Source: Gemmatimonadota bacterium
GTDB taxonomy: Bacteria; Gemmatimonadota; Gemmatimonadetes; Gemmatimonadales; GWC2-71-9
Length of the DNA stretch: 35,940 nt
NCBI GenBank assembly: GCA_016209985.1
Contig: JACQVB010000120.1
Span: 1-35,940 of the forward strand
Reading direction: 5' to 3'
In this document: piece by piece, positions 1 through 35,940 of the stretch
How positions within the stretch are numbered: the first letter of the stretch is position 1
Layout of the letters: every line of letters starts with the position of its first letter
Made by a program: the position numbers and the translations under genes
Notes under the pieces: model-generated
The model's input: the letters and a program-made list of their open reading frames with translations, nothing else
Told to the model about the DNA's origin: nothing
The model's database searches: none

Positions 1-20
1 ACACCTGACACCTGACACCT
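1..20. repeat. Tandem heptamer ACACCTG (left edge of window)
   Basis: Nearly three perfect copies of the 7-mer ACACCTG run from the window edge towards the stop codon of the lipoprotein gene at 27. The array is cut by the window boundary, so any inverted partner arm would lie outside. Its core matches the 7-mers at 15755-15775 read on the other strand (ATACCTG, ACCCCTG, ATCCCTG). It belongs with the other heptamer arrays in this window. Confidence 0.6.
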
Positions 21-26
21 CATGAC

Positions 27-659
27 CTACCGGGGCGTGATGGTGGTATCCTGGATCGGGCAATAGTTGGGCTGCGCCGCCACCTGCGAATCCCTCGGCG
101 GGCACTGGGCGCTGCTCGTATCCGACGGTGGCGTTGCCGAAGTGGTCGGATTCACGGGCTGTTGGTACATGTTGCTCTGCCATGTCGTGTCGTTAACGGG
201 CGGGATCATCAACGTATCCTTCTGATCGTTCGGCAAAATCCCGCTCGTCGTGTCCGGCTGCTGGGTCGGTACGTTGCCCGTGTCCGTTACGCCGGGCCGG
301 ACGTTGTGCGGCGAGTTCGGCAGCGGCACCAGGGATGCGTCCTCGTTGGTCGTCTGGTACAGCTTGAGCGCGGCGCGTCTAGTGCTTTCCGTGGGCGTCC
401 CCGTGGTCGAGACCGTTCCCCGCCGTGCGGTCGTCTTGCTCTTCGTGGTCACACGCACGTCCGTACGCTCAGGCGGCGTGGCCTTCGTCGTCGGAGATAT
501 CGCTGTGTCCGTCGCGGGCGCAGGCGTCACGACGGTCGTGGTATCCGTTCCGCCACTCACCCGAGCGTTGGTATCGTACTCGTTGTCATACCGATTGCCG
601 CGGCAGCCGACTATTGCGACCGCCACGAAGAGCGCCGATGCTGCGAACCGATTACCCAT
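27..659 (-). CDS. Thr/Pro-rich putative lipoprotein, function unknown
   Basis: A 210-residue protein. The start is ATG at 659, chosen because a strong GGAGG lies 5 nt upstream. A longer reading from 758 adds a charged, non-signal N-terminus. The first 19 residues form a lipoprotein signal with a hydrophobic stretch ending in a lipobox-like I-V-G-C (Cys19), so the mature protein is probably membrane-anchored outside the cytoplasm. The rest is low-complexity and rich in Thr, Pro, Ser and Asp, with no recognisable domain. Two Cys near the C-terminus (in C-P-P-R and N-Y-C) could form a disulfide. It follows tadA on the same strand, separated by 255 nt. No function can be assigned. Confidence 0.65.
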   Translation of the reverse strand: MGNRFAASALFVAVAIVGCRGNRYDNEYDTNARVSGGTDTTTVVTPAPATDTAISPTTKATPPERTDVRVTTKSKTTARRGTVSTTGTPTESTRRAALKLYQTTNEDASLVPLPNSPHNVRPGVTDTGNVPTQQPDTTSGILPNDQKDTLMIPPVNDTTWQSNMYQQPVNPTTSATPPSDTSSAQCPPRDSQVAAQPNYCPIQDTTITPR

Positions 660-914
660 GTGATCCTCCGAAGAAGTCGCCTCGACGCTTTCGTGACGCG
701 CCGGTCGCCGAATGCCGCCGAGAAGAAATTGGTCCCTTCCCACTTCGCGGAGGGGCAAGAACTATGCCGATTCAGAACTTACAGCGCTGGTCGGGGAGCG
801 TGAACTTATCTGCGCTCGGGAGAGGGAGAAGAGGTCTGCTGTGGCGCTCGCGCATCTGAGCTCGCGGCGCGTCCTGCGCGCAGCGCGGCGTTGTGTTTGC
901 GCGGCGGCCCTGGA

Positions 915-1394
915 CTAATCTCGGCGAACTTGGAAGAACTCCCGAAGCACGTGGCCGCACTCCTCGGCCATCACCCCGCCGATCACCTGCGGCCGGTGAT
1001 TCAGCTTGGGATGACGGAGCAGGTCACCCACACTGCCCGCCATCCCGGCTTTCGGGTCATGGGCGCCGAACACCACCCGTCCGACCCGGGCAAGCACCAT
1101 GGCGCCCGCGCATTGCGCGCAGGGCTCCAGGGTGACGTACACCGTCGCGGTCTCCAGACGGTCGACGTTCAACGCGGCGAGAGCGCGCCGCATCGCGATC
1201 AGCTCGGCGTGCTGCGTGAGATCCCGGCCCTTGACGGTTTCGTTGTGCGCGGAAGCAAGTACCCGTCCGTCCACCACCACCGCCGCGCCGACAGGCACCT
1301 CGCCGGCTTCCCCGCCCCGGCGCGCTTCGCTCAGCGCCGCGGCCATTCCCGCGTGATCGGCGTCGGACAGATTAGGACGTTTCGGGAGCGGCAT
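915..1394 (-). CDS. tadA: tRNA-specific adenosine-34 deaminase TadA
   Basis: A 159-residue cytidine/adenosine deaminase-fold protein that converts A34 to inosine in tRNA-Arg(ACG), letting one tRNA read three codons. The zinc and catalytic motif is complete: H62-A-E64 (E64 the proton shuttle) and P-C92-A-Q-C95. Family-typical motifs VPVGAAVV and GAHDPKAG are also present. The ATG at 1394 is immediately preceded by the end of a palindromic repeat whose G-rich sequence (GGGGTGAGG on the coding strand) is the only Shine-Dalgarno-like sequence nearby. The gene lies 76 nt downstream of clpB and may be co-transcribed with it. It could be confused with guanine deaminase, but the neighbouring motifs fit TadA. 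Confidence 0.93.
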   Translation of the reverse strand: MPLPKRPNLSDADHAGMAAALSEARRGGEAGEVPVGAAVVVDGRVLASAHNETVKGRDLTQHAELIAMRRALAALNVDRLETATVYVTLEPCAQCAGAMVLARVGRVVFGAHDPKAGMAGSVGDLLRHPKLNHRPQVIGGVMAEECGHVLREFFQVRRD

Positions 1395-1395
1395 G

Positions 1396-1465
1396 CCTCA
1401 CCCCTGTCCCCTCTCCCCTTCGCTCCGCTCAGGGCGACGCTTTACAGGAGAGGGAAACGAGAGCG
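1396..1465 (-). repeat. CCTCACCCC palindromic element, copy 1
   Basis: Starts on the plus strand with CCTCACCCCTGTCCCC, continues CTCTCC, and ends with GGAGAGGGAAACGAGAGCG after a 28-nt middle. It fills nearly all of the clpB-tadA gap. On the coding strand its end (ACAGGGGTGAGG) sits 1 nt before the tadA ATG. Copy 2 (1492-1531) is in the opposite orientation, so 1396-1531 is bounded by about 21-nt inverted repeats. Confidence 0.85.
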
Positions 1466-1470
1466 TAAGG

Positions 1471-4116
1471 TCAGCGTTGAAGGCCACCTGCCGTTCCCCT
1501 CTCCCGTATGGGAGGGGGGACAGGGGTGAGGTTCACGAACTCCACTCGCTGACCATCGCTGGAACGGACCACGCGAATGGTGTCGCCCTCGCCGTAGTCC
1601 CCTTCCAGGATCGCGAGCGCCATCGGATTCTGAATCTCCCGCTGGATCACGCGCTTCAAGGGCCGCGCGCCGTAGACCGGATCATAGCCCTCGGCAATCA
1701 GCAACTGCTTCACCTCCGGCGTGACTTCGAGCCGCAGATTGCGGTCCGCCAGCAACTTCTCGACCCGGATGAGCTGAAGGTCCACGATCCGCATCAAATC
1801 GTCGCGCGAGAGCGGCCGGAACATGATGACGTCGTCGACCCGGTTGAGGAATTCCGGCTTGAAAGTCTGCCGTAGCGCTTCCAGCACCCGCCGTTCGGCT
1901 TCTTCCCACCGATCTGCCAGGTCGAGCAGGATCTGGCTGGCCACGTTCGACGTCATGATGATGACCACGTTTCGGAAACTGACCACGCGCCCCTGACCGT
2001 CGGTCAGACGCCCGTCGTCCAGGATCTGCAGCAGGACGTTGAAGACATCGGGATGCGCCTTTTCGATTTCGTCGAACAGCACCACCGAGTACGGGCGGCG
2101 GCGCACCGCTTCGGTGAGCTGGCCGCCCTCTTCATAGCCGACATATCCCGGTGGCGCGCCGATCATTCTCGCCACTGCATGCTTCTCCATGTACTCCGAC
2201 ATGTCCAGCCGGACCATCGCCCGCTCGTCGTCGAAGAGAAACTCGGCCAGGGCGCGCGCCGTCTCGGTCTTTCCGACCCCGGTCGGGCCCAGGAAAATGA
2301 AGCTCCCGATCGGACGGTTGGGGTCCTGCAGCCCGGCTCGCGAACGCCGGACCGCATTGGCCACCGCTTCCAGCGCTTCCCGTTGCCCCACCACCCTCTT
2401 GCCCAGCTCTCCCTCCAGCTTGGTCAGCCGCTCGCGCTCCGACTCGAGCATGCGCTTGACCGGAATGCCAGTCCATTTGGCGACGATCTCGGCCACGTCT
2501 TCGGCGTCGACCTCTTCCTTCAAGTACTGGGCGTTCTTCTGAATCTCCATCAGCCGCTTGTTCTCCTGCTCGATGGTGCGCTCGAGCGAGGGAATCTTTC
2601 CGTACTGGATCTCGGCCGCCTTTTCGAGGTCGCCCGCACGGGTGGCCTGGTCGGCCTCCATGCGCGCCTGCTCCAGCCCGGCCTTCTGCTCGCGTAGCCG
2701 CTGGATGGCATCCTTCTCCGCCTGCCACTGCGCTTTCATTGCCTGGGAGCGCTCGGCGAGCTCGCTCAGCTCCTGCCTGATGGCTTTCACCCGTTCCTTG
2801 CTCGCACGGTCCGTTTCCCGGGACAGCGCCTGCTCCTCGATCCGGAGCTGCACCATCCGCCGCTCGACTTCATCGATCTCCTGCGGCAGGCTGTCGATTT
2901 CGATCCGCAGCCGGCTGGCGGCTTCGTCGATCAAATCGATCGCCTTGTCCGGAAGGAATCGGTCGCCGACATAGCGGTCGGACAGCGCCGCGGCCGCCAC
3001 CAGCGCGTTGTCGGTGATCCGCACACCGTGGTGCACCTCGTAGCGTTCCTTGAGGCCGCGCAGAATGGCGATGGTGTCTTCCACGGACGGAGGCCCGACA
3101 AAGACCGGCTGGAACCGGCGCTCCAGCGCCTTGTCTTTTTCGACGTGCTTGCGGTACTCGTCCAAAGTGGTCGCGCCGACCACGTGCAACTCGCCGCGGG
3201 CGAGGGCGGGCTTCAGCATGTTGGATGCATCCACCGCCCCTTCTGCCGCTCCTGCCCCTACGATGGTGTGCAGCTCATCGATGAACACGATGAAGCGGCC
3301 CTCCTGCGCCGTCACCTCCTTGAGGACCGACTTGAGCCGCTCTTCGAATTCGCCGCGGTACTTGGCGCCGGCCAACATCTGAGCGATATCCAGCACCAGG
3401 ATGTGCTTGTTGCGGAGCGAATCAGGCACGTCACCGTTCACGATGCGCTGGGCGAGGCCCTCGACGATGGCCGTCTTGCCGACGCCAGGCTCGCCGATCA
3501 GGACCGGGTTGTTCTTGGTACGGCGAGACAAGACTTGCACCACGCGACGAATCTCTTCATCCCGGCCGATAACCGGATCGAGCTTGCCCTGGCGGGCGAG
3601 GTCGGTGAGGTCCTTGGTGAAGCGCTGGAGCGACTGATACTTGCTCTCCGGCTCGACGTCGGTCACCCGGTGACTGCCCCGGACCGCCTCCAGCGCGGTG
3701 AGAAGCGTTTCCTTAGTGATGCCGCGATCCGAGAGCAACTGGCGCGCGGTTGTCCCCTTGGTCTCGACCAGCCCGACCAGCAGGTGCTCGGTAGACACGT
3801 ATGCGTCCTCCAGCTGCTTCGCCAGCCGATCGGCCGCCTCGAACGCCGAGTTCAGCTCGCGGGAGATGGTGGGCTGAGCGCTACCGCCGCTCTGCGACGG
3901 CAGTCGCGCAATCTCCCGCTCGGTGTCGGCTATCAGGTCATGGACGTTCAGGCCGGCTTTCTGGAGGAGCGGCGCCACGATGCCTTCATCCTGGCCCAAA
4001 AGGGCGAGGAAGAGGTGGGCATCATTCACCACCGGATTGCCGCGTTCGGTCGCCAGGCTGACAGCCTGCTGAACCGCTTCGCTGGCTTTGAGAGTCAGTC
4101 GGTCTGGGCGAATCAC
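1471..4116 (-). CDS. clpB: ATP-dependent disaggregase ClpB
   Basis: An 881-residue Hsp100 chaperone that pulls polypeptides out of aggregates together with DnaK. Domains in order: Clp N-terminal repeat domain (about 1-145), AAA+ module 1 with Walker [10 protein letters not shown] at 208-216, the long coiled-coil middle domain (about 400-530), AAA+ module 2 with GPTGVGKTE, and the C-terminal D2-small domain. The start is GTG at 4116 with GGAGG 4 nt upstream. The C-terminal 20 or so residues (including [12 protein letters not shown]) are not family sequence. They are the translation of palindromic repeat copy 2 at 1492-1531, which appears to have replaced the native end and stop codon. No CIRCE or HspR operator was seen upstream. 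Confidence 0.97.
1492..1531 (+). repeat. CCTCACCCC palindromic element, copy 2, inside the clpB 3' end
   Basis: CGTTCCCCTCTCCC then GTAT then GGGAGGGGGG and ACAGGGGTGAGG. This is the only copy in reverse orientation. It is read through in frame by clpB and encodes the Pro/Arg-rich tail of the protein. Confidence 0.85.
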
Positions 4117-4133
4117 TATTCCTCCGAGTTACG

Positions 4134-4175
4134 AAGCCATCAGCCATCAGCCGTCAGCCGTCAGCCATCGGCATC
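4134..4175. repeat. Heptamer array (CAGCCAT/CAGCCGT), left arm at clpB promoter
   Basis: AAGCCAT, CAGCCAT, CAGCCGT, CAGCCGT, CAGCCAT and a diverged CGGCATC follow each other with exact 7-nt period just upstream of the clpB ribosome-binding site. The reverse complement of this unit recurs at 4286-4306, so the two arrays form arms of an inverted repeat enclosing the clpB promoter region and the terminator at 4243-4287. Confidence 0.8.
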
Positions 4176-4213
4176 AGGATTTCGTGCCGATATTAGCAAG
4201 CGTCATACCTTTA

Positions 4214-4244
4214 ATTGTATGTCGTTATTGCAGTTTGTGGCCAA
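4214..4244 (-). promoter_or_regulatory. Possible sigma-70-type promoter of clpB
   Basis: On the minus strand TTGGCC (4244-4239) and TACAAT (4219-4214) are separated by 19 nt, about 100 nt before the clpB start. The -10 matches 5/6 but the spacing is long. It lies just beyond the terminator of the upstream gene. Weakly supported. Confidence 0.3.
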
Positions 4245-4287
4245 AAAGACAGGGGGGTGAGCCAGCCTTGGCTAGCACACCCCCCTG
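4243..4287 (-). terminator. Rho-independent terminator after the T9SS-tail gene
   Basis: A perfect 10-bp stem (CAGGGGGGTG at 4250-4259 with CACCCCCCTG at 4278-4287) encloses a smaller GCCA/TGGC stem. On the minus strand it is followed directly by TCTTTTT. It begins 21 nt after the stop codon at 4308. It separates that gene from clpB. Confidence 0.85.
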
Positions 4288-4306
4288 ATGGCTGACGGCT
4301 GATGGC
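4286..4306. repeat. Heptamer array (TGATGGC/TGACGGC), right arm
   Basis: TGATGGC, TGACGGC, TGATGGC run up to the stop codon of the gene at 4308. This is the reverse complement of the array at 4134-4175, and the first unit overlaps the terminator stem by 2 nt. Confidence 0.8.
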
Positions 4307-4307
4307 T

Positions 4308-4760
4308 TTACTTCATCACCGTCATCTTGTTGGAAGTCGCCTTGGACTGCGCCTTACCATTCTGCAGCCATTGGACGACCAACTGGTACACGTACACCCC
4401 CGAAGCGGCTTCTTTGTCGGTCCCCTGGATCTTGCCGTCCCAGTAGGCCGTGTATTCTCCGTTACCGTTCCATGCCAGCGCGGCGTTATCGAGTCTCTCG
4501 CCGCTCCCCTGCACGATCGGCACGGCCACGAGTTGGGCGAGCACATTGTAGATCTTCAGGCTCACCACTGGCCGCTGCCCCCCGATGAACAACTCCGCCT
4601 TGAGTTGAAAGGGGATGAAGGTCTCGGGGTTGAACGGGTTCGGAAAATTCCTGCCAAGCGAAACCGATTGATCTCTTGCTGCGTCCTGTGCGCGTGATTC
4701 GCCCGGCACCGACCCAAGAAGCCCGAGCAACACCGCCACTGCCCAGGCACACCTTCTCAT
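4308..4760 (-). CDS. Small secreted protein consisting of a T9SS/FlgD-like C-terminal tail domain
   Basis: A 150-residue protein. The start is ATG at 4760, preferred over 4880 because GGAG lies 5 nt upstream and a clean signal peptide follows (RR, hydrophobic LLGLLG region, cleavage near S-R-A-Q). Almost all the mature part resembles the C-terminal sorting/FlgD Ig-like tail: NFPNPFNPET near its start, then VSLKIYNVLAQ, AWNGNGEY, YWDGK, ASGVYVYQL and a basic end. In known secreted proteins this module follows a large cargo domain. Here there is almost no cargo. It lies between selB and a strong terminator. It may be a stand-alone adaptor or a remnant of a larger protein, and its role is unknown. 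Confidence 0.7.
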   Translation of the reverse strand: MRRCAWAVAVLLGLLGSVPGESRAQDAARDQSVSLGRNFPNPFNPETFIPFQLKAELFIGGQRPVVSLKIYNVLAQLVAVPIVQGSGERLDNAALAWNGNGEYTAYWDGKIQGTDKEAASGVYVYQLVVQWLQNGKAQSKATSNKMTVMK

Positions 4761-4876
4761 TTTGACTCCGTGGCTGACGAAAAAAGTTCCTTGGAACAAC
4801 TCCTTGGTGAAAAGGCTCCATCCAGTAAGAAGCAAGCCTGCCTGCCCTGCCAAGCTATGGACCGCCGCCACCACCG

Positions 4877-6772
4877 TCAAGCACTCGTGACATACTGCCG
4901 GCCCGCCGCAGTAAGATGCCTTACATCCGCACTGCGTACGGTAAACCCCTTAAGGTCCAGCCACTCCAGTAACGGTATCAAGTACTTACGTGATATGTGG
5001 AGTTTGTCCCGTAACTGGGCCGGTGTCGCCCCTTCGAGCCTGCCGATCTCGGCAAGCGCTTCCTTGGCCAAGCGCTCCAGTGCCTCTCGTTGATAATATC
5101 GTTCCTGGCCGACTCGAATCGCGGTGCCCTGCCTCACATAGTACTCGGCAATTCGCTCGACCGATCCGCCGACACTCCCGGCAGTGAGCTCGGCCAGAGT
5201 GCGGCCCTCCGCCCCGGCGGACGCCAGCGCCTGAAGCAGGATCGCACCGGCTTTTTCCTCTTGAGTACTCAGCGAGGCAACGTGTCCGGCCAACCGGGTG
5301 CGACCGCCTTCGCTCACGATGTCGCCCGAGCGCTGCAGCTCCGCGACGACGTGCTCCCCCACGACGGCCGGCCGGAGCGATTGCCGCAACAGCTCCAGGG
5401 CCATGCCGGGCTCGAGCGGTTGGGTACGGTGATACGTGGCCAGGGCTTCGAGGGCCTCTCGTCGAAGACGTTCGAGAGCTGCCGCGGGGACCAGGCGGTC
5501 CCCCACCTGCACGATCTCAGACCGCTCGAGGGCGGCTTGGACGGTGGCGGGCCGTTGGCCCGCATGAATGCCGGCGCGCACCGCAAGGTCCCCGATAGCC
5601 AGTCCGTCCGGAGCGGCGCAGACGAATCCCCGTACCCGTTCCACCGAATCGCTGCCCTGCCGTCGCCCATCAGCCACTGGGCGCCTCGGCCGGGACGGCG
5701 GCCAGGGGTCGACCACGAGGCAGCCGCCGATCGTCGTCATGGGCGAGTACGACCGGAGCACCCCACGATCCCCCCAGCGCGCAATGACCGGCGACTCGAG
5801 CCGGAGACGTGCGAGACCCGTTTCTCCCGGCGCGATCTGTTCGTGCTCCGGTGTCAAGCGGGCGATCACTTCGGCGGTACCAAGATGAAGCCGGAGTCGC
5901 GTCCTCTGGGTCATTGGCCGGGGCGCGGTCGGGAGAAGCGAGAGCGTGATGTCGATACTGGAGGTCACGCGCCATGACGGATCATTGACGGCAACACTCC
6001 CTCGTCCGGCCGCGGCGCGTTCCAGCCCCACCATTGCCAGCGCGGTACGGCGCCCGGGCTCCGCGCGCTCCCGGCTTTCTCCATGGACCTGGATGCTACG
6101 CACGCGTCCGCTCGCGCCTTCGGGCAGCACGGAGACCTGGTCGCCGACCTTCACCGACCCGCTCCAGGTTGTTCCGGTAATCACGGTACCCGCTCCCGGC
6201 AGGCTGAACACCCGGTCCACCGGCATGCGGAAGAGATCGTCGGCCAGGCGCACTCCCGCCCGCGCGGCGCTTCGGGCCAGAGACGCGCGTAGCTGATCCA
6301 GGCCCTGGCCGGTCACCGCCGAGACCGCGACTGGCGGCTCCCACCGGATCGCGGTGGCGGCAAGACGCTCGGCAACATCGGCCCGCACCAGCTCGAGCCA
6401 ATCCGGGTCGGCGAGATCGGCCTTGGTGATGGCGACCGCCCCGGTCGCAATCCCTAGCGCGTCGAGGATCGCCAGGTGTTCCGTCGTTTGGGGCATCACC
6501 CCTTCGTCAGCGGCCACGACCAGCAAGGCTACATCGATGCCGGTGGCACCCGCCACCATGTTGCGGATGAAGTCCTCGTGCCCCGGGACATCGACCACGC
6601 TGGCCCGGTACTCGCCGTCCAGTTGCAGGTGCGCAAAACCGATATCGATGGTAATGCCACGACGCTGCTCCTCCGGAAAACGGTCGGTATCGATGCCGGT
6701 GAGCGCCTTGACCAACGCGCTTTTCCCGTGGTCCACATGGCCCGCGGTACCGATCACGACATGCCGAGTCAC
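4877..6772 (-). CDS. selB: Selenocysteine-specific translation elongation factor SelB
   Basis: A 631-residue GTPase that delivers Sec-tRNA(Sec) to the ribosome at UGA codons marked by a SECIS hairpin. G1 is GHVDHGKSAL near residue 11, G3 is DVPGHEDF and G4 is TKAD. Domains II and III follow, and the C-terminal half has the winged-helix repeats that bind SECIS RNA, ending in the family-typical ISRKYLIPLLEWLD. The start ATG at 6772 overlaps the recO stop as ATGA, so translation is coupled. No selA, selD or tRNA-Sec lies in the window. Its presence implies selenoproteins elsewhere in this genome. Confidence 0.95.
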   Translation of the reverse strand: MTRHVVIGTAGHVDHGKSALVKALTGIDTDRFPEEQRRGITIDIGFAHLQLDGEYRASVVDVPGHEDFIRNMVAGATGIDVALLVVAADEGVMPQTTEHLAILDALGIATGAVAITKADLADPDWLELVRADVAERLAATAIRWEPPVAVSAVTGQGLDQLRASLARSAARAGVRLADDLFRMPVDRVFSLPGAGTVITGTTWSGSVKVGDQVSVLPEGASGRVRSIQVHGESRERAEPGRRTALAMVGLERAAAGRGSVAVNDPSWRVTSSIDITLSLLPTAPRPMTQRTRLRLHLGTAEVIARLTPEHEQIAPGETGLARLRLESPVIARWGDRGVLRSYSPMTTIGGCLVVDPWPPSRPRRPVADGRRQGSDSVERVRGFVCAAPDGLAIGDLAVRAGIHAGQRPATVQAALERSEIVQVGDRLVPAAALERLRREALEALATYHRTQPLEPGMALELLRQSLRPAVVGEHVVAELQRSGDIVSEGGRTRLAGHVASLSTQEEKAGAILLQALASAGAEGRTLAELTAGSVGGSVERIAEYYVRQGTAIRVGQERYYQREALERLAKEALAEIGRLEGATPAQLRDKLHISRKYLIPLLEWLDLKGFTVRSADVRHLTAAGRQYVTSA

Positions 6773-7617
6773 GAGTGGGTTTCCCAGAAAGCCAAGGCTG
6801 GAAGCTCGCGGTCTTCCGAAGCGTGCCGCCGGACGAAGCGCGCGAGCAGGCGCCGGTGGGCAGCTTCGCGCTTTGCCTCACCCCTGGCCCCTCTCCCCTT
6901 CCCCTTCGCTGCGCTCGGGGTCATGGCAGGCTCGACGGGAGAGGGGGAATCTCCCGACTCACGACGCTTCGCACCCGCATCCGGATCTTCCTCGGTTGGC
7001 AAATCCCCGGTCACCAGGCGCTCTAGGAGGCGGCGCTCCTCATGGGGGAGTTTCGGAGCGTCGGTGCCGGCGGCACAGGTGGCGCAGAGCAAGCCACCGT
7101 CGGTTACGGAGAAGCGCGCGGCGCCCTCGGGAAGCGGACGGCCATCGCGCGCGCAGGAGTCGAGCGACGGGGAGAATCCGAGTGTCGCAATCATTCGCCA
7201 CATCGCCGCAAGCCCGATCAGACCGACCTGTTCGTCGGGTGCCTCGGCCAGCCGGTCCAGCGACTCGCTCAGCAGATCGAAGATCTCCGGATGCCGTTCC
7301 TCGGGCGAGAGCCGGAGGACCAGTTCGCTCAACGCCGCGGCCGCCGCATAGCGCCGCACATCTTTCGCCAGAGCGGCACGTTGTGCGGTCAGGTCAAAGC
7401 CGGCCAACGTCTGGAGATCGCGCGTCTGCTTGAGATACAGCTGCGCCACGCCCTGACTGAGCGACTGCAGCCGCGCCCCGAACCGGCTCTTAGGCCGGAA
7501 TGCCCCCTTGGCGATGGCGCTCTGCACCCCATGCTCACGGGTCAAGAGGCGGACGATCTTAGACGTATCGCCGTACTTGAACGAGTGAAGAACGATGGCG
7601 GCAGTGGAGACGAGCAT
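6769..7617 (-). CDS. recO: DNA repair protein RecO, with a repeat inserted in frame
   Basis: A 282-residue RecF-pathway mediator that helps load RecA on SSB-coated DNA and anneals strands. The N-terminal OB fold reads AAIVLHSFKYGDTSKIVRLLTREHG. A helical domain and a partial zinc-finger region (SCARDG, CATC) follow. Residues about 223-247 (SGDSPSPVEPAM, KGKGRGARGE) are the in-frame translation of palindromic element copy 3 (6876-6949), a segment that does not look like RecO. The normal C-terminal helix (LLARFVRRH, ELPALAFWE) resumes afterwards, so the insertion sits in a linker and the protein is probably functional. It overlaps selB by 4 nt. The region upstream of its ATG is a heptamer hairpin, with no clear Shine-Dalgarno sequence. 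Confidence 0.9.
   Translation of the reverse strand: MLVSTAAIVLHSFKYGDTSKIVRLLTREHGVQSAIAKGAFRPKSRFGARLQSLSQGVAQLYLKQTRDLQTLAGFDLTAQRAALAKDVRRYAAAAALSELVLRLSPEERHPEIFDLLSESLDRLAEAPDEQVGLIGLAAMWRMIATLGFSPSLDSCARDGRPLPEGAARFSVTDGGLLCATCAAGTDAPKLPHEERRLLERLVTGDLPTEEDPDAGAKRRESGDSPSPVEPAMTPSAAKGKGRGARGEAKREAAHRRLLARFVRRHASEDRELPALAFWETHS
6876..6949 (-). repeat. CCTCACCCC palindromic element, copy 3, inside recO
   Basis: CCTCACCCCTGGCCCC, CTCTCCCC, a 33-nt middle, then GGGAGAGGGGGAA. Same orientation relative to transcription as copies 1, 4, 5 and 6. It lies wholly within the recO frame. Confidence 0.85.
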
Positions 7618-7627
7618 GAGTGAAGAT

Positions 7628-7715
7628 ATTGCGGATTTCGGATTGCGGATTGCGGATTGAAAAACGGGAAACGTGCCTGATCAATCCGTAATCCGAAATC
7701 CGCAATCCGCAATCA
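7628..7715. repeat. Hairpin with heptamer arms (ATTGCGG / GCAATCC) between btuB and recO
   Basis: The left arm 7628-7659 is ATTGCGG, ATTTCGG, ATTGCGG, ATTGCGG, ATTG. The right arm 7681-7715 is TCAATCC, GTAATCC, GAAATCC, GCAATCC, GCAATCA. The arms pair over 33 nt with three mismatches and a 21-nt loop. It starts 6 nt after the btuB stop and ends 10 nt before the recO ATG. It could act as a transcription or mRNA-processing boundary, but there is no T-run. Confidence 0.85.
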
Positions 7716-7720
7716 CTTGA

Positions 7721-9658
7721 CTAGAACTTCGCCTTACCCCCGATCATCACCGTCCGTCCCCTCGCCGGGAAGTTGGCGATTTCGTGGTATCGCCGGTTCA
7801 GCAGGTTCTCCAGCCGGAGGATGATGGTTACACCGGGCGTCGAGGCCAGTACGTCGAGCTGACCCGAGGCATCCAGCACGGCGTAGCCCGGCAGCACCAC
7901 GCGGGGAGAGGGGAACCGTGCAAAATCGCGGTCCGCACGATCACCGACGTATCGTGCTTCCGCGCCGAGGCTTCCGCGGGTCGCCGGCTTCCATGTCGCC
8001 CGCAGCGAGACCGCGCTGGCGGGCCGGCGGAGCAGCCGCTCTCCGCTCACGAATGTCGCATCCGGCCCGGTATCGAATCCGGCATCGGTCACGGCGGTCT
8101 GCAGATAGGTATAGCTGCCCTCGAACATGATCCCGCCGGGCAAGGCGGTCCGGCCCGCGACCTCCAATCCCGATGCGTCTGCCGCGGCGACATTGAAGTA
8201 GTTGGGGCCGCCGGGAGTGGGCGGGGTAAAGGTGTATTGAACGAGGTCGCGAAAGCGCTGGCTGAAATAGGTGGCCGAGAGGAAGACTATGCCCGCCGCG
8301 GTATGCTCCACGCCGACTTCCCAACTACCAGATTGCTCGGGCCTGAGGTTCGGATTGCCGGTGGAGAAACCGGTGTTGAAGTTCTCCCCGAACGCCGGCT
8401 CCTTGAAACCGGAGCCGATCGAGACACGCAAACGGGAGTTGGCGGCCCAGCGGAAACTGCCGCCGACGCGGTAAGTAGCGAAGGTTCCGAAGGTCTCATT
8501 GTCGTCGAGCCGGCCACCCACAGTCAGCGAGACCCGTCGCACCGGTTCGAGCATTGCCTGGACGTAGTACCCCCGGTTCAGCCGGTGAAACGCGCTCTGG
8601 CTGGACAATGGTCCGAACTGACTCGAGAACTGGCTGAAGTCGCGCGCGTTCTGGTAGGTGATCTGCGCACCCGCCGTGGCGATCGTGCCGCGAGGGAGGC
8701 GCACATTGGTTCGGAGATCCGCGCTGCGTCGAGCGGAATGAGACATGCTCTCGGAACCATAAAACCCCAGGGTATCCCCCGGGCTATCAGGCTGATCATC
8801 CGAGCCCGTTTCCGCTTCATGGGAGGCAAGCTGCAAGCGGGCCTCGACCCGGTCGCTGAGAAACCGGCCGGCCTCCAATCCGATCGTCGTACCGTTCCCG
8901 AAGGTGAACTGGTTGCGATCGTCCAGTCTCCCGGCGCCGTCTGTGGGATAATGGAAGACGCCGTCCCCGTACCGCAGGCTGAGTGTCGCATCGGTGCGCT
9001 CATCGGGCGCGATACGAACCCGACCGCTCGCCACCGCGTTGCGGTGGTTGTTATTGAAGGTGTAGCTGCCGTCGGTGGTGAAGCGAGAGAGTGCGAACGA
9101 GTAGTCGGCGCGATCATCCCCTCCCCGGAGAGCCGCATCCGTCAACACCGAGTGATACGTGCCACCCTGCAGTCCGGCTTCGACGGTCGGACTCCCGCGC
9201 CCTCGTCGGGTGAAGACCTGGACGACCCCGGAGACGGCATCCGACCCGTACAGCACGCTGGTCGGACCCGCCACGATCTCGATGCGGTCGACATTGTCGG
9301 TGGTCAAGCCGGCAAAGTCATACCAGCCGCCGGCGCCGTTCACTGCGACACCATCGACCAGCACCTGGACGTAGTCGCTCTCCCCGCCGCGCAGAAAAAG
9401 CGAGGTGACCGCGCCGAAGGAGCCGTTCTGCACCACGGCAGCGCCCGGCGCGGCTCGGAGGGCATCGGCCACGTTGCGGATGCCCTGCGAGCGCAGCTGC
9501 TCTCCGGAAATCACCGTAACCGCGGACGCCACCGAGGCGCGCGAGGTCGGCAGGCGGGTGGCAGTGACGACGATCTCGCTCAGTTTGAACGTGTCGCGTG
9601 GCACCTGGGCGCGAAGAGCTCCCGGGAATATCAGAGCCAACACAAGCATCAGCCTCAT
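7721..9658 (-). CDS. btuB: TonB-dependent outer-membrane receptor, BtuB-like (vitamin B12)
   Basis: A 645-residue outer-membrane barrel. The start is the second of two adjacent ATGs (9658), placed 5 nt after AAGGAG. A longer reading to 9778 would translate a heptamer repeat and is rejected. Signal peptide MRLMLVLALIFPGALRAQ, then a TonB box (EIVVTA), a plug domain (RNVADALRAAPG, SLFLRGGESDYVQVLVDG, VDRIEIVAGPTSVLYGSDA) and a beta-barrel ending in the C-terminal Phe typical of BAM substrates. It is the last gene of the riboswitch-controlled btuF-btuC-btuD set, which makes cobalamin the likely substrate. Siderophore transport is the alternative by sequence alone. Confidence 0.9.
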   Translation of the reverse strand: MRLMLVLALIFPGALRAQVPRDTFKLSEIVVTATRLPTSRASVASAVTVISGEQLRSQGIRNVADALRAAPGAAVVQNGSFGAVTSLFLRGGESDYVQVLVDGVAVNGAGGWYDFAGLTTDNVDRIEIVAGPTSVLYGSDAVSGVVQVFTRRGRGSPTVEAGLQGGTYHSVLTDAALRGGDDRADYSFALSRFTTDGSYTFNNNHRNAVASGRVRIAPDERTDATLSLRYGDGVFHYPTDGAGRLDDRNQFTFGNGTTIGLEAGRFLSDRVEARLQLASHEAETGSDDQPDSPGDTLGFYGSESMSHSARRSADLRTNVRLPRGTIATAGAQITYQNARDFSQFSSQFGPLSSQSAFHRLNRGYYVQAMLEPVRRVSLTVGGRLDDNETFGTFATYRVGGSFRWAANSRLRVSIGSGFKEPAFGENFNTGFSTGNPNLRPEQSGSWEVGVEHTAAGIVFLSATYFSQRFRDLVQYTFTPPTPGGPNYFNVAAADASGLEVAGRTALPGGIMFEGSYTYLQTAVTDAGFDTGPDATFVSGERLLRRPASAVSLRATWKPATRGSLGAEARYVGDRADRDFARFPSPRVVLPGYAVLDASGQLDVLASTPGVTIILRLENLLNRRYHEIANFPARGRTVMIGGKAKF

Positions 9659-9677
9659 CATTTCTCCTTCCTTCATT

Positions 9678-9781
9678 GTGAGTGGTAAGTGGTGAGTGGT
9701 AAGTGGTGCGTGGTGCGTGGTGGGTGGAAGGCAGACGGTGCGGCGACCACTCACCACGCACCACTCACCACTCACCACTCA
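9678..9781. repeat. Hairpin with heptamer arms (GTGAGTG / CCACTCA) between btuD and btuB
   Basis: The left arm 9678-9726 has seven consecutive 7-mers (GTGAGTG, GTAAGTG, GTGAGTG, GTAAGTG, GTGCGTG twice, GTGGGTG). The right arm 9747-9781 has five (CCACTCA, CCACGCA, then CCACTCA three times). A second inverted pair, GCAGACGG (9731-9738) and CCGTCTGC (9782-9789), interlocks with the right arm. The btuD stop codon is the last TCA of the right arm read on the minus strand. Confidence 0.85.
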
Positions 9782-10558
9782 CCGTCTGCGCAACGGCACC
9801 ACCTGTGGCACGCCGTCCCATTCCAGGGTTTGCACCGGCCACTGGAAGACCTGCTCCACCACCTGGCGGGTCAGCACCGCAGCGGGAGACCCCGCCGCGT
9901 ATACCCTCCCCCGATCCAGCACCACGATTCGATCGACGAAGCGGGCAGCGAGATTGACGTGGTGGGTGATGATCAGCACGCCAAGGTCGCCGGTGTGAGC
10001 GAGCTCGGCGGCCAGCTCCAACACCTCCATTTCATGGCGGAGATCGAGATTTGCCGTGGCTTCATCCAGCACCAGCGCGCGCGGCTCCTGCGCCAGCGCC
10101 CGCGCGATCCGCACCCGTTGCCATTCGCCACCGGACAAGCCGGCGATCCATCGGTCCGCCAGGTGCGCGACGTCGCACCGCTCCAATGCCTGCTGGACCG
10201 CGGCGCGGTCCGGCTCCCGGGGAGACCCGAGTGCGGTGAGATGCGGATACCGGCCGAGCATCACCGTTTGTCGCACCCGCAGGGGAAAGACCGGCTCCTC
10301 ACGCTGGACCACCACGCCGATGAGCCGCGCGAGATCGCGCCGGGTCCAGCTCGTCACCGGTCGGCCGGCCACCGACACGAGACCGGCCGCCGGAGCCAGC
10401 ACCCCCAGCAGCAGCCGGGTCAGCGTCGTCTTTCCGCTGCCGTTCGGACCGACGATGCCCACCAGCTCCCCGCTTCGGAGCGTCAAATCGGCAGCCAGCA
10501 CCGCGGCCTCGGCGGCGGCGGGGTAGCGATACGTCACGCCGCGGGCCTCGAGGATCAT
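9779..10558 (-). CDS. btuD: Cobalamin ABC transporter ATP-binding protein
   Basis: A 259-residue ABC ATPase that powers the BtuC permease. Walker A GPNGSGKTT (about 36-44), signature LSGGEWQRV, Walker B ALVLDEATANLD and the switch His in LIITHH are intact. The start is taken at ATG 10558, which overlaps the btuC stop as ATGA. An ATG three codons earlier (10567) is equally open. The family (BtuD/FecE/FhuC) is shared by B12, haem and siderophore importers. The riboswitch upstream and BtuF-like neighbour decide for B12. The C-terminus and stop codon lie in a heptamer repeat arm. Confidence 0.92.
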   Translation of the reverse strand: MILEARGVTYRYPAAAEAAVLAADLTLRSGELVGIVGPNGSGKTTLTRLLLGVLAPAAGLVSVAGRPVTSWTRRDLARLIGVVVQREEPVFPLRVRQTVMLGRYPHLTALGSPREPDRAAVQQALERCDVAHLADRWIAGLSGGEWQRVRIARALAQEPRALVLDEATANLDLRHEMEVLELAAELAHTGDLGVLIITHHVNLAARFVDRIVVLDRGRVYAAGSPAAVLTRQVVEQVFQWPVQTLEWDGVPQVVPLRRR

Positions 10559-11523
10559 GTCGCCCATCGTCGCACCAGCATTGCAAAGACCGGAACACCG
10601 ATCAGAGCGGTCACTACTCCCACAGGCAGCTCGACCGGCGCGAATGCCACCCGCGCCACCATGTCTGCCAGAACCAGGAGAATGCCGCCCACGAGGAACG
10701 CGGCCGGGAGGAGTACCAGATGGACGTGACCCCAGCGCAGCCGAACGGCGTGGGGGACCACCAGCCCGACGAAGCCGATGATGCCGCTCACCGCGACAGC
10801 CGCGGCGGTCAACAGCGACGCCGTGAGGTACAGGATGCGCTTCAGCCGCTCGACATCCGCTCCCAAGAACCGCGCGGGTTCTTCACCGAGCGAGAGCAAA
10901 TCCAGCGGGCGGGCGGCCGCGAAGATCACGGCGAGCGGTACGATGGCGTAGGCCCCGAAGACCGCCAGACTCCGCCACGACGCTCCGCTCAACCCCCCCA
11001 TGAGCCACAGGAGCGCGTTCCGCAGCTCCGCGGCCGGCGAGACCGCCAGGACGGCGCTCATCAGCGACGCGGCGAAGGCGCCAACCACGACGCCGGACAG
11101 CAACAGCACCCGCGCGTCGAGGACCGAACCGGTCACCAGCGCGAGACGATAGACCAGCGCGATGGCCAGCAGGGCGCCGGCGAACGCGGACGCGGGAAGC
11201 GCCCAGGCCGCGCCCAGGTGCAGCGCAATGGCCAGTACTGCGCCCAGGCCGGCGCCTCCGGAAAGGCCAAGCAGAAACGGATCCGCCAACGGATTTCGCA
11301 CCACGGCCTGCAGCGACGCACCGCAGACAGCGAGGCTCCCTCCGATCAGGAACGCGAGAAGCGCTCTGGGCAGCCTCAGGTCACGCACGATCGCGACCGT
11401 TACCGGGTCACCCTGTCCGGAGAGGGCGCGGCCGATATCGAGCGGCGCAATCGGGAACGCTCCGATGGCCGTGCCCAGGGCGATCGCTGCCAGCGCAAGG
11501 ATTCCAAGACCGATCCAGCGCAC
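10555..11523 (-). CDS. btuC: Cobalamin ABC transporter permease (FecCD family)
   Basis: A 322-residue inner-membrane permease with about nine to ten hydrophobic helices. Family motifs include GASLQAVVRNPLADPFLLGLSGGAGLGA, given here in parts (CGASLQAVVRNPLADP and LGLSGGAG), and GIIGFVGLVVPHAVR, which forms the ATPase-coupling region. The start is GTG at 11523, 3 nt after the btuF stop. The sequence GAGGTGA just upstream, a perfect match to the anti-Shine-Dalgarno core, straddles the end of palindromic element copy 4 and the btuF stop codon. It overlaps btuD by 4 nt. Confidence 0.93.
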   Translation of the reverse strand: MRWIGLGILALAAIALGTAIGAFPIAPLDIGRALSGQGDPVTVAIVRDLRLPRALLAFLIGGSLAVCGASLQAVVRNPLADPFLLGLSGGAGLGAVLAIALHLGAAWALPASAFAGALLAIALVYRLALVTGSVLDARVLLLSGVVVGAFAASLMSAVLAVSPAAELRNALLWLMGGLSGASWRSLAVFGAYAIVPLAVIFAAARPLDLLSLGEEPARFLGADVERLKRILYLTASLLTAAAVAVSGIIGFVGLVVPHAVRLRWGHVHLVLLPAAFLVGGILLVLADMVARVAFAPVELPVGVVTALIGVPVFAMLVRRWAT

Positions 11524-11526
11524 TCT

Positions 11527-12459
11527 TCACCTCACCCCGTTCCCCTCTCCCATGGGAGAGGGGAACGCAAGCGCGTCCTGGAGTTTCCGAGTGGCCGTAA
11601 CCGCCCGGAATGAAGGCCGGTTGAATTCCGTTCCGTTCAACGCGACGAATCGGTGCTCGCGAACCGCGCGGACCGACCGCCATTCGGGGCGGTTCGCGAG
11701 CGCCGGGCCGGTGCTGTCACTCGCCAGCAGAAGCAGCAGATCCGGATTCCGCCCGGCGATGGTCTCGATGCTCACGGTCGGTGACGGCTGCGGGAGATCC
11801 GCGAACACGTTCTCCCCGCCGGCCAGCGCGATCAGCTCGGTCAGGAAGCTTCCGGCGCCGATCACCATCGGCGGATTGTCCCACGCGATCATCGCGACAC
11901 GAAGCCGGGCGGTATGCGGAACACGCGCCAGGCTGTCGAGCGCTCCCTCGAAGCGCCGGGCGATGGAATCCACCCGCGCGCTGTCGCCCAGAAGCGCACT
12001 GAGCAGGCGGGCGGCGTGAGCCACGTCCGCCAAGCGGTCCATTTTGATGTTGACGGCGGGAATGCCGAGGCGAGCCAACTGCTCGACGGCCGGCCTGTTG
12101 GCGGCAGTCGCGTACATCACCACCAGATCGGGCTTCCGGGCCGCGACCACCTCGATGTTGGGATTGAGACCGTCGCCCACGCTGGGGACTGCGGCGACTG
12201 CCGGCGGATAGTCACACCACCGGGTACGGCCAACCACGCGGTCGCCGAATCCCAGGGCAAAGAGCAACTCGGTGCTCGAGGGAGCGAGCGAGACGATGCG
12301 ATGAGGCGTGGCGCTGACCGCCACGCGCGCGCCGAGATCGTCCACCACCGCCGGCGTGCGTGCCGGCGTCGCCGGCCGGCAGGCGGCCGCGACCAAGCTC
12401 AGGCCGAGAAGGAGGATGGAACGGCGAGAATGGAAAGGACCGCTACGAAGCGACGTCAC
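11527..12459 (-). CDS. btuF: Cobalamin-binding lipoprotein, BtuF-like
   Basis: A 310-residue extracytoplasmic binding protein. The start is taken at GTG 12459, since upstream in-frame codons (to 12570) fall inside the cobalamin riboswitch. The ATG at 12489 is the alternative. A lipoprotein signal follows (HSRR, SILLLGLSLVAAAC), then the class III binding fold with RIVSLAPSSTELLFALG and the BtuF-typical W-C-D-Y-P motif, and two lobes joined by a long helix. Translation would be controlled by the riboswitch through the hairpin at 12474-12485. The last dozen residues (FPSPMGEGNGVR) are encoded by palindromic element copy 4, which also ends exactly before the stop codon. Confidence 0.9.
   Translation of the reverse strand: MTSLRSGPFHSRRSILLLGLSLVAAACRPATPARTPAVVDDLGARVAVSATPHRIVSLAPSSTELLFALGFGDRVVGRTRWCDYPPAVAAVPSVGDGLNPNIEVVAARKPDLVVMYATAANRPAVEQLARLGIPAVNIKMDRLADVAHAARLLSALLGDSARVDSIARRFEGALDSLARVPHTARLRVAMIAWDNPPMVIGAGSFLTELIALAGGENVFADLPQPSPTVSIETIAGRNPDLLLLLASDSTGPALANRPEWRSVRAVREHRFVALNGTEFNRPSFRAVTATRKLQDALAFPSPMGEGNGVR
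11530..11573 (-). repeat. CCTCACCCC palindromic element, copy 4, btuF tail
   Basis: Contains a perfect 30-bp palindrome at 11538-11567 (half-site CGTTCCCCTCTCCCA), preceded by CCTCACCC and followed by CAAGCG. It is translated as the btuF C-terminus. Its end, followed by TGAAGAGTG on the coding strand, combines the btuF stop, the btuC Shine-Dalgarno sequence and the btuC GTG. Confidence 0.9.
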
Positions 12460-12473
12460 GCAGACCCACCAGC

Positions 12474-12485
12474 CCTCCCGCGAGG
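12474..12485 (-). promoter_or_regulatory. Expression-platform hairpin (P13-like) masking the btuF ribosome-binding site
   Basis: On the minus strand CCTC-GCGG-GAGG forms a 4-bp stem that includes the GGGAGGG Shine-Dalgarno sequence of btuF. It lies 14 nt before the proposed GTG start. This fits translational control by the adjacent cobalamin aptamer. Confidence 0.55.
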
Positions 12486-12498
12486 ACATTGAGGTTGC

Positions 12499-12634
12499 GC
12501 GAATGGAGCGTCTCCTGGCTTCGGGCTTGAGACTCGCCTTCCCGGTTTCCCAGTGGCGATTGAGCCTCAACTGCTGTGCCCGTTACAGTGGCGGGGCCGC
12601 GCCGGAATTGCACCGGCTTCCGTGACCCATTCGC
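12499..12634 (-). ncRNA. Cobalamin (B12) riboswitch aptamer upstream of btuFCDB
   Basis: Read on the minus strand, the closing helix P1 is perfect: GCGAATGG (12634-12627) pairs with CCATTCGC (12506-12499). Between them are the class hallmarks in order: GCCGGTGCAATTCCGG, then GCCCCGCCACTGTAACGGG, the GCCACTGGGAA segment, and the B12 box AGCCAGGAGAC. When cobalamin binds, downstream expression should fall, here the whole btuF-btuC-btuD-btuB set. The 5' edge abuts palindromic element copy 5. Subclass and kissing-loop pairing were not modelled. Confidence 0.95.
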
Positions 12635-12678
12635 CTCTCCCCTGTCCCCTCTCCTTACAGGAGAGGGGGACGAGAGCG
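12634..12678 (-). repeat. CCTCACCCC-type palindromic element, copy 5, abutting the riboswitch
   Basis: CCTCTCCCCTGTCCCC, CTCTCCTTACAGGAGAGG and GGGACGAGAGCG. The stem is GTCCCCTCTCCT with AGGAGAGGGGGAC (one bulged G). It is the only copy fully outside a coding region apart from copy 1. It may end the transcript of the gene at 12704 or begin the btu leader. Confidence 0.85.
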
Positions 12679-12703
12679 AGAGTTCAAGTTTTGTGGTCGC
12701 AAG

Positions 12704-13906
12704 CTATGACGGGTGGTTTCGCTCCGCAAGAGCGGCGCCGAGTTCGCTGGCCAACTTTTCGCGAAGGGCACGCCGTTCGGCGTCATCGGAAGAGCCGAGT
12801 GCCACGTCGAGCGCGGCGATCCGCGCCGCGAGCACCTCGGCGTCGCGGAGTCCGGCGCGGGCGTGGTCGGCTCGCCACCAGGCGACGAACGCCGCGACCA
12901 ACCCCAGCGCGCTCACCGCGACCACCACCCACCAGAAATCGCCCGGTCGCGCGGGACGCCGCGAGAAGCGAACCACGATCGGGGTGCCGGCCGGCACGTC
13001 CTTCGCCTCGAGTCTCCGATACTGAATGTTCTCGAACGATGCAATCCCGAGGTCCTGGAGCGGTCCGGCCACCGGTTTCGCGATCGTATCGGCCACCATC
13101 ACATCCAGCTCGCCGATCGGTTCCTGCCGCGGGAGCCGCAGCGCCGCCGTGCGGTCGGGGAGGACGTAGGTGAGTACGATCTGCTTCTCGCCCGGCGTCA
13201 GCGGAGCGAGGACCGCGATGGAATCTCCCCGGCGGACGATGGCGTCCTGGCTGAGGTCGCTCTCTCCTACCTCCACCTCCAGCGCGCCGGTCAGGAGACG
13301 ACCTTTCCAGGATGGCTGCGTGCTGTCGGCGCCGACGCGGGTCCGCGTTCCCGCGTTCCGGATGATGAGCAGCTCAAGCACCGGAATCGACCCATCGGGA
13401 TTGGCCGGCTGGACCAGCAGATGCCGCTGGCTCAACCCAACCGGCTCGGTGGAAGAGGTATCGAACACGACAATGGTGCCCAGCTCACGCGAGTCGATTA
13501 GGCCCGGACCAACCGAAAGGCTCAGGTAAGCGACTCCGGCATAGCGAACGCCGACGGCGTACTGCGCGCTGGTATCGGGACGGGGAATGGTGAACTGGTA
13601 GCGGCCGGAGCGGTCGGTGCGAATCGAGTCCACCGGACCACTCCCGAGCGATCCCACGCGATGGAGCACAGCCCAGGCGCCGGAAACCGATACGGTTGCG
13701 TCGTTATCCGGCCGGACCACGCGTCCGGAAAGACGCGCCCTCACCCCTGTCTCCTCTCCCTGACGGGAGAGGGGCACGAGAGAGTGCCAGGCAGACTCTG
13801 TCGCGTGAGCGACAGTCAGCCGAGCCCAGGCTTTAGCCTGTGGAATGAGGAGGGTGAAAGCGGCGAAGAGCGCCGGATTACGGCGTAAACTTGCCGAAGT
13901 CTTCAG
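12704..13906 (-). CDS. Membrane-anchored carboxypeptidase-regulatory-like protein, start uncertain
   Basis: About 400 residues if started at CTG 13906. Domains: signal-like segment (RRNPALFAAFTLLIPQ), a repeat-derived linker, a carboxypeptidase-regulatory-like beta-sandwich (LSGRVVRPDNDATVSVSG to RYQFTIPRPDTS), a second beta-rich region, one transmembrane helix (FWWVVVAVSALGLVAAFVAWW) and a cytoplasmic helical tail (AARIAALDVALG, REKLASELGAALAER). No ATG, GTG or TTG exists in frame between 14071 (inside the DUF151 gene) and GTG 13777 (inside a repeat, after the signal region). A CTG at 13906 gives a convincing signal peptide and couples translation to the upstream gene. A frameshift or sequence error is the alternative. 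Function unknown. Confidence 0.7.
   Translation of the reverse strand: MKTSASLRRNPALFAAFTLLIPQAKAWARLTVAHATESAWHSLVPLSRQGEETGVRARLSGRVVRPDNDATVSVSGAWAVLHRVGSLGSGPVDSIRTDRSGRYQFTIPRPDTSAQYAVGVRYAGVAYLSLSVGPGLIDSRELGTIVVFDTSSTEPVGLSQRHLLVQPANPDGSIPVLELLIIRNAGTRTRVGADSTQPSWKGRLLTGALEVEVGESDLSQDAIVRRGDSIAVLAPLTPGEKQIVLTYVLPDRTAALRLPRQEPIGELDVMVADTIAKPVAGPLQDLGIASFENIQYRRLEAKDVPAGTPIVVRFSRRPARPGDFWWVVVAVSALGLVAAFVAWWRADHARAGLRDAEVLAARIAALDVALGSSDDAERRALREKLASELGAALAERNHPS
13739..13784 (-). repeat. CCTCACCCC palindromic element, copy 6, at the N-terminus of the 12704 gene
   Basis: CCTCACCCCTGTCTCC, TCTCCCTGACGGGAGAGG and GGCACGAGAGAG. It is translated in frame between the signal-like segment and the first beta-sandwich as PLSRQGEETGVRARL. 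Confidence 0.85.
13798..13840. repeat. Two further small palindromes next to copy 6
   Basis: CTGTCGC-GTGA-GCGACAG (13798-13815) and CAGGCT-TT-AGCCTG (13827-13840). Both are translated within the signal/linker segment of the 12704 gene. With copy 6 they make three adjacent hairpins in about 100 nt. Confidence 0.7.
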
Positions 13907-14372
13907 GATCCAGATTTTGGAGATAGGTCTTGAGCGAGTCCGCGTCGAGGGCGGTGCCGTCCTTGGCCGACTCGCCGGTGTCCACCGACGTGAGCTCCAG
14001 CAGATCTTCCTGGGTGAAGATGGGAGCGTTGAGTCGCAGCGCGATGGCGATCGAGTCCGACGGGCGGGCATCGATCTGAATCACGTGATCTTCACGGCGA
14101 ACGTCCAGCTCGGCGTAGTAGGTGTTTTCCTTCACCTGGGTGATCAGGACCCGATTCAATTTGGCACCCAGTCCCACGATGAGCTGCTTGAGAAGATCGT
14201 GTGTCAGTGGGCGCGCGAACTTGACTCCCGCCAATTCCATGGCGATGGCGCTGGCTTCGGCGGGGCCGATCCAGATGGGAAGCACCCGCTCCCCTTCTTT
14301 TTCCTGAAGGATCACCACCGGTGTGTTCGTGGTGCGGTCGAGCCCGAGGTGGGCGACCCGAACTTCGATCAT
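13878..14372 (-). CDS. Bifunctional nuclease family protein (DUF151)
   Basis: A 164-residue protein of the BFN/DUF151 family. Family-typical stretches: VVILQEKEGERVLPIWIG, ASAIAMELAGV, RPLTHDLL, and VIQIDARPSDSIAIALR. The acidic C-terminal tail (VDTGESAKDG to NLDPEDFGKF) is variable in the family. Plant and archaeal members have RNase/DNase activity, while the bacterial role is not established. The gene sits 12 nt after ahcY and its stop lies just inside the proposed start of the next gene. Confidence 0.9.
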   Translation of the reverse strand: MIEVRVAHLGLDRTTNTPVVILQEKEGERVLPIWIGPAEASAIAMELAGVKFARPLTHDLLKQLIVGLGAKLNRVLITQVKENTYYAELDVRREDHVIQIDARPSDSIAIALRLNAPIFTQEDLLELTSVDTGESAKDGTALDADSLKTYLQNLDPEDFGKFTP

Positions 14373-14384
14373 GCGCTCCTAACG

Positions 14385-15775
<1,391 letters not shown>

Positions 15776-15783
15776 CAGAGAAT

Positions 15784-16968
15784 TCACACACGGCGCACGG
15801 CGTCTTGCAGATCCGGAGCGAGCTTCGTGTCTTCCCAGGTGAACAGATTGACGTGGATATCGTGCGCAGTCGTGGATTCGGGAGACCGGCCGAAATGTCC
15901 GTACGCGGCGGTCGGCCGGTAGATGGGCTTCCGCAGCTCGAGCGCCTTGATGATTCCGAGCGGCGTGAGGTCGAACACCTTGCGAATCGCGGCTTCGAGC
16001 TTCTCCTGGGCCACCTTGCCGGTGCCGAAGGTTTCCACCATGACCGACACGGGGTCCGCCACGCCGATGGCGTAGGCGATCTGCACCTCGCACCGGTCGG
16101 CCAGCTCGGCGGCGACGACCGTTTTTGCGACCCAGCGCGCGGCGTAGGCCGCCGAGCGATCCACCTTGGAGGGGTCCTTGCCGGAGAACGCTCCTCCACC
16201 ATGCCGCGCGGCCCCGCCGTAGGTGTCGACGATGATCTTGCGGCCGGTGAGTCCGGCGTCGCCCTGCGGCCCGCCCACCACGAAGCGGCCCGTGGGATTG
16301 ATCAGCAGCTTCACGCCGTCGTGGTGGAGCCCGGTCTGTTCCAGGACCGGCTCGATCACATGCGAGGCGACACTGTCCTGTACTTCGGCCGCGCTCACGT
16401 TGGGCGCGTGCTGGGTGGAGAGCACCACCGTCCGCACCGCGACCGGGCGGCTGTTCTGATACTCGACGGTCACCTGGCTCTTGCCATCGGGCCGCAACCA
16501 GGGAAGGTCCCCGCATTTGCGGACCGAGGCCAGCCGGTGCGTCAGCCGGTGCGCCAGCATGATGGGCAGCGGCATCATCTCGGGCGTTTCGTTCGTCGCA
16601 TAGCCGAACATCATACCCTGGTCACCGGCTCCGCCGGTGTTGACCCCCATGGCGATGTCGGGCGACTGGGTGTCCAGCGAGACCAGAACCGCGCAGGTCT
16701 TGCTGTCGAAGCCGAAGGCGGCGTCGGAATACCCGATGGACTCGATCGTCTGGCGAGCCACGTCGGCGATGTTGACGGTCGCCTTGGTCGTGATCTCGCC
16801 CGCGACGACGGCCATGCCGGTGGTGACGAGGGTTTCGCACGCCACCCGCGCCATGGGATCCTTGGCGAGAATGGCATCGAGCACGGAATCGGAAATCTGG
16901 TCCGCGATCTTGTCCGGATGACCTTCGGTCACCGATTCGGATGAGAATATGTATCGATTGTGAGTCAT
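15784..16968 (-). CDS. metK: S-adenosylmethionine synthetase
   Basis: A 394-residue enzyme that makes SAM from methionine and ATP. The start is ATG at 16968 ([20 protein letters not shown]), 2 nt after the ptsI stop. The longer open frame to 17670 runs through ptsI and is rejected. Hallmarks: [45 protein letters not shown] (given in two parts: [10 protein letters not shown] and [11 protein letters not shown]), and [16 protein letters not shown]. Complete. Coupled in position to the PTS genes upstream and ahcY downstream. Confidence 0.97.
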
Positions 16969-16970
16969 GA

Positions 16971-18773
16971 TTAGGCTTTGAAAGTAGCGGACCGCTTGGT
17001 ACGCGGCAACCGACCGGCTTCGAGCCACCGAAGGTCGACGTGCGGGGCTACCCCCTCCTCGATCAGCTTGGTGACCTCCGAGGTCTTTCTCGCGGCGAGC
17101 ACGGCTTCCGCCACCAGCGTCGCCTGGCGGATGTCGATCTGCCGCACCAGCCAGCGGAGCAATGGGAGCGCAGGCGGGGCCACCGAAAGCGCGCGATACC
17201 CCAGGCCAAGCAGCAGGAACGCGGCGAGCGGTTCCGACGCCATCTCGCCGCAGACGCTGACCGGCTTGCCCGCGCGCTCGCCCGCGTCGCACACCTGTTT
17301 GAGAAGGCGCACCACCGCGGGATGAAACGGGGTGAAGCGGTCGGCCAGGCGGGCATTGCCCCGATCGACCGCGAGGGTGTACTGGGTAAGATCGTTGGAG
17401 CCGAGACTCAGGAAATCCGCTTCCTCGGCCAACTGATCCACCATGAGCGCCGCGGCGGGAGTCTCGATCATCACGCCAACCGGAAGCTCCCTGGCCGTGG
17501 GCACGCCTTTCCGGATCAGATCCTCGATTCCCGCCGCGACCAGTTCGCGGGTCCGCTGGACCTCCTCCACCTGCGTCACCAGCGGAAGCATGAGCCGGGC
17601 GTCGCCCTCGACCCGGGCGCGCAACACGGCGCAAATCTGGGTCTCGAACATCCGCGGCTGATCGAGACACACTCGAATCGCGCGCCAGCCGAGGAAGGGA
17701 TTCGGCTCCGGAGCGGTGCGGAAGAAGGCCGGGAATTTGTCTCCGCCGAGATCGTAGCTCCGGATCAACACCGGCTGGCCGGCGAAGCGGCGGACCACGC
17801 GCTCGAAGTAGCGGGCCTGCTCGTCTTCGCTCGGGAGCGCCGCGCGCCCGATCAGCAGGAACTCGGTTCGCAGCAACCCGATGCCTTCGGCGCGATGGTT
17901 CACCGCGGCATCGAGCTCTTCGGGAAGATCCAGGTTTCCGCGGAGCGCCACGGTGACGGCGTCCTGGCTGGTGGCGGGCTGATCCATGACCCGCTCCAGC
18001 TGGCGCTGAAGCGCGCGGCGCCGCCGCTCACGCGCCCGCGCCTCCCGGACTTCGTCCTTGGACGGATCCAGGAGCACGCTCCCGTGGGTGCCGTCGAGGA
18101 CGACCTCGTTGCCGCTGGCGACCCGCGCCAGTCCGCCGACCAGACCCATTACGCAGGGAATGCCCAGGCTCCGCGCGAGGATGGCCGCGTGAGCGGTGCG
18201 GGTGCCTTCTTCCGAGGCGAAGCCCGCCACGTGCTCCGCGTCGAACTGCAGCGTCACTCCCGGCGAGAGCTCGCGGGTGAAGACCACCACCGGCCGCCCG
18301 TAGTCGGTCTCGAGAATCGGATCTACCGGCTCGCCGAGCAGGCGGCGGAGCACCCGAACCTGGAGCCCCGAGATATCGGCGATGCGCTGGCGCAGCCGCT
18401 CGCTGGCGGATTGCGCCCAGAGCGCCCGCACCTCCAGCGCCTTGAATTCGAAAGCCCGTTCGGCGCAGAGCTGGTTCTCGCGGATCAGGCGCTCGACGCC
18501 GGAGATGAACTCGCTATCCTGAAGCATCATGATCTGGGCGTCGAAGATCTTGGCTTCGTCGGGACCGATGCGCTCTTCGGCCCGGACCTTGAGATCCTCG
18601 AGATGGGACTGGACGTCCGCGATCGCCACGTGGAGGCGCTCGATCTCGGTCTCGACTTCGTCTTCCTCCACCACCCGTTGCGGCACGTCCGGCAATTCCC
18701 AACGCACTACTAGCGCCGGCCCGACGGCGACGCCGGGCGACACACCGATTCCCGTCAGGCGGCGGTCGGTCAT
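16971..18773 (-). CDS. ptsI: PTS enzyme I (phosphoenolpyruvate-protein phosphotransferase)
   Basis: A 600-residue cytosolic kinase that moves phosphate from PEP to HPr. The start ATG 18773 overlaps the HPr stop as ATGA, which rules out the longer frame to 19097. The HPr-binding helical domain (about 25-145) precedes the active-site histidine H195 in [16 protein letters not shown]. The PEP-binding TIM barrel has [55 protein letters not shown] and the catalytic Cys in VSVCGEMA. Length is slightly above E. coli EI because of a longer C-terminal tail. Confidence 0.96.
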
Positions 18774-19042
18774 GGTTCGCTGAATCCGTTCGCCACCAGC
18801 GCGGCCAGCGCTCCCGCCGCGGCCTCGGCATCCTCCCCCTCGGCGCGGATGGTCAGGTGGCTTCCGCACTCGGCGGCCAGCGTCATGACGCCCATGATGC
18901 TCTTCCCGTTCACGTGCATATCGTCCTTCGAGAGGAAGACGTCCGAGCGAAACTGGCTCGCGAGCTTGACGAACTCCGCCGCCGGCCTGGCATGCAGTCC
19001 CAGCGGATTCACAATTTCCACCAGACGCTCGGCTACGGCCAT
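18770..19042 (-). CDS. ptsH: Phosphocarrier protein HPr
   Basis: A 90-residue HPr. The EI-dependent phosphorylation site is H17 in NPLGLHARPA. Ser48 in MHVNGKSIMGVMTLA lies in the motif phosphorylated by HPr kinase, and hprK is a few genes upstream. The start is ATG at 19042, overlapping the IID end by 10 nt, and the stop overlaps ptsI by 4 nt. The longer frame to 19750 overlaps IID and is rejected. Confidence 0.96.
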   Translation of the reverse strand: MAVAERLVEIVNPLGLHARPAAEFVKLASQFRSDVFLSKDDMHVNGKSIMGVMTLAAECGSHLTIRAEGEDAEAAAGALAALVANGFSEP

Positions 19043-19773
19043 AACGTCCCCAGCCCCAATGCCACGGCCGCCATGACCAGGCCGAAACGCAGACCACCGA
19101 GTGCCGGAGCCAGCCACAGCGCCAGGGTGAGGCCGACCGCCGCCACGCCGAAGATGGCCGTATGCAGCAGCGGCGAAACGCCGGTGCCCAGCCAGGTCGC
19201 CACCAGCGGAATCGCCAGGCCGACGGCGAGCGCCGCCATCGGACCGGCCAGGCTCAAGCCCACACGCAACAATGGCGCACCCAGCGCGCGGGCGACCCTG
19301 GCCCCGTCGCGCCACCCTGCCTGCAGTCCCCAGGTCCGCAGCGCCAAGTGGACCAGGTTGTAGAAGAGCAGGAACACCGCCGGCCCCACGTACCAGGGCG
19401 TGGTCGCCGCCAGCGCCAACCCGATGCCCGAGGCGAACGGGAGCGTGCCCGCCCAGATCAGACGGTCGCCCATCGAGCCAAGCGAGCTGGTGAGCGCCGC
19501 CTTGAGCCGCTCGATCTGAGCAGCCGGAACGCCCTCGTGTTCGGCCTTGGCGATGGCGCCGACCGCCACGCCGATCAGATAGGGATGCGAATTGAAGAAG
19601 CCGACCGACCGGCCCAGCGCCTCGTGATAGCGCGCGCCGTCCCGGCCGCCGGGCAAATCGCGCAGCATCGGCTCCAGTGCCCGTGCGGTACCGATGGCCG
19701 CCATCCGCTCGTAATTCCATGAGCTCTGGACCGCGAAGAGTCTGAGCCACGAGAGCATCATGCCCTTTTTCAT
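19033..19773 (-). CDS. PTS mannose-family transporter subunit IID
   Basis: A 246-residue membrane subunit that with IIC forms the sugar channel. Typical IID sequence: LRLFAVQSSWNYERMAAIG, FFNSHPYLIGVAVGAIAKAE, ALTSSLGSMGDRLIWAGTLP, then hydrophobic helices to the end. The start ATG 19773 overlaps the IIC stop as ATGA. The frame open to 20604 covers IIC/IIB and is a shadow. Sugar specificity cannot be read from the sequence. Confidence 0.93.
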   Translation of the reverse strand: MKKGMMLSWLRLFAVQSSWNYERMAAIGTARALEPMLRDLPGGRDGARYHEALGRSVGFFNSHPYLIGVAVGAIAKAEHEGVPAAQIERLKAALTSSLGSMGDRLIWAGTLPFASGIGLALAATTPWYVGPAVFLLFYNLVHLALRTWGLQAGWRDGARVARALGAPLLRVGLSLAGPMAALAVGLAIPLVATWLGTGVSPLLHTAIFGVAAVGLTLALWLAPALGGLRFGLVMAAVALGLGTLWP

Positions 19774-20441
19774 CGGAGCACCACTACCGCGATACCCGCG
19801 GCGAGACCGATCGCGAACCAGCGCAATCCGACCATAGTGCCCGTCCCGCGCAGGGTACCCGATATGGCGGCACTGAGTCCAGCGCCGATCACCACGGCAT
19901 CGAGCAGCGTGGCGATCCGGGGAGTCAGCGGCGGCCAGGCGCGAGGGAGCGCGGCGAGTGCGAGCCCCGCAGCGGTGAGCAGTAGCGCGCGCGCCGCATC
20001 GCGCATGAGCCCCGCGCGGTGAAACGCGCGGATGGTGACCGGATCGCCGCTGGCCAGGCCCTCCCGATATCGCGCGACCGCTCGCGAATTGCGGCGCCGG
20101 ACCTCCAGGATCGTGAATTCGCCCACGTAGGCCACCACCAGCCCAATCGCGGCAGCCAACCCGATCGCGCGCAGTGGATCGCCTCCGGCGGCCACCACCG
20201 CCGACGCGACCGAGGCGGGGCCGTAGTCGGGATAGCGGGCGGCGCCGACCGGCAGGACCTCTAGCGCGAAGAGCTCGAGCATCATGCCGACGGTCACACC
20301 GCTGACCGGATCGCCGAGCAGCAGTCCCGCCACCGTCGCCGCGACCAGTGGGCGGGAGATCATGGCCTGGGGAACGCTCACGAGATCGAGCCCCACGACG
20401 GTGCCCCAAGCGAGTAGTGCGGCGACCTCGAAACCGGTCAC
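19770..20441 (-). CDS. PTS mannose-family transporter subunit IIC
   Basis: A 223-residue integral membrane protein, shorter than E. coli ManY (266). It has the IIC-type N-terminus (WGTVVGLDLVSVPQAMISRP), GLLLGDPVSGVTVGMMLELFALE and PVGAARYPDYGPASVASA. The start ATG 20441 overlaps the IIB stop by 4 nt. Works with IID in the membrane. Confidence 0.92.
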   Translation of the reverse strand: MTGFEVAALLAWGTVVGLDLVSVPQAMISRPLVAATVAGLLLGDPVSGVTVGMMLELFALEVLPVGAARYPDYGPASVASAVVAAGGDPLRAIGLAAAIGLVVAYVGEFTILEVRRRNSRAVARYREGLASGDPVTIRAFHRAGLMRDAARALLLTAAGLALAALPRAWPPLTPRIATLLDAVVIGAGLSAAISGTLRGTGTMVGLRWFAIGLAAGIAVVVLR

Positions 20442-20911
20442 GGGATCTCCCGGAACGGAATCGGCCTCGCCGTGGGCACATCCTGCACCGACACCTCAAC
20501 TCCCCGCTCGGCCAGCCGCCGCAGCTGCTCCGCTTCCGTTTCGGACAGGTAGAGATAGCGCAGGCGCTGCCGGCGATCCGGCTGCTGGTGCAGCCCGCCC
20601 ACATTGACGCGGCGAATAGCAGGTGCCCCTTCGACCAGACGCACCAGGGAGTCGACGTCGCCGGTGAGCAGCAGCGTCTTCTGCGAAGAACAGAGCCAGC
20701 GGGGCACCGCGGCGACCGCCTCCTCGACCGAAGCGAACTCGAGGCTCATGTGGGGCGGCATCCCCATCCGGTAGAGCTCCTGCTCCCATTCGCTCTGCCG
20801 GACGCGATCGTCCATGACGATCACCAGGCTCGCCGCGAGCGCCTGGCCCCACCCTACCACTACCTGTCCGTGCACCAGCCGGTCATCCAGCCGCACGAGA
20901 TCGAGCGTCAC
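20438..20911 (-). CDS. PTS mannose-family IIB component
   Basis: A 157-residue cytosolic phosphotransfer protein. The start is GTG at 20911, which overlaps the IIA stop as GTGA. The ATG-started longer frame (to 21082) lies inside IIA. The phosphorylated histidine is H14 in VRLDDRLVHGQVVVGWG, the family signature. It takes phosphate from IIA and passes it to the sugar moving through IIC-IID. Confidence 0.93.
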   Translation of the reverse strand: MTLDLVRLDDRLVHGQVVVGWGQALAASLVIVMDDRVRQSEWEQELYRMGMPPHMSLEFASVEEAVAAVPRWLCSSQKTLLLTGDVDSLVRLVEGAPAIRRVNVGGLHQQPDRRQRLRYLYLSETEAEQLRRLAERGVEVSVQDVPTARPIPFREIP

Positions 20912-21288
20912 GGGGTGACGGCGCGGACCGCCCGGCCGCCGGTCTCGACGGCTCGCTTGGCCGCTTCCGCCGGGGTGAGGTCGCGGTGGTAAATGAAATC
21001 GAGCAGCATGGCCAGGTTCACCCCGGCTACGACCGCGACATCGGTGGCGGTTCGCTGATGCCGTACCGCCGCCTGCAGGCAACTCCCCCCCGGCAGGTCC
21101 ACGAACACGACGGCCGGACCATCTCCGATCGCGTGCTTGAGACGGGCCGCCAGCAGACCGCCGTCACACCCTTCATTGGACAGGGGAATGAGGGGATCCG
21201 CTTCCCCGGTGATCTGACGGACTGCCTCCACCAGACCCTGGGCGAGCGCGGCGTGCGACACCACGACCCCCCGCAGTGATTCACTCAT
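20908..21288 (-). CDS. PTS mannose-family IIA component
   Basis: A 126-residue IIA-Man fold protein with the phosphorylated H12 in GVVVSHAALAQGLVEAV. PAVVFVDLPGGSCLQAA and GVNLAMLLDFIYHRD match conserved regions of the family. Unlike E. coli ManX it is not fused to IIB. It overlaps hprK by 8 nt and IIB by 4 nt. Confidence 0.92.
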   Translation of the reverse strand: MSESLRGVVVSHAALAQGLVEAVRQITGEADPLIPLSNEGCDGGLLAARLKHAIGDGPAVVFVDLPGGSCLQAAVRHQRTATDVAVVAGVNLAMLLDFIYHRDLTPAEAAKRAVETGGRAVRAVTP

Positions 21289-22249
21289 AGTCTTCCGAAA
21301 GGTATTCCCGCAGCTCGCGCTGCTCCGCCATGCGCTGGATCAGGCGCTCGTTGAGCCGCTGCGCGGGATCGACGCCGTTCCAGCGGAGGAGATAATTCAA
21401 CGCCACGACTTCGGATATCACGGTGATGTTCTTTCCGGGATTCAGCGGCACCATTACGTGTGTGAGATCGACTCCCAGAATTTTGGTGGTGGCCCCGTCG
21501 AGACCGGTGCGATCCACCTCCCTGGCGTTGTCCCAGTCACACAGTTCCACCACCACTTCGATCCTCTTCTGACGCCGCACCGCCTGGATGCCGAACAGCG
21601 AGGAGATGTCGACCAGGCCGACGCCGCGAATTTCCATGTGCCGGTAGGTGAGCTCGTCGGCACGGCCGATCAGCACGTCCTGGCCTCGCTCGGTAATGTG
21701 CACCACGTCATCCGCCACGAGACGATGCCCGCGTTCCACCAGGTCCAGCACGCATTCGCTCTTCCCGATTCCGGAGCGGCCGATGAACAGCACGCCGACG
21801 CCGAACACGTCCGCCAGCGAGCCGTGGACGGTGGTGGAAGGCGCGAACATCTCGGCCAGGAACGGCGTGATCCGGCGATAGAACTCGGCTGTTTTCAACT
21901 TGGTCCGGAGGACCGGAATACGCCGTTGCTGCGACACCTGCAGCAGCTCGGTAGGTACCGGCTGCGCCTTGGTCACGATCACGCAGGGCAGCTCGTAGCT
22001 CAGGAATTTCTCGAGTGATTGCCGGCGGGCATCGGCGCTGAGGGATTGGAGATAGGAAATCTCCGTCTCACCGAGTGCGTGCAGCCGTTTGCTGGCGAAG
22101 CGGCGGGTGAAGCCGGCGAGGACCAGGCCGGGACTCGATACTTCGGGGACGGTGATGGCCCGGTCCAGCCCCACCTCGCCGGTGAGCGGCTCGAGCTGGA
22201 GCGACTCACCTTTCTGCGCCAGGAGATCGCGGACGGTCAGCTTGGGCAT
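21281..22249 (-). CDS. hprK: HPr kinase/phosphorylase
   Basis: A 322-residue bifunctional enzyme that phosphorylates and dephosphorylates HPr on serine according to ATP, Pi and glycolytic state. It has an N-terminal domain (about 1-130), Walker A GRSGIGKSE with the conserved ECVLDLVERGHRLVADDVV, the HprK signature EIRGVGLVDISSLFG, and VPLNPGKN at the C-terminal active site. The start ATG 22249 is 1 nt after the hpf stop. Together with Ser48 of HPr it forms a complete regulatory pair. Confidence 0.96.
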   Translation of the reverse strand: MPKLTVRDLLAQKGESLQLEPLTGEVGLDRAITVPEVSSPGLVLAGFTRRFASKRLHALGETEISYLQSLSADARRQSLEKFLSYELPCVIVTKAQPVPTELLQVSQQRRIPVLRTKLKTAEFYRRITPFLAEMFAPSTTVHGSLADVFGVGVLFIGRSGIGKSECVLDLVERGHRLVADDVVHITERGQDVLIGRADELTYRHMEIRGVGLVDISSLFGIQAVRRQKRIEVVVELCDWDNAREVDRTGLDGATTKILGVDLTHVMVPLNPGKNITVISEVVALNYLLRWNGVDPAQRLNERLIQRMAEQRELREYLSEDYE

Positions 22250-22250
22250 A

Positions 22251-22556
22251 TCACGTCGTCTTGCTCCTCTTGGCGGCGGGCTTGCTGCCGTCCTTCACCA
22301 GCTGCCGCTTCAGTTTCTCCGCGGCGCGGTCGAGGGCGGTCTGGAAGTCGGCCGCCTCCGCCGAGGCCACTCGAGTCTGAGCCCGCGGCAGGTGGAGAAT
22401 GAGCTCTACCACCTTACGCTGGTGATCGTCGTCGAAGATCACCTGCCCCCGCTGAGGGCGGTGGGACAGCTTGCTGACCCGCTCCATCAGCGCGTTCGCG
22501 CGTTCGCGCAGGTCCGGGGCGATCTCGCAGTGCCGCGCGGTAATCCGGGTTTTCAT
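22251..22556 (-). CDS. hpf: Ribosome hibernation-promoting factor (short HPF/YfiA type)
   Basis: A 101-residue S30AE-fold protein that binds the 30S decoding region and inactivates ribosomes in stationary phase. The start ATG 22556 overlaps the glycosyltransferase stop as ATGA. N-terminal ITARHCEIAPDLRERANALM and the VVELILHLP strand fit the fold. The tail is Lys-rich (KRQLVKDGSKPAAKRSK). It lacks the long-HPF dimerisation domain. hpf next to PTS/hprK genes recalls the proteobacterial rpoN-hpf-ptsN neighbourhood. Confidence 0.88.
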   Translation of the reverse strand: MKTRITARHCEIAPDLRERANALMERVSKLSHRPQRGQVIFDDDHQRKVVELILHLPRAQTRVASAEAADFQTALDRAAEKLKRQLVKDGSKPAAKRSKTT

Positions 22557-23662
22557 GGCTTGAGCGATTCCCGTAAGTGTTGTTCGGTTTCCAGGGCGGC
22601 GCGTTCCCACGACAGGGTCTCGGCAAACAGCCGGCCCGCCCGCCCCAGTCGTTCCACCAGATCACGATCGCCGGCAAGTCGCACCAGGATTGCACCCAGA
22701 GCGGCGGGATCGCCGTGCGGGACCAGAAAACCGGTCTGGCCATCCAGCACCGAATCTCGCAGCCCCGGCCGATCGGACGCGATGGCCGGTGTGCCGCAGG
22801 CGGACGCCTCGATATTGGCGATGCCCCACCCTTCCTTGGCGGAAGGGAAAACAAGGCCCCAGGCCCGCCGCAACAGATCCCGCTTCTCGGCTTCGGTGAC
22901 GAAGCCCCGGAACCGGATCGAGTCCTGGAGCTCGAGCCGGAAAACCAGTGCCTCGAGCCGCGCCCGATCATCCCCCTGTCCGACGATCTCGAGCCGGAGC
23001 GCATGTCCTTGCCGGCGCGCCACCTCGATCGCCCTGATGGCTACATCTATTCCTTTATAACGCTTGATCCGCCCCACGTACAAGAAGGTGGGTTCGGGGA
23101 ACCGGCCGACCAAGGGATCCGGGTGAAACCAGGTCGGGTCGATACCGGGGCGGATCACGCGTATCCGCTCTCGAGCTATCCCGCGAGCCACCAGATCGTC
23201 ACGCGTGCTCTCGCTGATCGCGTGAAAGGCCGCCCGCCGGTACACCAGGGGAATGGGAAGTTCGGATAACCAGACGATGGCCCCGACCGGTAGCGGAGCC
23301 TCCTGAAACACCGTGGTTCCGAACAGATGAGGAATGATCACGTAGAAGGGCAGGCGCGTGAGTGTCGGGAGGTAGAGGGGAAGCTTGTTGATATCCTCCA
23401 CCACGATGTCGTAGCGTCGGGCCCGGAGAGCGGAGCGCACGGCGGCGCGTCCCTTCAAGGCGAACGTCTGGCGGCCGGCGATACGCCGCACCTGAATACC
23501 GTCGATCTCCGCGACCGGAGCGGCGCCAGGCCATCCGGAAGCGATCAGCGTCACATGAGCACCGGCCTGTGCCAGCCGGCCGAAGAGCTCGAAAAAGTGA
23601 ATCTCGGCGCCGCCCGCCTGCGGATTCTCCCGGTCCAGCCAATTGACGGCCAGAATGTTCAC
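22553..23662 (-). CDS. Glycosyltransferase family 4-like protein
   Basis: A 369-residue GT-B-fold enzyme. The start is GTG at 23662, overlapping the nusB stop as GTGA. The longer frame reads into nusB. N-terminal acceptor domain: NILAVNWLDRENPQAGGAE. C-terminal nucleotide-sugar domain: FLYVGRIKRYKGIDVAIRA, VGQGDD and the E-x7-E-type motif in EGWGIANIEASACGTP. It probably adds a sugar to a lipid or polysaccharide at the cytoplasmic face. The substrate is unknown, and the neighbours (nusB, hpf) give no clue. Confidence 0.9.
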   Translation of the reverse strand: MNILAVNWLDRENPQAGGAEIHFFELFGRLAQAGAHVTLIASGWPGAAPVAEIDGIQVRRIAGRQTFALKGRAAVRSALRARRYDIVVEDINKLPLYLPTLTRLPFYVIIPHLFGTTVFQEAPLPVGAIVWLSELPIPLVYRRAAFHAISESTRDDLVARGIARERIRVIRPGIDPTWFHPDPLVGRFPEPTFLYVGRIKRYKGIDVAIRAIEVARRQGHALRLEIVGQGDDRARLEALVFRLELQDSIRFRGFVTEAEKRDLLRRAWGLVFPSAKEGWGIANIEASACGTPAIASDRPGLRDSVLDGQTGFLVPHGDPAALGAILVRLAGDRDLVERLGRAGRLFAETLSWERAALETEQHLRESLKP

Positions 23663-24072
23663 AGCCTTCCCAGGCGGCGGGCGAGAGTGTCGAGCACCCC
23701 GTTCACGAACCCCGGGGTCTTGGCGCCGGCGAACCACTGGGCGAGCTTGACCGCTTCGTCGATCGCGACGGGCGCCGGAACCTCACCGGCCCGGATCTCG
23801 TACAGGCCGAGGCGGAGGATGTTTTTCTCCACCGTGCCGATGCGCTCGAAACGCCAGTTGTGGGCCGCCGACGCGATGTCGCGATCCAGCGCTTCGAGTT
23901 GGGAGGCGACCGCGACGGCCAGCCGCTCCGCCCGGTGACGGTCGCGCGGCCGCAGCTTGAACTCTCCGGGCAGTTCGGAAACCGTTTCCATCGGCGGGTG
24001 TCCCTGCGCCTCCCAGGCATAGAGCATCTGCAAGGCTCTGGCCCGGGTCTTGGTTTCAACCCGGAGCGGCAC
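23659..24072 (-). CDS. nusB: Transcription antitermination factor NusB
   Basis: A 137-residue all-helical protein that with NusE binds boxA in rRNA leaders. Conserved features: ARALQMLYAWE near the N-terminus, RIGTVEKNILRLGLYEI, VAIDEAVKLAQWF and PGFVNGVLDTLAR. The start is GTG at 24072, overlapping ribH by 17 nt, the common ribH-nusB order. Confidence 0.95.
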   Translation of the reverse strand: MPLRVETKTRARALQMLYAWEAQGHPPMETVSELPGEFKLRPRDRHRAERLAVAVASQLEALDRDIASAAHNWRFERIGTVEKNILRLGLYEIRAGEVPAPVAIDEAVKLAQWFAGAKTPGFVNGVLDTLARRLGRL

Positions 24073-24565
24073 GCTTCCGCCCCCGCCCCCGCCCCGCTGC
24101 CAGCGATGCCAGCATGCGCGCCGTTTCCACCGCAGCGGCGGCAGCCTCCGCCCCCTTGTTCCCCGCGTCGCCTCCGGCTCGCGCGAGCGCTTGCTCCAGC
24201 GTGTCGCAGGTGAGGACCCCGAATCCTACCGGCGTCGCGAATCGCAGCGCGGCCTCTCCCAGCCCCCGCGTCGCTTCGGCGCAGAGGTATTCGAAATGTG
24301 GGGTCTCGCCGCGAATCACTGCTCCCAGGGCTACGGCCACGGAATAGCTGCCCGCCTCGAGTCCGGCCTGGACCGCGAGCGGCAGCTCGAAGGCTCCAGG
24401 CACCCACACCACATCGACGCGGTCCGCCGGGTAGCCCGCCGTCGCGAGCTCGGCAACCGCTCCATCGAGCAGTTTCCGGGTGACGCCTTCGTTGAATCGG
24501 GCAACGACAACCAGGGCGCGCGGGTTCCGGGTGTGGTTCCTGCGCGAGCGGGTCCGAGGGGCCAT
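24056..24565 (-). CDS. ribH: 6,7-dimethyl-8-ribityllumazine synthase
   Basis: A 169-residue enzyme that condenses 5-amino-6-ribitylaminouracil with dihydroxybutanone phosphate, the penultimate step of riboflavin synthesis. Motifs: ARFNEGVTRKLLDGA, VPGAFELPLA, GAVIRGETPHFEY with the catalytic His, and the C-terminal GNKGAEAAAAAVE. A basic extension (RGRGRKRAAPG) follows. The ATG is 1 nt after the ribBA stop. Confidence 0.96.
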   Translation of the reverse strand: MAPRTRSRRNHTRNPRALVVVARFNEGVTRKLLDGAVAELATAGYPADRVDVVWVPGAFELPLAVQAGLEAGSYSVAVALGAVIRGETPHFEYLCAEATRGLGEAALRFATPVGFGVLTCDTLEQALARAGGDAGNKGAEAAAAAVETARMLASLAAGRGRGRKRAAPG

Positions 24566-24566
24566 G

Positions 24567-25772
24567 CTACTCGGCCAGCAGGTGACCGAGCTTGTCCCGC
24601 TTCACCTCCAGATACGCACGATTGTCCTCGGTGGGATCAGGCACGATCGGCACCCGCTCCTTCAGCTCGAGACCGTAGCCCTCGAGGCCCACTAGCTTGC
24701 GCGGATTGTTGGTGAGTACCCGGATCGAGCGCAGTCCGAGATCCATGAGGATCTGCGCCCCGATGCCGTAGTTGCGCAAATCGGGCGGGAATCCCAGTCG
24801 CTGATTGGCCTCGACCGTATCGTGCCCGGCATCCTGCAGCTCGTAGGCCTTTAGCTTGTTGAGCAGCCCGATGCCGCGGCCTTCCTGGTCCAGATAGACC
24901 ACGACCCCGGCGCCCGCATCCGCGATCATGCGCATGGCGCTGTTCAGCTGCCACCCGCAGTCACAACGGCCCGAATGGAAGACGTCGCCCGTGAGGCAGC
25001 GCGAATGCATGCGGACGAGGACATTCTCGCGGCCGGTCGGCTCACCGTAGATCAGTGCCACGTGCTCGGCATCATCGACGTCGTTGCGATATCCGACGAT
25101 CCGGAATTCGCCATACGGTGTGGGAAGTCGGGCTTCCGCGACCCGGTGGACCAGCCGCTCGGTCTGCAGGCGATGAGAGACGAGCTGCGCGACCGTGATG
25201 AAGGTGAGCTGATGCTTCTGGGCGAATCGCTCCAGCGCCGGGCGCCGCATCATGGCGCCGTCCTCGGCCAGAACTTCGCAAATGACGCCGGCGGGGTAGA
25301 GGCCTGCGAGCCGCGCCAGGTCCACGCTCGCTTCGGTCTGACCCACGCGTTGCAGCACGCCACCGGGACGCGCGCGCAGCGGGAATACGTGACCGGGCCG
25401 CCGCAGGTCGGCGGGCGCGGTGGCCGGGTCGATGGCCACTCGAATCGTTTTGGCACGGTCGACCGCCGAAATGCCGGTGGTAACCCCGAACCGTTTCGCG
25501 GCATCGATGCTGATGGTAAAGGCGGTTTCGTACGCTTCGGTGTTCTCGTCGGCCATCTGGGGCAGGCCGAGCGCATCGCAGCGCTCGGGAGTCAGCGTGA
25601 GACAGATCAGACCGCGCCCGTGGGTGGCCATGAAGTTGATCATGTCCGGCGTGACCAATTCCGCCGCGCCGATCAGATCGCCCTCGTTCTCGCGATCCTC
25701 GTCGTCGGCGACGATCACCAACCGTCCCGCCTTGATGTCTTCTATCGCTTGTTTGACGGTGCCAAATCCCAT
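24567..25772 (-). CDS. ribBA: Bifunctional DHBP synthase / GTP cyclohydrolase II
   Basis: A 401-residue fusion supplying both precursors of riboflavin. The RibB half (about 1-200) has DDEDRENEGDLI, THGRGLICL and the RPGHVFPLRA loop. The RibA half (about 205-401) has the zinc cysteines in SRCLTGDVFHSGRCDCGWQL, the catalytic YLDQEGRGIGL and LTNNPRKL. The start ATG 25772 has AAGG 8 nt upstream, within the second copy of a tandem 19-bp duplication. It begins the longest gap-free gene run in the window. Confidence 0.97.
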   Translation of the reverse strand: MGFGTVKQAIEDIKAGRLVIVADDEDRENEGDLIGAAELVTPDMINFMATHGRGLICLTLTPERCDALGLPQMADENTEAYETAFTISIDAAKRFGVTTGISAVDRAKTIRVAIDPATAPADLRRPGHVFPLRARPGGVLQRVGQTEASVDLARLAGLYPAGVICEVLAEDGAMMRRPALERFAQKHQLTFITVAQLVSHRLQTERLVHRVAEARLPTPYGEFRIVGYRNDVDDAEHVALIYGEPTGRENVLVRMHSRCLTGDVFHSGRCDCGWQLNSAMRMIADAGAGVVVYLDQEGRGIGLLNKLKAYELQDAGHDTVEANQRLGFPPDLRNYGIGAQILMDLGLRSIRVLTNNPRKLVGLEGYGLELKERVPIVPDPTEDNRAYLEVKRDKLGHLLAE

Positions 25773-25776
25773 CTTT

Positions 25777-25814
25777 TTTCCTTATTGAGTAATCGTTCCC
25801 TTATTGAGTAATCG
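25777..25814 (-). repeat. Tandem 19-bp duplication carrying the ribBA ribosome-binding site
   Basis: Two adjacent copies (25777-25795 and 25796-25814) differ at one base. On the coding strand each reads CGATTACTCAATAAGG followed by GAA or AAA, so the Shine-Dalgarno sequence AAGG is present twice, and only the second is correctly spaced for the ATG. Confidence 0.85.
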
Positions 25815-25820
25815 GCCCGC

Positions 25821-26087
25821 TGTCATCCTGAGCCCCGACCCCGAGTGAAAAGAGTGGGTCGGGCGAAGGATCTGCCTGGCTCGGGCCGAAGGATCTGCCG
25901 GGCTCGGGCGAAGGATCTGCCTGGCTCGGGCGAAGGATCTGCCTGGCTCGGGCGAAGGATCTGCCTGGCTCGGGCGAACGATCTGCCTGGCTCGGGCGAA
26001 CGATCTGCCTGGCTCGGGGACGCACCGAAACCGTCGGCCGAGGTTAACGCTTCGCAGATCCTTCGCCGCTGCGCGGCTCAGGATGAC
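25821..26087. repeat. Palindromic element with TCATCCTGAGCC ends and internal tandem expansion
   Basis: Terminal inverted repeats GTCATCCTGAGCC (25822-25834) and GGCTCAGGATGAC (26075-26087). An inner inverted pair GCGAAGGATCTGC (25863-25875) and GCAGATCCTTCGC (26054-26066) also occurs. The left inner arm has been amplified into seven tandem units. No protein is encoded. It occupies the whole ribE-ribBA gap and its right end contains the ribE stop codon. Confidence 0.85.
25861..26015. repeat. Seven tandem copies of a 22-bp unit
   Basis: The unit is GGGCGAAGGATC followed by TGCCTGGCTC. Copies start at 25861, 25883, 25906, 25928, 25950, 25972 and 25994. Copy 2 has a 1-nt insertion and a T-to-G change. 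Copies 6 and 7 share GAACG in place of GAAGG, showing duplication after mutation. Confidence 0.95.
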
Positions 26088-26680
26088 GACCCTTCTCCAT
26101 GCTTGAGAAACTGAGCGACCATCTTTCCGAGCATATCTCCTTCAACATGCACCTTATCCCCCCCCCGCAACTGCCCCAGGGTGGTGTGCAACCGAGTGAA
26201 TGGTATTAATGATACCTGCACGAGTCCGGGTTCCGGTATCGCGTTGACCATCAAGCTCACGCCGTCCAGCGCGATCGATCCATGCAGAACCGTGGTGGCA
26301 GCGACGTCGGGAGGGACTCGTAAGTCCAAGAGGAGCGAGTCCTTAGACTCGCGTACCGCGGTCACCTCGGCCAGTCCGTCCACGTGACCCTGGACGAAAT
26401 GGCCGCCCAGGCGATCTGAGGCTCGAAGCGCCCGCTCGAGATTCACCCTGCCGCCTTCGCGCATCTGCGCCAGTCGGGTACGGTCCTGGGTGGTGACGAC
26501 CGCCTGTACCCGGAAGCGGCCCGGCCGGAGTGCAACGACCGTGAGACAGGCGCCGTTGATAGCGACGCTCTCGCCCTCCGAGAGGTCGTCAAACGGGGCG
26601 GCGATGGTGATGTCGAGCACTTCATCCTTCCGCTCGACCTTTTCCACCGTGCCCATCGCCATCACGATGCCGGTAAACAC
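26078..26680 (-). CDS. ribE: Riboflavin synthase, alpha chain
   Basis: A 200-residue enzyme that dismutates two lumazines to riboflavin. The start is GTG at 26680, giving the universal MFTGIV N-terminus with AAGGAG just upstream. The ATG frame to 26743 lies inside ribD. The two lumazine-binding repeats are visible: DLSEGESVAINGACLTVV with GHFVQGHVDG, and LHGSIALDGVSLMVN. The last residues (GSSS) and the stop codon come from the right end of the palindromic element at 25821-26087. Overlaps ribD by 19 nt. Confidence 0.95.
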   Translation of the reverse strand: MFTGIVMAMGTVEKVERKDEVLDITIAAPFDDLSEGESVAINGACLTVVALRPGRFRVQAVVTTQDRTRLAQMREGGRVNLERALRASDRLGGHFVQGHVDGLAEVTAVRESKDSLLLDLRVPPDVAATTVLHGSIALDGVSLMVNAIPEPGLVQVSLIPFTRLHTTLGQLRGGDKVHVEGDMLGKMVAQFLKHGEGSSS

Positions 26681-27762
26681 AGCTCCTTCTCGAGCGCGAG
26701 CAGCGTGTCCTTCCCCATGGCTTGGCGGTCGGTGGCGATCCATGGCCGAGCATCGCCGAGCAGCGTGGGAGTCCGTTCGCCGAAGGCCCGGGTTCCCGAG
26801 CCAAGAAAGATCGGCGCCTGGATCCAGTAGATCCGGTCAACCAGGTCATCGGCGAGCAGGGCGGTGATGAGGTTGCCGCCTCCCTCGACCAGAAGCGAAA
26901 CGATTCCGGCCTTGCGCAGCGCGGTGAGCGCCGGAAGACGGCCTTCGGCGCTGATCAGACGAACGCCCGACCCGGCCAACGCCTTTTCCGCAGTTACCCG
27001 GGAAGCGGGGTCGGTGATGACGATGGTCGGGACTTCCTTGGCGGTCCGCACGAGGTGCAGATCACTGCGCAGGCCACCGCGGGTGAATACCACCCGGGTG
27101 GGCGCGACACGCGGTGGGACCGCACCGCGCACCGTGAGCTGCGGGTCGTCGGTCTCGGCGGTACGGCGGCCGACGGCGATGCCGTCGAATCCGGCGCGCA
27201 GCCAATGGACGAAGTCGCGCGATTCGACTCCCGAAACCCACTTCGCCCGTCCCGAAGCGTCGGCCAGGAAGCCGTCGAGTGAGGTCGCGACTTTGACCGC
27301 GAGGAACGGCCGGTCGGTTCGCCGGAGGCTCCAGAGAAACGGCGCATTCAGGGTCGCGGCCTCTTCGGCCAGCAGCCCGGTCTCCACCTCAATGCCGGCT
27401 TTCTGCAACTGCTCGACACCGCCCCGCGCCTCGGGATTGGGATCCCGCACGGCGATCACGACGCGCTTCACACCGGCTTCCACGATCGCGTTGACACAAG
27501 GTGGTGTTTTCCCCTGGTGCGAGCAGGGCTCGAGATTGAGCACCATGGTGGAGCCCTTGGGTGCGGCGCTGGTCCGCAGCGCCACTGCTTCCGCATGGGG
27601 CTCACCGAAACCGGCGTGATAGCCCTCCCCGACGACCTGACCGTCCTTGAGGAGCACGGCGCCCACCAGCGGATTGGGCGCCGCCCGCCCCCAACCGCCC
27701 AGTGCAAGCTGGAGTGCGCGACGCATGGCCTGCTGCTCGCTCAAGCGGATTCCCTGACTCAT
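26662..27762 (-). CDS. ribD: Bifunctional riboflavin deaminase/reductase RibD
   Basis: A 366-residue enzyme for the second and third steps of riboflavin synthesis. The N-terminal deaminase domain (1-145) has APNPLVGAVLL, the zinc motif HAEAVAL and EPCSHQGKTPPC. The C-terminal NADPH reductase domain has VKVATSLDGFLA and LLVEGGGNLITALL. The start ATG 27762 overlaps the purM stop as ATGA. No FMN riboswitch can precede it because of this coupling. Confidence 0.96.
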   Translation of the reverse strand: MSQGIRLSEQQAMRRALQLALGGWGRAAPNPLVGAVLLKDGQVVGEGYHAGFGEPHAEAVALRTSAAPKGSTMVLNLEPCSHQGKTPPCVNAIVEAGVKRVVIAVRDPNPEARGGVEQLQKAGIEVETGLLAEEAATLNAPFLWSLRRTDRPFLAVKVATSLDGFLADASGRAKWVSGVESRDFVHWLRAGFDGIAVGRRTAETDDPQLTVRGAVPPRVAPTRVVFTRGGLRSDLHLVRTAKEVPTIVITDPASRVTAEKALAGSGVRLISAEGRLPALTALRKAGIVSLLVEGGGNLITALLADDLVDRIYWIQAPIFLGSGTRAFGERTPTLLGDARPWIATDRQAMGKDTLLALEKELCLPAS

Positions 27763-28781
27763 CGCAGCACGACTCCCTCACCCGAAACGATCTCTCCGAT
27801 AACCCATGTCTCCACCCCGGCGGCAGTAGCGACCTTCCGCACGGCTTCCACGTTCTCGGGAGCCGCAATCGAGATCATCCCGACTCCCATGTTGAACACG
27901 CGGTACATCTCGTCACCGCTCACCTTGCCAGCTTCCTGGAGATAGCGGAACAGCGGCGGGACGATCCAGCTCCCCTTCTCCACCGCGGCACAACGCCCCT
28001 TGGGCAAGGTACGCGGGAGATTCCCGGGGATCCCTCCGCCGGTGATGTGGGCCAGGCCGTGAATCTTTTCCAGCGCCGGCTGGATCGCGCGGTAGTAGCT
28101 GCGATGCACCGCGAGCAGTGCTTCGCCCACGGTCGCGTGGATAGTCGGCAGCTCACTGTCCACCCCCAACCGTTCTTCGGAGAAGAGAATGCGCCGGGCG
28201 AGTGTGTAGCCGTTGGTATGCAGGCCGTTGGCCGCATAGCCGATCAGCACATCGCCGAGCTGCACCCGGTCACCATGGAGCGCCCCCCGCTCGGACACCA
28301 CCCCGACGATGGTCCCGGCGAGATCGTAGTGGCCGGGTGGGTAGAGATCGGGCATTTGCGCCGTCTCCCCACCCGCGAGCGACATCTCATGTGCGCGGCA
28401 ACCGCGGGCCACGCCCTCCACCAGCTGAACGGCCACATTCGACTCCAGCGATTCGCAGGCGATGTAGTCGAGAAAAGCCAGCGGCCGTGCCCCATGCACC
28501 AGAATGTCGTTTACGCAGTGATTGACGAGATCCTCGCCCACCGTGTCGTGGCGACGGGCCATGATCGCGACCAGCACCTTGGTGCCGACGCCATCAGTGG
28601 ACAGCACCAGGGTGGGGTCGCTGATGTCGGGCGGCAGCTTCACCATGCCGCCGAAGGCGCCGAGCGCTCCTCTCGCCAGGGGGGTGCGGGTGGTGGCGAC
28701 GACCTCGGCGATGCGTGCCTTGGCCCGCTGCGCCAGGTCCAGATCGACGCCCGCTTCGGCGTAGCGGTCAGGGCGGGCCAA
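27759..28781 (-). CDS. purM: Phosphoribosylformylglycinamidine cyclo-ligase (AIR synthetase)
   Basis: A 340-residue enzyme of purine synthesis that closes the imidazole ring using ATP. Conserved: DRYAEAGVDLD, LVLSTDGVGTKVLVA, CVNDILVHGARPLAFLDYIA, LAGGETAQMPDLY, GLHTNGYTLAR and HITGGGIPGNLPR. The start is TTG at 28781, inside the last codons of the pfkB gene (14-nt overlap). No ATG or GTG is suitably placed. SelD was considered because selB is present, but the motifs are those of PurM. Confidence 0.95.
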   Translation of the reverse strand: MARPDRYAEAGVDLDLAQRAKARIAEVVATTRTPLARGALGAFGGMVKLPPDISDPTLVLSTDGVGTKVLVAIMARRHDTVGEDLVNHCVNDILVHGARPLAFLDYIACESLESNVAVQLVEGVARGCRAHEMSLAGGETAQMPDLYPPGHYDLAGTIVGVVSERGALHGDRVQLGDVLIGYAANGLHTNGYTLARRILFSEERLGVDSELPTIHATVGEALLAVHRSYYRAIQPALEKIHGLAHITGGGIPGNLPRTLPKGRCAAVEKGSWIVPPLFRYLQEAGKVSGDEMYRVFNMGVGMISIAAPENVEAVRKVATAAGVETWVIGEIVSGEGVVLR

Positions 28782-29697
28782 AGTGCTCGGTCTCGACGTC
28801 GAAGTGGACCAACTCGCGAAAGGCCCGCGCCCGCGCGGTCACCTCGGCGACGCCGACCTGCGCGAGACGCTGGACCGAGAAATCCTCGACCGCGAACGAT
28901 CCCATGGTGGCGCCGAATACCATTGCCCGGCGCAAGTTGGCGGGCGAGATGTCGTCCGAACGCGCCAGGTGGGCCATGAAGCCGCCGGCGAAGGCATCGC
29001 CGGCGCCGGTAGGATCGAATACCTCTTCCAGCGGGTAGGCCGGCACGTAGAAGACGTTCTCGCCTTCGGTCAGCACCGCGCCGTACACCCCCTGTTTGAC
29101 CACGACCAGGCGGGGACCCCGCTGCATGATCCATCGCGCAGCCCGATAGACGTTCCAGTCTCCCGAGAGCTCGCGCGCTTCACCGTCATTCACCATCAGC
29201 ACATCGATGTGCCGCAGCAACTCGAGCAGGACGTCCCGCTTGCTGCTGATCCAGTAATTCATGGTATCGCAGGCCACCAGCTTGGGCTTGCGGATCTGAT
29301 CCAGGACCGAGAGCTGCAACTCCGGATCGATGTTGCCGAGGAACACCCACTCGGCGTTGCGGAACGCATCGGGAATCCGGGGCTGGAAGTTGGCGAAAAC
29401 GCCGAGCCTGGTCTCCAGCGTCTCCCGGGTCTGGAGATCGTAGGAATACTTCCCCTTCCAGCGGAAGCTTTCCCCTTTCACCTTTTCCACGCCAGCGAAG
29501 TCGATCCCCCGGTCGCAGAAGTTTTCCAATTGATGGAAGGGATAGTCATCGCCGATCACGCCGACCACCTGCACCGGATGGATCGAGCACGCGGCGCAGG
29601 CGAAAAAGACCGCAGAACCACCCAGGGCTTCGGTGGCATTGCCGAAGGGGGTCTCCACCGTATCGAGAGCAATACTCCCGACGACGAGAAGGCTCAT
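28768..29697 (-). CDS. PfkB-family sugar/nucleoside kinase
   Basis: A 309-residue ribokinase-fold kinase. The N-terminal motif is LGGSAVFFACAAC, and the catalytic motif near the C-terminus is DPTGAGDAFAGGF with the base Asp. VNDGEARELSG and LVVVKQGVYGAVL are also typical. The substrate is not clear. Its place next to purM suggests nucleoside or ribose metabolism, but this is inference only. The start ATG 29697 has no clear Shine-Dalgarno sequence, and a heptamer hairpin lies upstream. Confidence 0.9.
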   Translation of the reverse strand: MSLLVVGSIALDTVETPFGNATEALGGSAVFFACAACSIHPVQVVGVIGDDYPFHQLENFCDRGIDFAGVEKVKGESFRWKGKYSYDLQTRETLETRLGVFANFQPRIPDAFRNAEWVFLGNIDPELQLSVLDQIRKPKLVACDTMNYWISSKRDVLLELLRHIDVLMVNDGEARELSGDWNVYRAARWIMQRGPRLVVVKQGVYGAVLTEGENVFYVPAYPLEEVFDPTGAGDAFAGGFMAHLARSDDISPANLRRAMVFGATMGSFAVEDFSVQRLAQVGVAEVTARARAFRELVHFDVETEHFGPP

Positions 29698-29739
29698 CGG
29701 CTGGCCTGGGGGTGCCGCGTTCCCAGGAGTGCTGAGGGC

Positions 29740-29837
29740 GGAACGCGGAGCGCGGAACTGTAAGGCCGGTCCTCACCACGAGGAACAGACAGGTGGGTGG
29801 CACGATCACTCCGCATTCCGCGCTCCACGCTCCGCGC
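29740..29837. repeat. Heptamer arms (GCGGAAC / GCTCCGC) between argS and the PfkB kinase
   Basis: The left arm 29740-29760 is GCGGAAC, GCGGAGC, GCGGAAC. The right arm 29810-29837 is ACTCCGC, ATTCCGC, GCTCCAC, GCTCCGC. The arms are inverted relative to each other with a 49-nt loop and end 5 nt before the argS stop codon. Confidence 0.75.
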
Positions 29838-29842
29838 GCGTG

Positions 29843-31495
29843 TCACATTCTCTCCGGAGCAGTTACGCCGATAAGATTGAGCCCGTTGGCAAGCACGATT
29901 TGCACGGCGCGGACCAGGACCAACCGCGCTTTTTCGATCGCCTCGCCTACGCCGATGACGCGGTGGCGATGATACCATCCGTTGGCCAGCCGGGCGAGAT
30001 CATCCAGGTAGGCGATTACCCGGTGCGGCTCGAGGTTCTCGGCCGCGCGCTCGACCAGCGTCGGAAATTCCGCGAGGTGCTTCATGAGCTCCTGTTCATC
30101 AGCCTCGGTCAACAGCGACAGGTCCACACCATCGGCCGTGACCGCCCCTGCCGTCGTTCCCGCCGTCCGTAGTATTCCGGCCATTCGGGTATGCGCGTAC
30201 TGAACGTAGTAGACCGGATTCTCTTCTGATTGTTTGGTCGCCAGATCCAGGTCGAATACGAAATGCGAATCGGCCTTGCGCATCAGCAGAAAGTAGCGCA
30301 TCGCATCCTGTCCGACCTGATCGACCAGATCGCGTACGGTCACGTAGCTCCCGGCCCGCTTGGAGATCTTGACCTCTTCTCCGCCCTTCATGACGGTCAC
30401 GATCTGGTGCAGCACGTATTCGGGATACCCTTGGGGAATTCCTACTTCCAGCGCCTGCAGGCCCACTCGCACGCGGGTGACCGTGCTGTGATGGTCGGCG
30501 CCCTGCACGTTGATGGCGCGCCTGAAGCCGCGCTCCCATTTGGTCCAGTGATAGGCGACATCGGGCACGAAATAGGTGTACTCCCCACCTTTCCCGGCGC
30601 TCTTCCGCATCACCCGGTCCTTGTCGTCGCCAAAATCGGTGGTGCGGAGCCACGAGGCTCCCTCTTTCTCGTACGTGTGGCCGGCATCGTCGAGCCGTTT
30701 GACGGTCTGCTCGACCTTGCCGCTGGTATAGAGCGAGGATTCGAGGAAATAGACGTCAAACTTGACGCCGAACGCCCGGAGATCGTGATCCTGCTCCTCG
30801 CGCAGGGCCTGCACCGCGAACCGGCGCACCGCCGGCGCGTCTTTCCCTTCGGGGTCCTCAGGATGCCGGGCGAGATACTGCTCGGCGATGTCGCGGACGT
30901 AGTCGCCATGATAGCCGCCCTCCGGGATCGCCGCGTCGCGCCCCCGGAGCTGCTGAATGCGCGCCTGAACCGACAGGCCGAGATTGGTGATCTGGGCGCC
31001 GGCATCGTTGTAGTAGAACTCGCGGGTCACCTTCCAGCCGGTCCACTGGAGCAGCGCGGCGATCGCATCGCCGATCGCGGCCTGACGTCCATGACCCACG
31101 TGAAGCGGGCCGGTGGGGTTGGCCGAAACGAACTCCACGTTGACCGGCTGGCCCTTTCCCACGCTACTCCGGCCGTAGCTCGAACCGGCACGGAGGATGA
31201 CGGGAAGCACCGCCGAGAGCTGCTCTTCCGCGAGCCAGAAGTTGATGAAGCCGGGACCGGCAATCCCGATCTTGCTCACGACTTCTTTTGGCAGGTCCAA
31301 CCTGGAGACGATGATTTCCGCCACGGCGCGTGGCTTCTGCTTGAGCGGGCCGGCAAGCTTCAGCGCCAGATTGCTGGATAGGTCCCCGTGTCCGGCATCC
31401 CGGGGGCGTTCGAGGACGATCTCGATGTCTGCCGCGCCCAGCTCGCCGGCGATCCGTGCCAGCGCCTCACGGAGCCGTTCGGCCCCGCCGATCAG
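29843..31495 (-). CDS. argS: Arginyl-tRNA synthetase, probable CTG start
   Basis: A 550-residue class I synthetase if started at CTG 31495. HIGH-type motif HVGH in NPTGPLHVGHGRQ, KMSKS-type loop KISKR, and the anticodon-binding C-terminus ending NLIGVTAPERM. The N-terminal domain (ERLREALARIAGELG, RPRDAGHGDLSSNLALKLAG) is family-conserved and lies upstream of the first canonical start (GTG 31324). No ATG, GTG or TTG occurs in that frame back to the preceding in-frame stop within fmdB. The CTG overlaps the fmdB stop as CTGA, just like the ATGA/GTGA junctions elsewhere here, and gives the expected (M)I-x-x-x-ERLREAL beginning. Confidence 0.93.
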   Translation of the reverse strand: MIGGAERLREALARIAGELGAADIEIVLERPRDAGHGDLSSNLALKLAGPLKQKPRAVAEIIVSRLDLPKEVVSKIGIAGPGFINFWLAEEQLSAVLPVILRAGSSYGRSSVGKGQPVNVEFVSANPTGPLHVGHGRQAAIGDAIAALLQWTGWKVTREFYYNDAGAQITNLGLSVQARIQQLRGRDAAIPEGGYHGDYVRDIAEQYLARHPEDPEGKDAPAVRRFAVQALREEQDHDLRAFGVKFDVYFLESSLYTSGKVEQTVKRLDDAGHTYEKEGASWLRTTDFGDDKDRVMRKSAGKGGEYTYFVPDVAYHWTKWERGFRRAINVQGADHHSTVTRVRVGLQALEVGIPQGYPEYVLHQIVTVMKGGEEVKISKRAGSYVTVRDLVDQVGQDAMRYFLLMRKADSHFVFDLDLATKQSEENPVYYVQYAHTRMAGILRTAGTTAGAVTADGVDLSLLTEADEQELMKHLAEFPTLVERAAENLEPHRVIAYLDDLARLANGWYHRHRVIGVGEAIEKARLVLVRAVQIVLANGLNLIGVTAPERM

Positions 31496-31806
31496 GACTC
31501 GGCTCCGGGTTTCTTCTTCGACTTGTCGGCTGGTTTGCTGCTCGAGGTCTCCGCGGGTTTCTCGATCTTCGCGGGTTTTTCGGTCTTGGGCGTGGCACTC
31601 TCGTCGCCCGATTTCTTCTCACCGGTGCGCTTATAGTCCGTCGCGTAGAAGCCCGACCCCTTGAAGACGACGCCGACGCCCCCCGAGATCATCCGTTCGC
31701 CCCTGGTGCCGCACTTGGGGCATTTGGGGCGGGTGTTGTCGGAGATCTTCTGGACTTTTTCGTACTCGTGCCCGCACTTCGGGCACCGGTACTCGTAGGT
31801 CGGCAT
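31492..31806 (-). CDS. FmdB-family zinc-ribbon protein
   Basis: A 104-residue protein. The start MPTYEYRC (ATG 31806) is the universal FmdB beginning, whereas a longer frame starts at 31842. The zinc ribbon is C-P-K-C-G-H and C-P-K-C-G-T, followed by GVVFKGSGFYATDYK. The C-terminal 45 residues are Lys/Pro/Glu/Ser-rich and disordered. Molecular function is not established. Some members regulate transcription. Its stop is shared with the proposed argS start. Confidence 0.9.
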   Translation of the reverse strand: MPTYEYRCPKCGHEYEKVQKISDNTRPKCPKCGTRGERMISGGVGVVFKGSGFYATDYKRTGEKKSGDESATPKTEKPAKIEKPAETSSSKPADKSKKKPGAES

Positions 31807-31843
31807 TGGCTGAGAAGCTCGTAATGCGTGGTGAGGCGGCAAG

Positions 31844-32773
31844 TTAGGGGGAGCGCCGGGGTTTGGGCAAGAATCGCCGCGCCGCTGGTTCCACTCGACA
31901 CCACTCTCTCACCGCCCGCAGAAACCCGGCGACCAGAGGTGACGGCTCGTCGGTTCTCCAGGCGAGGCAGAGCTCGAGCGTGGCGTACGATTCTCGCACT
32001 CTTGCGTGGCTGACCCCCGGCGCGCCGGGCAGGTTGAGGGTGGCGGGAACGAGTGACACTCCATACCCCGCCGCGACCATGAATAACAAGGTCTGAAGGT
32101 GCTCGACCCCTTCCAGCACCCTGGGGGTGAATCCAGCCCTCTGGCAGACGCTCATGATGCGTTCGTAGAACCCGGAACCTTTGCGTTGGGGAAAAAGAAC
32201 GAAAGGATCGCCCGAGAGCTGCTGCAAGGAAATTTGCCGGGATCCGGCAAGCGCATGCGACTCGGGCAGCGCCGCCAACAAGGGGACCTGAAGCACGGTT
32301 TCGCGTTGCAAGAGCCGGGAATCGAAATACGGCACCACCAGACCGACATCCGCCGTCCCCTGTTCCAGAGCGAGCACCACGTCGGTGACCAGGTACTCTC
32401 TCAGTGTGAGCTCAACGTCGGGAAACTGAAGTCGAAAATGGTGGAGAACGCCCGGAAGACCGACATACGACGCGACGGGCCCACACGCCACGGCAATCCG
32501 CCCAATTTGGCCTGCTTCCGCCCCCTGCGCCGCATGCACCGCGCCGTCCGCCCGGGACAGGATCTGCTGGGCTTCGGCCAGGAAGATACGACCTGCATGC
32601 GTCAGCTCGACCCGTCGCTTGGTGCGCCAGAGCAGTTTCACGTCGAGCTCGTCTTCCAGCTTGGCGATCTGTTGGCTGAGCGCCGGCTGGGCGATGCGCA
32701 GGTGGCGGGCCGCTCGAGTGAAGTGCAGCTCTTCGGCGACCGCAACGAAGTAGCGAAGTTGCCTGAGCTCCAT
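31844..32773 (-). CDS. LysR-family transcriptional regulator
   Basis: A 309-residue regulator. The N-terminal winged helix reads LRYFVAVAEELHFTRAARHL and AQPALSQQIAKLEDELDVKL. The linker helix and periplasmic-binding-protein-like effector domain follow (GPVASYVGLPG to LVAGFLRAV). The closest groups by eye are the AlsR/CynR/BenM-like ones. The effector is unknown. The ATG at 32773 is itself part of one of two 14-bp direct repeats (32771-32815), so autoregulation is likely. It is divergent from the small zinc-ribbon gene at 32898. Confidence 0.95.
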   Translation of the reverse strand: MELRQLRYFVAVAEELHFTRAARHLRIAQPALSQQIAKLEDELDVKLLWRTKRRVELTHAGRIFLAEAQQILSRADGAVHAAQGAEAGQIGRIAVACGPVASYVGLPGVLHHFRLQFPDVELTLREYLVTDVVLALEQGTADVGLVVPYFDSRLLQRETVLQVPLLAALPESHALAGSRQISLQQLSGDPFVLFPQRKGSGFYERIMSVCQRAGFTPRVLEGVEHLQTLLFMVAAGYGVSLVPATLNLPGAPGVSHARVRESYATLELCLAWRTDEPSPLVAGFLRAVREWCRVEPAARRFLPKPRRSP

Positions 32774-32815
32774 ACGACTAATATGCTCGTCCTATTATTA
32801 CCATAAGACTAATAT
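32771..32815. promoter_or_regulatory. Probable LysR operator: two 14-bp direct repeats 31 bp apart
   Basis: CATACGACTAATAT (32771-32784) and CATAAGACTAATAT (32802-32815) match at 13/14, with a centre distance of 31 bp, three helical turns. The second copy ends 2 nt before the -35 box of the plus-strand promoter, and the first covers the lysR start codon. This is the usual LysR layout for activating a divergent gene and repressing itself. Confidence 0.65.
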
Positions 32816-32817
32816 AT

Positions 32818-32847
32818 TGGACAGCTTTTTGGGGGGGAGGATAGAAT
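32818..32847 (+). promoter_or_regulatory. Sigma-70-type promoter for the small zinc-ribbon gene
   Basis: TGGACA (5/6 match) and TAGAAT (5/6 match) with an 18-nt spacer. The predicted transcription start near 32854 coincides with the palindrome at 32855-32871. Confidence 0.55.
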
Positions 32848-32854
32848 TGCGAGC

Positions 32855-32871
32855 GTAAACATGGTGTTTAC
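32855..32871. promoter_or_regulatory. Operator-like palindrome GTAAACA-TGG-TGTTTAC
   Basis: A perfect 7-bp inverted repeat with a 3-nt spacer placed at the predicted transcription start of the plus-strand promoter. This position would suit a repressor site. Its sequence differs from the LysR repeats, so a second regulator is possible. Confidence 0.5.
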
Positions 32872-32897
32872 TCCAGCTTTGGGTGGGAGAACGTGTC

Positions 32898-33095
32898 GTG
32901 ACAACCATGGTCCCTCGGAAGTTCGAGCCGGGGGTGGACTTCAGGGGACGCACCACCCACTGGAAATGTTCTTCCTGCCGCTGGACCACGCCACTCACAC
33001 CCGACTGCACCAACATGCACCCGTCGAAGTCGGTTCGTGACGCATTTCTCCTGCACGACTGTGTCAACCACGCGAGAGTGTCCCCCGACAAGTAG
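32898..33095 (+). CDS. Small zinc-ribbon-like protein, unknown function
   Basis: A 65-residue protein. The start is taken at GTG 32898 with GGGAG 8 nt upstream. GTG 32883 and ATG 32907 are alternatives. It carries a C-x-x-C pair (W-K-C-S-S-C-R-W) and a downstream Cys and His-Asp-Cys (FLLHDC), which could complete a zinc site. Such W-x-C-x-x-C-x-W ... H-D-C layouts look like small metal-binding proteins of environmental bacteria. A promoter, an operator-like palindrome and a divergent LysR support it being real. It is 41 nt before the histidine kinase gene. No function known to me. Confidence 0.55.
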   Translation: MTTMVPRKFEPGVDFRGRTTHWKCSSCRWTTPLTPDCTNMHPSKSVRDAFLLHDCVNHARVSPDK

Positions 33096-33136
33096 GGCCT
33101 GCGGGAATCGACGCTCGTGCCCAGGACCCGGCACCC

Positions 33137-35431
33137 ATGAAACCTGAACGGTGGCGCCGCACGCTCTCGGCATGGGTGTTGGGTCTCTCGCTGCCCGCCC
33201 GGTATGCCATTGCGGTCGGCGTGACCGGGATCGCCGCCCTTCTACGGGTCGCCTTCGATCCCCTCTGGGGGCGGGGGCTGCCCTTCATCACCTTCTATCC
33301 CGCAGTCATGCTCGTCGCCTGGCTCGGAGGCTTCGGGCCGGGCATCGTCGCCACGCTACTCTCCGCCACGATCGCAGACTACTTCTGGATGGCACCGGCG
33401 CTTTCGCTGACCATCAGCGCGACGGGCGACGTTCTGGGACTCCTGCTCTTTGTCGGGATGGGTGCGCTGATCAGTGTTCTCAACGAAGCGTGGCGCCGGG
33501 CCACCGTCGCTCAGTCGCGATCCGAGGAGCGGCTCAGGGTCACGCTCGCGAGTATCGGGGATGCGGTGATCGCCACCGATGATCAGGGACGGGTGACGCG
33601 ATTGAATGCAGTCGCAGAGTCGCTCACCGGGTGGACCGAGGTGGACGCGCTGGGCCGGCGACTGGAAGAGGTCTTCGTCATCATCACCGAGGACTCTCGG
33701 CGGCCGGCGGAGAATCCCGTGGGGAGGGTGCTGCGCGAAGGCGTGATTGCGGGACTCGCGAACCACACGGTCCTGGTTTCGAAGGACGGCCGCGAGATCC
33801 CGGTGGACGACAGCGCCGCACCAATCCTGACGGCGGACGGACGGGTGGCCGGCGTCGTCATGGTGTTCCGCGACGTGACCTCTCGACGGCAGGCCGAGCA
33901 GGAACGGGCCGACTTGGTCGAGAACGAGCGAGCGGCGCGGGTCAAGGCGGAAACGGCGGAACAACGCTTGCGCATCGCGCTGGAAGCCGGCCGCATGGGG
34001 ACCTGGCAGTGGACCATCGGTACCGGCGAGGTGAAGTGGTCGCCCGGCCTGGAGGCGATCCACGGATATGCCCCAGGAACCTTCGCCGGAACGTTCGAGG
34101 CTTTCGAGAAGGAGGTCTATCCGGAGGACCGCGAGAGCCTACGCCACGCCATCTCCGAGGCACTCGAACAGCGACGGGACCACCAGGTGGAGTACCGGAT
34201 CGTGCGCGCGGACGGCGCCGTACGGTGGGTGGAAGGACGCGGGCAACTCTTCTGCGACGCGGACGGCCGGCCAGAGCGAATGGTCGGCGTCTGCTCGGAT
34301 ATCACCGAGCGCAAGCAGGCGGAAGAACGGTTCCGCCTGGCTATCGACGCCGCACCCACCGCGATGATCATGGTCGACCAGCACGGAACGATCGTCCTGG
34401 TGAATGCGCTCACCGAATCGCTGCTCGGCTATGCCCGCCATGAGCTCATCGGGCAGCCGGTCGATCAGTTGGTGCCGGTGCGGTTCCGCCATGCGCATCC
34501 ACAGTATCGATCGAGCTTCTTTGACGAGCTGCGCCGGCGGCCGATGGGGGCGGGACGCGAGCTGTACGCGCGGCGGAAGGATGATTCAGAGGTACCCGTC
34601 GAAATCGGCTTGAGCCCCTTCCGCACGGCCGACGGGGTCTTCGTCCTTGCCGCCGTCACCGACATCACGGCGCGCCAACAAGCCGAGCACGCGGAACGCG
34701 CGGCGAAGCGCCAGGCCGAGGAGGCCAACCGCGCCAAGGACCAGTTTCTGGCGATCGTGTCCCACGAGCTGCGCACCCCGCTCAACGCCATCGTCGGGTG
34801 GGCCGACATGCTGCGCAAAGGGATGGTGCCCGAGAGCCGGCGGGAACGGGCAGCCGAGACCATCTTCGCCAATGCGAAGCGTCAGGCGCAGCTCATCGAC
34901 GAGCTGCTCGATATTTCGCGCATCCTGTCGGGTAAACTGGTGCTCGAGCGTACCGCGATCCACTTGCGCAGCGCGGTTCACGCCGCCGCGGAGGCCGTGC
35001 AGCCCAGCGCCGACGCGAAGCGCATTGCTATCGCGGTGGAGGCCGACTCGACCATCGGGCTGTTCTACGCGGATCCCACTCGTCTCCAGCAGATCCTCGG
35101 CAACCTGCTCTCCAACGCGGCGAAGTACTCGGAGCCGGGCACCCAGATCACCGTGGCGGGCGAAGCGGCCGGCGGGGAGGTGGTCCTCTCGGTCACGAAC
35201 GTCGGCCCGGAGATCCCGCCCGAGGAGCTGCCCCGCCTCTTCGACCGCTTCTATCGCACGCCCGCGTCGGAACGCGGCGGCACCCGCGGGATCGGCCTGG
35301 GCCTCTACATCGCCCGGGGACTCGTCGAGGCCCACGGCGGGCGGATCTGGGTCGAGTCGGGAACCGGAGGCGTCACGACGTTCCGGTTCACCCTGCCCGC
35401 TTCCGCGAGCGGGGACGGACGCGGGAGCTGA
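33137..35431 (+). CDS. DUF4118/multi-PAS sensor histidine kinase
   Basis: A 764-residue membrane sensor kinase. An N-terminal DUF4118-type region with about four transmembrane segments (residues 20-116) precedes three PAS domains: about 130-250 (GDAVIATDDQGRVTRLN), 277-392 (TWQWTIGTGEVKWSPGLEAI), and 395-515 (AMIMVDQHGTIVLVN). A short coiled coil follows, then HisKA with H543 in VSHELRTPLN and HATPase with NLLSNAAKY and GIGLGLYIAR. No receiver domain. The start is ATG 33137. Downstream is an RND adaptor with a sigma-54 promoter, so its partner may be an NtrC-type regulator outside the window. Codon third positions become more GC-rich in the last 700 nt or so. Confidence 0.93.
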   Translation: MKPERWRRTLSAWVLGLSLPARYAIAVGVTGIAALLRVAFDPLWGRGLPFITFYPAVMLVAWLGGFGPGIVATLLSATIADYFWMAPALSLTISATGDVLGLLLFVGMGALISVLNEAWRRATVAQSRSEERLRVTLASIGDAVIATDDQGRVTRLNAVAESLTGWTEVDALGRRLEEVFVIITEDSRRPAENPVGRVLREGVIAGLANHTVLVSKDGREIPVDDSAAPILTADGRVAGVVMVFRDVTSRRQAEQERADLVENERAARVKAETAEQRLRIALEAGRMGTWQWTIGTGEVKWSPGLEAIHGYAPGTFAGTFEAFEKEVYPEDRESLRHAISEALEQRRDHQVEYRIVRADGAVRWVEGRGQLFCDADGRPERMVGVCSDITERKQAEERFRLAIDAAPTAMIMVDQHGTIVLVNALTESLLGYARHELIGQPVDQLVPVRFRHAHPQYRSSFFDELRRRPMGAGRELYARRKDDSEVPVEIGLSPFRTADGVFVLAAVTDITARQQAEHAERAAKRQAEEANRAKDQFLAIVSHELRTPLNAIVGWADMLRKGMVPESRRERAAETIFANAKRQAQLIDELLDISRILSGKLVLERTAIHLRSAVHAAAEAVQPSADAKRIAIAVEADSTIGLFYADPTRLQQILGNLLSNAAKYSEPGTQITVAGEAAGGEVVLSVTNVGPEIPPEELPRLFDRFYRTPASERGGTRGIGLGLYIARGLVEAHGGRIWVESGTGGVTTFRFTLPASASGDGRGS

Positions 35432-35460
35432 AGATCCGCGGTTTTCGCTGAAGATTCCGC
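35427..35460 (+). promoter_or_regulatory. Candidate enhancer: direct repeats GCTGAAGATCCGC / GCTGAAGATTCCGC
   Basis: Two near-identical half-sites start at 35427 and 35447, 20 bp (two helical turns) apart, about 70-100 nt upstream of the predicted sigma-54 transcription start. This is where bacterial enhancer-binding proteins usually sit. The first copy includes the kinase stop codon. Confidence 0.4.
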
Positions 35461-35503
35461 ACGCCGCTTCGCGCCGAGCGGCCCGGAAGCGAGATTCCGT
35501 CTC

Positions 35504-35519
35504 TGGCCCGCTCCTTGCA
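35504..35519 (+). promoter_or_regulatory. Sigma-54 promoter of the RND adaptor gene
   Basis: TGGCCCG-CTCC-TTGCA matches the -24/-12 consensus TGGCACG-N4-TTGCA at all but one position, with exact spacing. The predicted start of transcription, about 12 nt after the -12 GC, would fall near 35530, only a few nt before the ATG at 35533, implying a nearly leaderless mRNA or a later translation start. Confidence 0.7.
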
Positions 35520-35532
35520 CCTTTCTCGCGCC

Positions 35533-35940
35533 ATGAAGCGAATCCTCTCCGTCTCCGTCGGCGTCGCCGTCCTCGGGGTCCTGGTCCTCTGGGGGGGCGG
35601 GTTCTTCACGCGCGCCACGATCGCGCCCGGGCACCTCGGACCTGCGCCGCCCGCGCCGGAGCCGACGAGGACGGCAGAGGCGAGCCGCGAGAAGCTCCCG
35701 GTCCACTACGAGGCGGTGGGCACGGTCGCGAGCCGGGTCCGGAGCGAGGTCGCGAGCCAGGTCACGGCCCGGATCGTCGAGTTGCCCTTCGAGGCGGGAG
35801 AGCGCGTCGCGGCGAAGGACGTCCTCGCCCGCCTCGACGACCGCGAGCTCGCGGCGCGCCTCGCGCAGGCCCGCCAGGCCGCCGCCGCGGCCGACGCGGA
35901 GCGCCGCGCGGCCGAGGGCTCCCTCGGCGCGGCGCGGGCC
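35533..35940 (+). CDS. RND efflux periplasmic adaptor (HlyD family), partial
   Basis: The first 136 codons of a membrane-fusion protein, cut by the window end. It has an N-terminal membrane anchor (ILSVSVGVAVLGVLVLWGGGF), a Pro-rich linker, then the beta-barrel/lipoyl half-motif YEAVGTVASRVRSEVASQV, ARIVELPFEAGERVAAKDVL and ARLDDRELAARLAQARQ, followed by the Ala-rich first helix of the coiled-coil hairpin. An RND pump gene would be expected downstream. Third codon positions are almost all G or C. Confidence 0.85.
   Translation, partial: MKRILSVSVGVAVLGVLVLWGGGFFTRATIAPGHLGPAPPAPEPTRTAEASREKLPVHYEAVGTVASRVRSEVASQVTARIVELPFEAGERVAAKDVLARLDDRELAARLAQARQAAAAADAERRAAEGSLGAARA

Follow-up and report, generated by a model that had tools for sequence, protein, structure and literature searches.

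The junction between ribE and ribBA in the riboflavin operon of this Gemmatimonadota bacterium carries an element that we read, at a probability of roughly 85%, as a dimer of CGTC/TGTC-type REP half-units that would have landed there with one of its TGA triplets closing ribE, and in which slippage would later have raised part of one half to seven tandem units, with a passive effect on the operon. The window, by which we mean the whole stretch of DNA analyzed (35,940 nucleotides), is one whole contig of a 4.64 Mb assembly in 289 contigs.

Anatomy of the element and its place in the operon

The element occupies positions 25822–26087, between ribE and ribBA, and is built of two hairpin half-units in inverted orientation, GTCATCCTGAGC...GAAGGATCTGCC (Table 1). 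The original prediction was of a palindromic element with terminal and inner inverted repeats, and both pairs are found within the positions that it gave: the terminal repeat (25822–25837 and 26072–26087) is 16 nt long at 94%, with the 13-nt GTCATCCTGAGCC exact at both element ends (as its reverse complement at the right), and the 14-nt inner pair GGCGAAGGATCTGC and GCAGATCCTTCGCC (25862–25875 and 26054–26067) faces inwards. What has to be given up is the idea that the element is unique and that one inverted repeat is nested in another; there are instead two facing REP half-units, each with its own hairpin, and their DNA folds reach −11.2 kcal/mol (z −2.87) for the left half and −8.9 kcal/mol (z −2.15) for the right.

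Table 1. Features at and around the ribE–ribBA junction (positions in the window)
Feature	Position	Strand	Basis
ribH	24565-24056	minus	Pfam
ribBA, downstream, 305 bp past the ribE stop	24567..25772	minus	Pfam PF00926 + PF00925
Left REP half-unit: tag TGTC (25821-25824), stem ATCCT/AGGAT, extended inner hairpin CCCGACCC...GGGTCGGG, tail	25821..25877	+	DNA fold; own-genome pattern
Tandem array: seven TCGGGCGAAGGATCTGCCTGGC units and 5-nt partial TCGGG	25859..26018	+	TRF; exact register
Units 6 and 7 sharing G>C (GAACGATC)	25970..26013	+	unit alignment
Non-repeated spacer, array to right half-unit	26019..26053	+	sequence
Right REP half-unit: tag CGTC (26088-26085), hairpin ATCCTGAGCCGC-GCA-GCGGCGAAGGAT, tail CTGC	26054..26088	-	DNA fold; 14-nt inner pair with left half
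TGA in right half-unit, the ribE stop codon	26078..26080	minus	ribE frame reading
ribE, riboflavin synthase alpha chain, two lumazine-binding domains	26078..26743	minus	Pfam PF00677 (Lum_binding), 1.5e-38
ribD, upstream gene, strand as ribE	26662..27762	minus	Pfam PF01872 + PF00383

TRF places the array at 25855–26018 with a period of 22, 7.4 copies and a score of 291; the runner-up among the repeats of the window scores 72. Amplification of the left arm to seven 22-bp units had been predicted, and there are indeed seven units of the inner part of the left half; counted from 25859, however, they measure 22, 23, 22, 22, 22, 22 and 22 bp, followed by TCGGG at 26014–26018, unit 2 departing from the predicted length by one extra C and also having a T>G change. 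Units 6 and 7 have GAAGG>GAACG in common, which hints at the order of duplication, as had been proposed, and the remaining four units are identical. A period of 22 shifts the reading frame from unit to unit, not being divisible by three, so the array encodes no repeated peptide. A one-unit form would read ...GTGGG-TCGGG-CGAAGGATCTGCCTGGC-TCGGG-GACG..., and the array corresponds to 7 × 22 + 5 nt once the additional C in unit 2 is discounted. The pair of TCGGG copies 22 bp apart frames the amplified unit exactly and the array ends on TCGGG, as slippage or short-homology recombination predicts; to judge from these letters, slippage at the TCGGG repeats is the most likely origin, and unequal recombination is another way in which a tandem array can arise.

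At its right end the element gives ribE its stop, as the original prediction held: TCA TCC TGA of the ribE frame (C-terminal end ...GSSS*) lies inside it, and the element supplies the last two residues, the third base of the preceding codon and the stop. The ribE product is of normal length, relatives stopping 0–11 residues past the aligned part (query positions 209–221), with two at 21 and 23. This supply of a stop codon is real at ribE and is not a special arrangement, as three called genes end on the TGA of an element among 167 half-units (own-genome loci, the window and 116 named loci; simple gene caller). It also has a precedent, since in the available part of PMC3733652 the termini of GTAG REPs are described as often furnishing the stop codons of flanking genes. 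Pfam supports four frames that end on an element TGA, namely ribE, a SURF1-like gene, the end of a Hydantoinase_B gene and an ICMT-like gene; four other such frames have no Pfam match, and six more, of at least 80 codons each, lie outside the Pfam comparison. Systematic stop supply as a rule was considered and rejected: open frames of at least 100 codons before the element number 14, 10 and 14 in the three frames, and are no commoner in the TGA frame than in the others.

The element is absent from the same site in relatives. We found ribE in 60 of the 67 genomes of the family and used the loci of the best 30 of the 60 matches, own genome included; none of the 29 relatives has GATCCTT or AAGGATC between ribE and ribBA. 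The gap between the two genes is negative in 15 of them, 0–10 bp in six and larger in eight (largest 184), with a median of −1 as compared with 305 here, the ribBA start being approximate in four loci (L170, L171, L178 and L183) whose alignments miss the first two or three residues, starting at residue 3 or 4.

Copies in this genome and in other phyla

The end GTCATCCTGAGC is found at 14 places in this genome versus one for the reversed control, and GGCGAAGGATCTGC, with at most one mismatch, at 32 places versus four control matches. The strict pattern TCATCCTGAGN{3,33}GAAGGATCT occurs at 19 places, and its zero control matches, together with the 14-to-1 count for GTCATCCTGAGC, indicate that the element is not a product of chance; two of the GTCATCCTGAGC places (L002 and L008) do not run on into a half-unit. 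The other copies follow a common plan, [T/C]GTC-ATCCT-GAG-inner hairpin-GAAGGAT-CTGCC. With two stem pairs left free in the pattern there are 20 half-units in this genome, 19 of which are complementary at those pairs; the base before GTC is a T in 14 and a C in six, and all five close neighbor pairs are head-to-head, with the tags outside. The inner hairpins, 6–32 nt long, vary from copy to copy in size and in letters but remain self-complementary (86 of 133 mirror pairs in distinct loops; shuffle maximum 66). A search of the genome for single-arm copies, proposed with the original prediction, finds both single-arm and single-half copies.

A second kind of palindromic repeat is present in this genome, made up of inverted pairs of 7-bp tandem tracts between genes: ATTGCGG and CCGCAAT at 7628–7659 and 7682–7714 of the window, GTGAGTG and CACTCAC at 9678–9727 and 9746–9783, and AGCCATC and GATGGCT at 4135–4177 and 4285–4307. 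At two loci elsewhere in the genome (L006 961–1130 and L015 701–860) a head-to-head REP dimer is enclosed by an inverted tract of ATTGCGG heptamers, which looks like the nesting of one palindrome in the other. Low-copy CCTCTCC tracts, also of 7-bp period, lie at 1396–1419, 6876–6905 and 12634–12654 of the window.

Within the phylum the strict pattern occurs in 34 of 298 genomes, with a highest count of 62 copies and zero control matches in all 298. Among GTDB-species genomes the 26-base core GTCATCCTGAGCNNNGCGAAGGATCTGCC is present in at least 116 stretches, which span about twelve phyla as judged from record titles, most of the records being metagenome bins; in viral contigs it is present in none. 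The records among the matches listed include Planctomycetota, Bacteroidota, Pseudomonadota, Bacillota, Acidobacteriota, Chloroflexota, Armatimonadota, Omnitrophota, the Melainabacteria/Cyanobacteria group, Ignavibacteriales, Gemmatimonadota and Gaiellales. Since the search pattern demanded an identical core in every phylum and variants are common too, the strict core should be taken as one frequent form among others. Around it lie flanks and spacers specific to the lineage, for example in Saprospiraceae and Cardiobacteriaceae. The loci of Saprospiraceae SJ208 (L032, L035, L042, L054, L064, L084 and others) have REP dimers of a constant length of ~92 bp, with longer inverted flanks CCCAACCCGGGT...ACCCGGGTTGGG that form a larger, lineage-specific palindrome around the same core.

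The half-units of other genomes, which we count as copies, many of them from the same genomes and not independent events, are complementary at the two free stem pairs in 209 of 219 cases (1000 shuffles: mean 117, maximum 135). The pair types are CC/GG, TT/AA and TC/GA, and where the 5′ arm is other than CC, 58 of 64 are complementary. A T or C precedes GTC in 210 of the 219, close neighbors are head-to-head in 59 pairs, head-to-tail in nine and tail-to-tail in three, and the inner loops have 98 of 208 mirror pairs against a shuffle maximum of 75, some loops containing a second half-unit or arm. By a rough gene caller, 68 of 167 half-units are 3′ of a neighboring called gene and 59 are 5′ of one, while 36 fall within a called frame and four have no gene beside them; a preference for the 3′ side is weak here, unlike the clear 3′ bias in print.

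Tandem single-arm copies are not peculiar to the ribE locus. An arm-duplication search gave matches in four of the 298 genomes, of which that in G102 was discarded because it resembles coding sequence by eye; the others are this genome and two of genus g17: G282 has five matched places of tandem single arms, two of them neighbors in one array, and G233 has one, all of other sequences. Beyond this genome, extra 5′ arms accompany 16 of 150 half-units in several phyla, under a pattern that allows one mismatch so that a few may be chance (22 rows from 18 half-units, L051 and L085 being set aside as variant full units), and extra 3′ arms accompany two of the 150 (five rows, with L051, L053 and L057 set aside as containing a whole neighboring half-unit). 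In this genome one of 16 half-units has extra arms, that at ribE, and its six are the most seen in the analysis. Arrays of the 5′ arm GTCATCC with a period of ~17–22 bp stand ahead of a complete half-unit at L132 (858 and 6665), L137 (5939, minus strand) and L094 (6673), in Planctomycetota, Gemmatimonadota and Bacteroidota records.

Origin, effect and competing explanations

In the origin that we propose, a head-to-head dimer of the TGTC/CGTC-tagged REP would have landed at the ribE–ribBA junction in such a position that the TGA in its conserved end GTCATCCTGA closed the ribE frame. Strand slippage between two TCGGG copies, of which the left hairpin has one on its 3′ side and the spacer the other, would then have doubled what lies between them, and repeated slippage would have raised it to seven copies, in an array whose copy number may vary between cells, as the original prediction suggested. 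By eye, there is no constant target-site duplication in the flanks of the dimers inspected, and insertion as such is thus something that we infer. Were the element a MITE of an insertion sequence, its ends would be shared with an autonomous element; the one facing pair examined in this genome, at C208 (L024), has half-units ~1.6 kb apart around a 404-aa frame that by eye appears oxidoreductase-like. As no frame there looks by eye like a transposase, this candidate composite transposon was set aside.

The effect on the operon would be passive, in that the element separates genes that usually lie side by side or overlap, and would add a long hairpin to the operon mRNA. This hairpin and the added spacing probably alter mRNA stability or ribBA expression somewhat, and breaking the usually tight ribE–ribBA junction may uncouple translation. 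The purine-rich AAGGAAAAAAG lies immediately 5′ of the ribBA ATG, so ribBA translation can probably begin independently; at 25777–25814 (+), shortly before the start of ribBA, there is also a 19-bp direct duplication (CCTTATTGAGTAATCG...) that repeats the purine-rich ribosome-binding stretch of ribBA. We regard the element as probably a tolerated passenger in the riboflavin operon.

Could the array and hairpin instead have been selected as an RNA device that tunes ribBA relative to ribDE? The position inside the operon, between ribE and ribBA, would suit such a role, and in the RNA fold of the junction the two ends of the element pair with each other, forming a long hairpin that encloses the array, but this fold improves little on shuffled sequences (z −1.67). 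One of two Rfam matches at 25400–26500, both sub-threshold, is to the Pseudomonas sRNA P4 and lies over the array (22.6 bits, gathering 37), and no promoter- or terminator-like site was found at 25700–26200. As the site is conserved in none of the 29 relatives, the same element lies at many other places in the genome, and ribBA has a purine-rich stretch of its own, we consider selected regulation unlikely. Still less credit is due to the proposal that the assembler made the array or got its length wrong: an array of ~160 bp is near short-read length and the assembly is in 289 contigs, and the exact number seven could be off, but the units have private variants in an ordered pattern, and arm duplications of other sequences have arisen independently in related genomes.

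The movement of the element raises a different question, as the dimer might be mobilized by a REP-associated tyrosine transposase (RAYT), as is thought for GTAG REPs and REPINs. The layout of inverted hairpin dimers is the same, and this genome has one match to Y1_Tnp (PF01797) at 4.8e-13, a partial one covering profile positions 3–86 of 121; the tag, however, is not GTAG, and the presence of Y1_Tnp does not rise with copy number. Sought in 35 of the 298 genomes of the phylum, the family is found in four of the 11 with at least eight strict copies (G000, G215, G066 and G114) and is missing from seven of these highest-copy genomes, while it is found in 12 of the 19 with no copies; the comparison leaves out five genomes with 3–5 copies (G157, G285, G273, G232 and G138), two of which have a match. 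Among the seven high-copy genomes that lack Y1_Tnp are the six of the same order with 17–62 copies (G254, G244, G241, G081, G213 and G144), and 15 genomes reached via named core loci divide into nine with a match and six without. A dedicated Y1 transposase is an unlikely mobilizer, and we hold the RAYT explanation as a whole to be quite improbable. The authors who described CGTC-type REPs state, in the available part of PMC3733652, that their means of spreading without a transposase is still an open question. We raise, as a conjecture and with low confidence, that the 26-base core, identical in about twelve phyla, spreads from one distant bacterium to another without a transposase of its own while single arms tend to multiply in tandem, and that the ribE array is the longest case seen of an arm amplification, perhaps hairpin replication slippage, that also builds and renews such REPs.

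Relation to known repeat systems

A full-text search of the available literature library by the letters of the repeat returned no paper on it, sequences printed in figures being unsearchable, and the main text of the RepRanger paper (PMC12306157), in the part available, does not print the motif. The closest described kind is that of the CGTC-tagged REPs, which were described in 2013 by Di Nocera, De Gregorio and Rocco (PMC3733652) and include Neisseria dRS3 and Rickettsia RPE-4 and RPE-6. As set out in the available part of that paper, they have a CGTC or TGTC end, a palindromic stem of 8–9 bp that opens with AT and shows complementary changes, a loop of 4–5 nt and a 3-nt unpaired tail that is mostly CCA; they mostly form head-to-head dimers with the tags outside, are without transposase association, and clusters of them are rare.

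Set against this description, a T or C precedes GTC in 20 of 20 half-units of this genome and 210 of 219 of the others, GTC itself being fixed in the search pattern; stems are complementary in 209 of 219, the AT being likewise fixed; close neighbor pairs are head-to-head in five of five and 59 of 71; and Y1_Tnp, the one family tested, is no more associated with high copy number (4 of 11 genomes) than with none (12 of 19). In its commonest form the hairpin closes a 3-nt loop with arms of 9 nt that are mismatched at two positions, a loose fit to the stem and loop described, and the bases after ATC are mostly TGCCG or TGCCC. Judged on its letters, the element is thus a head-to-head dimer, tags outside, of a TGTC/CGTC-tagged REP of a wider kind; since its tail is CTGCC and not CCA, we claim this wider kind and none of the four described CGTC families.

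It resembles the CGTC-tagged REPs, as far as the available text of PMC3733652 describes them, in its unpaired CGTC/TGTC end, the AT at the start of the stem, its short palindrome, the mostly head-to-head arrangement, its presence in several phyla and the lack of an associated transposase. It differs from them in the tail CTGCC, in two unpaired stem positions (G/A and A/G), in the long, variable inner hairpins of this genome as opposed to loops of 4–5 nt, and in the tandem single-arm arrays; Gemmatimonadota, Acidobacteriota, Chloroflexota and Bacillota do not appear in the list of CGTC phyla in the available part of that paper. To the known kind the family described here adds many phyla, an identical core and recurrent tandem single arms, which point to replication-linked copying as a candidate process; the ribE–ribBA element itself, probably a passenger that breaks a usually tight junction, is largely an ordinary example.

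With the GTAG REPs and REPINs that accompany RAYTs the element shares inverted hairpin dimers, an extragenic location and termini that give neighboring genes their stop codons, whereas its tag is TGTC or CGTC and it has no association with a Y1 transposase gene. The BIMEs of enterobacteria are tandem REP arrays. In them whole REPs are repeated in alternating orientation, while here it is one hairpin arm and spacer that are repeated. Amplification of REP-containing DNA between genes is what the two have in common (compare the available part of PMC2817692).

Follow-up and report, generated by a model that had tools for sequence, protein, structure and literature searches.

Conservation among relatives supports CTG as an inherited start codon of argS in a clade of Gemmatimonadota that also uses CTG for pth and infC

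The only copy of argS found in a search of the Gemmatimonadota genome G000 (a 4.64-Mb draft of 289 contigs) appears to start at CTG, and 14 other genomes have the same codon at the corresponding position. These data support the view that CTG is a real, inherited start codon of argS in one clade of this phylum. We consider it very probable that the ordinary initiator tRNA starts arginyl-tRNA synthetase (ArgRS) at CUG with the aid of a strong Shine-Dalgarno (SD) sequence and of coupling to the upstream fmdB-like gene, within a more general habit of this lineage of using CUG. The finding is stronger and wider than a first, sequence-only reading of this DNA could know.

The window analyzed here, that is, the whole stretch of 35,940 nucleotides, is contig C69 of G000. 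On its minus strand, argS occupies positions 29843..31495 and comprises 550 codons from the CTG (31493..31495) plus a stop codon at 29845-29843. It is directly preceded on the same strand by an fmdB-like zinc-ribbon gene (31492..31806; Pfam Zn_ribbon_8, E 9e-16) running from an ATG at 31806-31804 to a TGA at 31494-31492. Start and stop codon thereby form the 4-nt CTGA overlap that the sequence-only reading had described. A GGAG SD core (31503..31506, minus strand) lies within the 3′ end of fmdB, 7 nt before the CTG. It had further been claimed that no ATG, GTG, or TTG occurs before the preceding in-frame stop, and this was borne out: going upstream from the CTG, the first stop met in the argS frame is a TGA at 31619..31621 (minus strand), 42 codons away, and none of these codons occurs between this stop and a GTG at 31322..31324 (minus strand), codon +57 counted from the CTG. 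The overlap had also been likened to eight other ATGA or GTGA junctions. Several were recovered on the minus strand (e.g., at 6772, 20911, 23662, 26665, and 27762), but our count was only approximate and did not reproduce the eight.

Translated from the CTG, ArgRS contains the N-terminal (PF03485), catalytic (PF00750), and DALR anticodon-binding (DALR_1, PF05746) domains. The protein scores 406.6 bits against TIGR00456 (cut-off 261.65 bits), and its closest named relatives are in metagenome-assembled genomes of Gemmatimonadota. Two other starts have to be weighed against the CTG, the GTG at 31324, which would give a shortened ArgRS, or another non-canonical codon beside the CTG such as the ATC at 31492. 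The GTG is the first canonical codon and the choice of a standard gene finder, and the ATC is a near-cognate codon directly following the CTG. However, Pfam Arg_tRNA_synt_N matches ArgRS residues 6-87 (profile positions 5-84 of 85, E 1.2e-20). The 57 codons upstream of the first canonical start thus do encode conserved ArgRS N-terminal sequence, as had been proposed, and initiation at the GTG, which would cut most of this domain, was rejected on the basis of this match. Moreover, the GTG at +57 is absent in many members of the clade described below, and the codon following the CTG differs among them: few have ATC, others carry ACC, AAC, AGC, AAG, ATT, or ACT. The CTG itself is common to all members but two, and an alternative start is very unlikely.

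We inspected the homologous fmdB-argS junction across the order, in roughly 90 genomes, the check in related genomes that had been suggested together with the original claim. Within the family of G000, 15 genomes show CTG at the exact argS position (G000, G006, G007, G017, G019, G021, G023, G025, G036, G042, G046, G048, G056, G058, and G062), which represent about ten genera with ArgRS identities mostly of 53-69%. GTG takes this position in G001, a member of the same genus as G000, and in G031, so that CTG is present in 15 of 17 genomes. In the rest of the family, argS starts with GTG, rarely with ATG or TTG, within a few codons of this position. Since the window stems from a single metagenome assembly, an ATG, GTG, or TTG could have been turned into CTG by an error in sequencing or assembly. 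This is ruled out by 14 further, independent assemblies with the identical C, among them G058 with its single contig of 2.87 Mb, and the chance of such an error is negligible.

In an ArgRS tree built on the N- and C-terminal parts of the protein, from which G021 was left out because its argS is split, the CTG genomes together with G001 and G031 form a single clade of 16 (SH-aLRT 98). Three start-label changes are required on this tree. Most simply, CTG would have been gained once at the base of the clade and replaced by GTG on two later occasions.

Some peculiarities of argS itself were observed along the way. The gene looks mosaic: its catalytic core in G000, G031, G036, and G078 resembles that of family f2, whereas its N- and C-terminal parts agree with the lineage of each genome (window positions 29846-31495 compared with G062, G058, G031, G036, G078, and G114), which suggests that the core was replaced by recombination. 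The argS of G021 is split into two parts (1366000-1369500 and 2445423-2446607) that lie about 1.1 Mb from each other on one 5.5-Mb contig; the gene may have been rearranged or be a pseudogene, or the contig may be misassembled. Three genomes of genus g37 (G037, G067, and G074) gave only weak argS matches of about 31% identity. Their ArgRS seems to be a different one, in contrast to that of G056, which belongs to the same genus. Finally, record CALQGY020000022.1, titled Candidatus Kuenenia stuttgartiensis, contains a Gemmatimonas-like argS with fmdB upstream and is probably a mislabelled metagenome bin.

The reading frames of the relatives allow almost nothing but the CTG. In G019 and G007, a stop codon lies two codons upstream of it in the argS frame, which leaves almost no other start, and G017 lacks a canonical start codon from −8 to +60 of argS. 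Together with the conservation in about ten genera and the GTG that two clade members have in its place, this supports the claim that argS starts at the CTG at 31495. The same frames bear on a second possibility. Because the frame of argS is −1 with respect to that of fmdB at the overlap, ribosomes that slip by −1 while finishing fmdB could yield an FmdB-ArgRS fusion in which the CTG is read as leucine. The stops in G019 and G007 leave almost no room for such an event, fmdB ends at an earlier TAA in G017 and G025, and no conserved slippery sequence is present at the end of fmdB. A fusion is extremely improbable, and we rejected it on account of the upstream in-frame stops and the missing slippery site.

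The C of the start codon is present in 14 of the 16 clade members of the tree. The other codon that holds this C is usually the serine codon TCC; it is CAC, CCC, CAC, or ACC in G017, G025, G036, and G048, and the C is kept. For comparison, we used the 67 codons of argS whose fourfold prefix is invariant across the 16 genomes. A C in at least 14 genomes was seen at only one of these 67 fourfold sites, and any single base in at least 14 genomes at two. The start C is therefore conserved more than expected by chance.

GGAG-type SD sites precede argS in nearly all CTG genomes. We computed the pairing of the 15 nt upstream of the start with the anti-SD sequence and obtained a median of −8.7 kcal/mol for the CTG genomes versus −4.0 kcal/mol for 59 members of the family that do not belong to the clade (Mann-Whitney p 4e-7, computed without correction for kinship). 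Thus, the weaker start codon is accompanied by a stronger predicted SD interaction. The two clade members with GTG, G001 and G031, show values of −6.6 and −5.0 kcal/mol, and G000, at −5.8 kcal/mol, is the weakest of the CTG set. The only relevant item found in the literature on Gemmatimonadota start codons was an anti-SD survey.

Based on these observations, we propose that argS translation begins at the CUG at 31495-31493 with fMet at residue 1. Initiator fMet-tRNA reads GUG and UUG with a mismatch at the first position. It would likewise pair with CUG despite such a mismatch, and the strong SD site embedded in the end of fmdB would make this weak start workable. A ribosome finishing fmdB would probably reinitiate across the CUGA overlap. 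The sequence-only reading had expected the start to rely on translational coupling. Our data support this only in part. Most CTG relatives share the CTGA geometry, but in G017 and G025 fmdB stops at the TAA two codons earlier: the CTGA is no longer needed for fmdB there, yet the CTG stays intact. The stronger SD pairing predicted for the CTG genomes also has to be considered here. The arrangement resembles the ATGA and GTGA termination-reinitiation pairs (PMC6728339) in its 4-nt geometry, in the TGA lying over the next start, and in the SD site inside the upstream gene. It differs from them in that CTG replaces ATG or GTG, and in that two genomes lost the overlap and kept the CTG. The passages on Shine-Dalgarno sequences and start codons in that article do not mention CTG.

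In E. coli, CUG gives only 0.86% of the output of AUG (PMC11497404), which seems low for a sole argS gene and counts against the proposed explanation. Because CUG is weak in E. coli, either a low output is intended, in which case the weak codon might set or regulate the amount of ArgRS, or initiation at CUG works better in this lineage than in E. coli. We found no change that would account for a better use in the IF3 of G021 or in the initiator tRNA of six genomes. An initiator tRNA with a normal anticodon stem (CGGGCTCATAACCCG) is present in the CTG genomes G019, G023, G025, G036, G048, and G056, and an altered initiator tRNA was rejected on the basis of its normal sequence. No initiator tRNA was recovered from G000 or from some other bins, and the near matches there are not initiator tRNAs; its absence from G000 is most likely due to an incomplete bin. 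G021 IF3 aligns over its full length with solved IF3s and keeps the MDYGK, RPG, and FRGR stretches, so that no gross change was seen in this stretch-level comparison.

We also surveyed odd start codons in two genomes that carry the argS CTG, comparing some 1.2 Mb of G019 with 0.8 Mb of G058. Filters for GC3 and for SD were applied against shadow ORFs, and there were 178 usable gene pairs. An NTG codon with a good SD site in both genomes is shared by 22 pairs: 18 are canonical, two are mixed, and two are CTG in both genomes, namely pth and a D-Ala-D-Ala-ligase-like (ddl-like) gene. Two apparent start-less genes were noticed in contig C1 of G019 (~726989-727991 and 666891-667221), with matching places in G058. 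Each is preceded by an in-frame TGA that lies within a conserved motif, SHGAG-TGA-ACKL, which resembles selD, and YKSPT-TGA-GCC, which resembles a DUF411 protein. This pattern suggests that the TGA codons encode selenocysteine.

The pth gene starts with CTG in each of the 20 clade genomes that were read, G000 among them (start region TAA GCC CTG CGG CTG GTT TTC GGC). The codon directly precedes the conserved GLGNPG region, and an in-frame stop is nearly always located two codons upstream. Of 11 other family genomes, six share the CTG; the same column holds TTG in three, and the remaining two have GTG one codon earlier. Three of five genomes of family f3 carry the pth CTG, the other two being a GTG and G107 without a recognized start, and it is found in none of 25 genomes of family f2. 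The pth of G107 shows no ATG, GTG, TTG, or CTG at the expected place; its start column holds a CTC, with a stop five codons upstream.

The infC gene, encoding IF3, starts with CTG in 29 of 30 family genomes (12 of 13 in the clade, with TTG in G023, and 17 of 17 outside it), mostly preceded by AGGAGG-like SD sequences. In the neighboring families, its start is ATT in all four f3 genomes and ATT or ATC in all nine f2 genomes. The ddl-like gene has CTG in G000, G006, G007, G019, G031, and G058, and GTG, ATG, or TTG in the same column elsewhere. Such an interchange of NTG codons at one column is the behavior of a start codon. The presence of CTG throughout the clade and in pth, infC, and the ddl-like gene points to a habit of the lineage and not to a single oddity: CUG would serve as a functional start in infC, pth, and some further genes.

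What maintains this habit can be viewed in two ways. CUG may merely be tolerated, start selection being relaxed such that any NTG with a good SD site works and CTG drifts without regulatory meaning. The ddl-like column with its mixture of CTG, GTG, ATG, and TTG, the pth column with CTG and TTG, and the two changes of argS to GTG fit this expectation. On the other hand, CTG is kept at deep divergence (argS 15/17, pth 20/20, infC 29/30), a single substitution at these sites would yield a canonical start, and a CTG pair in only two of 178 gene pairs shows that its use is not universal. We regard mere tolerance as a serious possibility, if short of an even chance. Alternatively, discrimination by IF3 could keep CUG in place, so that the output of infC, argS, and pth as a group falls when IF3 is plentiful, CUG having replaced AUU or AUC. 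This idea extends the proposed CUG initiation by the ordinary initiator tRNA and does not exclude it. The strongest hint that CUG joins the IF3-discriminated class, and that argS and pth come under IF3, is the switch of infC itself from the ATT or ATC of all 13 f2 and f3 genomes. That argS and pth are also translation genes, and that the start C of argS is more conserved than nearly all fourfold sites, points in the same direction. However, the non-translational ddl-like gene also uses CTG and varies freely, family f3 has the pth CTG although its infC starts with ATT, and argS became GTG in G001 and G031. Maintenance by IF3 is plausible but appears rather unlikely to us, and so, on these comparisons, does the full proposal that CUG replaced AUU/AUC for IF3 self-limitation and that argS and pth belong to the same IF3-sensitive regulon, which we would call doubtful. 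For argS and pth, tolerance of CUG is at least as likely as control by IF3.

One of the closest known systems is infC with its AUU or AUC start and IF3 autocontrol. Here as there, an essential translation gene has a conserved start other than AUG, GUG, or UUG and a strong SD site, and infC has such a rare start throughout the order studied. The differences are that the codon is CUG and that argS and pth carry it as well. Rare starts of the infC type, in the form of CUG, thus extend to argS and pth. No report of conserved CUG starts in either gene was found in the mostly non-subscription literature searched. A 2020 survey by Gvozdjak and Samanta is said to deal with genes that prefer non-AUG starts. 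CUG accounts for 0.024% of annotated bacterial starts and is the NTG codon that bacteria avoid, for reasons that are an open question (PMC11497404). These sporadic cases share with ours that CUG initiates (PMC11497404). Here, in contrast, the codon is conserved, in about ten genera for argS and family-wide for infC, it belongs to essential genes, and alternatives are largely excluded by the reading frame.

CTG is not among the starts considered by Prodigal (PMC2848648), and automatic annotation of this group is therefore likely to shorten or miss these proteins. With CUG retained in its sole argS, in pth, and in infC, the lineage is a natural test of what makes CUG usable, be it SD strength, coupling, or IF3. 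If IF3 control holds true, these genes would represent a small, IF3-sensitive start-codon regulon of essential translation genes that is misannotated by standard gene finders.
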